From NCBI GenBank assembly GCA_030538235.1, contig JAUNUJ010000005.1:1-64000 (forward strand): a DNA stretch of 64,000 nt, given 5' to 3'. Positions 1 to 64,000 of this stretch are shown here, in pieces; within the stretch, counting starts at the first letter, position 1, and every line of letters starts with the position of its first letter. The position numbers were made by a program, and so were the translations under genes. The DNA comes from Alcaligenaceae bacterium (GTDB lineage Bacteria; Pseudomonadota; Gammaproteobacteria; Burkholderiales; Burkholderiaceae_B). The notes beneath the pieces are model-generated. The model ran no database searches, was not told where the DNA came from, and saw only the letters and a list, made by a program, of their open reading frames with translations.

Positions 1-54
<54 letters not shown>

Positions 55-94
55 AAAATCTATCTACTAATTAGGCTGTAGCATAAAGAATATA

Positions 95-123
95 ATATTA
101 AAGTATAAATAAGAATGTGTCAA
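95..123 (-). promoter_or_regulatory. Sigma-70 promoter of tRNA-Ala
   Basis: On the minus strand a perfect -35 TTGACA (118-123) is followed after exactly 17 nt by TAATAT (95-100), about 40 nt upstream of the mature tRNA 5' end at position 54. A second TTGACA lies at 129-134. The rest of 55-270 holds nothing coding that I can support. Confidence 0.75.
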
Positions 124-270
124 GCTATTGTCAAAAGATTGTCATTTAAATGTGGTATTTGTGGTCTTTTTGGCACTCTTGCAGCTTGCGATGGCAACGA
201 AGACTGAAATAAAGAGCTTGTTAAGCGTCGATATTAACCGTTCGAATAGCTGGCAAGTAGCTGCAGACAC

Positions 271-1923
271 TTATCTTTTAATCTCAATAGCGCCGGGACG
301 ACGGAACCAGCTTAAACCCAAGAGCACTAGAGAAAATATAAAGATTGGTAAGTTTCCCACATAAGCATACCAGGTAAGTCCTTGGGTGCCTTGTACATAA
401 GCATCGAGAAAACCGGCTTGTACCGAGGGCAAGGCTGCAATTACTTGGCCATCAGCATCTATGGCTGCGGTTGAGCCGGTGTTGGTGGAGCGGATCATCG
501 GTCTTGCCGTCTCTAGTGAGCGCATGCGCGAAATTTCCAGGTGTTGATTTAAGGCAATCGTATTGCCAAACCAGGCGAGATTACTGATGTTAAATAAGAT
601 ACTGGCCCCTGGTGTTTCGGGATTACGTGGAAATAATTGTGACAGTAACTCTTCGCCAAATAAATCCTCATAGCAAATATTAGGTGCAAAATACTGATCT
701 TCAATTTCCATTAATTGCTGATTATCACGACCCCGATCAAAGTTGCCCAGCGGAATTTGCATCATGTTGACAAACCAGTTGAAGCCATATGGTATGAATT
801 CACCGAAAGGCACTAGATGGCGCTTATTATAAACATCTAAACCCTGGCCATTGATGATGTCATGAGCATCTGTATAAGCGTTAACAGCAATGACGCTATT
901 AGTGATACGGAAGTTCGTGCCATCTTCCGGCAAATAGAGTGGCGTGCCAATCAAAAAGGTCGAGTTGGTTTTAGAGCTCATGCCGATGATATCAGACCAT
1001 ATTAGCGCATCGAGCTGATGTTGAAATACCGGAATACTGGTTTCAGGAAAGATAGTCACCGATGGTGGTCGAGCTGGATCCGATGCCGGTAATTGGGCTA
1101 AGAGAAATTGATCATAGAGACGGTCCAGACCTAACTGGGGATCAAATTTTTGATCCATGGGGATATTGCTTTGTATTAATCGTACCGAAATAGGATCGCC
1201 ATGAGGTTGCCACCACTGAATGAGACTGATGCCCCAGCTGATAGTTAGTACGACCGCGAACTGTAGGGCAGAGCGTAGTTTTAAGGCAGTTTCTTGGTAA
1301 TGTACTATTTGTGCTAATAAGGCACTACTAAAGCTGACCACGAAGACTACCGTGTACATACCTCCCACAGGAGCCCAGGCACTATACACGGTGTCGACAT
1401 AGCTGTAAGCGATGGCATTCCAGGGAAAACCGGTCAATACATACCCTCTGGCTAATTCGGCTAAAGTGATGGCAGCTGCCCAGACAAATGGAGTGAGCCA
1501 GAAGCTGTAAGGCTTGGAGGCAAGACGACCGATGGTTTTGCCATTTTTAATATCATCGCTGTTGGTATTGTCCCGTCTGAACAGGCACACGATTTTACCG
1601 CTTATCAGCGCAGCCAGACCATAATATAAAGCGAGATAAAGTGAGAACAGAAAAACGGCCAAAACCGCCATGACTGACGGCATATGGCCGTAGACATGCA
1701 TACTGATATACAACCAATAGAGGCTAGAACAAAAGCTGCTGATACCAAATAAATAGGTTTTAAAAAAAGCCTGTTTTACTGATCTTGAGCGTAAAATCAA
1801 ATAAAATAAGGCAGCAAAACTCAGCATCTGGATAGGAGCATGAGACCAGGCAGGCAACACCCCTTGATAAAAGCTTAGGGAGTGTATTAGGCCTAAAATT
1901 AAAGCAATTATCCAGTTAATCAT
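271..1923 (-). CDS. lnt: Apolipoprotein N-acyltransferase Lnt
   Basis: Inner-membrane enzyme that transfers a third acyl chain to the N-terminal cysteine of apolipoproteins, the last step of lipoprotein maturation. The 550-residue protein has several N-terminal membrane segments (roughly residues 5-230) and then a nitrilase-type domain (about 245-510). The expected catalytic triad is visible: E294 in IFPETS, K367 in YNKRHLVPFGEF and C417 in NICYED. A final hydrophobic helix lies near the C-terminus. It is slightly longer than the usual ~510 residues because of a polar loop at about 115-140. It is the last gene of the corC-lnt pair on the minus strand, 18 nt after corC, as in many proteobacteria. 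Function is by family and motif. Confidence 0.96.
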   Translation of the reverse strand: MINWIIALILGLIHSLSFYQGVLPAWSHAPIQMLSFAALFYLILRSRSVKQAFFKTYLFGISSFCSSLYWLYISMHVYGHMPSVMAVLAVFLFSLYLALYYGLAALISGKIVCLFRRDNTNSDDIKNGKTIGRLASKPYSFWLTPFVWAAAITLAELARGYVLTGFPWNAIAYSYVDTVYSAWAPVGGMYTVVFVVSFSSALLAQIVHYQETALKLRSALQFAVVLTISWGISLIQWWQPHGDPISVRLIQSNIPMDQKFDPQLGLDRLYDQFLLAQLPASDPARPPSVTIFPETSIPVFQHQLDALIWSDIIGMSSKTNSTFLIGTPLYLPEDGTNFRITNSVIAVNAYTDAHDIINGQGLDVYNKRHLVPFGEFIPYGFNWFVNMMQIPLGNFDRGRDNQQLMEIEDQYFAPNICYEDLFGEELLSQLFPRNPETPGASILFNISNLAWFGNTIALNQHLEISRMRSLETARPMIRSTNTGSTAAIDADGQVIAALPSVQAGFLDAYVQGTQGLTWYAYVGNLPIFIFSLVLLGLSWFRRPGAIEIKR

Positions 1924-1941
1924 TTGAGACTCTCATCGCTG

Positions 1942-2856
1942 CTATTTGTCGCCGTTGTCCTTTTGAGTTTCGGTAGCGACAGGACTACGCCGAACATGTA
2001 ACCACAACGCGCGCTTTTCATCTGCTCGCAAGACATAAAATCTTAAATCCGCGTATTTGAAGCTGTCGCCACGTTTGGGAATATGATCTAACTCAGATGC
2101 TAACCAACCACCGATGGTGTCATGCTCATCCTCAGGAATCTGAGATCCCAACGCTTCGTTAAGGTCTTCAATGGGAGTTAAAGCCATGATACGCCACGCC
2201 ACATCAGACTCAGGGAAAATAGTCTGTTCGGTTTCTTCGTCATATTCGTCTTCGATGTCCCCGACAATTTCTTCCAGGATATCTTCCATGGTGACTAGTC
2301 CGGTAATACTGCCGTACTCATCAATAACCAACGCTAAATGACTGCGAGTTTCTTTAAATTCTTTGAGGAGCTGATTTAAGCGTTTAGTCTCCGGCACAAA
2401 ATGCGCAGGTCTAAGAAGCTGCTTGATATTGATATCCGGTTGGATAATAATCCGCAACAAGTCCTTAGCTAATAAAAGACCGATAATGTTGTCGCGCTCA
2501 CCCTCGTAAACCGGAAAACGCGAATGAGCGGTGTCAATAACATAATCGATAATTTCTTCGATGGGCCATTCGATATTGATAAGGTCCATTTTAGAGCGGG
2601 AAATTTGAATGTCATCGGCTGATTTGTCGGAAAATGACATCGTGCCGGCGATTATGCTGTATGACTCATCGTCAAGGATTTCTTTGGCGTGGGCTGTTTG
2701 TAGGACTTCGCGCAATTCTTGACGATCCTCAGGCTCGGACTTACCCAAGTAATTAGAAAAGCGTCTCAATGGAGAAATGCGCTTAAGCAGGCCTTTAAGT
2801 GTTGAGGGCCTGTTGCCTTCATCAGTAGGTGAGGGTGGAATAGAATCTGTTGACAT
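1942..2856 (-). CDS. corC: CorC/YbeX-type CBS-domain protein
   Basis: Cytosolic protein of the HlyC/CorC family, linked to magnesium/cobalt homeostasis and, as YbeX, to ribosome-related phenotypes. The 304 residues have no membrane segment. Two CBS domains are visible (about 75-135 and 145-200, the second with the family-typical VIDEYGSITGLVTMEDILEE at 177-196), followed by an acidic stretch and a C-terminal CorC_HlyC domain (about 215-292). It sits directly upstream of lnt and downstream of ybeY, the conserved phoH-ybeY-ybeX-lnt order. The precise transport role of soluble CorC proteins is uncertain. Confidence 0.93.
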   Translation of the reverse strand: MSTDSIPPSPTDEGNRPSTLKGLLKRISPLRRFSNYLGKSEPEDRQELREVLQTAHAKEILDDESYSIIAGTMSFSDKSADDIQISRSKMDLINIEWPIEEIIDYVIDTAHSRFPVYEGERDNIIGLLLAKDLLRIIIQPDINIKQLLRPAHFVPETKRLNQLLKEFKETRSHLALVIDEYGSITGLVTMEDILEEIVGDIEDEYDEETEQTIFPESDVAWRIMALTPIEDLNEALGSQIPEDEHDTIGGWLASELDHIPKRGDSFKYADLRFYVLRADEKRALWLHVRRSPVATETQKDNGDK

Positions 2857-2931
2857 CTCTGACGTCGTGAGTTGTAAAAGTTAAGAATACTCTATATTTT
2901 ACCCAGTTTGGGTTAAATATTAGAGAAAAGG

Positions 2932-3432
2932 CTAAAGATAGGGGTTTTTTATTTGAAATTGAGCGAGGATTTCAATTTCTAACGCTTCCATCTCCTGTGC
3001 CTCATCATCGCTGTCGTGGTCAAAGCCAAGCGCGTGTAATGTGCCGTGTACAAGCAAATGCGTAAAATGGTCGCTAAAAATTTTGGCTTGTTCCAGTGCT
3101 TCTTTTTGTACTACAGGCGCACAAATTACGATATCCGCTCTAAGGGTATTTGTTGTATCTATGCCATACTCAAAGGTTAGGACATTGGTGGCATAGTCTT
3201 TTTGACGGTATTGATGATTTAATTCCTGAGCTTCTTCAGTATCAACTATGCGCAAGGTGATTTCAACTGCGCTAAAGTCATTGTCATAAAAGGTGATGAC
3301 CTTTTCCAAACTGTTTAAAACGACTTGATGTAGATGTTGTTCGCTCAACTCATTATTCAAAAAATGTTCTACTGCTTCATTTTGTAAAATGAAATTTAAT
3401 TGATCGGTTTTAAAAAGGTCATTGCTATTCAT
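2932..3432 (-). CDS. ybeY: Endoribonuclease YbeY
   Basis: Metal-dependent single-strand RNase needed for 16S rRNA 3' maturation and ribosome quality control. The zinc-binding motif HGTLHALGFDH is present with H129, H133 and H139, which is diagnostic of the UPF0054/YbeY family. The 166-residue length is normal (150-180). It lies 24 nt downstream of phoH on the minus strand. The gap to corC is 75 nt, AT-rich, with no clear terminator, so co-transcription with corC and lnt is likely. Confidence 0.96.
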   Translation of the reverse strand: MNSNDLFKTDQLNFILQNEAVEHFLNNELSEQHLHQVVLNSLEKVITFYDNDFSAVEITLRIVDTEEAQELNHQYRQKDYATNVLTFEYGIDTTNTLRADIVICAPVVQKEALEQAKIFSDHFTHLLVHGTLHALGFDHDSDDEAQEMEALEIEILAQFQIKNPYL

Positions 3433-3455
3433 ATCGCTTCTTATCAGAGAGGTGT

Positions 3456-4586
3456 TTATCTATCGCCTTCAGCAGCTTCATAGGCTTCAATAATACGAGC
3501 GACCAAGGGATGTCGTACGACATCTTTGCTAGTAAAAAACGTGCTTTTAATGGCATCGACTTGTTTGAGTACATTGAGAGAATGCATTAAACCACTGAAC
3601 TGGCCTTTAGGTAAATCCACTTGTGAAGGGTCGCCGGTAATCACAGCCTTACTACCAAAGCCAATGCGGGTTAGGAACATTTTCATCTGTTCTGGGGTGG
3701 TGTTTTGGGCCTCATCAAGGATCACAAAGGCGTGATTGAGCGTGCGTCCGCGCATATAAGCTAGTGGCGCAATTTCGATAGTCTGTTTTTCGAAGAGTTT
3801 TTGGACTTTCTCAAACCCCATTAAATCGTAGAGCGCATCATACAGTGGGCGCAGGTAGGGATCGACCTTTTGCGCCAAATCGCCCGGCAAGAAGCCAAGA
3901 CGTTCGCCGGCTTCAACGGCGGGTCGAGTCAGGATAATGCGTTGCACATTATCTCGTTCCAGGGCGTCAATGGCACAAGCCACGGCCAACCAGGTTTTAC
4001 CGGTACCGGCCGGACCCACACCAAAGGTGATATCACTACTAAGGATTTGCTCCAGATACTGACGTTGGCGTGGCGTGCGCGGGCGTAAATCATGGCGACG
4101 CACGCGTAAGTTGAAGTTAGGGTGTGCTTCATCCAAGTCAATGGCATCTTCTGTGGCTTGTTGAGCTAATTCTTTATAAGCTTTGAGTTGCTCAGCAGGC
4201 GTTTGAAAACCATAGTTGGTAGTAAAGGTTTTCTTTGAATCACCGCTTGGACGATTAGTGGCGGGTTGTGTCGCTGGGTTACTGTTTTTAGTGGTGGTTT
4301 TTTGCAGATCTTCCTGTTGTGCTTTTAGTTCCACAATCCCTAGTTGAATATCATCAATACTCAATTCCAGGTGGCGAGCGCGACGGTGAAAAACCATCAA
4401 GGCATGGATGGCTTCCTCCGAGTTATCACCTTCAACCGTAATTCTGGCACCGTGGCGACCAATTTGCACTCCCCAAGCTTGGGCAATTTGCTCTAGATTT
4501 TCATCTAGAGGGCCACATAAATTAGCCAGTTGGGTATTGTCCCCCTCTAGATGGATCACTTGGGGTAGCTTGCGTTTATTGCTCAT
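3456..4586 (-). CDS. PhoH-family ATPase (PhoH-like, YbeZ)
   Basis: Cytosolic P-loop ATPase of the PhoH/YbeZ family, which partners YbeY in RNA metabolism. Walker A GPAGTGKT is at 191-198 and Walker B ILDEAQN ends at about 295. An N-terminal KH-like/PhoH-associated region (about 10-95) precedes a low-complexity linker (95-125) rich in Thr, Asn and Gln. Length (376) fits the 330-370 family plus the linker. Its start overlaps the miaB stop as TAATG, so translation is probably coupled to miaB. I leave the symbol blank because phoH is used for different paralogues. Confidence 0.93.
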
Positions 4587-6079
4587 TAAGCGACAGTCTC
4601 CGTGGTGACAATCTCACCTCGTAAAGAGTTAGTGAAGGTCTCAGTGATACGAATATCGACTAGTTGACCCATTAAGCGCTCAGAGCCAGTGAAGGTAACC
4701 AGGCGGTTATTTTCCGTGCGACCGGTTAGTTCATTGCTATCACGACGCGAACGACCATCAACTAGGACCTTTTGTACGGTACCTAACATAGCCTCACTAA
4801 TCGCTCTGGCTTGCTTGTTGATTTGTGTTTGTAGGCGTTGTAGACGTCGTAGCTTCACTTCATAAGGCGTGTCATCATGCAAATCTGCTGCCGGCGTACC
4901 AGGACGGCGTGAATAGATAAAGGAGAAAGAGTTATCGAAGTTTAGCTCTTCGATTAACTTCATGGTGTTCTCGAAATCCTCCTCGGTTTCACCGGGGAAG
5001 CCCACAATAAAATCAGAGGAGAGAGTTAAACCGGGGCGTGCTTTGTATAAACGACGTACCACCGACTTAAACTCTAAGGTGGTGTAGCCGCGTTTCATGG
5101 CCGCTAAGACACGGTCAGAGCCGGTTTGAATCGGTAAATGTAAAAATGGCACTAATTTAGGCAGTTTTGCATGAGCCTCAATTAAGCGGCTAGTCATTTC
5201 TTTAGGGTGAGATGTGGTGTAGCGAATGCGCTCAATGCCCGGAATCTCATGGACGTATTCCAAGAGCATGGCAAAGTCAGCTAATTCACCGCTGTCACCC
5301 AAGGGACCACGATAAGCGTTAACGTTTTGACCTAAGAGATTGACTTCTTTGACGCCTTGGTCAGCTAGGTCGGCAATTTCTACTAAGACATCCTCAAAGG
5401 GGCGAGAAATTTCCTCACCGCGAGTATAGGGCACAACACAGTAACTACAGTACTTACTGCAGCCTTCCATAATTGAGACAAAAGCCGACGGACCATCAAC
5501 ACGTGCAGGCGGTAGGGCATCGAATTTTTCGATTTCAGGAAAGCTGATATCAACTTGCGATTTACCGGTACTTTTGCGCATATTGATAAGATCCGGCAAA
5601 CGATGCAAAGTCTGCGGACCAAAGACAACATCAACGAAAGGAGCGCGACGAATAATTGTGGCGCCTTCTTGGCTAGCGACACAGCCACCCACGCCGATTA
5701 ATAAATCAGGTTTTTTTTCTTTTAAAATGCGGGCGCGGCCTAAGTCTGAGAAAACTTTTTCTTGAGCTTTTTCACGAATTGAGCAGGTGTTGAATAAAAT
5801 CACATCTGCTTCCTCGGGATTTTCTGTCAGCTCCATACCTTGCTCAGCATGAAGCACATCGACCATTTTGTCAGAGTCGTATTCGTTCATCTGACAGCCA
5901 AAGGTTTTGATATACAGTTTTTTAGGGTGTGTGCCCTGACTTAATTTAGCAATTTTTTCAAGCGTTTCATCGCTTGGAATGGGCTCTACTACCTGAGCAG
6001 TTTCTTTAAGTGTTGTAATTGTTTGAGCGGCGTTAGTTGTTGCGCCTCGTTTGAGCATTGTTTCTTGCATTGTTGTCAC
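4586..6079 (-). CDS. miaB: tRNA-2-methylthio-N6-dimethylallyladenosine synthase MiaB
   Basis: Radical-SAM methylthiotransferase acting on i6A37 of tRNAs that read UNN codons. The N-terminal MTTase domain has C62 (FGCQMNE), C99 (FNTCS) and C133 (GGCV) for the auxiliary 4Fe-4S cluster. The radical-SAM motif is C207-SKY-C211-SY-C214. A TRAM domain occupies about the last 70 residues. The 497-residue protein has a non-conserved N-terminal extension of about 50 residues before [10 protein letters not shown], so the true start could be internal, but the first ATG is kept. First gene of the miaB-phoH-ybeY-corC-lnt run. Confidence 0.96.
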
Positions 6080-6126
6080 CGTAACGGGTTTAGATCCCGG
6101 GGGTAAAAGTTCTTAAGTGTAAAAGT

Positions 6127-6160
6127 AAAAACTCACTAGCATCATACCAGTGAGTTTTTA
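6127..6160 (-). terminator. Rho-independent terminator after secF
   Basis: Perfect 11-bp stem AAAAACTCACT (6127-6137) with AGTGAGTTTTT (6149-6159) and an 11-nt loop. The run of T on both strands makes it potentially bidirectional. It lies between secF and miaB, so it would end the queA-tgt-yajC-secDF transcript on the minus strand. Confidence 0.75.
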
Positions 6161-6233
6161 TTGAAGATAAAGTTAATTTTACTAAAAATTCAGATTAATT
6201 TCTCAGAATAGCCCTTAAAAATCAAGCTTTTAA

Positions 6234-7175
6234 TTAACCCTCAATCCATTCTGTTGTATTTTCTTCAGATTTAGGCGTTTTGATCATGTCTTCGCGCTTA
6301 ATGCCTAACCACATGGCGATGGAAGACGCCACAATCATGGAGGAGTAAATACCGAACCAGATACCGATGGTGAGTGCCAGAGCAAAGTAATGTAGGCTCG
6401 GGCCGCCGAAAAATAACATCGATAACACCATCATTTGGGTAGAGCCGTGAGTAATGATGGTTCTGGAGATGGTCTGGGTAATTGAGCTGTTAATCACCTC
6501 ACGCACGCTAGCCTTGCGTTGCTTGCGGAAGTTCTCGCGAATACGGTCCATAATAACCACCGATTCGTTGACTGAGTAACCGAGTACTGCCAACACTCCG
6601 GCCAACACAGGTAGCGAGAATTCCCATTGGAAAAAGGCAAAGAAGCCCAGAATAATCACCACGTCATGCAGGTTGGCAAAAATACCGGCAATCGCAAATT
6701 TCCATTCAAAGCGGAAGGCCAAATAAAGCATAATGCCGATGACCACAAAGAAGAAAGCTTTTAAGCCATTAGCATAAAGCTCATCACCAATTTGTGGACC
6801 GACGAATTCGACGCGACGCATTTCGACAGGGTTCTCGGATTGTTGCAAGACATTCATAATGGCTTGGCTTTGCTCAGCTGTATTGATGCCTTCAACCACC
6901 GGTAGACGAATCATCACATCATGTGAGGTGCCGAAGTTTTGTACTTGATAATCTCGATAGTCTAGACTGGCAATCTTGCTGCGAACCTCTTCAAGATTAG
7001 CCGGTTGCTCGTAAGCAACCTCCATAATAGTACCGCCGGTAAATTCAATCGAAAGATTAAAACCGCGAGTCACAATAAAAAATATCGCCAATAAGAACAT
7101 CACCAAACTAATCAGATTCAGAACTATTGAGTAGTTCATGAATGGGATTGTTCGACGGATACGAAATAATTCCAT
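6234..7175 (-). CDS. secF: Protein translocase subunit SecF
   Basis: Inner-membrane RND-family subunit that works with SecD and YajC to pull substrates through SecYEG using the proton gradient. The 313 residues show a first membrane helix (about 15-38), a periplasmic domain beginning with FTGGTIMEV (about 45-130) and five further membrane segments with the conserved ANLHDVVIILG and GYSVNESVVIMDRIREN motifs. A charged C-terminal tail follows. It starts 23 nt after the end of secD and is the last gene of the operon. Confidence 0.97.
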   Translation of the reverse strand: MELFRIRRTIPFMNYSIVLNLISLVMFLLAIFFIVTRGFNLSIEFTGGTIMEVAYEQPANLEEVRSKIASLDYRDYQVQNFGTSHDVMIRLPVVEGINTAEQSQAIMNVLQQSENPVEMRRVEFVGPQIGDELYANGLKAFFFVVIGIMLYLAFRFEWKFAIAGIFANLHDVVIILGFFAFFQWEFSLPVLAGVLAVLGYSVNESVVIMDRIRENFRKQRKASVREVINSSITQTISRTIITHGSTQMMVLSMLFFGGPSLHYFALALTIGIWFGIYSSMIVASSIAMWLGIKREDMIKTPKSEENTTEWIEG

Positions 7176-7198
7176 AATTAATAAACCTTTTGATTGCC

Positions 7199-9166
7199 CT
7201 AATTAACTTTGTTTACCGAGCTGCTGGCTTTTTTTGACTTTGGTTTAGCAGAGACATCGTCCTCAGGGCGCCAGATGGTACCAATTGCAAGCGTTTTTAA
7301 GCCTCTGCGGCCGCCATACCATAAGTTGACGAGGGCGCGCACACCAACTACGGAGGAGAACATCGAGGTCAAAATACCTAAACAATGTACAATGGCAAAG
7401 CCGCGGATTGGACCCGGTCCACTAAAGGCCAAGAGAGCAATACCCACAATCAAGGAGGTTAAGTTAGAGTCAAAAATAGTGCCCCATGCTCTGTCGAAAC
7501 CGATATTAATCGCTTGTTGCGGAGTGGCTCCGGCACGAAGCTCTTCACGAATACGCTCATTAATCAGCACGTTGGCGTCAATGGCCATACCGAGGGTTAG
7601 GGCAATTGCCGCAATCCCGGGGAGGGTGAGCGTTGCTTGGAGGACTGACAATAAGGCTAATAGTAAGACAACGTTAAAAACTAAACCCAGAGTCGAGAAA
7701 ATACCAAATAAATGGTAGTAAATAATCATGAAAACAGCGATCGCTATAAAGCCCCAGAGCGTAGACTGGAAGCCCTTTTCAATGTTTTCGGCACCGAGGC
7801 TTGGACCAATGGTGCGCTCTTCGATAATTGACATGGGTGCAGCTAATGAACCGGCCCGTAGTAAAAGCGCGGTGTCGGCAGCTTCAGTCAAACTCATGGA
7901 GCCGGAAATTTCAACTTGACCGTTAGGAATCTCGGAGCGAATTACCGGCGCGGTAACAACCTGCCCCCGGTTGTTTTCAAATAACACAATAGCGATACGC
8001 TTACCAACGTTATTGCGTGTTGTTTCACGGAAAATACGTGCACCATTATCGTCTAAGCTTAAATTAACCGTAGGCTGTTGAGTTTGAGGGTTACGACCGG
8101 CTGTCGCATCCTGTAAGTTTTCACCGGTTAAAAGCACCTGGCGGCGCAATAATAAGGTTTGACCATCGGTATCTTTAAAAGCCTCCATACCAAAAGGTAC
8201 GGTGCCTGCAGCAATTGCTGCCATGGCTGTTGGTGAGTCTTCTACCATACGTAATTGCAGGGTTGCCGTACGACCAAGAATTTCCTTGGCGCGAGCCACG
8301 TCCTGAATGCCCGGTAATTGCACCACAATACGGTCATTGCCTTGTTGCTGAATCACGGGTTCTGCAACACCTAACTCGTTAATACGATTGTGTAGGGTGA
8401 TAATATTTTGTCTTAAGGCAGTTTCTTGAATACGGACAATTTCGGATTCGTTGATTTGGCCTACTAATAAATACTGATTGCCTCTATCCTGCGTACTAAA
8501 GCTGAGCTCGGGCATCATGCTACGTAACTGACCTAAGGCTTGGTCACGAGCATCCGCAGTAGAGAAAAGTGCGTGAATTGACGAGCCTTCACGACTGACT
8601 TGCAAAGAGTCGATACCGCGTGTCCGTAAATTATTACGAACATCATTGCTTAACGTGTCATAACGTGACTCTAAAGCACCATCCATATCCACTTGCAGCA
8701 GGAAGTGTACACCACCACGTAAGTCTAGTCCTAGGAACATGGGGCGTGCATTAAGTGAGCTTAGCCAATCGGGTGAATCAGACAGGAGGTTAAGTGCAAC
8801 AGTGTATTCCGGCTCTTCTTGGTTGCGAATTAAGGTTTTTTCAATTAAGTCTTTAGCTTTTAATTGAATGTCAGGCGTCGCAAAACGGACGCGGACATTA
8901 CCGATAGAGTTATTAATTGAATAATAAGCACCAGTGTAGGGAATTTGCTCTTGTTGGAGTAAATTTTCAATCTGTCTCAAGGTGTTTTCATCAACCTTGC
9001 GTGTCACATTAGTACTGGTAACTTGAACTGCCGGAGATTCCCCGAAAAAGTTTGGTAAGGTATACAGTAAGCCTAGTAATAGTGCCACCAGGACAATGAG
9101 GTATTTCCATAAAGGGTAACGATTCATGCCGAATGTCTTTAGAGTTTTTGTGAGGAGTGCAGTCAC
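7199..9166 (-). CDS. secD: Protein translocase subunit SecD
   Basis: Partner of SecF. Residues about 20-38 form TM1. A large periplasmic P1 domain follows, with the family motif LGLDLRGGVHFLLQVD near 145-160 and the head subdomain at about 330-430. Five C-terminal TM helices carry GMAIDANVLINERIREE. Length 655 is slightly above the 615-630 typical of proteobacteria. The Lys/Ser-rich C-terminal tail (about 635-655) is not conserved. It lies 39 nt downstream of yajC. Confidence 0.97.
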   Translation of the reverse strand: MTALLTKTLKTFGMNRYPLWKYLIVLVALLLGLLYTLPNFFGESPAVQVTSTNVTRKVDENTLRQIENLLQQEQIPYTGAYYSINNSIGNVRVRFATPDIQLKAKDLIEKTLIRNQEEPEYTVALNLLSDSPDWLSSLNARPMFLGLDLRGGVHFLLQVDMDGALESRYDTLSNDVRNNLRTRGIDSLQVSREGSSIHALFSTADARDQALGQLRSMMPELSFSTQDRGNQYLLVGQINESEIVRIQETALRQNIITLHNRINELGVAEPVIQQQGNDRIVVQLPGIQDVARAKEILGRTATLQLRMVEDSPTAMAAIAAGTVPFGMEAFKDTDGQTLLLRRQVLLTGENLQDATAGRNPQTQQPTVNLSLDDNGARIFRETTRNNVGKRIAIVLFENNRGQVVTAPVIRSEIPNGQVEISGSMSLTEAADTALLLRAGSLAAPMSIIEERTIGPSLGAENIEKGFQSTLWGFIAIAVFMIIYYHLFGIFSTLGLVFNVVLLLALLSVLQATLTLPGIAAIALTLGMAIDANVLINERIREELRAGATPQQAINIGFDRAWGTIFDSNLTSLIVGIALLAFSGPGPIRGFAIVHCLGILTSMFSSVVGVRALVNLWYGGRRGLKTLAIGTIWRPEDDVSAKPKSKKASSSVNKVN

Positions 9167-9205
9167 TCGGTTTGTAAAAAACCAAGTGACTGAATAATAT
9201 AGGGA

Positions 9206-9544
9206 TTACAGACTTCTAATAGTGTCTTTAGGTAAAACAGCAGTCACTGCTTGACGCTGAACCATGATTTCAACAGGTTTCGCGGCGAGGTCAGCAACTT
9301 CTAAAGCAATATATCCTGAGTCGGTGATGCGGTTAATACGACCGACTAAACCACCCGCAGTCACAACTTCGCTGCCCACTGTCAGACTGTCCACCATGTT
9401 TTTGTGGTCTTTTTGGCGCTTCATTTGTGGGCGGATCATCAAGAAGTACAGCACCACGAACATTAAAATAATTGGTAAAAAACCCATAATGCCGGCAGCA
9501 TCTTGTTGGGCCAGAGAAGCCCCTAATAAATCGACGAAGTTCAT
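9206..9544 (-). CDS. yajC: Preprotein translocase subunit YajC
   Basis: Small inner-membrane accessory subunit of SecDF. One TM helix (about residues 14-36, ending LMIRPQMKRQKDH, typical of YajC) and a cytosolic domain with the conserved VGSEVVTAGGLVGRI. I start it at the ATG at 9544 (MNFVDLLG, 112 aa). The longer frame begins with a TTG that lies inside the GGAGAG ribosome-binding site, which is ideally spaced for the 9544 ATG. Same transcript as tgt, secD and secF. Confidence 0.95.
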   Translation of the reverse strand: MNFVDLLGASLAQQDAAGIMGFLPIILMFVVLYFLMIRPQMKRQKDHKNMVDSLTVGSEVVTAGGLVGRINRITDSGYIALEVADLAAKPVEIMVQRQAVTAVLPKDTIRSL

Positions 9545-9644
9545 AAAACTCTCCAAATTTCCTCAATTGAGAAATTTTTTTAAATTGTTGTAAAAAATAA
9601 TATAGCGATAAAATTTTAACCGATCATTGTAGCCTTTTCTGGCA

Positions 9645-10790
<1,146 letters not shown>

Positions 10791-10811
10791 TTAAATTAAA
10801 ACTAATTTTGA

Positions 10812-11891
10812 CTATAAATCGATGAACATGGAGTCGCCATAACTAAAAAAACGATAGCCTTGTTTAATCGCATGTTCATAGGTTTTTTTCATATTGTCCA
10901 GTCCCATTAGCGCGGAGACCAGCATCAAGAGAGTGGACTGCGGCAAATGGAAATTCGTAATCAGGGCATCAATCACTTTGAATTGATAGCCCGGGGTGAT
11001 AAATAAGCGTGTGTCACCTTGATGAGCCATTGGGCAACGCATCTCGTCAATCGTGCCAGCGAACTGTGCGGCTGATTCTAAGGCTCTAACACTGGTGGTG
11101 CCGACAGCAATCACGCGTGCACCGGCGGCACGGGCTGTTTTAATCGCCTCGACCACAGTCGCGTCCACCTCGTACCACTCGGCATGCATTATATGATCCT
11201 TAATTTCCTCTGTACGCACAGGTTGAAATGTTCCGGCCCCCACATGTAGGGTGACAAATGTTGTCTTGATACCTTTATCGGCTAACTGTGTTAATAACTC
11301 ATCATCAAAATGCAAACCAGCGGTAGGCGCGGCCACCGCCCCCGGAGTTTTAGCATAAACCGTTTGATAACGCTTGTCATCTTCGGTACCGGGGGGGTGA
11401 GTAATATAAGGTGGTAGCGGTGTTTCACCATGCTGATCGAGCAATGGTAGCAAGGCGTCAGAAAAAACCAATTCGTATAGCGCATCCTCGCGTCCTACCA
11501 CTTCTGCGCTGAAGCTATTGTCAGCGAAGTGCAGGATGGTATTGAGTTTTGGTGATTTACTGGCTTTGATATGTGCCAAGGCACGATTATCGTCAAGTAA
11601 ACGCTCGATTAATAGCTCAATCCTACCGCCGGTGCTTTTTTGTCCAAATAAGCGAGCCTTAATGACCTTCGTGTTATTAAATACCAAAAGATCGTTTGGC
11701 CTTAAGAATTGCATTAACTCAGTAAATTGATGGTCATGACAAAGACCCTGCGTATCAACGCGTAATAAGCGACTTTTATTGCGTTGCTCAGCCGGCGATT
11801 GGGCAATTAATTCTTCGGGTAATTCGTAATCAAAATCACTCAAACGCAAATTAGTGGGGAGTGAAGGAAGGTCTAAGGAATTTGTGCTCAT
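10812..11891 (-). CDS. queA: S-adenosylmethionine:tRNA ribosyltransferase-isomerase QueA
   Basis: Converts preQ1-34 tRNA to epoxyqueuosine tRNA using the ribosyl group of SAM. Family motifs include FDYELPEELIAQSPAEQR (N-terminus), GAVAAPTAGLHF, THVTLHVGAGTF-type (here FVTLHVGAGTFQPV) and ITNFHLPQSTLLMLVSA. Length 359 is normal. First gene of the minus-strand operon. Its upstream side (11892-12002) borders the accessory T6SS block. Confidence 0.97.
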   Translation of the reverse strand: MSTNSLDLPSLPTNLRLSDFDYELPEELIAQSPAEQRNKSRLLRVDTQGLCHDHQFTELMQFLRPNDLLVFNNTKVIKARLFGQKSTGGRIELLIERLLDDNRALAHIKASKSPKLNTILHFADNSFSAEVVGREDALYELVFSDALLPLLDQHGETPLPPYITHPPGTEDDKRYQTVYAKTPGAVAAPTAGLHFDDELLTQLADKGIKTTFVTLHVGAGTFQPVRTEEIKDHIMHAEWYEVDATVVEAIKTARAAGARVIAVGTTSVRALESAAQFAGTIDEMRCPMAHQGDTRLFITPGYQFKVIDALITNFHLPQSTLLMLVSALMGLDNMKKTYEHAIKQGYRFFSYGDSMFIDL

Positions 11892-12002
11892 GGTCTTTTT
11901 ATTGAGTAAAAAGCAATTATAAGCCGTCAGTTCTTAGGGAGTGGTTTCTGATGGGGGCGTGCTGTTTTTTTATAACTATGATTTGTAATTTTCTTGTCAT
12001 CT

Positions 12003-12791
12003 ATGGTGGCTAAGATTGAAAGTTCTGAGTTTCATTTCGTGGCTATGGAATATTTAATAAGTTTATTGATTTTTGTCGTCAGTCGTTGGTGGTTGTTTTT
12101 GCCACTGGTATTAGGCGTGTTTTACGTGCTGTATCATTTTCACTTGGTTTCGACTAAGAGTTATGGAGGGCTACTTACTGTATTTGTAATTTGTGCACTC
12201 GTATCAATTTTTTCTCGGATGATATTTGCTCCGGTGATTAACTATTACGGTAAGTTAGCTGTGGGTGAAGTCACTGCTTCAAGAGCAACGATGTTTTCGG
12301 ATGCCAGTTACGACACTGTATATTCAGTAAAGGCGACTTTTGAAGCAGAAGATGGTAGCAAAAAAAAGCTGAGTTATTGGGATAGCGTTCATCGAGTTTA
12401 TCCGGTATTTAAAGGCTATGGTATTCCCACGAGTGAAAAAAGCTTGTTTGTTTTGAAATACTTACCCTTGATGCACAGTGAGTTTGTTTTTATAGCCAAG
12501 TTTTCGGATAAAGATAAAAGGGACTTTTGTCCTTTGCTCAAAGACAAATTAAGCGAATTACAGGCAAAAAGTGAACTTTTGTCTATAGAAACAACTGAGT
12601 TTAATCAAGTTTTTTTTCATAACATGCCGATAGATGAACAAATGGCGTTGCAACGTAAAATTCGCCGAGGTAAAAACTTGACGGAAGCTGAACAAAGGAA
12701 AAAAGAACTTGATGAGCAAACTCATCGCGTTTTTAGAGAGATTGGTTTTCTAAAAATGACTGTGGAAAGTAGTGATTATTGTGATGAGTGA
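12003..12791 (+). CDS. Hypothetical membrane protein, DUF3592-like
   Basis: I do not recognise this protein with certainty. Two hydrophobic segments lie near the N-terminus (about residues 15-45 and 50-70), then a soluble region of about 190 residues. The middle (VYSVKATFEAEDGSKKKLSY to FVLKYLPLMHSEFVF) resembles DUF3592-type proteins, where a beta-rich domain ends in a V-x-YLP motif. The C-terminal third is charged and probably helical. No good ribosome-binding site marks the start: TTG 11994, ATG 12003 and ATG 12045 are all possible. AT-rich like the following T6SS genes and separated from vgrG by 504 nt. Its position suggests, but does not show, a role with that cassette. Confidence 0.65.
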   Translation: MVAKIESSEFHFVAMEYLISLLIFVVSRWWLFLPLVLGVFYVLYHFHLVSTKSYGGLLTVFVICALVSIFSRMIFAPVINYYGKLAVGEVTASRATMFSDASYDTVYSVKATFEAEDGSKKKLSYWDSVHRVYPVFKGYGIPTSEKSLFVLKYLPLMHSEFVFIAKFSDKDKRDFCPLLKDKLSELQAKSELLSIETTEFNQVFFHNMPIDEQMALQRKIRRGKNLTEAEQRKKELDEQTHRVFREIGFLKMTVESSDYCDE

Positions 12792-13295
12792 TAAGGCGAT
12801 TTGTTGAGGGGTTTTGTTGTGAGTTTTATTTATTAGCCTGCGTATTTCATTTGTCTCTTAGCGCTCGTATGCTTTTAGTGAAATATAAAACTCGCCTTCA
12901 TGCTGTCATAATTTTGTAATCATCTCGTCATTTTAAGTCAGTAGTATCAAAGGTTGTGGCTTTTATCTGTCACGACTTGGAACGTTAGGAAACTCTAAAA
13001 GCTTGTATCGTTTGCCTTACAGATTATTGTTGTTTACGTCGTCTGAAATTCTAAACTTATGAAAAGTAATTGATGTCGAATTCTGAGTCATATCTTTACT
13101 GGCACTCGCTCGGTCTGTAGATGAATAATGTGTTTTTTGTTAATGAGTGAAATTAGCTTTAGTCTTAAAAGCGTTTTTCTGATGAGAAAAATCACAGGGA
13201 CACGTGGTGCTATCCATTTGCTTGATAGTTAAATCGCGAAAAGTTAAATGAGTTTAAAAGTATCAGGAATAAATTTTTAATTAAAGGTATTAGGT
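12792..13295. other. 504-nt AT-rich non-coding leader upstream of vgrG
   Basis: No frame of convincing coding character on either strand and no repeats that I can see. It probably holds the vgrG promoter. The vgrG start is preceded by AAAGG and TAGG close to the ATG at 13296. Confidence 0.5.
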
Positions 13296-15731
13296 ATGGA
13301 TTTTCTGAATTTGCCATCAACTGATCGTCCCATTGTGGCTCACACAGCACTTGGTCCTCAGCTTGGTTTTTTAAGCCTAAAGGGTAATGAGGGGATTTCT
13401 GAGTTGTTCGAGTTTGATGTTGAGTTGGCTTCAGGCACCTTTATGTTGGATGTGCGCTCAATGTTAGGCACTGATTTGACAATTGAGATTGAAACCTCAG
13501 CGGGCGCGCCACGTTTCTTAAATGGTAAGGTAAGTGATTTTGAGTTGCTTGGGCGTGAGCGAACCAACTCCGGTTATTACTTATACCGAGCAGTTGTTCG
13601 TCCTGCTTTATGGTATTTGACTCAAGGCCAAGATAGTCGAATTTTCCAAAATAAAAATGTCCCCGCTATCTTGAAGAAAGTATTTGATCGTTATGGTTTT
13701 TCGGTTGAGTATAAGTTAAATGAAACTTACCGTGATTGGGAATACTGTGTGCAATATCAAGAATCTGATTTTAACTTTGTTAGCCGCTTGATGGAACACG
13801 AGGGGATTTATTACTACTTTTCTCATGATAATGGGCAGCACACCTTGATTTTGACCGATGATGTAATAACTCATCAAACTTTTCCGGGCTATGATGTGTT
13901 TACATATTACGATAGTCAGGGCAATATCGCTGCCGCTAGTGAGAGTGTTCTTAGCTGGCGACACCGTGCGGGTATGACCGCAGCTAAATATTCAGTGCTA
14001 GATTATGATTTCCGCAAACCGCAGGTTAAATTGGATGCATTGACTGCTGAGTCTTTGTCTGGTGATGATCCCAAAATAGAAATGTACGAATGGCAGGGTG
14101 GTTATCAAGAGCTAGACCACGCTGATCAGTATGCTCGTCTGCGCATGCAAGAGCTCAAGGTAAACCAAGAGCTCATTACTGCTGAGACCACAGTAAGAGG
14201 TGTCGCCCCTGGCTATTTGTTTACCTTACATAATCACCCACGCTTGGTAGAAAATCAAGAATACTTGGTAGTGAGTGCTGTTTATAAGATGTCCGTTGCC
14301 GGTTACTCAAGTGGCACAGATCGTCAGGATAGTTTCCAGGTTCTTTTGAATGCGATTCCTTCAAGTGTCCAATTTAGAGCGCCAAGAATCACTAAGCAAC
14401 CGAAAACCTCCGGTCCCCAGACTGCTAAGGTAGTGGGACCAACTGGCGAAGAGCTTTATACTGACAAGTTTGGTCGAATTAAAGCGCAATTCCATTGGGA
14501 TCGTGAGGGCAAGAGTGACGAAAATAGTTCTTGTTGGATTCGCGTATCCAGTCCATGGGCAGGTGGTGGCTTTGGCGGATTACAGCTGCCTCGTATCGGT
14601 GATGAGGTCGTAGTCGATTTTATCGGCGGCAACCCAGACCGCCCCATTGTTTTAGGTCGTGTGTATAACGCCAGCAATATGCCACCGGTTGATTTGCCGG
14701 TTGATGCCAATATTAGTGGTTTTAGAACACAGTCAGTTTTTGGGGATTCAAGCACTGAAAACCATTTATTGTTTATTGATAAATTGGGCCAAGAACTTGT
14801 TGATTTACGTGCCCAATACGACATGATCGTCAATGTACTCAACAATCTTGACATTATTGTAGGCAATAATCGAACCGAAAGTATTGGAGTAAACCTGAAA
14901 ACCACTGTTGGTGCAACTGAAGAGCGTGAAGTAGGGAGCGATCGAACGACAACAATCAACGGTTTGGAGACTGGCAACTTTAATGCGAGTCGCATTGAGA
15001 TAGTGACAGGTACACAAAACGTTGAGGTGACAGAAGATGACACTTTCATTGTAGGTGGTAGCCAGATTACTGATATTGGTGTCGATCATACTGAGACGAT
15101 AGGTGGGAACGATACGATTAATGTGACGGGAGCGCGCGAGGAGACGGTAACGGCAGGTGTGACTGAGACTTATGACACTCAGTATACGCAGACAATTAAT
15201 GGGCCGACCACACGTACCATTACAGGTCCCGTTATAGACACTATAACGGGAACTCATATCGATACAACAACTGGAGTAGTCATAAAAACGATAACAGGTC
15301 CTTTAATCGATGTGGTTAATGGATCTAGTTTGCGTTCTTATGAGGGTCCGATTATAGATAATTTAGAGGCATCATGGAATGTAACTGCGGCTGGAAATAT
15401 TACGTTTAAAGCCCCGAAAGTCAAGTTGGATGTTCCTTCTACGTTGTTTGAGAAGTTAAATATCAATCATAGATTTGGTGTTTATACGGGCTCTACGTTT
15501 GCATTTAAGACAGAGCAAACAGGCAAGGCGCATGCCATTGCCTTGTCTAAAAGTGACTGGGCTATTAAGAAAGAAGGTAAAGCTTTTATGTCCCGTTATG
15601 ACGATGCTATTAAACATCAGAAAAATATTCTCCAAGCACATAAAGCAATGATGAAACGAGACATACGGGCACTTAAAAACTCAAAAAACGGATTAGAGCT
15701 TGTTAAAAATGGTTTGAAAATTTTGGCGTAG
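13296..15731 (+). CDS. vgrG: Type VI secretion spike protein VgrG
   Basis: Trimeric spike that caps the Hcp tube of a T6SS. The N-terminal gp27-like region (about 1-365) has LFEFDVEL and VSRLMEHEGIYYYFSH. A gp5-type OB domain follows (about 372-470, with DKFGRIKAQFHWDREGK, SSPWAGGGFGG and GDEVVVDFIGGNPDRP). Next comes a beta-helix needle of repeated TGxxIDTITG-like units (about 520-700). The last ~105 residues are a lysine-rich, probably helical tail with no family I recognise and no toxin motif. 811 residues is longer than a plain VgrG (~600-700). Immediately followed by PAAR-like, DUF2169, pentapeptide and DUF3540 genes on the same strand. Confidence 0.96.
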   Translation: MDFLNLPSTDRPIVAHTALGPQLGFLSLKGNEGISELFEFDVELASGTFMLDVRSMLGTDLTIEIETSAGAPRFLNGKVSDFELLGRERTNSGYYLYRAVVRPALWYLTQGQDSRIFQNKNVPAILKKVFDRYGFSVEYKLNETYRDWEYCVQYQESDFNFVSRLMEHEGIYYYFSHDNGQHTLILTDDVITHQTFPGYDVFTYYDSQGNIAAASESVLSWRHRAGMTAAKYSVLDYDFRKPQVKLDALTAESLSGDDPKIEMYEWQGGYQELDHADQYARLRMQELKVNQELITAETTVRGVAPGYLFTLHNHPRLVENQEYLVVSAVYKMSVAGYSSGTDRQDSFQVLLNAIPSSVQFRAPRITKQPKTSGPQTAKVVGPTGEELYTDKFGRIKAQFHWDREGKSDENSSCWIRVSSPWAGGGFGGLQLPRIGDEVVVDFIGGNPDRPIVLGRVYNASNMPPVDLPVDANISGFRTQSVFGDSSTENHLLFIDKLGQELVDLRAQYDMIVNVLNNLDIIVGNNRTESIGVNLKTTVGATEEREVGSDRTTTINGLETGNFNASRIEIVTGTQNVEVTEDDTFIVGGSQITDIGVDHTETIGGNDTINVTGAREETVTAGVTETYDTQYTQTINGPTTRTITGPVIDTITGTHIDTTTGVVIKTITGPLIDVVNGSSLRSYEGPIIDNLEASWNVTAAGNITFKAPKVKLDVPSTLFEKLNINHRFGVYTGSTFAFKTEQTGKAHAIALSKSDWAIKKEGKAFMSRYDDAIKHQKNILQAHKAMMKRDIRALKNSKNGLELVKNGLKILA

Positions 15732-15766
15732 TATCTCATAAAAAAACTTTAAAGGTAAATATTGTT

Positions 15767-16150
15767 ATGTTTTCATGTTGTCAAGTTGGCGGTATTAGTG
15801 CCGGATTTCCTGATGTTTGTAAGACCCCTATTCCGCCCATACCGCATCCTAATGTGGGTATGGCTTTGATGACTGTGCCTATCCCTATTCAAGTGCTGAC
15901 TATTGGTGGTCCTAAGCACAATATGGCTAGTAAGAAGCCCATTACTTTGGCTGATACGGCCGGAGTGGGTGGAGGACTCATTTCACAACGCTTTGCAGCT
16001 AAGCATAGAGCTTTGTCAGGTGCTTTTACTTACATTTGCAAAGGAACACCCACCACTCGAGTCACTAGCTTTGGTATTACCAATAGTATGAATTGCCCAG
16101 ATATTGAGGCGTTTACTGTAAATTTTAAAGAATTAGTGCTTTGTGCATAG
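15767..16150 (+). CDS. PAAR-like protein (DUF4150)
   Basis: Small spike-tip protein that sharpens VgrG and usually carries or recruits an effector. The DUF4150 signature is clear: FPDVCKTPIPPIPHPNVGMA at about residues 14-33, then a glycine-rich segment (DTAGVGGGLISQ) and several Cys/His residues (C4, C5, C18, H27, a Cys near the end) that could hold zinc. At 127 residues it is only the PAAR-like domain, with no C-terminal toxin, unlike many DUF4150 effectors. It starts 35 nt after vgrG, so it is in the same operon. Confidence 0.85.
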   Translation: MFSCCQVGGISAGFPDVCKTPIPPIPHPNVGMALMTVPIPIQVLTIGGPKHNMASKKPITLADTAGVGGGLISQRFAAKHRALSGAFTYICKGTPTTRVTSFGITNSMNCPDIEAFTVNFKELVLCA

Positions 16151-16241
16151 CAAATCGAAATTACTCAGGTGATTGAGTGATGTTCCTTTCTATGGAGTTG
16201 GAGTGATTTCAATGCGAGTTTTTATTGGTGGTTTTTAGGGT

Positions 16242-19082
16242 ATGAGAGTAGTTAAGCCTTTAACTCAAAGTTTACTTCATCGAAAGTTTGATTATGATAA
16301 AAAAAGTTATGTATCTGTAGTTAGTGCTGTTCTTTTTGATTTTAAAACTCAAAAGCTCTGTTCGGAACAAGCGCTATGGAAGCATTTTGCTGAAGAGTGC
16401 TTAGCCCAATTTGACGTTGAAGTTCTTGATCTGATAGGTAAAAAGAAAACACCAGAGATAATAGTAAACGGCTATGCGTATGGTAAGTATGCTAAAGAGG
16501 GTAAAACTACCATTCAACTTAAACTTAATAATGTTTCTAAATGCTTAGATGTTTGGGGTGATCGTTATTGGATCGATGGCAAACCCTCTGTAGCTCAAAA
16601 GTTTGAGCGAGTTGCTATCAATTGGCAGAATGCTTATGGTGGGCTTGGGTATGACAAAAACCCTAAAGGTAAGGGACGAGACTACGTAGAAGTCGAAAAG
16701 TTAAAAGAAAAGCTGAAGTTAGTGCCTAACATTGAAAGCCCAACCAATCCAGTCTTAGTTGAAAGTGATGAGTACGAGCCTGTTACTTTTACAACATTAC
16801 CGATAGAGTACCCAGAGCGTAATAAGCTGATGGGCAGTTATGATGAGAAGTGGAGGCAGGAAGAGTTTCCTGGTTTGGCTAAAGATATTGATTGGGCATA
16901 TTTTAATCAGTCACCGATAGACCAACGCTTATCACAGCTTAAATCGGGGGATGAGGCGCTTTTTATTAATATGCATCCCGATAAGGCAGAACTGACCATG
17001 ACTATTCCTCCCATTGCGGCAAGAGCCTTTATTCGTTTAGTTAGAGATAGGGATAAAAAAGAAGATTTTTTGAAGCCGATTGATTTAAGTCTGACTAGTT
17101 TATGGGCATTTCCTCACTTAGAACAAGCTTTTTTAGTTTATGAAGGTGTATTTGAAATAGAGCGCTGGTTTTTTGTTGATGACATCGTATCAGAGTTAAT
17201 GGGGGCGATAGAGCATATAGACAGTCCTAAATCATTGAGTTATTACGAAGAGGTGTTTACATTACGAACTGATGAAAAATTATCTATGCATTATGCCTCT
17301 TTGGATACGCAGCTAGTCGATAAAAGATTTCTGTCTAGACCAGAGCGTATCCCTATCAGTGCTGCTTTAAAACACAAAATGAAGCGATTAGCGGGTGATC
17401 TGAAGTCCTTAGAAAAAAAGCATTTAATTGATAGATGTAAATATGGAGAGTTAAATCGAGAAGACCCCAGTCTTGCTATTGATGAGGATGAGCTGGATTA
17501 CGAGTCTTTACTAACAGAAGTGTTTGGTGATGGCGTTCAGTCGTTAGATGATATTTCTAAATGGCTAGATGTTGGGGTAGATATTGAAAAAGAAAATCAA
17601 AAGTTATTAGAAGAGGAGTTAAGAGAAAAGCCTTTTTGTCATCAAATGAGGGAGTTCAAACAAGAGTTAAAACAAGTGTCAGGAAAGCTAGAAAACGAGT
17701 CTTATCAGGTAACGAGAGAAGAATACATCAAAGCGCAATTAGAACATGAAAACTTCGTTAAAGAAGCCCGTTCCGATTCTAGTCAAAGTCTTAATGACCC
17801 AAATAGAGCATCACCAATACCTGAGGCAGCCCAAGAAAATAAGGAAATGCTAAAACAGCTAGACGGTTATGCACCTGAAGAGTTTGTGGCGTTTCAAAAC
17901 AATGGTTCGCTTCTTCCACCGAGAAAGTTTAATTTAATAGGCGATACTGATAGTGGCAATGAAGAAGCCGCCTCGGAATACTATGAAATATTTAATGAGA
18001 GTAATCGCAAAAAAAATAGTCTTATTGAGAAGGCAAGGTCTGATATTTTGAGTGCCCCTGCCGATTTTTTTGTCAACAAGGAAAAAGCTCAAGATTTTGA
18101 AATAGTATCTTTAGATTTTTTCCTTGGGGAGTCTGATAGTTTATTTAGTGGTTGTCGTTTTATTTTAAACACGAAAATAACGAATGATGAGTCCTACCAA
18201 GGAGCCAAAATTTATGACTTATTAGTGCTGGGCTGTCATTTTATTAATTGTGATTTTACTGAAGCACAATTAAGCGGAGTCGAATTTAAGCAGTGTACTT
18301 TCGAAAGATGTCAATTCGTAGGGACAGAGTTTGAACAAAGCTTTTTTGAAAATTGTGAGTTTGTTGGCTGTGAGCTTAAAGCAATTGAGTTTGATAAAAC
18401 AGCATTTAAATCAGTTGTGTTTCAAGTGTGTGCTATCGATTTATGCAGTTTTGATGTTTGCACAGTGACGCAAGTTGTTTTTCAAAACTCAACACTAGAT
18501 ATGACTGATTTTATACGTACTAGATTGTGGGCAGTTGAGTGGAACGCTTGTGTAATCAAACAGTTTGGTTTGACACTGGGGGTGCTTAATGACGTGCGAT
18601 TTAATCAAACAGAGATTGAGTCAATGTCAATTGTTGTCAATTCGTTGATAAAGCAACTTTATTTTATTAAAAGTCAATTATCTAAGATCTTCATAAAAGC
18701 ATCGACAAGGATTCAGGATCTTGTCATAGAGCAGAGTTCAGATAAAGAGTCTTCTTGGCGTGAATTATTTATTGAGAAGGCTTCTATTCACAAATCTCGG
18801 ATGGAAAATAATGATTTTTCTAAATCCTCATTTTTACATTCAACGTTTAAGGATGCTTCTTTTAAGGATTCTTTATGGATGAGTTCGATTGTAACCCAAG
18901 TGATGCTAGAAAATGTTGATTATGCTGAGGCAGTATTGATGGGATTCAGATCGGTAGATAGTTATTTTAAACATGTTTCATTTTTTGCGGCTGAACTTTC
19001 TTATATTGATATTGATCATCAAAGCGTATTTGATGATTGTTATCTTGAAAGAGCAAATACTATACCAAGCTTGAGGGGATAA
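16242..19082 (+). CDS. DUF2169 T6SS adaptor fused to pentapeptide repeats
   Basis: The N-terminal ~325 residues match DUF2169, an adaptor/chaperone family that loads PAAR-type effectors onto VgrG. The conserved DWAYFNQSPIDQRLSQL and GDEALFINMHPDK are at about 220-245. A charged, predicted helical linker with a coiled-coil tendency follows (about 330-600). From about 624 to 930 there are pentapeptide-like repeats (for example FKQCTF, CQFVGTEF, CEFVGCEL) that should form a right-handed quadrilateral beta-helix. At 946 residues it is much longer than stand-alone DUF2169 proteins. AT-rich codon use contrasts with the flanking housekeeping genes. Two nt separate its stop from the next pentapeptide gene. 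Confidence 0.85.
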   Translation: MRVVKPLTQSLLHRKFDYDKKSYVSVVSAVLFDFKTQKLCSEQALWKHFAEECLAQFDVEVLDLIGKKKTPEIIVNGYAYGKYAKEGKTTIQLKLNNVSKCLDVWGDRYWIDGKPSVAQKFERVAINWQNAYGGLGYDKNPKGKGRDYVEVEKLKEKLKLVPNIESPTNPVLVESDEYEPVTFTTLPIEYPERNKLMGSYDEKWRQEEFPGLAKDIDWAYFNQSPIDQRLSQLKSGDEALFINMHPDKAELTMTIPPIAARAFIRLVRDRDKKEDFLKPIDLSLTSLWAFPHLEQAFLVYEGVFEIERWFFVDDIVSELMGAIEHIDSPKSLSYYEEVFTLRTDEKLSMHYASLDTQLVDKRFLSRPERIPISAALKHKMKRLAGDLKSLEKKHLIDRCKYGELNREDPSLAIDEDELDYESLLTEVFGDGVQSLDDISKWLDVGVDIEKENQKLLEEELREKPFCHQMREFKQELKQVSGKLENESYQVTREEYIKAQLEHENFVKEARSDSSQSLNDPNRASPIPEAAQENKEMLKQLDGYAPEEFVAFQNNGSLLPPRKFNLIGDTDSGNEEAASEYYEIFNESNRKKNSLIEKARSDILSAPADFFVNKEKAQDFEIVSLDFFLGESDSLFSGCRFILNTKITNDESYQGAKIYDLLVLGCHFINCDFTEAQLSGVEFKQCTFERCQFVGTEFEQSFFENCEFVGCELKAIEFDKTAFKSVVFQVCAIDLCSFDVCTVTQVVFQNSTLDMTDFIRTRLWAVEWNACVIKQFGLTLGVLNDVRFNQTEIESMSIVVNSLIKQLYFIKSQLSKIFIKASTRIQDLVIEQSSDKESSWRELFIEKASIHKSRMENNDFSKSSFLHSTFKDASFKDSLWMSSIVTQVMLENVDYAEAVLMGFRSVDSYFKHVSFFAAELSYIDIDHQSVFDDCYLERANTIPSLRG

Positions 19083-19084
19083 GA

Positions 19085-20212
19085 ATGTTATCGAGCGAAG
19101 AGACAAGCAAGTTAATCGATAAACATATTATTGCTCCCATAGTTAACGGTGACAACCTTGAAAATCTTCATATTAAATCTTTGCTTTGGGAAAATAAGCA
19201 TATTTCAGGTGGTGAGTTTATAGAATGCATTTTTGAGAGTATTCACTTTAAAAGCGTCCACTTTGAGGAATGCTCTTTTGATGAGTGTGTTTTTATCGAT
19301 TGTACTTGGGAAGACAGTTTTTGGACTGAGGTGGGTTTTACTTTCAGTCGTTTGAAACATTGTACATTCAGAAGCTCTAAATTAGTTGATGTGGACTTTA
19401 CCGTTTGCGCCCTTGTTGATGGGTTATTCGAAAAGTGTTCAATTGATACGATGGATTTTATGGACTGTCAGGAGTTTTCAGTGAAGGTAGTCGAATGTCA
19501 TTTAGAGACATCGAGTATTTTAGGTTTATCGGAAAGCGACAAAAAAGGTTACCCAAAGCATCCTATGCATGAGTTTGAAAGTCCATATCATTATTTTGAA
19601 ACTGAAAATTGCACCTCTAGACATTTGGTTTTATTTAAATACGATTTTAATCATTGGGTTATTAAAAATTGTCAGCATAGAAACTTGATTGCATTGTGGA
19701 GTGAGGCTGCTGCCTACGATTTTAGCAATACCGACTTAACGATGAGTCAATTTACTGAGTCAAATCTAGCAGGTGCTAATTTTGCTAATTCTAAAGTTGA
19801 TCAATGTAGCTTTATTGGTTGTGATTTAAATGGCGCTAACTTTACTTCTGCTTCACTCAACTATGCTTTACTACTGAAAACGCAACTTGTCAATTCAAGT
19901 TTTCAAGGTGCTCAAATGTTTGGTGCTAATATGAGCGAATCCAATGCGAGACGATCCGATTTTAGTCATGCTTATTTGGAAATGGCAAACATGTCCAAGG
20001 GAGTTTTTACGGACTGTAACTTTCACAGTGCCACCATGAGATATACCGACTTCAGTTATGCGGATATTAGCAAGGCAGATTTTACTAAAGGCAGCTTTTA
20101 TTATTCAAGACATCAATCCACGGTCGATACTCAGACAAAATACAGTAATAAGTCCGGCATTATGGATGAAGATCCTCAACAGTTGAAGGCAGATTTATGG
20201 TTAGAAAGTTAA
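19085..20212 (+). CDS. Pentapeptide-repeat protein of the T6SS cassette
   Basis: 375-residue protein made almost wholly of A(D/N)LXX-type pentapeptide repeats in two blocks. The first (about 45-135) is Cys/Phe-rich (CSFDECVF, CTFRSSKLVDVDF). The second (about 215-345) is canonical (SNLAGANFANSK, CDLNGANFTSA, FGANMSESNARRSDF). A non-repeat insert separates them (about 135-215). No enzyme motif. Genes of this type accompany DUF2169 and DUF3540 in VgrG cassettes; their function is not established. The start is 2 nt after the DUF2169 gene and the stop overlaps the DUF3540 gene by 16 nt, indicating translational coupling. Confidence 0.85.
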   Translation: MLSSEETSKLIDKHIIAPIVNGDNLENLHIKSLLWENKHISGGEFIECIFESIHFKSVHFEECSFDECVFIDCTWEDSFWTEVGFTFSRLKHCTFRSSKLVDVDFTVCALVDGLFEKCSIDTMDFMDCQEFSVKVVECHLETSSILGLSESDKKGYPKHPMHEFESPYHYFETENCTSRHLVLFKYDFNHWVIKNCQHRNLIALWSEAAAYDFSNTDLTMSQFTESNLAGANFANSKVDQCSFIGCDLNGANFTSASLNYALLLKTQLVNSSFQGAQMFGANMSESNARRSDFSHAYLEMANMSKGVFTDCNFHSATMRYTDFSYADISKADFTKGSFYYSRHQSTVDTQTKYSNKSGIMDEDPQQLKADLWLES

Positions 20213-20937
20213 ATGCACAGAGTTTAGAAGTTGACAATATAGCTTGTCAACAAGAGCCGAGAGAGCGAGCTATTACAAGTGAGCTAGTTGCGTTGTTGCG
20301 TAAACAAAGAGCTGAAGAGCTTACAGTGACAGCTTCGGTGGTTTCATGTAAAGCAAAGATAAATGCACGTTCTGATGGTCCAAATGATTTTTTGGTTGAA
20401 GAGGTTCAGACTAATCAGCTTTTTACGGTGAAACTGGCAACCTCTTGCTTACAAATTCCTCGTGAAGGGGATATTGTCCATATTCAAGTTTTCTCTGATG
20501 ACTCTGCTTATATCATGGCTATTTTAGAGTCGAATCAATGTGTTGATGAGGTCGTCACGTTGAAGCTGCCTGATAACACATTATTTGAAGCAAAAGGACT
20601 GTCTTTTGACACAGAGGAGTTTAAGCTGTCCACCAAAAAAGTCTTTATCGATAGTCAGACAACCTCTATTAACTCTATCTCCTATCGACAGACGGGCTTA
20701 AATATCAATTTCGACGCTGTTCAAATTAGCCAAGCGGCTAAAAGGATAGAAGTCATCGCAGAAAAAGCAACGACGCGGGTGATGAATTCAGATAAGTTGG
20801 TAAGCGGTATGGATAGGGTTAGAGCTTTAAATGTCAATTATTCAGCAGAGGCAGTGGCTAAGCTGTCGGGTAATGTGACCATGATTAATGGTCATGAGTT
20901 ATTGAAGTCTGACGGTAAATTAATGGTTGTTGGCTGA
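20197..20937 (+). CDS. DUF3540 protein of the T6SS cassette
   Basis: 246 residues. A short N-terminal helix (ELVALLRKQRAEE) is followed by a beta-rich OB-like segment (about 45-115, EDIVHIQVF-type strands) and a repeated beta C-terminus. The arrangement matches DUF3540, found next to VgrG, DUF4150 and DUF2169. It may be a small spike-associated or loading factor, but no function is proven. Overlaps the pentapeptide gene by 16 nt and is the last gene before the hairpin at 21051. Confidence 0.8.
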   Translation: MVRKLNAQSLEVDNIACQQEPRERAITSELVALLRKQRAEELTVTASVVSCKAKINARSDGPNDFLVEEVQTNQLFTVKLATSCLQIPREGDIVHIQVFSDDSAYIMAILESNQCVDEVVTLKLPDNTLFEAKGLSFDTEEFKLSTKKVFIDSQTTSINSISYRQTGLNINFDAVQISQAAKRIEVIAEKATTRVMNSDKLVSGMDRVRALNVNYSAEAVAKLSGNVTMINGHELLKSDGKLMVVG

Positions 20938-21050
20938 TTTCTTTAGTCGGCTAAGCCATGTCGTAGTGGGTTGAGTGATTAAATACTCTTTGAGTATGCT
21001 AGCGATGAAAATTTTAGAGTATATCGTTACCGTTTTTGTTTGTGTTGAGA

Positions 21051-21574
<524 letters not shown>

Positions 21575-21731
21575 AGGGGGCGGAACGCGAGCTAGTGCTT
21601 GTTGATGGCGGTGGTGTCGGCGCGTTTTTAAGTAAAATAATATCCTCACAGCGCAAGAAAATTGGTCTTATTTTTGATAGACTACTCATTAATAACAGAC
21701 TTTCCAAGACCCTCGATTTTCCGGAGATTTT

Positions 21732-22367
21732 ATGGCTATTCATGAAGTTAAGCATCCTTTAGTTCAACACAAACTTGGCCTGATGCGCGAAATTAATTTA
21801 AGTACAAAGAGTTTTCGTGAATTAGCGGGCGAGGTTACTACCTTGTTGACCTATGAAGCGACTAAAGACTTTGCTTTAGAGGAAACTGAGGTTCAGGGGT
21901 GGTGTGGTCCGGTCAAAGTGCAGAAAATCAGCGGTAAAAAGGTGACGGTGGTGCCTATTTTACGTGCCGGTATTGGTATGTTAGACGGGGTTTTGAGCCT
22001 GATCCCCGGTGCAAAAGTCAGTGCCGTAGGAATTGCTCGCGATGAAAAAACATTCGAAGCAGCGACGTATTTGAAAAAACTGGTTGAGGATTTAGATCAA
22101 CGTTTAGCAATTATTATTGATCCGATGTTAGCAACAGGCGGCTCGATGCTAGCAACGATTGATATGTTAAAGCAAGCCGGTTGTAAAGATATTCGCGCCT
22201 TAGTTTTAACTGCTGCTCCGGCGGGAATTGAGGCGGTGCTTTCTAAGCATCCTGATGTGCATATTTATACCGCCTCTATTGATGATGGTTTAGACTCAAA
22301 CAATTATATTTTGCCAGGTTTGGGTGATGCCGGTGACCGGATTTTCGGTACTCGCCAAAAGGATTAA
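21732..22367 (+). CDS. upp: Uracil phosphoribosyltransferase
   Basis: Pyrimidine salvage: uracil + PRPP to UMP. 211 residues, the standard length. PRTase features include [15 protein letters not shown], the flexible loop region [14 protein letters not shown], the PRPP loop [20 protein letters not shown] (about 128-147) and the uracil-binding C-terminus [24 protein letters not shown] motif precedes the ATG. It marks the return to core sequence after the accessory block. Confidence 0.97.
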
Positions 22368-22623
22368 CGACATTGTTTGTTTTGTTAAGCCTGTGATGTG
22401 ATTCATAATTACGGTTTTTTATTTTAGGTTTTTAAGATCTGCAATGAAGCCCCTAATAGGACGTTGAGCGATTGAAATCCTAGATGTAAATGAGCGATTA
22501 GGCCTTGTCAGTAAATATTGCTAAGGGTAATAAATTGACTAATTACTTGATAGCTTAAATAGTTCCGCGTTAAAAATAGAGTCATAGTCATTTAATATTG
22601 AACTTAACCCGAGGAGAGTAAAA

Positions 22624-23124
22624 ATGACCAACCGCGATTTACAAAAAAATGTTGAAAGCATTAAAGAAACCGTTCTTCAAACAGAAGAAGAGTTATTAAC
22701 CAGTTTGCAAAATGCGATCAAAGACGCAGAAAAAATTCTCGGCGAAGCTAAAACCGCTAATGAGGAAAAAGCTAAAGAGCTACGTGCTAAAGCTCGCGAA
22801 ACTCTAGAAACAGCTTACGGCAGTTTTGAGGGTGCCAAAGCCAATCTAATTGGTCAGGGCAAAGAGTTAGTTGACCACGGCAAAGAGTGGGCAGAAGACC
22901 ACTACCGCCAAGGTAAACGTGCAGCGCGTAAATACTATGCTCAAGGTCAGGAATATGCTGATGAGATGTACGACAGCGCCCTAGAGTTTAGAGACGATAT
23001 GGTAGAGCGTGGTCATCATTTTGCCGAAGAGGCCGATGAATACGTACATCAAAATCCTTGGACTACCATCGGTATCGCCAGTGTTGCGGCTTTATTGTTA
23101 GGTGTGATAATCGGTCGCCGCTAA
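22624..23124 (+). CDS. DUF883 (ElaB/YqjD-type) membrane-anchored protein
   Basis: 166 residues. Amphipathic, charged helical body (about 1-140) rich in Glu, Lys and Ala and with several Tyr residues, then a C-terminal anchor PWTTIGIASVAALLLGVIIG with RR at the end. This is the ElaB/YqjD/DUF883 family, tail-anchored inner-membrane proteins reported to bind ribosomes in stationary phase in E. coli. Strong GAGGAG ribosome-binding site. The 256-nt upstream gap holds its probable promoter. Followed by a hairpin and the YqjE-like gene, the usual neighbourhood. Confidence 0.9.
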   Translation: MTNRDLQKNVESIKETVLQTEEELLTSLQNAIKDAEKILGEAKTANEEKAKELRAKARETLETAYGSFEGAKANLIGQGKELVDHGKEWAEDHYRQGKRAARKYYAQGQEYADEMYDSALEFRDDMVERGHHFAEEADEYVHQNPWTTIGIASVAALLLGVIIGRR

Positions 23125-23182
23125 TCTTTTTAATTGTTAACTTATCAAACAAGATAAATAGATTCCCGTAGATAGCTAAGAG

Positions 23183-23232
23183 GGCGCTAGTGGTATATCT
23201 AGGTGTTTTCTAGATTGCATTAGCGCCTTTTT
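23183..23232 (+). terminator. Hairpin terminator between DUF883 and YqjE-like genes
   Basis: GGCGCTAGTG (23183-23192) pairs with CATTAGCGCC (23218-23227), one G-T pair. An inner ATCTAG/CTAGAT stem lies in the loop and TTTTT follows. Likely full or partial terminator. Confidence 0.65.
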
Positions 23233-23257
23233 AGCGTTTTAAGAAGGATTAGTGATT

Positions 23258-23689
23258 ATGTCCCTAGGTCAAGATTCAAAAGATTTGTTAAAAACAGTGG
23301 CGGCGATGCTCAGTAATAGAGCTGAGTTACTGGGGCTGGAGTTTGCTGAAGAGCGTCAACGTATCGTCAGCGCCATTGTCTTTGGCATAGTGGCGGCGAT
23401 TCTCGCTGTGTTCTTTCTCTTAGGTTTATCCTTTTTAGCTTTGATGTTGTTGTGGGATAGCCCGTATCGTTATGCAGTGGTTGGTGGTGTTACTGTCTTG
23501 TATGCTGTTTTAGCGCTAGTTTGTATTGCCAAGGTCAAAGGATTGTTTTCTAAAAATATGCCCTTTGCAGCAACGGTACAAGTTTTTAAGGATGATGCAG
23601 CCAAGATAAAGGGTGAGATGCTCACAGCACCGCCATTTACTGATGGCACGACAGCATCCGGCACTCCTAATCGTAGTAAGGAGGTTTAA
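23258..23689 (+). CDS. YqjE-like phage-holin-family membrane protein
   Basis: 143 residues with two strong membrane helices (about 38-63 and 71-93). An N-terminal amphipathic segment LLKTVAAMLSNRAELLGLEFAEE is typical of the phage holin superfamily III/YqjE proteins that follow DUF883 genes. The ATG at 23258 is preferred to the GTG at 23252 because AAGAAGGA is correctly spaced only for the ATG. Its last codons overlap the AAGGAGG of the next gene, so the two are coupled. Confidence 0.85.
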   Translation: MSLGQDSKDLLKTVAAMLSNRAELLGLEFAEERQRIVSAIVFGIVAAILAVFFLLGLSFLALMLLWDSPYRYAVVGGVTVLYAVLALVCIAKVKGLFSKNMPFAATVQVFKDDAAKIKGEMLTAPPFTDGTTASGTPNRSKEV

Positions 23690-23690
23690 T

Positions 23691-24221
23691 ATGTCTAATA
23701 CTCCCCTAACAAGCCAAAATAAAGATAAGCGTAAGGCTTTATTAATGGCAAAAATCTATGCCGAACGAGAGTTAATCAGTTTACAGGCGCAGAGAATTAT
23801 TTATGATGTGCAGCCCTCAACGATTAAGAATAATTTAATCGAGAGTGCGGTAGAAAAACTGCAAATGAGTAAGACTTCTCGCAGCTTATTTAATTATATT
23901 GATCGCCATCCCACCGTTAGTTGGACAGTCGCTCAGTTGCTGGTGCAGAGTGTAAAAAGAACACGCTCTTCTTGGTGGCGTCCATTAGCTATTGGTGCCG
24001 CTTCTTGGTTTATTTCCAGTAAAAACAGAGCTAGACGTCGTGCAGCGGCACGTGATATGCCTTTAACAGGTCCGCGTATCAGAGCGCAGTCTAGACCCAT
24101 CCGCTATGAGGAAGAGGATTTATATCTGGATGTGGATGAGCAATACGCTTCCAGCCCTCGCCCACTAAGAGCCTCTGAAAGACAGCGACCTAAGCGTCGA
24201 GTATTTCGTCGTCGGAGCTAA
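23691..24221 (+). CDS. Hypothetical basic protein of the DUF883-YqjE cluster
   Basis: 176 residues starting MSNTPLTSQN at 23691, directly after a strong AAGGAGG ribosome-binding site; an upstream in-frame extension to 23613 lies inside yqjE and is rejected. Very basic, with Arg-rich stretches at the C-terminus (RRRAAARD, RPKRRVFRRR). One weakly hydrophobic segment WWRPLAIGAASWFISS (about 100-116) could be a membrane helix. Position matches YqjK-type genes, but I see no clear sequence family. Confidence 0.7.
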   Translation: MSNTPLTSQNKDKRKALLMAKIYAERELISLQAQRIIYDVQPSTIKNNLIESAVEKLQMSKTSRSLFNYIDRHPTVSWTVAQLLVQSVKRTRSSWWRPLAIGAASWFISSKNRARRRAAARDMPLTGPRIRAQSRPIRYEEEDLYLDVDEQYASSPRPLRASERQRPKRRVFRRRS

Positions 24222-24240
24222 GCGCATTGAGAGTAATGCA

Positions 24241-24277
24241 AAAAGTCAGCTAATTCATCATCATTTAGCTGACTTTT
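24241..24277. terminator. Bidirectional terminator between convergent genes
   Basis: 13-bp stem AAAAGTCAGCTAA (24241-24253) with TTAGCTGACTTTT (24265-24277) and a T-rich flank on both strands. It separates the plus-strand YqjE cluster from minus-strand trhP. Confidence 0.8.
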
Positions 24278-24316
24278 GTGTTTTAAAGCTTAAATTGAAG
24301 TTAAGGCTGATGTGAT

Positions 24317-25714
24317 TTAACTAATGACTTCGATTTGTGCTTCACGTTTTGGATCATCCGGTAGGATGCGGGCGAGCAAGGCATTGTCTTTGCCGCTCAT
24401 GCCCGGGATCTGCACAAAAATACCGCTTCCTGCCGCTACCTCAGTTGGCTCGCCATTGCGTAGCATATGTTCCAGACGTACGGTTTGATTACCGCTAGGG
24501 TGGATGATTTCAATTTCGTCGCCCACTCTAAAGTGGTTTTTTACATCAACAAGGGCCCAGCCATTTTCATCAATTTCAGTGACTTGACCGACAAATTGAC
24601 TGCGTTTAGAGATTGAGTGACCGCTCAAATAGTTTTGATAATCCTGAGTTTGATGGCGCTCTAGAAAGCCGCTAGTGTAACCACGGTTTGCCAAGCCCTC
24701 AAGATCGGCTAGTAGACTGTAATCAAATGGTCTACCGGCCACCGCATCATCAATGGCGCGGCGATAGCTTTGAGCGGCTCGGGCCACATAGTAAATCGAT
24801 TTGGTGCGACCTTCAATTTTTAAAGAATCAACACCGATTTCCGCTAATTTAGAGATAGACTCAATTGCGCGTAAATCCTTAGAGTTCATGATATAGGTGC
24901 CGTGCTCATCTTCCATAATTGGCATGTAGGAGCCGGGACGGTTAGTCTCTTCGATAAAATAGACTTTATCAGCTAAGGGATGGCGTTGTTGACCGTTAAT
25001 TCCCTCAAAATGGCTATTTGCCTCTTCTCTGGCTTGATCGAAATCGAAACCCTCAAGTACCGAGGGTGCCGGTGTGCCACTATGATCAGTTTCCGAATCA
25101 TACATGGTGTAGTTCCATCGGCAAGCATTGGTGCAGGTACCTTGGTTCGGGTCGCGATGGTTAAAATAACCGGATAATAAACAGCGACCGGAATAGGCAA
25201 TACAGAGTGCACCGTGGACAAAGACTTCAAGCTCCATATCAGGTACTTCTTGGCGGATTTCGGCAATTTCTTTAATTGATAATTCACGCGATAAGATAAT
25301 GCGTTCAATACCCACACTTTGCCAGAACCGCACACCCCAATAGTTAGTGGTGTTGGCTTGTACTGATAGATGAATCGGCACCTCGGGCCAACGTTCACGC
25401 ACCATCATAATTAAACCCGGGTCGGCCATAATCAAGGCATCAGGCTTCATGGCGATTAGAGGTTCCATATCGCTCATAAAGGTTTTTAATTTGCTATTAT
25501 GGGGCAGCGTGTTGACGGTTAAATAAAACTTTTTGCCGCGTTGATGGGCTTCAGTAATGGCTTGCTCTAAGACGCTTAGCTTAGAGAATTCGTTGTTGCG
25601 AACGCGCAAAGAGTAGCGCGGACTACCGGCATAAACGGCATCTGCTCCGTAGTCATAGGCAGTGCGCATACGCTCTAAACCACCGGCAGGTAATAATAAT
25701 TCAGGTGCTTTCAT
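24317..25714 (-). CDS. trhP: Peptidase U32-family tRNA hydroxylation protein (YegQ/TrhP)
   Basis: YegQ family, renamed TrhP in E. coli, where it takes part in prephenate-dependent 5-hydroxyuridine formation at tRNA wobble uridine-34. The 465 residues begin APELLLPAGGLERMRTAYDYGADAVYAG, the TIM-barrel start. The U32 signature includes ELEVFVHGALCIAYSGRC, and a cysteine set (CIAYSGRC, GTCTNACRW) is suited to an Fe-S cluster. A C-terminal beta-barrel extension follows (about 375-460). Single gene, terminated by the hairpin at 24241. The assignment to TrhP rather than another U32 paralogue rests on length and the N-terminal motif. Confidence 0.88.
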   Translation of the reverse strand: MKAPELLLPAGGLERMRTAYDYGADAVYAGSPRYSLRVRNNEFSKLSVLEQAITEAHQRGKKFYLTVNTLPHNSKLKTFMSDMEPLIAMKPDALIMADPGLIMMVRERWPEVPIHLSVQANTTNYWGVRFWQSVGIERIILSRELSIKEIAEIRQEVPDMELEVFVHGALCIAYSGRCLLSGYFNHRDPNQGTCTNACRWNYTMYDSETDHSGTPAPSVLEGFDFDQAREEANSHFEGINGQQRHPLADKVYFIEETNRPGSYMPIMEDEHGTYIMNSKDLRAIESISKLAEIGVDSLKIEGRTKSIYYVARAAQSYRRAIDDAVAGRPFDYSLLADLEGLANRGYTSGFLERHQTQDYQNYLSGHSISKRSQFVGQVTEIDENGWALVDVKNHFRVGDEIEIIHPSGNQTVRLEHMLRNGEPTEVAAGSGIFVQIPGMSGKDNALLARILPDDPKREAQIEVIS

Positions 25715-25782
25715 GTGCTTAATATCGTCGCTTCTTAAGTGACTAATTATTTAATTGTTATGAATATAGTTTGACAAAGCAT

Positions 25783-25824
25783 AAAAGCGCTTTGTTCCTA
25801 AGCCTTTTAGGAGCTCTAAGCGCT
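25783..25824 (-). terminator. Terminator after ubiD
   Basis: AGCGCTT (25786-25792) pairs with AAGCGCT (25818-25824). An inner CCTAA/TTAGG stem (25797-25801 with 25807-25811) gives a branched or extended hairpin. On the minus strand it is followed by TTTTAT. Confidence 0.6.
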
Positions 25825-25883
25825 ATATTTTAATTTATGCTAGGTCGGTGTGTATGCTAAGGTCTTGTTTTAAATAAAAATAA

Positions 25884-27437
25884 TTAAAAACCAAGTGTTT
25901 GCCATAGCTCATCGACGCGATTCTTGACCTCTTGGTCCATGGTAATAGGAATACCCCACTCTCTGTCGGTTTCACCCGGCCATTTGTTGGTGGCGTCCAT
26001 GCCCATTTTACCCCCAAGACCTGATACTGGGGAGGCAAAGTCCAGATAATCAATAGGGGTATTTTCCACTAAAAGGGTATCGCGAGCCGGATCCATACGT
26101 GTGGTCATGGCCCAAATCACTTCCTTCCAGTCGCGAGTATCAACGTCTTCATCGACCACAACGATAAATTTGGTGTACATAAATTGACGTAAAATACTCC
26201 ATACGCCGAACATCACACGTTTCGCATGGCCTGCATATTGTTTACGAATTGAGACCACGGCCATGCGATAACTACAGCCTTCGGGTGGCAAATAGAAGTC
26301 AACAATTTCCGGTAATTGCTTACGCAATAAGGGCACAAAGACTTCATTTAAAGCGACCCCTAAGACCGCAGGCTCATCAGGTGGTTTGCCGGTGTAGGTG
26401 CTGTGGTAAATAGGATTCTTGCGCATCGTGATGCGTTCAACCGTAAAGACCGGGAACCAGTCCTGTTCATTGTAATAACCGGTATGGTCACCGTAAGGTC
26501 CCTCAAGAGCCACTTCATAGTCGGCTAAGAATCCACTCGGGATAGGGGGCATATTCTCAGTCAGTTGAGGGGCAATCGCATCGGGATGGTTGCGTGGCAG
26601 GATATGTCCTTCGAGGACGATTTCTGCACTAGCCGGTACATGCAAGTCATTGCCTATCGACTTAATCAGCTCGGTGCGAGAACCTCTCAACAAACCGGCA
26701 AATTGATACTCCGACAAACTGTCAGGCACCGGTGTAACAGCGCCTAAAATAGTTGCCGGGTCAGCTCCTAAAGCCACACTGATCGGAAACGGTTTGCCGG
26801 GATTGGCTAAAGCATGATCTCTAAAGTCTAAAGCGCCACCACGGTGGGATAGCCAACGCATAATTAATTTATTTGGACCAAGTTGCTGCTGCCGATAAAT
26901 ACCGAGATTTTGACGCTTGGCATTAGGTCCTTTGGTGATGACCAGACCCCAAGTAATCAAGGGGGCGGCGTCACCAGGCCAGCAGGTTTGAACCGGAATC
27001 TGGTCTAAATCAACCTGCTTGCCTTCGAGCACTATCTCTTGGCAAGGTGCTGAACGTTGTATCTTTGGTGCCATATCCCAGAGCGCCGATTTCAGCATGG
27101 AGACTTTAGAAAAGGCATCCTTAAGACCACGAGGCGGTTGTGGTTCACGCAGTTCGGCTAGTAGTTCGCCGACCTCAGTGAGTGCAGAAATGTTCTCTGC
27201 ACCCATGCCCCAAGCGACTCGCTCCGGCGTGCCAAATAGGTTGGTCAGAACGGGCATCGAGGCTTTTTGGCCATGATGCTGTGCATTATTGAATAAAAGG
27301 GCAGGCCCCTCTGCACGCAATACACGATCACTGATTTCAGTCATCTCAAGATGGGTGGAGACGGCGATATCAGTGCGTTTAAGCTGTCCTCGTTGCTCTA
27401 ATTGTTTGAGGAAGTCCCTGAGATCTTTATATTTCAC
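25884..27437 (-). CDS. ubiD: 4-hydroxy-3-polyprenylbenzoate decarboxylase UbiD
   Basis: prFMN-dependent decarboxylase of ubiquinone synthesis. 517 residues, close to E. coli UbiD (497). Visible features: N-terminal [21 protein letters not shown], prFMN/metal region [44 protein letters not shown], and the C-terminal [18 protein letters not shown] and [13 protein letters not shown]. Its start overlaps the preceding aminotransferase by 11 nt. No ubiX partner lies in the window. Confidence 0.96.
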
Positions 27438-28590
27438 TTAAAAAATCCTCTAGTCGTTGAACCGCGATTTTTAATTGTTCGATGCCGGTGGCATAAGATA
27501 AACGTAGCATTTTGTTGGCATAAGCTGGACCAAAATCCAGGCCGGGCACGGTTGCTACGCCGGCTTTTTCCAGTAATTGATTAGCAAAATCAACACTGTC
27601 GTTGCTGTATTTACTGATATCACAATAAATATAAAAGGCACCATCCGGTTTAACCGGAACGTGTAGACCTAAGCGCTCAAGCTCCGGTAGCAAATAATCA
27701 CGTCGCTCTTTAAATGCTGCGCGTCTTTTTTCGTAAATGGCCATGGACTCCGGCGCAAAGCAGGAGATAGCGGCATGTTGGGCTAGGGTAGGGGCGCAAA
27801 TAGTCAAGCTGCTGGAGATTTTTTCAAAAGCAGGCACTAAATGCTCGGGCGCAATAATCCATCCTAAACGCCAACCGGTCATATTAAAGTATTTGGAAAA
27901 ACTATTAATAATGATAATATCCGGATCAAGAGCCAAGCCGGATTTTGCCTGATGGTCATAAGTCAAACCTAAATAGATTTCATCTAAAATTACCACGCCG
28001 CCGAGAGCTTTGACGGTCTCACAAATCAGGGCTAATTCCTCTTCTGTGATGCTAGTGCCGGTTGGGTTGCTGGGTGAGGCAATAAGCACGGCGCGGGTAT
28101 TTGGTCCCCAGTTGGCTTTGATTTTTTCTGCCGATAACTGGAAGCGCTCTTCGGCTGTGCAAGGGATTAATTTCGTGCTAGCACCCGCAGTCAGGATAAA
28201 ATTGAAGTTGGCCGGATAATAAGGATCCGTCATCAATACTTCATCTCCGGGGTTTAGTAGGGTTTGACACGCTAGTAACAAGCCTCCGGAAGCACCAGTG
28301 GTGACAATGACTTGTTGATGGCTGATGTTGGTGCCAAACTGCTCATTGTAGTAATCGGCAATACATAAACGCAGGGTCTCAAGTCCAAGCGTCGCGCTAT
28401 AACCACTGAGGCCGCTTTGCGTGGCTTTGACCAAAGTCTCGCAAACAAGAGGGGGCGCGGTAAAATCCGGTTCTCCGATACTTAGACTAACGATATCACG
28501 TCCTGCCTCACGCAGTAACTGTGCCTTTTTTGCAAATTCAACTGCATGGAAAGTTACGGATTCTGCAACGCGACTTGCTGGTTTTAACAT
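27427..28590 (-). CDS. PLP-dependent class I/II aminotransferase (fold type I)
   Basis: 387 residues. Conserved residues of the AAT-I family: N175 in PSNPTGT, D203 and Y206 in [11 protein letters not shown], the PLP lysine K233 in [16 protein letters not shown], and a C-terminal Arg in MLRLSYAT. Substrate is not determinable: the family includes aspartate, valine-pyruvate, alanine and dipicolinate-type aminotransferases. Directly upstream of ubiD with an 11-nt overlap, so co-expressed. Divergent from the FAD-oxidase-like gene across a 140-nt promoter region with a TATACT box near 28671 that points to the plus-strand gene. Confidence 0.92.
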
Positions 28591-28730
28591 ATATAAATGC
28601 CTGATAGAAAATAAAGAAATACTTAAATTAAGTACAGTATGCCATTATTAGAAAGAAAGCAAAAAAGCATTATACTTCTTAGACTCATGGCTTTGCTATT
28701 GAGAAGAGTAGTTCAGAATTTGAGTTTTAC

Positions 28731-29645
28731 ATGATTATGGATCGACGTTCCTTTTTAAATATACACAATAGTTCATCGGACGAGGCTTGGGCAATGTTCT
28801 GCACTAGGTTGCGTCGTTTTGCCCATGGCACATGGGAGACTTTGCCGGATAGTGATGACGGTTTTCCGCAAGCGCGTTTGCAGTTACAACGAGAGCATGA
28901 GTTTGAGCATGCCAGGGCCTTAGCGGAAGAGTATGATATTGCCTTAGTCTTGGATGGCACCATGCGTCTAGGTCGATTGACTGGACGACCCGGTTTGTGG
29001 GTAAAGCATTCTCAAAAATTAAGCGAGGTAGATTACTTTAGCGAAGAAGCTTGCCTAGCGCAGGCCGGTACCTTGGTATCCACCTTAGCGCAGCAGGGCT
29101 ATGAGCAATTCCGAGGGGTGCCGCCATTGCTGACTTTAGCCCAGTGGTTCGCCGATCCGCAATATCATGATGTGCGTCCCGGCCTCAGTTTTTTGTCAGG
29201 TGTTGAGCGCATCCAGGTGTTGTTTGCTAATGGCGAGACGGCAGTGGTCGGGGGCTTCGGTGTCGATGATACGACGCCTTTGAATGTCCCCATATTGCAC
29301 AAGGCGATTCCTCAGCTTTTTGAGTTATTGCAGAATAATACAGTACAGGAAGCACTCAATTCAGAGAGTTGGCTCCATGCCTATCGTCTTGAAGCATTGC
29401 ATAAAAAGTTAGTGGAGCCCAATATTGCCCGTGTCTTTCAGGGGCATCGCGGCAGTCTAGTCTGGGTGCAATCCCTAGTTATCAGAAAGATCCCTAAGGT
29501 CGAGCGTTTGTTATTAAATCCTGAACAGTGGCGCGAAAGCTACGGTAAAGGCGCTTGTGGTGGCGAAGTAGACAATGAAATTAAGAGTTTATTTGACCCA
29601 GCTGGACTGTACCCCTACTTAGACGAGTTGTTTAAGCCTTTTTAG
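28731..29645 (+). CDS. Degenerate FAD-linked oxidase-like protein (VAO/PCMH fold suspected)
   Basis: 304 residues, not assigned to a named protein. The pattern follows the FAD-binding half of GlcD/GlcE-type oxidases: HARALAEEYDIALVLDG at the place of the first FAD loop, SEVDYFSEEACLAQAGTLVSTL (the vgaGv-L motif), SGVERIQVLFANGETAVVGGF (the d-V-l-leVVl-dGe motif), and a C-terminal EIKSLFDPAGLYPY like the usual lDPxgllNP. The Gly-rich GaGT and TiGG FAD loops are not recognisable and the usual substrate domain is absent or shortened. Two ATGs (28731, 28737) are possible starts. Lies upstream of maeB1 with a 135-nt gap. Confidence 0.6.
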   Translation: MIMDRRSFLNIHNSSSDEAWAMFCTRLRRFAHGTWETLPDSDDGFPQARLQLQREHEFEHARALAEEYDIALVLDGTMRLGRLTGRPGLWVKHSQKLSEVDYFSEEACLAQAGTLVSTLAQQGYEQFRGVPPLLTLAQWFADPQYHDVRPGLSFLSGVERIQVLFANGETAVVGGFGVDDTTPLNVPILHKAIPQLFELLQNNTVQEALNSESWLHAYRLEALHKKLVEPNIARVFQGHRGSLVWVQSLVIRKIPKVERLLLNPEQWRESYGKGACGGEVDNEIKSLFDPAGLYPYLDELFKPF

Positions 29646-29780
29646 CTGTAATCAGGCACAGAATCAGTTAGTATTAGTATAAATTTATCAAAAGCCCTGT
29701 TAGCTGTTGCTACAGGCGATTAGCAGTCTATCTGCACGAAAGAATTCATGATCATTCATAAGGATTTTAAAGGAAAATAA

Positions 29781-32069
29781 ATGGACGAGAATTTGCGCGA
29801 AGCGGCCTTGTATTATCACCGTCAAGGTAAACCCGGGAAGATTTCAGTAGAGCCGACCAAAAAACTGGCTAACCAGAGAGATTTGGCTTTGGCCTATTCC
29901 CCCGGGGTTGCTGCAGCATGTGACGAGATTGTCAAGGATGCTGCTAATGCCAGTCTTTATACGGCGCGCGCTAATTTAGTAGGCGTTATTACTAACGGTA
30001 CTGCTGTGTTGGGTCTAGGCGATATTGGTGCTTTGGCTTCCAAGCCCGTGATGGAGGGTAAGGCTGTTCTATTCAAGAGCTTTGCCGGTATTGATTGTTT
30101 TGATATCGAGATTAACGAAAAAGATCCGGATAAATTGGTTGAGATTATCGCCGGTTTGGAACCGACTTTTGGCGGTATTAATTTGGAAGATATCAAGGCG
30201 CCCGAATGCTTTATCGTTGAGAAGAAATTACGTGAGCGTATGCGCATTCCGGTTTTCCATGATGATCAACATGGTACGGCGATTTGTGTAGCCGCGGCAT
30301 TTATTAATGGTTTAAGTGTTGTTGCTAAGGATATTAAAGAGGTCAAGTTGGTGGTTTCCGGTGCCGGTGCCGCTGCTTTAGCCTGCCTGGATTTATTGGT
30401 CGATTTGGGTCTACCTCTGGAAAATATCTGGGTCAGTGATATTGAGGGTGTGGTCTACAAAGGTCGCACTTTGTTGATGGATGAGAAAAAAGAGCGCTAT
30501 GCTCAAGACACTTCCTTAAGAACCTTGGATCAGATTATTGACGGTGCGGACGTCTTCTTAGGTCTTTCAGCAGGCGGCGTGTTAAAGCAAGATATGGTCA
30601 AGAAAATGGCCGATCAGCCATTAATTCTGGCCTTGGCAAATCCGGAGCCTGAGATCCTTCCTGAGCTTGTCCAAGAGGTTCGTCCTGACGCGGTGATCGC
30701 GACCGGTCGTTCGGATTATCCGAATCAAGTTAATAATGTGCTTTGTTTCCCTTATATGTTCCGTGGTGCTTTAGACGTAGGTGCTATCAGCATTACCCGC
30801 AACATGGAAATCGCTTGTGTGCATGCTATTTGTGCTCTTGCCAAAGAAGAGCAAAACGAGCGCGTGGCCGCGGCTTATGAGGTCAATGAAGTGTCCTTCG
30901 GTCCTGAGTATTTGATTCCTAAACCGCTTGACCCTCGTTTGATTACTCGAATTGCACCGGCGGTCGCTTTGGCGGCTATTGAAGATGGTGTGGCGACGCG
31001 TCCAATCACCGATTTTGATGAGTATATTGGCAACTTAAAAGAGTTTGTCTATCACTCCGGTGCCTTTATGCGCCCCTTGTTTACGATGGCAAGACAGTTC
31101 AATATCGAGAAAGATAAAAAATCTCGTATTGTCTTTACTGAAGGTGAAGATGAGCGTATTTTGCGTGCCGTGCAGGTGCTTCTTGATGAGAAGATTTGTA
31201 CACCGATTTTAGTTGGTCGTCCTGATGTTATCGCAAAGCGTATTAAGCGATACGGTTTGCGCATTGATTTGGAGACTGATGTTGAGGTTATTAACCCCGA
31301 AAAAGATGAGCGCTATAAATATTATTGGCAAGCTTATTGGGAGATGCGTAAGCGCTTCGGTATGAGTCAGGAACTGGCACGTGTAGAAATGCGTCGACGT
31401 ATGACATTAATCGGTGCTATGCTTATGCACTTTGGCGAAGCCGACGGTATGATTTGCGGCACAGTTGGCACTTATGCGGGTCACTTGCATTGGATTGATC
31501 AAGTCTTGGGCAAAGGCGATAGCGTCAGTACTTACGCCGCTTTAAGCTTGTTAATTTTACCTGAGCGTATGATTGCTATTGCCGATACGCATGTTAATCC
31601 TAATCCTACCGCTGAGGAAATCGCTGAAATTACCTTGATGGCTTCCGAAGAATTAAGACATATAAAAATTAACCCTAAAGTTGCTTTATTGTCTTCTTCG
31701 GATTACGGTACAGATTATCCGATCTCCGGCGAAAAGATGCGTCAAGCCTTGAAAATTATTCAAGAGCGTGACCCGGCATTGGAGATTGATGGTGAGATGC
31801 ACGGTGATATGGCGCTTGATGAGGGTTTACGCAAAAAACGCATGCCTGATTCGCCATTAAGTGGTAGTGCAAATTTAATGATTTGTCCCGATATGCAAAG
31901 TGGTAATATTGCGTATAACTTATTAAAATCTTCTGTAGGTAGCAATGTATCTATCGGTCCTTTCCTATTAGGCTGCAAGAAACCGGTACATATCTTGACA
32001 TCTAGTGCGACTGTAAGAAGAATTATTAACATGACGGTCTTGGCAGTGGTCGATGCAAATACACGCTAA
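29781..32069 (+). CDS. maeB: NADP-dependent malic enzyme with phosphotransacetylase-like domain (copy 1)
   Basis: Oxidative decarboxylation of malate to pyruvate, supplying NADPH. 762 residues, the standard MaeB size. Malic domain about 10-160 ([37 protein letters not shown]), NAD(P)-binding Rossmann region about 160-400 ([33 protein letters not shown]), and a C-terminal phosphotransacetylase-like regulatory domain about 430-760 ([19 protein letters not shown]). GGAAAA-type ribosome-binding site 7 nt before the ATG. A second, divergent copy is at 50690-53089. Confidence 0.95.
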
Positions 32070-32140
32070 TCCTAAAGGCATTTCGCCGCCGGATCTTTTT
32101 AAACTTAATGTCTCAGTAATTGCTTGTTTGAGGAGATGAG

Positions 32141-32614
32141 ATGGTCAATAAAACAGCGGCAAACTTGGAGCAAGTCTTTGAAGTGGGTGGCCAAGTCCCT
32201 AAGGAATTAGCTGATCTTGAAGCTGTCAGTGGCCTGGCGGCTTCAAAAGGCATTGTGTTTTTTGAAGTAAATTGTGATAAAGCTCGCAATATCTCGGCGG
32301 TATTGCGAGCGATTTCCAAAGCGGTGGATTATCCTTCTTTTTTCGGTTCAGATACCGAAGCGTTATTAGATTGTCTTAATGAGACAAACTCCGATCAAAA
32401 AAAGGGGATGGTGCTTTGGCTACAGAATTTACACTCTGAAGACGAGGCCTTAAGAGATTTTGCGAAGCAATTAGAGGATATTTTGCAGGATGCGACTAAA
32501 TTCGCTACCAGCAAGGGTCGTCACTTTAGTTATTTTGTTGAGCATGTAGGACCTCATGAGGCGCCTGAGCCCGGCAAGGCACCGACACGTTATGGTGAGA
32601 TTGACGGCGAATAA
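32141..32614 (+). CDS. Barstar-family protein (orphan)
   Basis: 157 residues. The core ASKGIVFFEVNCDKARNISA, then the acidic helix and DYPSFFGSDTEALLDCLNE (about 66-84), follow barstar, in which LPEYYGENLDALWDCLT binds and blocks the RNase. No barnase gene lies beside it: the only barnase in the window is at 49261 and has its own barstar. GAGGAG ribosome-binding site. 71 nt after maeB1, so probably in the same transcript. Could be a housekeeping inhibitor or have lost the toxin partner. Confidence 0.78.
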   Translation: MVNKTAANLEQVFEVGGQVPKELADLEAVSGLAASKGIVFFEVNCDKARNISAVLRAISKAVDYPSFFGSDTEALLDCLNETNSDQKKGMVLWLQNLHSEDEALRDFAKQLEDILQDATKFATSKGRHFSYFVEHVGPHEAPEPGKAPTRYGEIDGE

Positions 32615-32633
32615 GTTCGCTTAAATTCTATTT

Positions 32634-32676
32634 TTAGGCTCCTGAACTTTGAAAGGTTTTGGAGCCTAAGTTTTTT
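32634..32676 (+). terminator. Terminator after the orphan barstar gene
   Basis: Stem TTAGGCTCC (32634-32642) with GGAGCCTAA (32661-32669), 18-nt loop, then GTTTTTT. It separates the plus-strand maeB1-barstar unit from convergent rsmE. Confidence 0.8.
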
Positions 32677-32727
32677 GCGAGTCAGGGCTTTGCTCAACGG
32701 ACACTTGCGATGTTTAGGGCAAGCAAC

Positions 32728-33498
32728 TCAATTCCAGTCAAATATCGCCAGACAGGCAGCGGCCAGAGCGAGGCCGGCAGTTTCAGTTCTGAAAACTCGC
32801 TCACCCCAAATGACTTTTTGTAAGTGCGACGCTTGCTCAAGAGCGTAGTGTTCAAATAGCTCGAGTTCGTTATCTGACCAGCCGCCTTCAGGGCCAATCA
32901 CCAAACAAATAGTCGGCGTGTTATCCTGCCTAGTTGTGGCGATATACTCTTTTAAATAATCTGTGAGTTTAGCGCCATTTTCGTGGTGACAGACCAAGAC
33001 TAAATCATAGTATTGTTTTTCTAAAAATTGCTTTACCGAAAGCAAGTCACTTACTTGCAGGGGGGCGTTTCGACCGCATTGTTCGGCCGAACTGTTGGCA
33101 ATCGCTTGCCAGCGTTGAAGCCGTTTTTCGAGACGATTACCAGTTAATTGTAAAATCGAACGCTCGGCTTTGAGTGGGTGGATGGTGTGGACACCAAGTT
33201 CGCTGTTTTTTTCGATGATCCAGTCCATTTTGTCGCCGCTCGGTAGGGCTTGAGCGATGCTGATATTGCCATGAGGTAAGCGATTGTCTGCTGAGTAAAA
33301 ACCAATCCTAGCCATCGCCACGCCAGTTTCAAAATAAAGCTCTGCCTCGTACTCACCCCCTTGGCCATTGAACAAAATGATTTTATCGCCATCGCGTAAG
33401 CGTAAACTACGACCGGCGTGATTGGCAATCTCACGCGGTAACTCCAGAACTTGATCGGAGCTCAGGGGGCTAGGGTAGAAAAAGCGAGGTAAGGACAT
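32728..33498 (-). CDS. rsmE: 16S rRNA (uracil-1498-N3)-methyltransferase
   Basis: SPOUT-class SAM methyltransferase acting on U1498 of the 30S subunit. 256 residues. N-terminal PUA-like domain (MSLPRFFYP, HAGRSLRLRDGDKIILFNG), the conserved ALPSGDKMDWIIEKNSELGV, RWQAIANSSAEQCGR, and the C-terminal knot motif LVIGPEGGWSDNELELFE. Divergent from tkt across a 99-nt region that contains a 25-bp tandem repeat. Confidence 0.96.
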   Translation of the reverse strand: MSLPRFFYPSPLSSDQVLELPREIANHAGRSLRLRDGDKIILFNGQGGEYEAELYFETGVAMARIGFYSADNRLPHGNISIAQALPSGDKMDWIIEKNSELGVHTIHPLKAERSILQLTGNRLEKRLQRWQAIANSSAEQCGRNAPLQVSDLLSVKQFLEKQYYDLVLVCHHENGAKLTDYLKEYIATTRQDNTPTICLVIGPEGGWSDNELELFEHYALEQASHLQKVIWGERVFRTETAGLALAAACLAIFDWN

Positions 33499-33515
33499 AA
33501 AGCTCCAAGCGCTAA

Positions 33516-33565
33516 ACTATAAATGTTAGAATTATAAACCACTATAAATGGTAAAATTATAAGCC
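33516..33565. repeat. 25-bp tandem direct repeat in the rsmE/tkt promoter region
   Basis: Two adjacent 25-nt copies at 33516-33540 and 33541-33565 differ at only 3 positions (copy offsets 11, 14 and 23). Each begins ACTATAAATG and contains AATTATAA, so each carries potential -10 elements. The position suggests duplication of a promoter or operator half. Confidence 0.85.
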
Positions 33566-33597
33566 ACTTAGAACGAAATTTCTGATATAGGATGGAT

Positions 33598-35655
33598 ATG
33601 AACTCTTCCTCAGGTATTCAACCGACGGATTTAGCGAACGCTATTCGCGCACTTTCAATGGACGCTGTTCAACAAGCCAATTCCGGACACCCCGGTGCCC
33701 CGATGGGTATGGCTGAAATTGCTGTCGCACTTTGGACACGTCATCTAAATCACAACCCTAATAACCCGCTTTGGCCTAATCGTGACCGTTTTGTTTTATC
33801 AAATGGTCATGGCTCTATGCTGCTTTATTCCTTATTGCATTTGAGTGGTTATGATTTGCCGATTGAGGAAATTAAAAATTTCCGTCAATTGCATTCCAAA
33901 ACGCCGGGTCATCCGGAGAATTTTGTGACGGCAGGGGTCGAAACCACCACCGGTCCTTTGGGCCAAGGTCTTGCTAACTCTGTCGGTTTTGCTTTGGCAG
34001 AGCAGTTATTAGCCAAAGAGTTTAATCGCCCGGAACACGAGATTGTTAATCACAATACCTATGTTTTTGTGGGTGACGGCTGCTTGATGGAGGGTATCTC
34101 TCACGAAGCCTGTTCTTTAGCCGGTACCCTTAAGCTAAATAAGCTTATCGTGATTTACGATGATAATGGCATTTCTATTGATGGTGAGGTCCAGCCTTGG
34201 TTTAGCGATGATAGCGCTAAGCGTTTCGAGAGCTACGGTTGGCAAGTGATTCCTCAAGTTGACGGTCATGATGTTGAGGCAGTTAGTGCAGCGATTGAAC
34301 AGGCCAAAACCTGGGCGAGCGAAGCGGATCGTGGTCCTACCTTGATTTGCTGTCAGACCGTGATTGGTCAAGGCTCCCCTAAAATGGCCGGTACCGCCAA
34401 GGCACACGGTGCACCGTTAGGTGCTGAGGAGATTCAAGCGACGCGTGAGGCCATAGGTTGGAACGCTGAGCCATTTGTGGTTCCTGAAGCTATTCAAACA
34501 GCTTGGGACCAACGCCAAGCTGGCGCAGCAAAAGAAACCGCCTGGAACGAGCAATTCGCAGCCTATTCTCAGGCCTATCCTGAATTAGCTTTAGAGTTTG
34601 AGCGTCGTATGCAGGGCAGTTTGCCAGCGGATTTTGCGGTGCGCTTCCAAGCATTTCTTGATGAAACAGTACAAAAGGCTGAAACCGTTGCTACTCGCAA
34701 GGCCTCACAGTTTGTGATTCAGTCTTTGCAAGAATTATTACCCGAGTTAATTGGTGGTTCAGCTGACTTAACCGGCTCCAACTTTACTGACTGGCAGGGT
34801 GCCGTCGCTGTACGCGCAGGCCAGGATAGTCCGGCCGGTCGTCATATCAACTACGGTGTACGTGAGTTCGGGATGGCTGCGCTGATGAATGGTCTGGCTC
34901 TACATGGGGGTTATTTGCCCTTTGGTGGCACCTTCCTGACCTTCTCGGATTACTCGCGCAATGCCATTCGTATGGCTGCTCTGATGAGACAGCGTGTGAT
35001 TCATGTCTTTACTCACGATTCCATCGGTTTGGGTGAAGATGGTCCAACACACCAATCAATTGAGCATGCCAGTAGCTTAAGACTAATCCCTAATCTGGAT
35101 GTTTGGCGTCCATGTGACACTGTTGAAACAGCGGTGGCTTGGCGTTCTGCGGTTGAGCGTCCGGTCACTGTGAGTAATCAAGTGAAGCAAGGTGGTCCTA
35201 GTGCTTTATTGCTATCGCGCCAAAACTTGGCCTTTATGCCTAGAGATGCTGAGGCTCTCGCACAAATCGCCATGGGTGGTTATGTGCTGAGTGATGTTGA
35301 GAATCCGCAGGCAACCATTGTTGCTACCGGTTCTGAGGTAGAGATTGCCAAAAAAGCCCAAGAGATGTTAGCTGCTGAGGGTGTGGCGGTACGCCTTGTA
35401 TCCATGCCTTCGACTAATGTCTTTGATCGTCAGAGTAAAACTTATCGTGATAGTGTATTGCCGCTATCACTGCCGACTGTTGCCGTTGAGGCTGGTAGTT
35501 CGGACCTTTGGTACAAGTATGTGGGTCGTAACGGTGCCGTTGTCGGTATCGATACCTATGGCGCTTCTGCACCGGCCCCTGAGCTATTTGAATATTTTGG
35601 CCTAACTGCTGATAAAGTGGTTGAAGCCGTTAAGAATCTTTTGCAAGGAGAATAA
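33598..35655 (+). CDS. tkt: Transketolase
   Basis: ThDP-dependent two-carbon transfer in the pentose phosphate pathway. 685 residues from the ATG at 33598 (MNSSSGIQ), which has AGGA 5 nt upstream; the ATG at 33592 overlaps that signal. Motifs: [31 protein letters not shown], ThDP motif [14 protein letters not shown] ... NGISIDG, and [20 protein letters not shown]. Normal length (~665). Five nt separate it from gapA, and pgk follows, a known burkholderial arrangement. Confidence 0.97.
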
Positions 35656-35660
35656 TTAAA

Positions 35661-36671
35661 ATGACTATTCGTGTCGCAATTACTGGTTTTGGTCGTATTG
35701 GTCGTAATGTTCTACGGGCCCATTACGAAAATAATAAAAAACACGATATTGAAATCGTTGCTATTAATATGTCCGGCGATTTTGAAACTAATGCTCACTT
35801 ATTAAAATACGACACTACGCACGGTCGTTTTAATGCCGATGTGCAATTAGACGGTGATCATTTTGTAATTAACGGTGATCGTATTCGTTTGTTTGCTACG
35901 CGCGATCCTAAGGAATTGCCGTGGGGTGAGTTAGGTGTGGACGTAGTATTAGAGTGTACCGGTGCGTTTACCAGCAAAGCTAAGGCTCAGGTACATTTGG
36001 ATTCGGGTGCCAAAAAGGTCATTATTTCTGCTCCTGGCGGCGATGATGTTGACGCTACCGTTGTTTATGGTGTTAATCACGATGTTTTAAAAGCTGAGCA
36101 TACGGTTATCTCTGCCGCATCTTGCACTACCAATTGTCTGGCGCCATTAGTTAAGCCTTTGCATGACGCTATCGGCATTGAAAATGGTTTAATGACGACT
36201 GTTCACGCTTATACCAATGACCAGGTTCTATTGGATGTGCGTCATAGCGACCTACGTCGTGCTCGTTCGGCCTCTATGAATATGATTCCCACTAAGACCG
36301 GTGCTGCTAAAGCATTAGGTTTAGTTTTGCCAGAATTAAACGGCAAGTTGGACGGTTATGCGGTTCGTGTACCGACCATTAATGTCTCGATGGTGGACTT
36401 ATCATTTATCGCTAAGCGTGATACGACTGTTGAGGAAGTAAACCAGATCCTTAAAGCGGCTTCTGAGGGCGAATTAAAGGGTGTCTTAGGTTTTAATGAC
36501 GCGCCATTAGTATCGACTGACTTTAACCACAGCAATGAGTCCAGTATTTATGACTCGACCCTAACTAAGGTAAGCGGTCGCTTAGTCAAAGTGTCTTCTT
36601 GGTACGATAACGAGTGGGGCTTCTCACAGCGCATGCTCGATAATACCGTTGCCTTGATGAACGCTAAGTAA
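35661..36671 (+). CDS. gapA: Glyceraldehyde-3-phosphate dehydrogenase, possibly NADP-preferring
   Basis: Reversible G3P to 1,3-bisphosphoglycerate. 336 residues with Rossmann start [15 protein letters not shown], catalytic C155 in [12 protein letters not shown] and H182 in [10 protein letters not shown]. Unusual: after the second strand the typical NAD-selecting Asp of IND is Met (AIN-M37-SGD). At the Leu-Pro pair usual before H-x-D-LRRAR there is V193-R194. Both changes are of the sort seen in NADP-using GAPDHs such as B. subtilis GapB, which also has similar flanking sequence as I remember it. Catalytic parts are intact. GGAG lies 11 nt before the ATG. A strong terminator follows. Confidence 0.95.
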
Positions 36672-36712
36672 TCAAGTCGTCATTTTTGTTGATGATTACA
36701 TACTAATCACCC

Positions 36713-36750
36713 AAAAGCGGCATTTCAAATAGTGATTGAATGCCGCTTTT
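36713..36750 (+). terminator. Terminator between gapA and pgk
   Basis: Perfect 12-bp stem AAAAGCGGCATT (36713-36724) with AATGCCGCTTTT (36739-36750) and a 14-nt loop. The T run is within the stem end. pgk therefore probably also has its own promoter or depends on read-through. Confidence 0.75.
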
Positions 36751-36796
36751 GCGTGGTTGGAGCCTAGTAAAATTCTAGGTATTTTGGAGCTCTTTA

Positions 36797-37996
36797 ATGT
36801 TTAAAATTAAAACACTCACCTCACTAGCTGAGCGTGGAGAATTGAATAATAAGCGTGTGTTTATTCGCGCTGACTTGAATGTGCCTTTTAACGAGCAAGG
36901 TGAAATTACTGAGGATACGCGTATTCGCGCCTCAATCCCGGGCATTAAATTGGCTCTCGAGAACGGAGCGGCGGTTATGGTGTGCTCTCACTTAGGTCGT
37001 CCGACTGAGGGTGATGAAGTGCAGGCAGAAGATAGTCTGGCGCCGGTGGCTGTACATTTATCTAAGCTGTTAGGGCAAGAGGTCGCTTTAGTGTCGGATT
37101 GGATTGAAGGTGTTGAAGTCAATCCCGGACAGCTCGTCGTACTGGAAAATTGTCGGGTCAATGTCGGCGAGAAGGCTAATTGTGATGAGCTTTCTCAAAA
37201 AATGGCAAAACTCTGCGATATCTATGTTAACGATGCTTTCGGTACGGCTCACCGCGCTCAAGCCTCCACCCATGGCATTGCCAAGTATGCGCCGATTGCT
37301 TGTGCCGGTCCTTTATTGGAAGCCGAGTTAACGGCATTAAGTGTGGCATTAGAAAATCCTAAACGTCCTTTAGTAGCGATTGTTGGTGGTTCCAAAGTCT
37401 CTACCAAGTTGTCGATTCTTGAGAGCTTGGCTGACAAGGTTGATCAGCTGATTGTCGGTGGTGGCATTGCCAATACCTTTATGTTGGCTGAGGGCTTAAC
37501 TATTGGTAAGTCTTTGGCTGAGCCAGAACAGTTAGGGCAGAGCGAATCGGTGCTGCAGAAAATGCGTAGTCGCGGTGCGGAAGTTCCAATTCCACAGGAT
37601 GTGGTGGTGGGCAAGGCTTTTGCTGCTGATACACCGGCTGAAACTAAGGCAGCAAACGAAGTAGCTGAAGACGATATGATTTTTGATATTGGCCCTAAAA
37701 CTGCAGCGACCTTAAGTGGTATCCTGAGCAATGCTGGTACCATCGTCTGGAATGGCCCGCTTGGTGTGTTTGAGTTTGATGCTTTTGCCGGTGGTACCGA
37801 AGCAATTTCAAAGGCCATCGCCGATAGCGAAGCATTTTCTATCGCCGGTGGCGGTGATACTTTAGCGGCTATTGCTAAATTTGGCATCGCCGATAAGATT
37901 AGCTACATTTCTACCGGTGGCGGTGCTTTCTTGGAGTTCCTCGAGGGCAAGAAATTACCGGCTTTAGAGGTGTTAGAGCAGCGCTACGATGACTAA
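36797..37996 (+). CDS. pgk: Phosphoglycerate kinase
   Basis: Transfers phosphate between 1,3-bisphosphoglycerate and ADP. 399 residues, standard. Motifs: [78 protein letters not shown] and the nucleotide loop [18 protein letters not shown] is 8 nt before the ATG. Convergent with fumC. Confidence 0.98.
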
Positions 37997-38052
37997 TCAC
38001 CAGTGCTTAGCGGTATGATGTCAATGATTGGTTGATACTGCTGAAGCCCACA

Positions 38053-38106
38053 AAATCAAAGGACCTGATAATTTTTTCTGAATATCAAGTCCTTTGATTT
38101 AAAAAT
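38053..38106. terminator. Bidirectional terminator between pgk and fumC
   Basis: 12-bp perfect stem AAATCAAAGGAC (38053-38064) with GTCCTTTGATTT (38089-38100); AT-rich on both sides. Serves the convergent pgk (plus) and fumC (minus) transcripts. Confidence 0.75.
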
Positions 38107-38117
38107 AGTTTGATTAA

Positions 38118-39503
38118 TTAATTGTGGGTCATATCAATGGGCACAATATATTTATCAAATTCTTCATCGCTTAGATAGCCTAGCGCTAGAGCAGATTCGC
38201 GCAGACTGAGTTGTTCTTGGTGTGCTTTTTTAGCGATTTCTGCTGCTTTGTCGTAACCGATATGTTTGTTTAAAGCGGTTACCAGCATTAAGTTTTTATC
38301 AAGATTTTGCTCGATTTTCTCTAATTCTGGCTCGATGCCCACAGCACAATGATCGTTAAAGGCCAGAATAGAATCTGTTAAGAGTTGAATGCTTTCCAAT
38401 ACATTGTGAACCATGACCGGTTTGTAGACGTTTAGTTGGAAGTTGCCTTGGCTGTTAGCAAAGGCCACGGTGGCGTCATTGCCAAAGACCTGCACGCAGA
38501 CCATGGTCAAGGCTTCAGCCTGAGTCGGATTTACTTTGCCCGGCATAATGGATGAACCCGGTTCATTTTCCGGAATACTGATTTCACCAATACCACAACG
38601 CGGACCGCTAGCTAACCAGCGCACATCATTAGCCATTTTCATTAAGCCGGTGGCGAGTGTGCGTAGGGCAGCGGAGGTAGAAGTTAAGGCATCATGGGCC
38701 GAGAGGGCGAAGAATTTATTGTTAGCGCTATGGAAGGGATATCCTGTTGCTTCAGCAATTTTAGACGCACATAGATCGCCAAATTGTGGATGTGCGTTAA
38801 GACCAGTGCCAACAGCAGTGCCACCAATGGCGAGGTCATAAAGTCCCTTCATATTGCGACCGATAGAGGCCATACCATAATCAATTTGAGCGACCCAACT
38901 GGAGATTTCTTGGCCTAAGGTGATGGGTGTGGCATCTTGTAAGTGGGTTCGACCAGTTTTGACAATGTCTTTGTAGGCTTCTGCCTTAGCGGCCAAGGTA
39001 TCACGTAAGATTTTTATGGCGGGAAAAAGCTTTTCGTTTAATTCTAATACCGTAGCAATGTACATTGCGGTCGGGAAAGTGTCATTTGAAGATTGACCTC
39101 GGTTAACGTGGTCATTGGGGTGTACCGGTGTTTTCGAACCCATTGTGCCACCCGCAATCTCAATAGCGCGATTTGAAATGACTTCATTTGAGTTCATATT
39201 GGACTGAGTCCCGGAGCCTGTCTGAAAGACGACTAAAGGGAAGTGCGAGTCGAGTTTGCCCTCAATCACTTCATCAGCGGCTTGCACAATCAATTTTGCG
39301 ACATCATCGGCAATTTCGCCTAATTCGCCATTAGCCAAGGCAGCTGATTTTTTTAAAATGCCTAAAGAGCGAATCATGCTTCGCCCCCATTTGAATCGCT
39401 CGACACCGATTGGGAAGTTTTGAATGGAGCGCTGTGTCTGTGCGCCCCAATACTTGTCCTCAGCTACTTCGATACTGCCCATTGAATCCGTTTCAATTCT
39501 CAT
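38118..39503 (-). CDS. fumC: Class II fumarate hydratase FumC
   Basis: Iron-independent fumarase: fumarate + water to malate. Start set at the ATG at 39503 ([13 protein letters not shown], 461 aa). It has AGAGAGG 6 nt upstream and matches the family N-terminus; the longer frame adds 16 non-conserved residues. Signature [13 protein letters not shown], plus [26 protein letters not shown] and [13 protein letters not shown]-type region (here [13 protein letters not shown]). The MRIETDSMG start and GSIEV are more FumC-like than aspartase-like. Confidence 0.95.
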
Positions 39504-39691
39504 GCTTAGCCTCTCTGTCTTTGGGTTTAAAGTGATAATATGACTTATCAACTAGTGTACACCCATAGAGAGACTAAGCAATAAATCCCTAGAGAGAGCA
39601 AGGGTCAAAAAAGAAAGAACTCAAGTGATTTTTCACTAAATACTAGTGCTTTCCCTAAATGAAATATATAGAAATATAACGTATAGTAACA

Positions 39692-39870
39692 ACATGCAGG
39701 TGAGGAGACGCGCTCTGCATGAGCAGAAATCCCAATCGTAGTATTTTGGGTCTGTGCCGCTTCATATAAAAGACAGGAAGTACGAGACAACTTCAATAGC
39801 CTTTGCAGCACAGTAAAATAAAAACACCCCAAGGGCGGATTCGTTATGAGTCCGCCCTTAATTTTTTTTA
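39692..39870 (+). ncRNA. Candidate small RNA between fumC and the Smr gene
   Basis: The 399-nt gap 39504-39902 has no convincing gene. It holds TATAGT (39682-39687, weak -35), then a stretch that can form CATGCAG/CTGCATG (39693-39699 with 39715-39721) and CCCAA/TTGGG extended by GCAGA/TCTG (39723-39757). It ends in a strong terminator. That terminator may belong to the Smr gene instead, which weakens the case. It does not resemble 6S RNA: the two ends do not pair. Confidence 0.3.
39831..39870. terminator. Strong bidirectional terminator
   Basis: AAGGGCGGA (39831-39839) pairs with TCCGCCCTT (39851-39859). It is followed by AATTTTTTTT on the plus strand and by GTGTTTTTATTTT on the minus strand. 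It can end the trxB-smr transcript and any plus-strand RNA from the fumC gap. Confidence 0.85.
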
Positions 39871-39902
39871 TTTCTGCGTATTTTACTTCAGTCTACCGTG
39901 TT

Positions 39903-41646
<1,744 letters not shown>

Positions 41647-41655
41647 TTATAATAT

Positions 41656-44070
41656 ATGGCTATGGCTAAAACTTCTAAATCCCCTTTAACAGGTCGCGGT
41701 AAGCGAAATGTCCGCATGCGGTCGCCCGAACAGGTGCTAATGAACTCGCGCTTCATGATGATGTTGCGTGAGGCGCGCTGGGTGCTTTATTTGATTGCTG
41801 CTTTGTCCCTAGCGGTGATGCTATTTACATGGCATGCCACTGATCCGGGCTGGGTCAGCACCTCTGGATCCGGTGAAATTCAAAATGCTTTTGGTGCGTT
41901 CGGTGCTTATTTCTCCAGTATTTTATTGTATTTATTAGGGTTTTCCGCTTGGTGGCTGGTGATTCTCTGCTTACAACGTTTATATGTAGGTTACAGAACC
42001 CTGATGAACCGTTTTGCAAATTTGGATCCTGATAGCGTATTGCCCGGCATAAAATGGCAGGTACCGCTAGGTTTTGTCTTGCTTTTGTTGGGCTCTATCG
42101 GTCTAGAGTGGACTCAATTACAGCTTGTCGGTCAACAACTCCCCGGACAAGCCGGCGGTGTGTTGGGTCAACTGTTTGCAGGTGTGTTGGAACGCTACAT
42201 CGGTAGTACCCCAGCGCTGTTTGTGATGGCTGCTATGTTGCTTTTCGGTTTTAGCATGTTTTTTAATTTCTCTTGGCTAACCATCTCGGAGCGTATCGGT
42301 GGTGCTATTGCCGGTCTGTTTGTCAGATTTGACAAACTGAGGGCAGAGCGTATTGATCGGCGTATTGGCGAGGCTGCCCAAGAGGAAATGAATGAGCAAA
42401 TCACTGCACAAAAAGAGCAGCTGCCACCTGCTGATCGGCCTTTAAAAATTGAGCCGGCAATCAAAGCTTTCCCGGTCTCAGAAAAAGCGGTTGAGGCCAA
42501 ACAAACCAAGCTCTTTCAACCGGAATCTAAAGTAGTCCGCAAAGCGGGGACTAAAATTGTTGTCTCCGGTGACTTACCGGGTCTAGAGTTACTTGATCCG
42601 GCCGGTGAATATATAGAACCAGTGGGTGAAGACACCATTGAGTACAATTCTCGCTTAATCGAGAAGAAACTCAGTGACTTTAATGTACAAGTAGAAGTGG
42701 TTGCTGCACAGGCTGGCCCGGTGATTACGCGCTATGAAATTGAGCCTGCTTCCGGGGTCAAGGGGATACAAATTGTTAACCTCAGCAAGGACTTGGCGCG
42801 TGCTTTAAGTATGGTTCGCTTACGTGTGGTAGAAACTATTCCGGGCAAAAACTTGATGGGTATTGAGTTGCCTAATCCACGCCGTCAGATTGTCCGCTTA
42901 TCAGAAATTATCGGTTCACAGGTTTATGAAAAAAGTAATTCCCTGTTAACCGTGGTTCTGGGTAAAGACATTGCCGGTAATCCGGTGGTAGCAGATTTAT
43001 CTAAAATGCCCCATTTATTAGTTGCAGGTACTACCGGCTCAGGTAAGTCTGTCGGTATTAATGCCATGATTCTGTCTTTGTTGTACAAGGCAGAGCCATC
43101 GCAGGTGCGCTTAATATTGATTGACCCGAAGATGCTCGAGATGAGTGTCTATGAGGGGATTGGTCATTTATTAGCACCGGTAGTGACAGATATGCGTCAA
43201 GCCGCAAACGCACTTAATTGGTGCGTGGGCGAGATGGAAAAACGCTATAAACTCATGAGTAAATTGGGCGTGCGCAATATCGCCGGTTTTAATCAAAAGA
43301 TTAAAGAAGCTCAGGCTCGCGGTGAAACGATTGACGATCCATTTAGCCTCACCCCAGACTCACCGGAGCCTTTAAAGACCTTAGCGATGATTGTGGTGAT
43401 CATTGATGAGTTGGCGGATTTGATGATGGTACAGGGTAAAAAGGTTGAGGAGTTGATTGCTCGCTTGGCACAAAAAGCGCGTGCAGCAGGAATTCACTTG
43501 ATTCTAGCAACCCAGAGACCGAGTGTGGATGTGATTACCGGTTTAATTAAAGCCAATATTCCGACCCGTATCGCTTTCCAAGTATCCTCAAAGGTAGACT
43601 CCCGAACTATTCTGGATCAGATGGGTGCAGAGTCCTTATTGGGTTTAGGTGATATGCTTTATATGCCACCGGGTTCCGGTCTCCCCCAACGAGTACATGG
43701 TGCCTTTGTCTCCGATGATGAGGTTCACCGTGTGGTTGATTTCCTCAAGGAACAAGGGGAACCTGATTACATTGACGGTGTCTTAGAAGGGGGTGTGGCA
43801 GGTGAGACCGGCGATGGTTTAGGTAGTGTGACCGGTTTTGCCGATGCTGAATCTGATCCGCTTTATGATCAAGCCGTGGATATCGTCTTGCGTACCCGTC
43901 GAGCGTCGATTTCGTCGGTTCAGCGACAGTTGCGTATTGGTTATAACCGCGCCGCACGTTTATTAGAGCAGATGGAGCATGCAGGCATTGTGTCTCCCAT
44001 GGGCTCAAATAACAGTCGCGAGATTCTAGCGCCGGACAATACCGGTGCCGACGAAGAGGTCGAGGCTTAA
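41656..44070 (+). CDS. ftsK: DNA translocase FtsK
   Basis: Septal DNA pump that resolves and segregates chromosome termini. 804 residues: four N-terminal TM helices (about 41-60, 86-106, 135-151, 186-203), a short polar linker (about 225-325), then alpha/beta motor domains with Walker A GTTGSGKS at 458-465 and Walker [15 protein letters not shown]-terminal winged-helix gamma domain (about 735-795, [26 protein letters not shown]) reads KOPS sites. The linker is short, as in many betaproteobacteria. Confidence 0.97.
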
Positions 44071-44277
44071 TTGTTGTTTTTTAATGGGTCAGGGCATGGG
44101 TGAACAATTTGTTCCAAGTCCTATTCTCTCAATAAATTGTCTCCGCGTGAGGTGTTTTTTGTCGCACGTGATTAGAGGTTGAAATTTGCTTTACGCTTAG
44201 TTACTAATCGTTCAACTTTAAAGCGAGTAATCCTGCTAAAAAACAAACATGTCCAACCTTTTATGATGGGTTTTTAA

Positions 44278-45009
44278 ATGAATAAATTAAAAAAGTTAAG
44301 CTTATCTCTTGCTGTTGCTTTATCTTTAGGTAGTACGGCTGCGATGGCGCAATTCACCATTAGTCCTGATGCATCTCTAGAGGGTGCGGGCATGGCTGTG
44401 GATATTGGTGAGATTCAATTCACTAAAATCCCGGATGTTAAAAACGTCACCAAAACTGATGCTAAACAACAGTTAAGAGATTTCGTTAAAAACATTAAAT
44501 CTGCTACGGGTCAATTTGCTCAGCAAACAAGTGGCGGCAATAAGGGTCAAAGTACACAGTCCGGTGCTTTCAGCTTTGAACGTCCCGGTAAGTTTGTCTG
44601 GAATGTTACTAAGCCTTACGAGCAAAAAGTAATTTCCGATGGTCAAAAGGTTTATCAATACGATCCGGATTTGGCGCAAGTGACGGTGCGTAATGTCAAG
44701 GATTCTGTTGGCGCTTCGCCAGCGTCCATCTTATTTGGCAATAGCAATCTTGATGATACTTTCAGCGTTGAGGTGTTGCCTGAGCGCGATGGTATGGTTT
44801 GGCTAAGAGCCACGCCTAAAGTAGCCGACCAAGGCATGAGTTATATGGATATCGCCTTTGCCAATAATTTACCGGCTGAGTTGAGAATTCGAGATTCCTT
44901 TGGTCAGACCACGACTATCAAATTAAGAAACTTCAAATCCAATGCCCGCATTCCGGCTAGCGAATTTACTTTTAAAGCGCCTGCCGGGGTGGACGTTGTC
45001 AATATGTAA
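44278..45009 (+). CDS. lolA: Outer-membrane lipoprotein carrier protein LolA
   Basis: Periplasmic chaperone that carries lipoproteins from LolCDE to LolB. Signal peptide about 1-24 (KKLSLSLAVALSLGSTAAMA, cut before QF). Mature domain with TGQFAQQTSG, SGAFSFERPGKFVWNVTKPYEQKVISDG and the C-terminal FTFKAPAGVDVV, typical of LolA. Length 243 includes a ~35-residue insertion after the signal peptide compared with most LolA. The 207-nt gap from ftsK contains no clear gene. rarA follows after 16 nt. Confidence 0.94.
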   Translation: MNKLKKLSLSLAVALSLGSTAAMAQFTISPDASLEGAGMAVDIGEIQFTKIPDVKNVTKTDAKQQLRDFVKNIKSATGQFAQQTSGGNKGQSTQSGAFSFERPGKFVWNVTKPYEQKVISDGQKVYQYDPDLAQVTVRNVKDSVGASPASILFGNSNLDDTFSVEVLPERDGMVWLRATPKVADQGMSYMDIAFANNLPAELRIRDSFGQTTTIKLRNFKSNARIPASEFTFKAPAGVDVVNM

Positions 45010-45025
45010 TTAAAACGAGACAGCA

Positions 45026-46393
45026 TTGTCTGATTTATTAAGTCAAGCATACGCTAATCTGCATGCTCCTCTAGCAGAGCAAATGCGCCCGACAACCTTA
45101 GATGAGGTCGTCGGGCAGCAGCATTTATTGGGAGAGGGCAAGCCGCTGCGCGTCGCTTTTGAATCCGGACGCCCGCATTCAATGGTCTTCTGGGGACCAC
45201 CCGGCGTTGGTAAGACGACTTTGGCGCGCCTTATGGCTAATGGCTTTGATGCTCAGTTTATCGCTATTTCTGCGGTTCTAGGGGGTGTTAAGGATATCCG
45301 CGACGCTGTCGATAAGGCGCAGATTGCCCAAAGCCAAGGGCGCAAAACCATCCTATTTGTGGATGAGGTGCACCGCTTTAATAAAGCGCAACAAGATGCT
45401 TTTTTACCTTACGTGGAGAGCGGTCTTTTTACCTTTATTGGTGCCACCACCGAGAATCCGTCGTTTGAGGTTAACTCAGCTTTGCTCTCAAGGGCGCGGG
45501 TTTATGTGCTAGAGGCGATTGCTGAGGAGGATCTAAAGGAGCTCCTGCATCGGGCGTTAGCGATTTATAATCAGCGACTGTTGTCTGCGAGTGATGAAGC
45601 CACAGACAGCGCGGCGCCCATTGATATCGATGATGCCGCCGCTGATCAGTTAGTTGCTTGGGCAGACGGCGATGCGCGTCGTTTGATTAATGTGGTGGAG
45701 GTGGTGCTCGAATCTGCTGAAAATGCACAGATTACTGAGATCGATGAGTCTTGGCTTGAGCAATCGTTACCGAAAAACCTGCGTCGATTCGATAAAGGGG
45801 GCGATGTTTTTTATGATCAAATCAGCGCCTTGCATAAATCAGTTCGGGGCTCAGATCCGGACGCTGCGCTCTATTGGTTCTGTCGCATGATTGATGGTGG
45901 AGCCGATGCGCGCTATCTATCAAGACGCATTGTGCGTATGGCTTGGGAAGATATTGGTCTAGCTGATCCCAGAGCTTTGCAAATTTGTAATGACGCGGCC
46001 TCGACTTACGAGCGTTTAGGTAGCCCCGAAGGGGAGCTTGCGCTCGCAGAAGCGGTGATTTATTTATCTATCGCCGCTAAGAGCAATGCAGCTTATATGG
46101 CCTATAATCGTGCTAAAGCCTTTGTGCAGCAGGATAAAAGCCGACCGGTGCCGGTGCATTTGCGTAATGCGCCCACCAAGCTCATGAAGGAGTTGGGGCA
46201 TGGCAAAGCTTATCGCTATGCCCACGATGAGCCCCATGGTTATGCTGCGGGTGAGCAGTATTTGCCTGATGGTATGCGCAATCCGGGTTGGTACCGACCG
46301 GTCGATCGTGGTTTGGAAATACGTATTGCAGAGAAAATGACTTTTTTGCGAAATCTGGACCGCGAACATCACGCGAGTAAAACAAAAAAATAA
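45026..46393 (+). CDS. rarA: Replication-associated recombination protein A (RarA/MgsA)
   Basis: AAA+ ATPase acting at stalled forks, related to clamp-loader proteins. 455 residues. Start is a TTG at 45026 with ACGAGA upstream; the next Met (residue 20) would cut into the conserved [19 protein letters not shown]. Walker A GPPGVGKT at 57-64, Walker [21 protein letters not shown], sensor [18 protein letters not shown], and the C-terminal tetramerisation region [19 protein letters not shown]. Co-transcribed with lolA, a conserved ftsK-lolA-rarA run. serS, which often comes next, is absent. Confidence 0.95.
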
Positions 46394-46497
46394 GTCACCA
46401 CGGGATCGACTCCTTCGTGCTGTTTGGCATATACTCTTGTAAAATAAAATATTAGGGTAGGAAAATAGTGCTACCGGAACCGATAGAACCTTAAATT

Positions 46498-47055
46498 ATG
46501 CTTAAAATTAAAAACCTCAAGATTTTATCCCTTGCTATTGTGCTGTTGCTTGCTGCCTGTTCAAGTTCTCCAAAGCAAGGCACTATTGACCATGGGGGAC
46601 GCAAGGATGTCGCACGAGTGGCTTTTAATCCATCTGATATCAAACAAAGCTCAGCGCGTTCGCAACTGGTAGGACGCGCTTATATCAGCGACTATAAAAG
46701 CTACGGTGAACGGACCGGTGCCTTAATTGATGTGATTTTGAACCCGGTTTCAAAAACCAGCACGCAGTGGTATGAGGAGGTTTGTCGTCGTGGTAATGTT
46801 CTAACCGGCCCCATCAATTCGGCTTACCGTTCAAAAATTCGCACCGTAAAGACCAATCAATATGGTCAGTTTGTTTTCTCCGATGTACCTAGGGGGGAGT
46901 ATTACTTATCTGCGCGGATGTATTGGTTAGATACGCAACCAATTACCGGACCGGTACAATATGGAGGTCTGGTTGCTAAGAAAATTAGTTTGAAGGATTC
47001 AATTGAGACAATCGACCTTAATGATTCTGCTCGTTGTCAATCATATTTCCATTGA
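46498..47055 (+). CDS. Hypothetical lipoprotein
   Basis: 185 residues. Signal peptide with lipobox LLAAC (Cys at about 20; SSSPK after it does not look like an inner-membrane retention signal, so outer-membrane placement is expected). The mature part has a beta-sandwich-like stretch: VKTNQYGQFVFSDVPRGEYYL resembles carboxypeptidase-regulatory/CNA-B-type beta domains. Three more Cys (CRRG, CQSYF) may pair. No enzyme motif; function unknown. First of three consecutive lipoprotein genes. Confidence 0.75.
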   Translation: MLKIKNLKILSLAIVLLLAACSSSPKQGTIDHGGRKDVARVAFNPSDIKQSSARSQLVGRAYISDYKSYGERTGALIDVILNPVSKTSTQWYEEVCRRGNVLTGPINSAYRSKIRTVKTNQYGQFVFSDVPRGEYYLSARMYWLDTQPITGPVQYGGLVAKKISLKDSIETIDLNDSARCQSYFH

Positions 47056-47098
47056 TTCTTTGTATTGACCATAAAAACACTAAAAACAAAAAAGAATT

Positions 47099-47125
47099 TT
47101 GATTTTAGTCACTTTCTTGTATAAT
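47099..47125 (+). promoter_or_regulatory. Likely promoter of the second lipoprotein gene
   Basis: A perfect -10 TATAAT (47120-47125) preceded at 15 nt by TTGATT (47099-47104). This predicts a ~100-nt AT-rich 5' leader before the ATG at 47232. Confidence 0.5.
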
Positions 47126-47231
47126 CCAATTTAGTTCAAGTAAAGATTTAGCTTAGTTATCTAAATAGTTGAATTATAAACTATTTTTATTTTTCTGAAA
47201 TATTTTTTAAAGTCCGAGTGAGGATGAATAT

Positions 47232-47771
47232 ATGTATTCTAAAAGCGCTTTAAAATTCGCGGCACTATCAGCTGTGGTATTAAGTTTAACTGCTTGCGAG
47301 ACCTTTGCAGCAAGAAGCAACGATGCCTCTAATACTAATCAGGCCACAGTGGCCGCAGCCACCCAACAAACAACACCGGTATCACCGGTAGTTGCTAATC
47401 GTCGCGGTTCTAATGAGCTTGAAATCTACGTTGGTAGTAAGGAAGCAAACAAAACAGCCAAAGGACAATCAGTTAAAGTCGGTGATGTTCAGTACTACAC
47501 CAGTGGCATTGTCTTAAAGCGTGAAGACATACAAAATGCCTTTGTGGCTAAAACCATGGCCGATGAGCCGGCTTTAGCTCTACGTCTCAAGCCTGATTCT
47601 GTCTCTAAACTAGCTCAAGCACGCAAGGGCTATAGCCATATTTTGGCAAGCATTAACGGTAGTGTTATCTCAATGGTAGAGGGTCAAAACGGTAATTTGA
47701 TGGACAGTGTGTTGCTTATGCCTATGCCAACCTTGGTTAGTGCACGTGATGCTGCTGATTTAATTCGTTAA
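47232..47771 (+). CDS. Lipoprotein with SecD-head-like domain (1)
   Basis: 179 residues. Signal peptide and lipobox LTAC (Cys 22). A Thr/Ala/Gln-rich linker (about 28-60) precedes a domain at about 65-175. In it, SGIVLKREDIQNAFVA, EPALALRLKPDSVSKLAQAR and SHILASINGSVISM follow the order of the SecD P1 head subdomain (Lt-xDI-A, v-l-Lt-ga--f, lAivlng-visaP). The role is unknown. The next gene has the same design. GAGTGAGGA lies just upstream of the ATG. Confidence 0.72.
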   Translation: MYSKSALKFAALSAVVLSLTACETFAARSNDASNTNQATVAAATQQTTPVSPVVANRRGSNELEIYVGSKEANKTAKGQSVKVGDVQYYTSGIVLKREDIQNAFVAKTMADEPALALRLKPDSVSKLAQARKGYSHILASINGSVISMVEGQNGNLMDSVLLMPMPTLVSARDAADLIR

Positions 47772-47807
47772 GTTAGAACTTCAACGTAATTTAGTATAAA
47801 ATGTATT

Positions 47808-47850
47808 AACAGCTCCGGAGGTAGTTCTGTTCTTGGGCTGTTAATATTTT
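47808..47850 (+). terminator. Hairpin between the two SecD-head-like lipoprotein genes
   Basis: AACAGCTC (47808-47815) with GGGCTGTT (47835-47842), one G-T pair, followed by AATATTTT. Moderate terminator. Confidence 0.5.
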
Positions 47851-47979
47851 ACACATTGTTTAATCATTATTAACTTGAATTAAAGTCACATATGATGTAA
47901 CTTTAAATTGTTTTGGGGCGCTGCAGCTATATCAGCGGAACAAATTTTTCAGTTAATAATGAAAGAGGACGTATATATT

Positions 47980-48489
47980 ATGAAATTATCTCGCAAACTA
48001 GCATTAGCGGTTTTACCTTTGGCTTTTGCATTAGCCGGGTGCCAGACTACTGGTACAACTAACCAAGCTGCTGCGGCTCAAGCTGCTCAAGCGGAGTCTG
48101 CTTTACAGGTTTACCAGGCTTCTGTCACACCGGTTCAAGGTTTCCGTCCTGTACAAATCAGTGAGCAACAAACAATTTATGTTTCAGCTGTACCTGTATT
48201 CACTGCTGCTGACGTAACTTCACATGATATCGTTGCAGATCAAAATAACAACATCTATATCGCGCTAAATATCAACGACAAGGGTAGAGCAGCATTAGAT
48301 GCAGTTCCTGAGAACCGTGGTTACGCTGTTGCAGCCTTAAATCGCGCCACTAATCAAACTGAAGCTGTTTCTTTCAGCGGTATTCGCCAAGGTCAGAATT
48401 TATTCTTATTCCGCGTCAATAGCGAAGCTGTTGCCGGTGCGGTTGTAGATTCTGTATGGCCACAAGCTCCTCAGGCTGCTGCGCAGTAA
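47980..48489 (+). CDS. Lipoprotein with SecD-head-like domain (2)
   Basis: 169 residues from the ATG at 47980, which has AAGAGG upstream; the longer in-frame start at 47908 is not supported. Signal peptide with lipobox LAGC (Cys about 21), Ala/Gln-rich linker, then PVFTAADVTSHDIVADQNN, IYIALNINDKGRAALDAV and GYAVAALN. The strand-helix order matches the preceding lipoprotein and the SecD head. An Ala/Pro/Gln tail ends it. Function unknown. A strong terminator follows. Confidence 0.72.
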   Translation: MKLSRKLALAVLPLAFALAGCQTTGTTNQAAAAQAAQAESALQVYQASVTPVQGFRPVQISEQQTIYVSAVPVFTAADVTSHDIVADQNNNIYIALNINDKGRAALDAVPENRGYAVAALNRATNQTEAVSFSGIRQGQNLFLFRVNSEAVAGAVVDSVWPQAPQAAAQ

Positions 48490-48523
48490 TTTAGAGATAG
48501 TCTAAATTGTATTGAAAAGCACT

Positions 48524-48557
48524 AAAAAAGCCCGGTTCATTGAACCGGGCTTTTTTA
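48524..48557. terminator. Strong bidirectional terminator
   Basis: 16-bp perfect stem AAAAAAGCCCGGTTCA (48524-48539) with TGAACCGGGCTTTTTT (48541-48556), only a 1-nt formal loop so the TCATTGA apex opens. Ends the lipoprotein transcript and the convergent gene at 48605. Confidence 0.9.
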
Positions 48558-48604
48558 ATGCTAATGGCTCTATGTGTATCAAAGACAAGAGCCAAAGAAA
48601 TAAT

Positions 48605-49078
48605 TTAATTGGATTCAGCTGCTTCGCATTGTTGTTTGAACTGATTAATCATCTCTTCACGTGACAATAGTTGCTCAGCGGGTGCATTTTTGATGCTTTC
48701 GGCAATCTGCGTGAACATCTCAATCTCGTCTTGATCAAACTTTTCAAGACCTGCCAAATACTGACTGATTTCCTCAGTTGATTTGTTATCCATATGCATA
48801 TCGTAAATAACACCAATGGTTTCACCGGCCTTGGTGCAGCTGGTCGTGGAAACGATGTCTTCACCGCTACCTGCGGTGGTACCAAATGCTTCTTCTGAGC
48901 TAATCTCTGAAGGAGTATCAAGCGCCGGAGGTGGTGTTGCGGGAATGCCAATCTCCTCCTGTGGTGGAACTTGCTGCTCTGCATCTCCAAAGAGTGATTT
49001 ATCAACTGCAAACCAAGCGCCAAATCCTAGGGCCGCAACAACTAGCAATAGGATCAGAAAATTTATAAGGGACTTCAT
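48605..49078 (-). CDS. Hypothetical inner-membrane-anchored periplasmic protein
   Basis: 157 residues. One N-terminal anchor (about 4-25, LINFLILLLVVAALGFGAWF), a Pro/Glu/Ser-rich acidic linker (about 33-75), then a small acidic helical domain with two Cys (TSCTK and KQQCEAAE) that could form a disulfide. No family recognised. Convergent with the lipoprotein cluster and divergent from the barnase gene. Confidence 0.65.
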   Translation of the reverse strand: MKSLINFLILLLVVAALGFGAWFAVDKSLFGDAEQQVPPQEEIGIPATPPPALDTPSEISSEEAFGTTAGSGEDIVSTTSCTKAGETIGVIYDMHMDNKSTEEISQYLAGLEKFDQDEIEMFTQIAESIKNAPAEQLLSREEMINQFKQQCEAAESN

Positions 49079-49260
49079 GAGGTATCCTGTGAACTATATT
49101 TATAATGATGAATTAAGTATACTTCTGTTAAGCTAGGGTAGATTATAGAATATGCTTAGACCATATGGGAATATTTATAAATAAAAATCATTCCATAACA
49201 TGAGACAGATCTAATAAACAAAAATTCCTTTTTTTAAAATTTTATTGTAGATAATTTTCA

Positions 49261-49794
49261 ATGTCACAAACTCTCCTCTTAAGAAAATATTTTTTTGCTT
49301 TTGTTTGCTTCCTTGTTGTTATTGCTTCAAACAATGCTCACGCTTTAGGTAGGGTTCAAACAGAGCCAAATCAGGGTGAATCCTTGATCTCTCTCGAAGA
49401 GGCTAATCAGCGCTGTGAAGTGGTTTTAGCTATCTTTAATCTAGATAAGTTAGAGGGACAGATTAATGTTATCGAGTTGACCGGTATTGTGCGCTCACTT
49501 CGTGATCAGGGTAAATTACCGGCCAAGTTTTTAACTAAAAATCAGGCTCGTGATTTAGGTTGGCAACCCGGTAGAGCCTTCAATACCATCGATGATTTAC
49601 GCGGTCGGGCTTTGGGTGGTGATCATTTCGGTAATTATGAGAAACGTTTACCTCAGGGCAAGTATTTTGAAGCCGATCTGGATTATTTAGGTCTAAAGCG
49701 TAATGCTAAGCGACTGGTTTATGAAGATCACGAAAGTATGTACGTGACGATTGACCATTATGATAGTTTTGAACAGGTGCCGACATGTCATTAG
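49261..49794 (+). CDS. Secreted barnase-family ribonuclease
   Basis: 177 residues with a Sec signal peptide (about 1-28, ending NNAHA before LG). The barnase/N1 RNase core is at about 70-175. Catalytic residues align with barnase: E137 in YFEADLDY (barnase E73), R147 and R151 in RNAKRLVYED (R83, R87) and H166 in TIDHYDSF (H102). The KLPAKFLTKNQARDLGW segment matches KLPDNYITKSEAQALGW. A ~40-residue region precedes the core. It should cut single-stranded RNA in the periplasm or outside the cell. Its last 10 nt overlap the barstar gene, a coupled toxin-inhibitor pair. Confidence 0.93.
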   Translation: MSQTLLLRKYFFAFVCFLVVIASNNAHALGRVQTEPNQGESLISLEEANQRCEVVLAIFNLDKLEGQINVIELTGIVRSLRDQGKLPAKFLTKNQARDLGWQPGRAFNTIDDLRGRALGGDHFGNYEKRLPQGKYFEADLDYLGLKRNAKRLVYEDHESMYVTIDHYDSFEQVPTCH

Positions 49795-50210
49795 AATTAT
49801 CGACCAAACAAAAGCGTCGTTATAATCCGCGTCAACTAAAAAAATGGCACGCTAAAACTCAGGCGTTTTTACTTGCTAAAAAAAGATTACGTCAGTCCAT
49901 CGCAGTTCTGCTAGCAGAGCAGTCAGAGGGTTTTGTGGAAATCAATCTCAACGGTATCAAGTCTTTGGAAGATTTTTATCGACGCTTAGAATCAAGCATC
50001 GATCTACCTGATTATTGTGCAGTGAATCTGGATGCTTTGCACGATGTGCTAACTACTGATGTTAGTGAGTCCGTGCAATTTGTCTGGTCAACGGTAGAAG
50101 AAGATCTGGCGCAGAATCCTGAGGGGCTCACAGGGCTTAAGTCGATGTTGGATAATCTTCCTCAAGCCCGTACGGATATGTCGATTAATTATAGGGACTG
50201 TTCAAACTAA
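49785..50210 (+). CDS. Barstar-type RNase inhibitor
   Basis: 141 residues. The C-terminal ~90 form a barstar domain: VEINLNGIKSLEDFYRRLESS, DYCAVNLDALHDVLT (barstar contact helix ENLDALWDCLT, both Asp present) and the final strand. The N-terminal ~45 residues are an extra basic, helical extension (KQKRRYNPRQLKKWHAKTQ), not in classic 90-residue barstar. Overlaps the RNase gene by 10 nt, so it protects the cytoplasm from the barnase before export. Its 3' end overlaps convergent doxX by 26 nt. Confidence 0.9.
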   Translation: MSLELSTKQKRRYNPRQLKKWHAKTQAFLLAKKRLRQSIAVLLAEQSEGFVEINLNGIKSLEDFYRRLESSIDLPDYCAVNLDALHDVLTTDVSESVQFVWSTVEEDLAQNPEGLTGLKSMLDNLPQARTDMSINYRDCSN

Positions 50211-50574
50211 AACGACCGGCCCCTATCAGCATAATACAAAGCGCTGAAGCTAAGAACATAAACTCAAGACCAATCACGGAACCGCCGCTACTGTTGATTG
50301 CGGTGAAGCGATGAGAATGCACAAAGAAAATTGCTAGTAGCATGCTAAAAGCGATCACGCCCGCAGCAGGTCGAGTGTAAAGCCCGACAATAATCATTAG
50401 TGGGGCAATCACCTCACTAATATAAACGCCATAAGCAAAAAATGGCGGCAGTCCATGTGAATTGAGAGTATGAGGAATATGACCCAGTCCGTGTTTTACC
50501 TTATGGAAACCATAAAGCAGTATCAAGATTCCTAACGTCACGCGCAGAATTAACCTGCCCAAATCGTATCCCAT
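50185..50574 (-). CDS. DoxX-family membrane protein
   Basis: 129 residues from the ATG at 50574 (MGYDLGRLILRVTLG), preceded by AAGGAAA; the upstream in-frame extension is not supported. Four hydrophobic segments and the DoxX pattern LILRVTLGILILLYGFHKVKHG, FAYGVYISEVIAPLMIIVGLYTRPAA. DoxX proteins are poorly defined; some are tied to redox or oxidative stress. Its own promoter is possible, since a terminator separates it from maeB2. Confidence 0.88.
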   Translation of the reverse strand: MGYDLGRLILRVTLGILILLYGFHKVKHGLGHIPHTLNSHGLPPFFAYGVYISEVIAPLMIIVGLYTRPAAGVIAFSMLLAIFFVHSHRFTAINSSGGSVIGLEFMFLASALCIMLIGAGRFSLNSPYN

Positions 50575-50621
50575 ATGATCTTTCCTTTTATTTCCCAGAA
50601 AAACAAGACTATATAATAATA

Positions 50622-50656
50622 AAAACAAGAGGACCGTTTCAAGGTCCTCTTGTTTT
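50622..50656 (-). terminator. Terminator of the second malic enzyme gene
   Basis: Perfect 14-bp stem: AAAACAAGAGGACC (50622-50635) with GGTCCTCTTGTTTT (50643-50656). On the minus strand the second arm runs into TTTTTATT. Confidence 0.88.
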
Positions 50657-50689
50657 GAGGTGACAGCAAAAAACTAAATAAATGAGTGA

Positions 50690-53089
50690 TTATTGATCGG
50701 ACTTAGGCGATAGCTCATTAGTTGTTATCGTAACTTGTTCAGCCTCAGTTTCAGTATCAGTTTTTTTGCTGGCACTTTGCATTTTGGACTCAACTAAGCC
50801 CTCGGGTACTTTGGTTTCTCCTTGGGCGTCAGCAGCGGCCAAGGTAGCCATATTAATAATACGGCGCGTGGTGGTGCTAGTGGTAAGAACATGGATTGCC
50901 TTGTTAGTGCCTAAGAGTACTGGACCAAGAACAATACCGCCGCTAGTCATTTTTAACAAGTTGTAGGTAATGTTGCCGGCATCCAGGTTTGGCATGACTA
51001 AGACATTGGCTTTGCCGCTAAGCGTGCTGCTAGGCAAAGACGATTTGCGAATTGATTCGGATAGTGCCGCATCAGCATGCATCTCGCCGTCCATCTCTAA
51101 GTCCGGAGCGATCTCGGCAAGGATCTCGCGGGCTTTTGCCATTTTGATGGAAGAGGTCGTACGTCGATTGCCGAAGTTGGAGTGTGAAACCAAGGCAACC
51201 TTGGGCACCATACCGAAGCGTTTGACCTTTTCTGCCGCCATCAAGGCAATTTCAGCAATTTGCTCGGCAGTTGGATCCTCGTTAATGTGAGTGTCACATA
51301 AGAAAAGGGTGTAGTCAGGACTGAAAATTACGTTCATCGCAGCCATGGTGCCACTCTTAAGTGAGGAACCGGCGATATCGCGAATAAAATTGACTTGATT
51401 GCTGAAACCGGAATTGACACCGCAAATCATCGCGTCCGCATAGTCCATATCGATCATAAGAGCGCCAATCACAGTATTGTGTTTGCGTACCATGGCCTTA
51501 GCGACATTTGGCGTAACGCCTTGGCGAGCTAATAATTGGTGGTAACGTGGCCAGACTTCATTGAAACGATCGTCATGTTCTGGATCGACAATTTCTAAGT
51601 CCGGGTGATTCAGATAGCGTAGACCTAATTTCTTAGAGCGCATTCTGATTACGTCCGGGCGACCAATCAGGATCGGTTTGGCAATTTTTTCATCAAGTAC
51701 TGTTTGTACTGCACGTAAAACACGCTCATCCTCACCATCTGCGAAAATAACGCGCTGTGATTGATCTTTTGCGAGTTTCATCAGAGGGCGCATTAATTGG
51801 CTGGATTGATATACAAAGGCATTTAAACGAGCCTTGTAAGCTTCCATATCAGTAATCGGGCGCGTGGCGACGCCACAATCCATGGCCGCTTGAGCGACTG
51901 CAGGGGCAATAGTGATAATCAGGCGTGGGTCAAAAGGCTTGGGGATAATATATTGGGGACCAAAAGTCAGATCCTCGTCGGGGTAGGCGCTGGCTACCTC
52001 GTCGTTAACTTCAATTTGAGCTAGTTCGGCAATCGCGTAAACACATGCCAGTTTCATTTCTTCAGTAATGCGGGTGGCACCGGCATCCAGTGCGCCACGG
52101 AAAATAAACGGGAAGCAAAGAACATTATTTACCTGGTTAGGATAATCAGAGCGGCCGGTAGCGATAATGCAATCAGGACGAGCTTCGTTGGCTTCTTCTG
52201 GAGTGATTTCCGGATCCGGATTAGCTAAGGCAAGAATTAAAGGCTTGTCGGCCATGGTTTTGACCATGTTCTGGGTTAAGACGCCTTTAGTTGAACAACC
52301 TAAAAAGATATCGGCACCTGCCACCGCATCACCTAGCGTGCGCAGTTCAGTGATTTGGGCGTAGCGTGCTTTGTTTTCTTCGAGATTTTCCTCGCGATCT
52401 TCGTAGATGACGCCGCGGGAGTCGCAGACGTAGATATTTTCTTTTTTAAGTCCAAGACTGACAAGTAAGTCCAAACAAGCAATGGCAGCAGCACCTGCGC
52501 CCGAAGCGACTAGTTTGACTTGATCAATGGACTTCTCTACGAGCTTGAGACCGTTAAGCACTGCCGCCGCAGAAATGATCGCGGTACCATGCTGATCGTC
52601 GTGGAAGACAGGGATATTAACACGCTTACGCAGGGCTTTTTCAATATAGAAACACTCAGGTGCCTTAATGTCCTCGAGGTTAATGCCGCCCAGAGTCGGC
52701 TCTAGGGCCGCGATAATGTCGACGAGTTTATCCGGATCGTGCTCGTTAAGTTCGATATCGAAGACATCAATACCGGCAAATTTTTTAAATAAACCGCCCT
52801 TGCCCTCCATCACGGGTTTAGCAGCTAGGGGGCCGATATTGCCCAAGCCGAGGACGGCGGTGCCATTGGTGACTACACCGACTAAATTGGAGCGTGACGT
52901 AAAGCGAGCAGCTGCTTGTTCGCCCTCGTGATAGATTGCCATACAGGCGGAGGCAACACCGGGAGAATAGGCGAGAGACAAGTCGTCCTGGTTGGATAGT
53001 GGCTTGGTCGGGACGACCGAGATTTTACCCGGGCGTGGAAATTCATGATAATCCAAAGCCATTTGACTTAATTTGTTCTTTTCAACCAT
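50690..53089 (-). CDS. maeB: NADP-dependent malic enzyme with phosphotransacetylase-like domain (copy 2)
   Basis: 799 residues, same architecture as the copy at 29781: malic domain ([38 protein letters not shown]), Rossmann region ([36 protein letters not shown]) and PTA-like domain ([21 protein letters not shown]). The two copies are clearly similar but diverged throughout, so this is not a recent duplication. This one has an extra ~35-residue acidic/Thr tail (about 765-799) absent from copy 1. TTGGAGAG ribosome-binding site. Divergent from sucA across 475 nt. Confidence 0.95.
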
Positions 53090-53414
53090 AAAACACTCTC
53101 CAACTAAATAATCGCAAAATACTGAATATTGTATCTTACATAAGATTTTATACTCTGTGTTGTGGTTCTAATATAGGGGAAATCGTAAATGTGTTTGCTG
53201 GATAGTAAAAAAAGTTGCAGTTTGGTATTTCTTTGCAGTTTGGTTTTGGGCGGACAATATTTGTCATGGGAGTTTGAGTTTTTCAAGCCTGACCACAGCT
53301 TTTTGTTGGCTCGTTTTGGAAAACCCTGATAGCGTCAAGAGTTATAAAGGTTCAAGATGATTTTAGAAGAAATTAATGCTAGAGTAGTTTATACTGATAT
53401 GAAGTATAAATACT

Positions 53415-53567
53415 GGTAGGGGCGTTTGTTCCCTGTCTTTTGCTTTTTGTAAAGGTAGTCCCGTAAGGGACCCTTGCTATCCGCCTATCGGTGAAGGCCG
53501 TACGCGGAAGGTTTCTTCACAATCTGCATCCTTTTAGGTGAAACACTCAAAACGGTGAGGCATAATG
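53415..53567 (+). promoter_or_regulatory. Structured sucA leader (candidate Burkholderiales sucA RNA motif)
   Basis: The 475-nt gap 53090-53564 has no gene. Its last ~150 nt fold well: GTCCC-GTAA-GGGAC (53458-53471), then CCGC (53481-53484) closing on GCGG (53504-53507) around CGG/CCG (53489-53491 with 53498-53500). The ribosome-binding site GGTGAGG is at 53554-53560, and CCGT (53498-53501) could also pair with ACGG (53552-53555) beside it. A published sucA RNA motif occurs only in Burkholderiales sucA leaders and overlaps the Shine-Dalgarno; position and form fit, but I cannot run a covariance model. Confidence 0.5.
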
Positions 53568-56435
53568 TCAACTTTTTTAGAAAAAAATATGTCCTCTTAC
53601 TTATTCGGCAGTAACGCCGCTTATGTAGAGGAGCTTTACGAAGCTTATTTGGTTAATCCAAATAGTGTCGAGGAGTATTGGCGCGATTACTTCGATCAGT
53701 TACAGGATCAACCTGCGACTGACGGTAAATCAGAGACACGCGACCAAAATCACTCCTCAGTGGTCGCTTCTTTTGTTCAGAGAGCAAAAGAAAACCGTCT
53801 GGTAGTCAAGCCGGATAGTCAGCTGAGCATGGAAATTGCCAGCAAGCAGCTTAAAGTACAGCAGTTAATTGCAGCTTATCGCTCTTTAGGCTTGCGTTAC
53901 GCTCAGTTAGACCCTCTAAAACGTACCGAGCGTCCAGAAATCCCTGAGCTTGATTTAGCCTTCTATGGTTTAACCGAGGCTGATCTGGACGAGACCTTCT
54001 CGGCAACCAATACCTACTTTACCGAAAAAGACCATATGACCTTGCGTGAGCTGATTGATGCTTTACGCAATACCTATTGTCGTAGTGTCGGTATTGAGTA
54101 TATGCACATTTCTGATCCTAAGGCCAAGCGCTGGATTCAGGAGCGTGTCGAATCGACTCAGGCGAGCGCCAAGCTGTCTGATGACGATAAAAAACGTATT
54201 CTTCAGCAATTAACCGAGGCCGAAGGTCTTGAGCGTTATTTGCACACCCGTTATGTGGGTCAAAAGCGATTCTCCCTCGAAGGTGGTGAGAGCTTTATTT
54301 CAGCCATGGATGAGTTGGTAAACCATGCCAGCACTCATGGCACTCAGGATATTGTGGTGGGTATGGCTCACCGCGGTCGTTTGAACCTCCTCGTGAATAT
54401 CATGGGCAAGATGCCTGGTGATTTGTTTGCCGAGTTCGAGGGTAAGCACGACGGTGACTTGACTGATGGTGACGTTAAGTACCATAGCGGCTTCTCCAGT
54501 GACTTGGACGCCAAAGGTGGCCCGATTCACTTGACCTTGGCTTTTAACCCTTCGCACTTGGAGATTGTTAATCCGGTCGTGCAGGGTAGTGCTCGTGCTC
54601 GTCAAGAGCGTCGTGATGGCAATACCCAGCAGGTCATGCCGGTATTAGTTCATGGTGACGCGGCCTTTGCCGGTCAGGGGGTGGTACAAGAAACCCTTAA
54701 TATGTCTCAGACTCGCGGTTACTCCGTGGGCGGGACCATTCACGTTGTTATTAATAACCAGATTGGATTTACCACTTCCGATCCGCGCGACTCACGCTCT
54801 ACGCTGTATTGTACTGACGTAGTCAAGATGATCGAAGCGCCAGTTTTCCACGTTAACGCTGATGACCCCGAAGCAGTGACCTTTGTCACACGTTTAGCGG
54901 TGGATTACCGCCAAGAGTTCGGTCATGACGTTGTGATTGATATTATTTGTTTCCGTAAGTTAGGACACAACGAGCAGGATACGCCATCCTTGACTCAACC
55001 TCTCATGTACAAAACCATCTCTAAACACTCTGGCACTCGTCAGCTTTATGCGGATAAGTTGCTGAATCAGGGTGTGCTCGAAGAGGGTGAATCCGAGGCT
55101 ATGGTGAAGGCTTATCGCCAAATCATGGAAGAGGGTAATCGTACGGTTGAGCCCGTGCTCACAGACTTCCAGCGCAAATATGCGATTGACTGGACCCCTT
55201 TCTTAAGTGCTAAGTGGACTGACCATGCTGAAACAGCGGTTTCTATTTCTGAATTACAGCGCTTAGGTGAGTTGATCACCACAGTGCCTGACACCTTTGC
55301 GCCGCACCAATTAGTTAAGCGTTTGCTTAATGACCGTCGCGCTATGGCGAGTGGTGAAATGAACCTCGACTGGGGTATGGGTGAGCATTTGGCTTTTGCC
55401 AGCTTGCTCTCAAATGGCTATCCTATCCGTATTACCGGTCAGGACTCAGGTCGCGGTACGTTCGTGCATCGTCATGCAGTATTTCATGATCAGAGCCGTG
55501 AGCGCTGGAACGAAGGTACCTACGTTCCATTACAAAACATCGCTGAGGATCAGCCAAATTTCACGGTGATTGACTCCGTGTTATCAGAAGAGGCGGTGCT
55601 TGGTTTCGAATACGGTTACGCATGTTCCGAGCCTAATACCCTGACAATTTGGGAAGCGCAGTTCGGTGACTTCGTCAATGGCGCTCAGGTGGTGATTGAT
55701 CAGTTTATTACTTCAGGTGAAGCCAAATGGGGCCGTCATTGCGGTTTGACCTTGATGTTGCCACATGGTTATGAGGGGCAGGGTCCGGAGCACTCTTCCG
55801 CTCGTATTGAGCGATTCTTACAGTTATGTGCTGATCACAATATTCAGTGTGCGCAGCCGACTAATGCGTCACAAATTTTCCACTTGCTACGTCGTCAAAT
55901 GATTCGCAAGTTCCGTAAACCTTTAGTGATTTTTACACCTAAATCTTTATTACGTCATAAAGATGCCACGTCACCTTTAAGCGATTTTGCCGAAGGTGAA
56001 TTCAAATTAATCATCGGTGAAACTAATCCGGAGATTAACAAAGAAAAAGTTAATCGAGTGCTAGTTTGTTCAGGTCGCGTTTATTACGATTTAGTTAATG
56101 CACGTACAGAGCGTGAAGCTGATGATATGGCGATTATCCGTGTTGAGCAGTTGTATCCTTTCCCTCACAAAGAGTTTGAGGCAGAGTTACAACAATACCC
56201 AAATGCCAAAGAAATCGTTTGGGTACAGGATGAGCCACAAAACCAAGGGCCTTGGTTCTATATCCAGCATCATATTTTCCAAAATATGGTTGCCGGTCAG
56301 AAATTGGCTTATGCCGGTCGCGCTGCTTCAGCATCGCCGGCAGTGGGTTATTTAGCCTTACATAACGAGCAGTTGAAGTCCTTGCTCGAACAGGCTTTTG
56401 GCTCACGCCTACGTGGTTTTACCTTAACAAAATAG
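53565..56435 (+). CDS. sucA: 2-oxoglutarate dehydrogenase E1 component
   Basis: ThDP-dependent E1 of the TCA-cycle 2-oxoglutarate dehydrogenase complex. 956 residues (E. coli 933). The N-terminal segment SSYLFGSNAAYVEELYEAYL binds the E2 core. Active-site motifs: GMAHRGRLNLLVN, GDAAFAGQGVVQETLNMSQ, NNQIGFTTSDPRDSRST, RKLGHNEQDTPSLTQP and the C-terminal RGTFVHRHAVFHDQ and LPHGYEGQGPEHSSARIERF. First gene of sucA-sucB-lpdA. Probably regulated through the structured leader. Confidence 0.98.
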   Translation: MSTFLEKNMSSYLFGSNAAYVEELYEAYLVNPNSVEEYWRDYFDQLQDQPATDGKSETRDQNHSSVVASFVQRAKENRLVVKPDSQLSMEIASKQLKVQQLIAAYRSLGLRYAQLDPLKRTERPEIPELDLAFYGLTEADLDETFSATNTYFTEKDHMTLRELIDALRNTYCRSVGIEYMHISDPKAKRWIQERVESTQASAKLSDDDKKRILQQLTEAEGLERYLHTRYVGQKRFSLEGGESFISAMDELVNHASTHGTQDIVVGMAHRGRLNLLVNIMGKMPGDLFAEFEGKHDGDLTDGDVKYHSGFSSDLDAKGGPIHLTLAFNPSHLEIVNPVVQGSARARQERRDGNTQQVMPVLVHGDAAFAGQGVVQETLNMSQTRGYSVGGTIHVVINNQIGFTTSDPRDSRSTLYCTDVVKMIEAPVFHVNADDPEAVTFVTRLAVDYRQEFGHDVVIDIICFRKLGHNEQDTPSLTQPLMYKTISKHSGTRQLYADKLLNQGVLEEGESEAMVKAYRQIMEEGNRTVEPVLTDFQRKYAIDWTPFLSAKWTDHAETAVSISELQRLGELITTVPDTFAPHQLVKRLLNDRRAMASGEMNLDWGMGEHLAFASLLSNGYPIRITGQDSGRGTFVHRHAVFHDQSRERWNEGTYVPLQNIAEDQPNFTVIDSVLSEEAVLGFEYGYACSEPNTLTIWEAQFGDFVNGAQVVIDQFITSGEAKWGRHCGLTLMLPHGYEGQGPEHSSARIERFLQLCADHNIQCAQPTNASQIFHLLRRQMIRKFRKPLVIFTPKSLLRHKDATSPLSDFAEGEFKLIIGETNPEINKEKVNRVLVCSGRVYYDLVNARTEREADDMAIIRVEQLYPFPHKEFEAELQQYPNAKEIVWVQDEPQNQGPWFYIQHHIFQNMVAGQKLAYAGRAASASPAVGYLALHNEQLKSLLEQAFGSRLRGFTLTK

Positions 56436-56443
56436 TGTCAAGC

Positions 56444-56484
56444 ACAGGCCTTGTAATTTTTAAAAATTTATTAAGGCCTGTTTA
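56444..56484 (+). terminator. Intercistronic hairpin between sucA and sucB
   Basis: 9-bp stem ACAGGCCTT (56444-56452) with AAGGCCTGT (56473-56481), inner AATTTTT/AAAAATT palindrome, then TTAG. The weak T run suggests attenuation or mRNA stabilisation more than full termination. Confidence 0.5.
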
Positions 56485-56545
56485 GAAATTAAAAATTAAT
56501 AAAGCGTAATATTCAAGTTATAAACAAGCTTAAAGGAACAAAATT

Positions 56546-57736
56546 ATGTCAATCGTAGAAGTTAAAGTACCTCAGTTTTCAGAATCCGTATCAGAGGGTA
56601 CCTTATTAGAGTGGAATAAGCAGGTTGGTGAAGCCGTTTCTCAGGATGAAACTCTGATCGAGATTGAAACCGATAAAGTGATTATGGAAGTACCTTGTCC
56701 GGCTGATGGTGTCTTGGTTGAGATCATTGTGCAGGGTGGCGAAAACGTTGAATCCGAGCAATTATTAGCCAAAATCGATACTGCTGCTACTGCAACTGCT
56801 GCAGCACCTGCCGCAGAAACGACTGAAACTGAAGCTGCAGCACCGGCCGTGGCTGCTGCTGACAAGGGTGAGATTGCATCACCGGCTGCTGCTAAAATTT
56901 TATCTGAAAAGGGTCTGGGTGCCTCTGATGTTGCCGGTTCTGGCAAAGATGGTCGTGTCACCAAGGCTGACGCCCAGGCTGCTCAAAAAGCCGCTCCTGC
57001 CGCCGCACCTGTTAGCATCGGCCAAGCGTTAGATGGTCGTCCTGAGCAACGTGTGCCAATGACTCGTTTACGTGCTCGTGTTGCTGAGCGTTTACTACAG
57101 TCACAACAAGAAAATGCGATCTTAACAACTTTCAACGAAGTTAATATGAAGCCGGTTATGGATCTTCGTGCCAAGTTTAAGGATCAGTTTGAAAAAGAGC
57201 ATGGCGTAAGATTAGGCTTTATGTCTTTCTTTATTAAAGCTGCAGTTGCCGCTCTTAAAAAGTACCCATTACTTAATGCCTCTATTGACGGCAATGACAT
57301 CGTTTATCACGGTTACTTTGATATCGGTATTGCGGTTAGTTCACCGCGCGGTTTAGTGGTGCCTATCCTACGTAACGCTGATCAGTTGTCATTGGCTGAA
57401 ATCGAGAAAACCATTGCCGAGTTTGGTGCTAAAGCACGCGAAGGCCGCTTAAGTATTGATGAATTAACCGGCGGTACTTTCTCAATCTCTAACGGTGGTG
57501 TATTCGGCTCGATGATGTCTACCCCAATTATTAACCCGCCGCAGTCAGCCATTCTTGGCGTTCACGCAACCAAAGACCGCGCTGTAGTTGAAGACGGTGA
57601 AATTGTGATTCGTCCAATGAACTACTTAGCGCTATCTTATGACCACCGTCTGATTGATGGTCGTGAAGCTGTTCTCGGCTTAGTAGCCATGAAAGAAGCA
57701 CTAGAAGAGCCAGCTCGTTTATTGTTAGACCTATAA
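56546..57736 (+). CDS. sucB: Dihydrolipoyl succinyltransferase (E2 of 2-oxoglutarate dehydrogenase)
   Basis: E2 core that transfers succinyl to CoA. 396 residues: lipoyl domain about 1-76 with lipoyl lysine K44 ([10 protein letters not shown]), Ala/Pro/Thr-rich flexible linker about 77-108, E3-binding domain about 112-148 ([13 protein letters not shown]), and catalytic domain about 168-396 with the active-site [12 protein letters not shown] (H367, D371). AAAGGA lies 8 nt before the ATG. The name odhB is also used in Burkholderiales. Confidence 0.98.
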
Positions 57737-57759
57737 ACAAGCGTCGTCACTGATTAATT

Positions 57760-57795
57760 AACGCCCCATTTAAGCCCGCTTGCTTTTGGGGCGTT
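57760..57795 (+). terminator. Intercistronic hairpin between sucB and lpdA
   Basis: Perfect 9-bp stem AACGCCCCA (57760-57768) with TGGGGCGTT (57787-57795), 18-nt loop, no T run. More likely an mRNA-stability or processing element than a terminator. Confidence 0.5.
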
Positions 57796-57821
57796 GTCGG
57801 TTAAATATATTTGGAATAGTT

Positions 57822-59252
57822 ATGAGTAAAGAGTTTGATATTGTTGTTATCGGTGCAGGTCCTGGTGGTTATGTTGCAGCCATTCGTGCGGCGCAATTAG
57901 GTAAAAATGTTGCATGTATTGACCCATGGGTTGATGCTGAGGGTAAACCTAAGCCGGGTGGCACATGTACTAACGTGGGTTGTATCCCATCTAAGGCTTT
58001 ATTACAATCTTCCGAGCATTTTGAACATGCAAAAGTAGGTTTTAAAGAGCATGGTATCGAGGTTTCTTCGGTTAAGTTAAAAATCGATCAGTTCTTAGGC
58101 CGCAAAGAAGAAGTGGTTAAACAAAATAACGAAGGTATTTTGTTTTTATTCAGAAAGAATAAAATTAAGTTCTTCTCTGGTAAAGCGTCTTTTAACGGCA
58201 AAGCCGAAAACGGTCATTACAACATCGTTGTTGATGGTAAAGACAAAGCTAATATCACCGGTGAGCATGTGATTATTGCGACCGGTTCAGAGCCTCGTGC
58301 CTTGCCGGGTCTTGAATTTGATGAAAAACAGATTTTATCCAATACCGGTGCGTTAGAAATCCCTGCGGTACCTAAGCGTTTAGGTGTGATTGGTGCCGGC
58401 GTTATCGGTCTTGAGCTTGGTAGTGTTTGGCGTCGTTTAGGTGCTGAAGTGACTGTGTTAGAGGCTATGCCTAAATTCTTAGCGGTTGTTGATGAGGGCG
58501 TGGCTAAAGAAGCCGCCAAGATTTATGAAAAGCAAGGTCTTAAAATTGAGGTCGGCGCCAAAGTCGGCGATATCAAAAAGACCGCCAAGCAAGTAACGAT
58601 TAAATATGAAAACGCCAAGGGCGAGGAGCAAACTCTTGAAGTTGATAAGCTCATCGTTTCTATTGGTCGTGTTCCTACGACCGAAGGCTTGAATCTCGAG
58701 TCGGTTGATCTGAAAGCAAATGAGCGCGGTTTTATCGACGTTGATGAGCAGTGTCGTACCAGCATTAAAAACATCTGGGCAGTGGGTGATGTGGTACGTG
58801 GCCCAATGCTTGCGCACAAAGCTGAATCCGAAGGCGTGGCAGTGGCTGAGTGCATTGTCGGTCAACACGGTTCAGTAAACTATGCAACCATCCCTAATGT
58901 GCTTTACACTTCTCCGGAAATTTCTTGGGTTGGTAAAACTGAGCAACAGCTCAAAGAAGAGGGCAAGAAGTACAAGGCGGGTCAATTCCCCTTTATGGCA
59001 AATGGCCGTGCTCGTGCTTTAGGCGATACCAACGGTTTTGTTAAAGTGCTGGCTTGTGCAGAGACCGACGAGGTATTAGGCGTGCACATCATTGGACCAA
59101 TGGCTTCTGAGTTGATCGCTGAAGCTGTCGCCATTATGGAGTTTAAAGGTGCCGCTGAGGATATCGGACGCATCTGTCACGCGCACCCGACGCTTTCTGA
59201 ATCTCTAAAAGAGGCAGCCTTAGCAGTCGATAAGCGTAGTATAAACTTCTAA
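57822..59252 (+). CDS. lpdA: Dihydrolipoyl dehydrogenase (E3)
   Basis: FAD enzyme that reoxidises dihydrolipoyl groups with NAD. Start at the ATG at 57822 (MSKEFDIVVIGAGPGG, 476 aa), with GGAATAG upstream; the longer frame adds 14 residues that are not conserved. FAD motif IGAGPGGYVAAIRAAQLG, redox pair C49/C54 in GTCTNVGCIPSKAL, NAD motif GVIGAGVIGLELGSVWRRLGA, and C-terminal active site H455 with E460 in CHAHPTLSE. Third gene of the odh operon; as it sits here it is probably the E3 for this complex, though it may also serve pyruvate dehydrogenase. Confidence 0.97.
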   Translation: MSKEFDIVVIGAGPGGYVAAIRAAQLGKNVACIDPWVDAEGKPKPGGTCTNVGCIPSKALLQSSEHFEHAKVGFKEHGIEVSSVKLKIDQFLGRKEEVVKQNNEGILFLFRKNKIKFFSGKASFNGKAENGHYNIVVDGKDKANITGEHVIIATGSEPRALPGLEFDEKQILSNTGALEIPAVPKRLGVIGAGVIGLELGSVWRRLGAEVTVLEAMPKFLAVVDEGVAKEAAKIYEKQGLKIEVGAKVGDIKKTAKQVTIKYENAKGEEQTLEVDKLIVSIGRVPTTEGLNLESVDLKANERGFIDVDEQCRTSIKNIWAVGDVVRGPMLAHKAESEGVAVAECIVGQHGSVNYATIPNVLYTSPEISWVGKTEQQLKEEGKKYKAGQFPFMANGRARALGDTNGFVKVLACAETDEVLGVHIIGPMASELIAEAVAIMEFKGAAEDIGRICHAHPTLSESLKEAALAVDKRSINF

Positions 59253-59316
59253 ATCATGTCTTTAGATTGCTCAGGCATTTTGCCTGAGCTCTGTGCATAG
59301 ACGATGTGCAATAAGT

Positions 59317-59355
59317 GCCCTATATTGAGTGAGCTTGATTAGGGCTCTTTTTATT
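59317..59355 (+). terminator. Terminator of the odh operon
   Basis: GCCCTA (59317-59322) with TAGGGC (59340-59345), then TCTTTTTATTTTT. A second, T-less hairpin CTCAGGCA/TGCCTGAG lies at 59270-59288. The T tract ends about 10 nt before the zapE ATG, so zapE expression depends on read-through or a promoter inside this gap. Confidence 0.6.
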
Positions 59356-59370
59356 TTTAATAAAAAATTT

Positions 59371-60462
59371 ATGAATGTTATTCACCATTATCGAAAAGCC
59401 TTAGCAGAAAAGAATTACGTGGCTGACGCGGCTCAGGAAAAAGCGATTATGCGTTTGCAAGATCTCTTTGAAGAATTGATGGATTTTAAGCAGCAGCGCA
59501 GCGGTTTTCTAAAACGCGTGATTAATCGTCCCGATGTACCCAAGGGCGTTTATATGTGGGGTGGGGTAGGTCGCGGTAAGAGTTTCTTGATGGATTCTTT
59601 TTATAACTATCTGCCATATAAGCGTAAAGTGCGTATTCACTTTCACGAATTTATGCGCAGTATCCATCAACAAATGCAAGCTATTCGAGGCACGGCGGAT
59701 CCATTGGACGTGGTCGCAAAAGCAACCGCAGAGAAATACCGTTTAATCTGTTTTGATGAGTTTCATGTGTCGGATATCGCTGATGCGATGATTCTCCACC
59801 GCTTATTAGACAAGTTATTTGAATACGGTTGTACCTTTGTGATGACCTCAAACTATGAACCCTCAACGCTTTATCCGGACGGTTTGCATAGGGATCGTAT
59901 ACTGCCGGCTATCGCCTTGATTGAAAAGAAAATGGATGTGCTGAATGTAGATAGTGGTGTGGACTATCGTCGCCGTACGCTTGAACAAGTGCAGTTGTAT
60001 TATCGACCGCTAACGCCTGACAATCGCCAGGCCATGGAAAGGCTATACCAAGAAGTCAGTGGTGTAGAGCTAAAGTCTGAGACCCTGACCATTGAAAACC
60101 GTCCGATGAAGGCCTTAGGCGTGGCGGATACGGTGGCTTGGTTTGACTTTAAAACATTGTGTGTAGACAACCGCTCGCAAAATGACTTCTTGGAGTTAGC
60201 GACTCGTTTTGAGACAATTTTTCTTTCGGATGTGCCAAAAATGACCGCAGCTCAGGCCTCTCCTGCGCGTCGTTTTACATGGTTGATCGACGTGCTATAT
60301 GACTATAAGGTGAAACTGGTGATGAGCGCCGAGGTTGAAGCGGCTGAACTTTATACTGAGGGTGTATTGTCCAATGAGTTCTTCCGCACGGAGTCACGTA
60401 TCATGGAAATGCAATCCAAAGAGTACATGCAGCAAGAGCGTCGCAGTTACGTTAAGCTTTAA
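59371..60462 (+). CDS. zapE: Cell division ATPase ZapE (AFG1-like)
   Basis: AAA+ ATPase associated with the Z-ring under low oxygen or stress. 363 residues from the ATG at 59371 ([11 protein letters not shown]), the family-typical start; the upstream extension lies in the terminator and is rejected. Walker A GGVGRGKS at 64-71, Walker [43 protein letters not shown] and the C-terminal [15 protein letters not shown], all typical. Ribosome-binding site is poor. trpS follows after 29 nt. Confidence 0.95.
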
Positions 60463-60491
60463 ATTTAAACTATATACGGAGTATTTTTCTA

Positions 60492-61886
60492 ATGAATGCT
60501 AAGCAAGCGCAAAGCAAGATTCAGCGAGTTTTAACCGGCGTTACAACATCGGGCACTCCTCATCTAGGAAACTATGCAGGGGCGATTCGTCCGGCCATTG
60601 AAATGAGTAATCAGGCTGATGTTGATGCTTTTTTCTTTTTAGCGGATTACCACGCCTTAATTAAATGTGATGATGCAGAGCGGGTCGAGCGTTCACGTCT
60701 GGAAATTGCTGCCACTTGGCTTGCTGCCGGTTTAGACACCGATAGAGTGACCTTTTATCGACAGTCCGATATTCCTGAAATTACCGAGTTATCTTGGATT
60801 TTGACTTGCTCTACACCGAAGGGTTTGATGAACCGTGCGCATGCGTATAAAGCCAGTCTCGATGCTAATCTAGCAGCAGGAGTTGAGCCGGATGATGGTG
60901 TGACGATGGGTTTGTATTCTTATCCGATTTTGATGGCTGCCGACATTTTAATGTTTAATGCTCACAAAGTCCCGGTGGGTGCCGATCAGATTCAGCACCT
61001 TGAAATGGCGCGTGATATTGCCCAACGTTTTAACTATCACTACGGTCAGGGACGTGATTACTTTGTGTTGCCTGAAGCGCAAGTAGATGAGGGTGTAGCA
61101 ACTTTGCCCGGACTTGATGGACGTAAAATGTCCAAGAGCTACAATAATACCATCCCACTGTTTGAGGGAACGGCTAAGCAAATGCAACAGGCCATTGGCC
61201 AAATTAAAACTGACTCTAAGCTCCCCGGCGAGCCTAAGGATCCGGACAGTTCCAATCTCTTTGCTATTTATCGCGCCTTTGTTGAGCCTAGCAAAGCTGA
61301 AGCGTTTGCCGAGGAATTGCGCGAAGGCTTAGCTTGGGGCGAAGCCAAGAAAATGCTCTGTGAGGAGTTGGAGTTGATTATTGCGCCCATGCGCGAACGC
61401 TACGTAGAATTGATGGCTAAACCTGAATTAATCGAAGAGATTTTATTACAAGGCGCCGAAAAGGCCAGAAAAATCTCTCAACCCTTTATGCAGGAAATCC
61501 GTCAAGCCGTGGGTTTGCGACGTTTTCATGCGATTAGTACTGAGAGCAATGAGCAGAAAAAATCTATCAGTACTAAAAAAGCTGCAAAAATGCCTCGCTT
61601 TGTTAGTTTCAAAGATGATGCCGGTCAATTTATGTTCCGTCTGCTCAGCAATGAAGGCGAGGAGCTGTTACGTTCTGTGTCGTATCCAAATCCTAAAATG
61701 GCCGGTCAAGAAATTAGGGCATTACAAAGTGATCCTGATGCCATTCAATTTGAGTTGGTGGACCAAGTGTATCAATTGTCACTTAACAATCAAGTTGTTG
61801 CTATCGGGGTTGATGAGGCTGAGATAGGTGCCGAAGCTTGGAAAGCTAAGCTATTAAGTCAATTAGCATTATTTGTTGAGGATTAG
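60492..61886 (+). CDS. trpS: Tryptophanyl-tRNA synthetase with C-terminal extension
   Basis: Class I aminoacyl-tRNA synthetase charging tRNA-Trp. HIGH-like TPHLGN at 22-27 and KMSKS at 212-216; the ordinary catalytic part ends near residue 345 (E. coli TrpRS is 334 aa). A Ser/Lys-rich hinge (about 348-365) then leads to an extra ~90-residue domain that starts [19 protein letters not shown] and resembles DUF1508/YegP-type beta modules. Long TrpRS forms are known in betaproteobacteria as far as I recall; the role of the extra part is not established. TACGGAG ribosome-binding site. Confidence 0.96.
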
Positions 61887-61909
61887 CTTTTTCAAAGGCT
61901 GGCGATAGT

Positions 61910-62614
61910 ATGGTTAGACAGCATCATGAATTAACTCGTCAAGAAAGCTGGGTGGCCTTCAAGGAAATGCTGCCGGTCGCAGCTTTTGTAGCAATTTTTG
62001 GTGTCGCTTTTGGTTTAGCCTCCATTCAAACCGGATTGGATGGACTGAGTACGGTAATGATGAGTGCGCTAGTTTTTGGTGGCGCTTCTCAATTTGCCGC
62101 GTTGGAGCTTTGGGGTGAACACGTCCCCGTAGTGCCACTTATTGCTACCGTATTTTTTATTAATGCGCGTCATATCTTGATGGGTGCCTCAGTTTACCCT
62201 TGGTTCAAAGATATTCCTTTATCAAAGCGTTATAGCTATCTGTTAGTGATTTCCGATGCAAACTGGGCCAAGGGTCAAATTAAATATAATGAGGGCAAAT
62301 CAGGTTTAGCAGATATTGTCGGTGGTGGTTTGGCGCTCTGGCTGATGTGGGTTCTAGGTAGCTGGCTTGGTTTGTATTTTGGCTACTTAATACAAAATCC
62401 TCGGGCGTTAGGTCTGGATATGGTGATGTATTGTTTTTTATTAACCATGGTTTTGAGTGGTCCTAAAAATATACGCATCGTCTTTATTTGGTTGATCTCT
62501 GCGATTGTTTCAGTTTTAGCTTATTGGTATTTGCCGGATAATATGCACGTGGTTGTGGGTGCCTTGGCCGGCGGTCTGGTCGGTCTTGCTTGGAAGGAGA
62601 GGGTTAAGCCATGA
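61910..62614 (+). CDS. azlC: AzlC-family branched-chain amino acid exporter, large subunit
   Basis: 234 residues with about seven membrane helices. AzlC features: FKEMLPVAAFVAIFGVAFGLA, SALVFGGASQFAALELWG, FFINARHILMGASVYPWF. AzlC with AzlD exports branched-chain amino acids (or analogues) in B. subtilis. The stop overlaps the azlD ATG as ATGA. 24 nt after trpS, possibly in one transcript. Confidence 0.93.
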   Translation: MVRQHHELTRQESWVAFKEMLPVAAFVAIFGVAFGLASIQTGLDGLSTVMMSALVFGGASQFAALELWGEHVPVVPLIATVFFINARHILMGASVYPWFKDIPLSKRYSYLLVISDANWAKGQIKYNEGKSGLADIVGGGLALWLMWVLGSWLGLYFGYLIQNPRALGLDMVMYCFLLTMVLSGPKNIRIVFIWLISAIVSVLAYWYLPDNMHVVVGALAGGLVGLAWKERVKP

Positions 62615-62925
62615 ACTGGACGATTAGTACCGAATATCCTCTTTTGATCGTGTTGATTATGGCCTTGGTCACGCTTTTAACCCGTTGGGGGGGCGTTTTT
62701 ATTATGTCATTTGTCCCGATCAGTGATGGCATGCGGCGATTTATCGGTGCCATGTCCGGCTCGGTCTTGGTGGCGGTCTTGGCTCCGGTCGCTGTTGAAG
62801 GTGATGCTGGGGCAAAAGCAGCATTGGTTACAACCTTATTGTTGATTTTGCTTATCAGACGCCCATTAGTGGCGATCACTGCCGGCTTTGCAATGGCTGC
62901 TTTGCTACGTTATCTGCTTGCTTAG
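62611..62925 (+). CDS. azlD: AzlD-family branched-chain amino acid exporter, small subunit
   Basis: 104 residues, about four membrane helices; the AzlD pattern LLIVLIMALVTLLTRWGGVF, RRFIGAMSGSVLVAVLAP is clear. The ATG overlaps the azlC TGA by 4 nt (ATGA), so the two subunits are translationally coupled. Confidence 0.92.
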   Translation: MNWTISTEYPLLIVLIMALVTLLTRWGGVFIMSFVPISDGMRRFIGAMSGSVLVAVLAPVAVEGDAGAKAALVTTLLLILLIRRPLVAITAGFAMAALLRYLLA

Positions 62926-62968
62926 AGTAATATAAAGGCTGTTAAGAGTTGTTTAGCGGTTATGCAAA

Positions 62969-63376
62969 TTAGGTTTCAATGCCTTTTTCATGTAATTTTG
63001 TTTTAATTATTTCGGCGGCTTTTTTCGAGGCCTCAAAATTTTCACCCACAATATAGTGTTGCGCTATGCCTTGTTTTGATAAGTAGCGAACAATTTCCTT
63101 ATGAAAGGTATCAAAGCTTTTGCTTAATGGTGTGTTGCGCTTGGCGCGTAGCGCGTTAATCTCGGCCACGGCCAGCATGCTTAGATTCGGAAGTTGATTA
63201 TTAGCAGCCATCAAAAGCGGCTCTAGGTTACGAACGGATTTATCATACTTAAACCAATGATTAGTGATCGTGGCATAGGCGACATCGTATTCACCATTTA
63301 CTCGCTTGAATATATTAGCGATCTCTTTAGCGACCACCCTAGCTTCATTTTTTATAAAAAAATTAATAATTATCAT
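62969..63376 (-). CDS. Hypothetical protein
   Basis: 135 residues, not recognised. Predicted mostly helical, basic, with no signal peptide or membrane segment. The stretch KSFDTFHKEIVRYLSKQGIAQHYIVGENFEASKKAAEII alternates helix and strand like a small alpha/beta domain. No good ribosome-binding site; the region upstream (63377-63470) is AT-rich. It lies convergent to azlD and divergent from the adhesin gene. It could be a fragment of a larger gene. Confidence 0.55.
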   Translation of the reverse strand: MIIINFFIKNEARVVAKEIANIFKRVNGEYDVAYATITNHWFKYDKSVRNLEPLLMAANNQLPNLSMLAVAEINALRAKRNTPLSKSFDTFHKEIVRYLSKQGIAQHYIVGENFEASKKAAEIIKTKLHEKGIET

Positions 63377-63630
63377 GAAAAAATTGTCTCATCTATCATC
63401 GTGAGTAAGTAATTAATTACGTTCTTATTTAATTTCTGAAAACTAATTTTATACCTAAACTATTGTTTTTGCATGACTTTTTTTAACATAAAAATTTGAC
63501 CTTGCTATTTAATTAATTGTCATAATATGATTTGTGTGATAGATTGTAAAAATGGGGCATTTGCCTTGACATTTCACCTAGTTTTGGGTGGTTAACTACG
63601 GTCGAGTCAGCTTCGTCCGGGGGGGTGGTT
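63377..63630 (+). promoter_or_regulatory. AT-rich upstream region of the adhesin gene
   Basis: 254 nt without a gene. TTGACA at 63567-63572 is a good -35, but only a weak -10 (near TGGTTA) follows. A CACCTAG/GGGTG hairpin lies just after it. The GGGGGGTGG directly before the ATG at 63631 serves as ribosome-binding site. Confidence 0.4.
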
Positions 63631-64000
63631 ATGAATTACATTTATAAATCAATTTTTAATGAGTCACTTGGTGCTTGGGTGGCAGTGTCAGAAATCGATT
63701 CAGCAAAAGGCAAAAAATCCAGTGGTGGCAACTTTGCCGCTTTGAAATTACTTGTTTTAACGCTTTCTGCCTTTGGCGTGGTGGGTTTGAGCTCGGGCTT
63801 GGCACTTGCTCAATCAAATCAAGGTAACGTTGATCTTAGGACCTATAGTAGCAAGGAAAATACCGGAACTATTATGGTGGAGTTTCCCGGTTACAAAGAC
63901 TGTGACTCCAAGGTTGATCCAGCACATACGGGGAGTATAGCCTTTGGTTGCGGAGCAGAAGCGACTGCACAATCGGGTGATGTTGCTTTTGGTGGTGGTT
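63631..64000 (+). CDS. Trimeric autotransporter adhesin (YadA-like), N-terminal part
   Basis: Open to the window edge: at least 123 residues. It starts MNYIYKSIFNESLGAWVAVS, the extended signal peptide region (ESPR) of large type V autotransporters. A hydrophobic core LKLLVLTLSAFGVVGLSSGLALAQS with a likely cut after LAQS or ALA follows. The mature part then has GSIAFGCGAEATAQSGDVAF, a YadA head-type repeat (SIAxGxxAxAxGxxSxAxG). Function would be surface adhesion or autoaggregation. The length and anchor domain are beyond the window. Confidence 0.88.
   Translation, partial: MNYIYKSIFNESLGAWVAVSEIDSAKGKKSSGGNFAALKLLVLTLSAFGVVGLSSGLALAQSNQGNVDLRTYSSKENTGTIMVEFPGYKDCDSKVDPAHTGSIAFGCGAEATAQSGDVAFGGG

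What the first reader, a model, noticed from the sequence alone, without database searches (positions are those of the whole stretch)
13296..20937. T6SS spike cassette with loaders but no recognisable toxin
VgrG, a stand-alone DUF4150 PAAR-like tip, DUF2169, a pentapeptide protein and DUF3540 are on one strand, tightly spaced or overlapping. In comparable cassettes a toxin (PAAR C-terminus or a following gene) and an immunity gene are expected; here none is seen. Either the cargo is one of the accessory proteins, is encoded elsewhere, or was lost when the IS21 element inserted at 21103. The cassette may define a non-canonical cargo.
Basis: partly seen in the sequence, partly recalled or inferred. 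Interest (0 to 1): 0.7.

Follow-up and report, generated by a model that had tools for sequence, protein, structure and literature searches.

The report
Type VI spike cassette with hidden immunity
A bacterial 'spear tip' gene set that seemed to carry no weapon is a recently described kind of toxin-less spike, and it sits beside a membrane protein of a family that travels with such spikes and is probably the owner's shield against its own spear.

Summary
The five genes are real and correctly placed. They are the full set of a Class III Tvp ('synteny type C') type VI spike cassette, described in 2025-26: VgrG, stand-alone DUF4150 tip, DUF2169-pentapeptide fusion (TvpAB), pentapeptide protein (TvpB), DUF3540 (TvpC). 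A tip without a toxin domain is normal for that class, so loaders without cargo are not the anomaly.

A 265-residue membrane protein 504 bases upstream of vgrG (11994-12791) belongs to a fast-evolving DUF3592-like family ('M'). M genes lie in 53 of 60 related cassettes fetched; of the 7 without, six end in a VgrG-Rhs fusion and one is cut by contig ends. Of 268 genomes of the bacterial family, 62 have M and 62 the matching TvpAB, 60 in common, 204 neither. M genes duplicate, occur as orphans, and often occupy the slot where Serratia keeps its immunity gene vai1.

Most likely VgrG itself carries the toxic activity and M is its immunity protein. This is inference: no bench test, and no structure could be predicted. 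The IS21 remnant sits where eight relatives carry DUF4150 plus M, so that end is probably eroded.

The parts
11994..12791 (+). M265: 265-aa membrane protein (two hydrophobic segments, then a DUF3592-like region and a charged C-terminal extension); proposed immunity protein
   Evidence: ORF, hydrophobic segments; no Pfam hit at E 0.01 and no NCBIfam hit; homologues in 5 of 268 family genomes, its own included, at single-sequence level; member of family M
13296..15731 (+). vgrG, 811 aa: gp27/gp5-like hub, long beta-prism, C-terminal extension
   Evidence: the matched stretch to solved VgrG structures ends at residue 630
15651..15728 (+). last 26 residues of VgrG: cationic (net +5), amphipathic tail; proposed toxic element
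   Evidence: hydrophobic moment of last 18 residues 0.52, but mean hydrophobicity -0.18, the lowest of 44 tails
15767..16150 (+). DUF4150 (PAAR-like/PIPY) spike tip, 127 aa, no extra domain
   Evidence: domain residues 10-111 of 127; motif reads PIPH
16242..19082 (+). TvpAB: DUF2169 plus pentapeptide domain, 946 aa
   Evidence: the TvpAB profile A4 matches the DUF2169 structure 8vth
19085..20212 (+). TvpB: pentapeptide protein, 375 aa
20197..20937 (+). TvpC: DUF3540, 246 aa
21051..21080 (+). hairpin after TvpC with a weak T-run; possible end of transcript
   Evidence: -19.9 kcal/mol over 71 nt, z -2.93; not reported by the terminator scan
21103..21537 (+). IS21-family remnant: 3' half of istB

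Best explanation
This is a Class III Tvp type VI spike cassette in an Oligella-type bacterium, carrying a VgrG-intrinsic antibacterial activity and a linked membrane immunity protein. Assembly, inferred from the published Serratia system: TvpAB and TvpB chaperone the small hydrophobic DUF4150 tip on a TvpC trimer that mimics a short VgrG. VgrG then replaces TvpC, the loaded spike joins the baseplate and is fired. No separate toxin is needed: the long VgrG, probably through its C-terminal tail once inside a target cell, harms the inner membrane. M265, a membrane protein encoded 504 bases upstream, protects the producer and its kin. Shown here: gene set, class membership, M-cassette association, fast divergence and duplication of M. 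Inferred: the assembly steps, toxicity of VgrG, immunity function of M.
For: (1) All Class III parts present; PMC13373197 and PMC11883445 describe the same set. (2) M genes in 53 of 60 main-clade cassettes; the 7 without are six VgrG-Rhs cassettes (Rhs confirmed) and one contig-truncated locus. (3) Genome-wide: M in 62 of 268 genomes, matching TvpAB in 62, both in 60, neither in 204; 74 of 99 M matches lie within 8 kb of a TvpAB; 0 of 26 genomes with only the divergent TvpAB clade have M. (4) Profiles not refitted found M beside DUF4150 in two loci of another family, L145 and L146, and nothing but M265 itself at E<=0.01 among 510 ORFs of the control set, 11 background loci plus the whole window. 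(5) Immunity-like habits: tandem copies, one M after each of two VgrGs in L047, a tandem array of four in O. urethralis, copies away from a cassette beside gyrB, upp, tssF-side T6SS genes and hcp. (6) In the 34 cassettes with one VgrG and one M, M diverges as fast as the VgrG tail (median identity 23% and 22%) while TvpAB is 40% and VgrG N-terminus 62%; M distance tracks tail distance beyond TvpAB distance (partial rank correlation 0.365, 0 of 499 permutations). (7) In Serratia, Vai1 in the slot between vgrG1 and tvpAB is a proven immunity protein, VgrG1 is the only partner pulled down, and no separate effector was found (PMC13373197 section 5).
Against: No toxicity or immunity shown. M is not Vai1's sequence family (no DUF3192 match). 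The window's tail is cationic but the least hydrophobic of 44. The maximal hydrophobic moment in the last 40 residues does not differ from Rhs-type or control proteins (p 0.18 and 0.24). M distance tracks the VgrG middle (partial 0.463) and N-terminus (0.387) as well as the tail, so the tail is not singled out. Membrane topology is mixed across M, so a shared periplasmic domain is not established. L148 and L149, outside the family, have class III cassettes without M. All six genomes with an M-less VgrG-Rhs cassette have M at another locus, which fits an assembly role too, and five of those six Rhs genes run to the end of the stretch held. In Serratia the isolated VgrG1 C-terminus was not specifically toxic (PMC13373197).
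Confidence: 0.55

Rival explanations
1. M is a membrane assembly or docking factor for long-prism Tvp spikes, not an immunity protein; the spike carries no toxin of its own and only helps deliver Hcp-borne effectors.
For: M is nearly always present with the main-clade cassette. All six genomes with an M-less VgrG-Rhs cassette (G000, G002, G029, G107, G109, G247) have an M gene at another locus, so M could act in trans. In Serratia the VgrG1 spike delivers Hcp-dependent effectors (PMC13373197).
Against: Tandem copies, copies away from cassettes, change of strand and position, ~23% identity, one M per VgrG in L047. No credible M was found in 16 divergent-clade or split-gene DUF2169 loci.
Confidence: 0.22
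2. Eroded cassette: the original 3' end (DUF4150 plus M, possibly more) was removed by an IS21 insertion and deletion, and the remaining genes are decaying.
For: Only half of istB remains. 8 of 8 cassettes with the order TvpAB-TvpB-TvpC-DUF4150 have M after DUF4150. The nearest relative has M176 next to upp. The DUF4150 gene in the window directly follows vgrG, a place otherwise seen with same-strand TvpAB in this set only in VgrG-Rhs cassettes.
Against: All five genes have open full-length frames and tight spacing, DUF4150 is present, an M gene is kept upstream, a hairpin follows tvpC. No trace of M or DUF4150 in 20900-21760 (best E 0.14), which neither supports nor excludes an earlier loss.
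Confidence: 0.12
3. The cargo is a separate effector encoded elsewhere and loaded onto this spike in trans.
For: Other T6SS loci exist: a Tai4-type immunity gene beside the main cluster, a VgrG-Rhs cassette on C13.
Against: Nothing found links them to this VgrG; the Rhs gene is fused to its own VgrG.
Confidence: 0.08
4. M itself is the effector: a small membrane-inserting protein carried by the spike.
For: Hydrophobic segments and strict linkage to the spike.
Against: Tandem and orphan copies without another partner would be self-toxic; it often occupies the slot of a proven immunity gene in Serratia (PMC13373197).
Confidence: 0.03

Closest known systems
Class III Tvp accessory system of Serratia marcescens Db10 (VgrG1, Vai1, TvpAB, TvpB, TvpC, Paar1; PMC13373197)
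   Same: Same five protein types; stand-alone small DUF4150; long VgrG; no separate effector; a membrane-anchored small protein linked to vgrG
   Different: Gene order (DUF4150 directly after vgrG, TvpC last); the linked membrane protein is DUF3592-like and upstream, not DUF3192 and downstream; a half istB follows
DUF2169 synteny type C (PMC11883445)
   Same: DUF2169-pentapeptide fusion, pentapeptide, DUF3540, VgrG, DUF4150
   Different: That paper's model figure expects effector and PIPY domain as separate proteins in type C; no separate effector gene is seen here
VgrG-Rhs fusion cassette on contig C13 of the same genome
   Same: Main-clade TvpAB and TvpB, DUF4150, DUF3540, VgrGs
   Different: Ends in a VgrG-Rhs fusion (canonical specialised effector) and shows no M gene in the stretch held
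DUF3592 (PF12158)
   Same: Profile-level similarity of several M members; one (L042, 154 aa) passes the Pfam cut-off
   Different: M265 itself has no Pfam match; its link is by profile chaining

Membership tests
Class III Tvp / synteny type C cassette | DUF2169 fused to a pentapeptide-repeat domain (TvpAB) | tested here: met
   DUF2169 residues 21-300, pentapeptide matches from about residue 664 on, in one 946-aa protein
Class III Tvp / synteny type C cassette | independent pentapeptide protein (TvpB) | tested here: met
   window 19085-20212
Class III Tvp / synteny type C cassette | DUF3540 TvpC | tested here: met
   61 bits against cut-off 27.9
Class III Tvp / synteny type C cassette | small DUF4150 protein without effector domain | tested here: met
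   domain covers 10-111 of 127 residues
Class III Tvp / synteny type C cassette | long VgrG (usually 700-800 aa in PMC13373197) | tested here: met
   811 aa
Class III Tvp / synteny type C cassette | TvpC pre-complex replaced by VgrG | not testable with these tools
   needs biochemistry
PIPY (DUF4150) tip | P(I/V)P(Y/F) motif | tested here: inconclusive
   window reads PIPH and has no P(I/V)P(Y/F) anywhere; of 58 cassettes with a DUF4150 gene (window included) 34 have the motif, 4 read PLPY, 20 neither (which replaces a faulty tally); the Pfam DUF4150 cut-off is met
Vai-type VgrG-associated immunity | linked to vgrG in a class III cassette | tested here: met
Vai-type VgrG-associated immunity | sequence family DUF3192 | tested here: not met
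   no DUF3192 hit in M265 at E 0.01 or in ten homologues at E 1; M is not filed as a Vai1 homologue
Vai-type VgrG-associated immunity | membrane anchor with periplasmic beta-rich body | tested here: inconclusive
   window clade has K/R-richer inter-segment loops in most of 12 rows, 33 two-segment M members show the opposite charge bias overall; structure job never started
Vai-type VgrG-associated immunity | protects against delivered VgrG | not testable with these tools
   needs competition assay
DUF3592 (PF12158) | passes Pfam gathering score | tested here: not met
   M265: no hit at E 0.01; described as DUF3592-like only

The most novel reading that the evidence does not exclude
In Alcaligenaceae-type bacteria the Class III spike is itself a polymorphic toxin. 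The VgrG prism and tail vary like toxin tips, and a previously unrecognised DUF3592-like membrane family is the cognate immunity, inherited with nearly every such spike and kept as orphans. In ten further cassettes the VgrG extension is replaced by exactly three different tail proteins, one per chain of a trimer, suggesting a heterotrimeric spike.
Probability: 0.35. Interest if true: 0.75.

Novelty: new variant of a known kind. Interest (0 to 1): 0.5.

Why it matters
The 2026 Serratia work left open what the VgrG1-associated toxin is. A second, sequence-unrelated membrane family locked to the same kind of spike in another bacterial family would argue that spikes which are themselves the weapon are common. 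It also gives a large set of natural immunity candidates to test (99 matches in 62 genomes, fragments included). It would explain why toxin searches that look for fused or following effectors miss these cassettes.

Tried and rejected
Rejected: (a) dead T6SS relic: structural genes present. (b) Pentapeptide proteins as cargo: they match TvpAB/TvpB; the Serratia counterparts were reported as never detected in secretion (PMC13373197, section 13). (c) Periplasmic topology as a general feature of M: suggested by the window clade, not borne out across the family. (d) 'Amphipathic tail' as a sharp marker: M-type tails are more hydrophobic at the end than Rhs-type or control proteins (last 12 residues, median 0.58 against 0.42 and 0.42, p 0.001 and 4e-15), but the maximal moment is not different. 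The 44 tails include L041, whose M status is unknown; 8 short VgrGs were set apart; rows are related by descent. Not excluded: a very small toxin gene in the gaps. No ORF longer than 65 aa lies in 12792-13295 or in 20938-21735 apart from the istB fragment; the short ones were not examined one by one.

Led nowhere: plasmid megablast, no match; genome-contig scan with TvpC, no relative; PDB search with M, no credible match; papers on DUF3592 with T6SS immunity or with VgrG, none in the held library.

Cautions: the M profiles were grown on the same 60 loci that one search counts, so 53 of 60 is not independent; the 60 are 20 from earlier fetches plus 40 chosen by hand over genera, not at random; L048, L056, L058 and L059, fetched earlier, were left out as divergent clade and used as controls. 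Independent checks are 21 further loci: L145 and L146 positive, 19 without a credible M, among them L147 cut short, L148 at a contig end, L149; a hit of E 0.006 in L056 is a 1181-aa ORF; profile A5, 27 rows from 22 genomes; 40 of the 62 M genomes supplied no row and 38 of those 40 have the matching TvpAB. The control set includes L089, which holds an M-type fragment seen and missed by the profiles at E 0.01. score only the best 3 and 12 candidates per genome. In 'matching TvpAB' meant listed rows of 430 bits or more plus fragment rows of G104 and G247 that I added by hand; without G104 the overlap is 59. The two TvpAB-only genomes, G006 and G022, have M-type genes (L044, L053). Some of the 25 distant M matches lie on short contigs and may belong to split cassettes. 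The Fisher value ignores descent. Of the six Rhs genes, five run to the end of the stretch held, so an M gene behind them could be missed, but one search lists none within 8 kb of those TvpAB genes.
Full report
What is there. The window is contig C4, bases 1-64000, of a 2.43-Mb genome. A genome of the same genus, G002, has contigs of the same lengths and matches as Oligella urethralis DSM 7531, so the source is an Oligella-type bacterium; the genome itself is unnamed. The five genes are confirmed by Pfam. The DUF2169 protein is a fusion with a C-terminal pentapeptide domain. Spacing is 35, 91, 2 and -16 bases, consistent with one operon.

What it is. [quoted passage not shown] In that work Class III tips carry no effector domain. 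[quoted passage not shown] The VgrG1 pathway of Serratia kills by depolarising the inner membrane, with no separate effector found; Vai1, encoded directly after vgrG1, gives immunity and pulls down only VgrG1. So a spike with loaders but no recognisable toxin is a described kind, not an anomaly.

The same genome. Three such cassettes are present: the window, one at the end of C8 (L005) and one on C13 (L006), as judged by three DUF4150 genes and three main-clade TvpAB genes (which scored the best three candidates). The C13 cassette continues into a VgrG-Rhs fusion of at least 1699 aa, a canonical specialised effector. Five VgrG hubs plus one piece at a contig end carry the GPD domain. The main T6SS cluster is on C10, hcp on C8.

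The site. In two of five relatives whose upp region was read, L068 and L072, queA and upp are direct neighbours, 110 and 52 bases apart; L069 and L071 have other genes there and L070 an M gene. In the window M265 and the cassette lie between queA and upp. The cassette therefore appears to be an insertion. TvpAB and TvpB are 36-37% GC against 44.3% for the window, VgrG is 43.1%.

The missed gene. 11994-12791 encodes a 265-aa protein with two hydrophobic segments. Single-sequence search finds it in 5 of 268 family genomes, its own included. In O. urethralis a homologue is again upstream of vgrG (L042). In Pelistega indica one M-type gene is upstream of vgrG and others follow DUF4150 (L090). In L091 one follows DUF4150 with an overlap of 11 bases. 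Profiles grown from these recruit a DUF3592-like membrane protein in 53 of 60 cassettes. The 7 without are six VgrG-Rhs cassettes (L006, L043, L046, L135, L139, L144; Rhs repeats confirmed) and L041, which is cut at both contig ends. M sits mostly between vgrG and tvpAB, otherwise after DUF4150 or upstream of vgrG; it is on the strand opposite tvpAB in L142 and opposite vgrG in L130 and L131. Reversed ORFs gave no hit with the M profile and one of E 0.016 with the related slot profile.

Independent checks. Profiles not refitted, run on 21 further loci, found M next to DUF4150 in L145 and L146 (another family). They found none in 12 loci of the divergent clade or with DUF2169 and pentapeptide in separate genes (L150-L161), none in L048, L058 and L059, only a non-credible hit in L056, and none in L147 (cut), L148 (contig end) and L149. 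In the control set of 510 ORFs (11 background loci plus the whole window) only M265 itself scored at E<=0.01. Genome-wide, profile A5 found 99 M matches in 62 of 268 genomes. Against the TvpAB matches, 60 genomes have both, 2 only M, 2 only TvpAB and 204 neither; 74 of 99 matches lie within 8 kb of a TvpAB; none of 26 genomes with only divergent TvpAB has M. Of the 25 distant M matches, 23 are in genomes that have a cassette. Limits of these counts are given under Tried and rejected.

Why immunity rather than assembly. M genes come in tandem (L005, L045, L090, L123, L127, L133). In L047 each of two VgrGs is followed by its own M while DUF4150, TvpAB and TvpB are single. Four stand in a row in O. 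urethralis (L088), others away from a cassette beside gyrB (L086), upp (L070), tssF-side T6SS genes (L087) and, in this genome, hcp. In the 34 of 60 cassettes with one full VgrG and one M they diverge as fast as the VgrG tail. All this is usual for immunity genes and unusual for assembly factors, but it is indirect. Against it, all six genomes with an M-less Rhs cassette have M elsewhere, so a role in trans is not excluded. M is not Vai1's sequence family.

Where the toxin could be. By the Serratia precedent, in VgrG. The matched stretch to solved VgrG structures ends at residue 630 of 811. The tails of 44 M-type VgrGs end more hydrophobically than those of 11 Rhs-cassette VgrGs, and the window's last 26 residues are cationic and amphipathic but the least hydrophobic of the 44. 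M distance tracks VgrG mid-region, N-terminus and tail distance, so the active part of VgrG is not located.

The IS21 remnant. Only the 3' half of istB remains, from 21103. In 8 of 8 cassettes with the order TvpAB-TvpB-TvpC-DUF4150 (L005, L042, L044, L045, L090, L091, L118, L119), M follows DUF4150, as in L145 and L146. In the nearest relative by TvpAB, G003 (53% and 41% identity over two parts), an M gene lies directly upstream of upp, but its cassette is on another contig. The window has its tip gene elsewhere, keeps an upstream M, and has probably lost a downstream one.

Verdict. Class III Tvp cassette: near certain. M as cognate immunity: likely. VgrG as the toxin: plausible, by precedent. 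Overall a known kind with an undescribed partner family, as far as the held papers show.

Noticed in passing
L045:6889-9614; also L053, L134, L136, L137, L138, L140, L141, L142, L143: In these ten cassettes (VgrG 517-653 aa in nine; in L142 no same-strand VgrG was found next to TvpAB) exactly three non-overlapping ORFs of 120 aa or more (164-359 aa) precede tvpAB, ten of ten. In L045 they are homologous to each other and to VgrG prisms; in L142 similarity is weak. Three tails for a trimer suggest a heterotrimeric spike extension.
   Followed up: partly
L088:204-2761 (O. urethralis) and L086:890-1660, L070:6366-6896, L087:400-891: M genes away from a cassette: four in tandem at a contig start, one between gyrB and a gamma-glutamyltranspeptidase gene, one beside upp at a contig end, one beside tssF-side T6SS genes.
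   Followed up: partly
L092:8656-9129 (G000:C8:61652-62152): An orphan M gene directly downstream of one of two hcp genes in the window's own genome.
   Followed up: no
L006:18412 onward and L073 (G000:C13): VgrG-Rhs fusion of at least 1699 aa running to the contig end; the homologue L046 ends in an AHH nuclease domain.
   Followed up: partly
L007:12367-14782: Tai4-type immunity gene (235 aa), an unidentified 331-aa gene and a nuclease-domain gene beside the main T6SS cluster.
   Followed up: no
L103:11452-11796 and L005:14991-15983: Contigs C2 and C8 each end inside a vgrG; they may be the two halves of one cassette with several vgrG copies, as in L044. Not joined.
   Followed up: no
L090:4327-7158: TvpAB of Pelistega indica is broken into several frames while the neighbouring cassette genes look intact.
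   Followed up: no
window 11892-21731: The cassette lies between queA and upp, which are direct neighbours in two of five relatives read (L068, L072): an apparent insertion site.
   Followed up: partly
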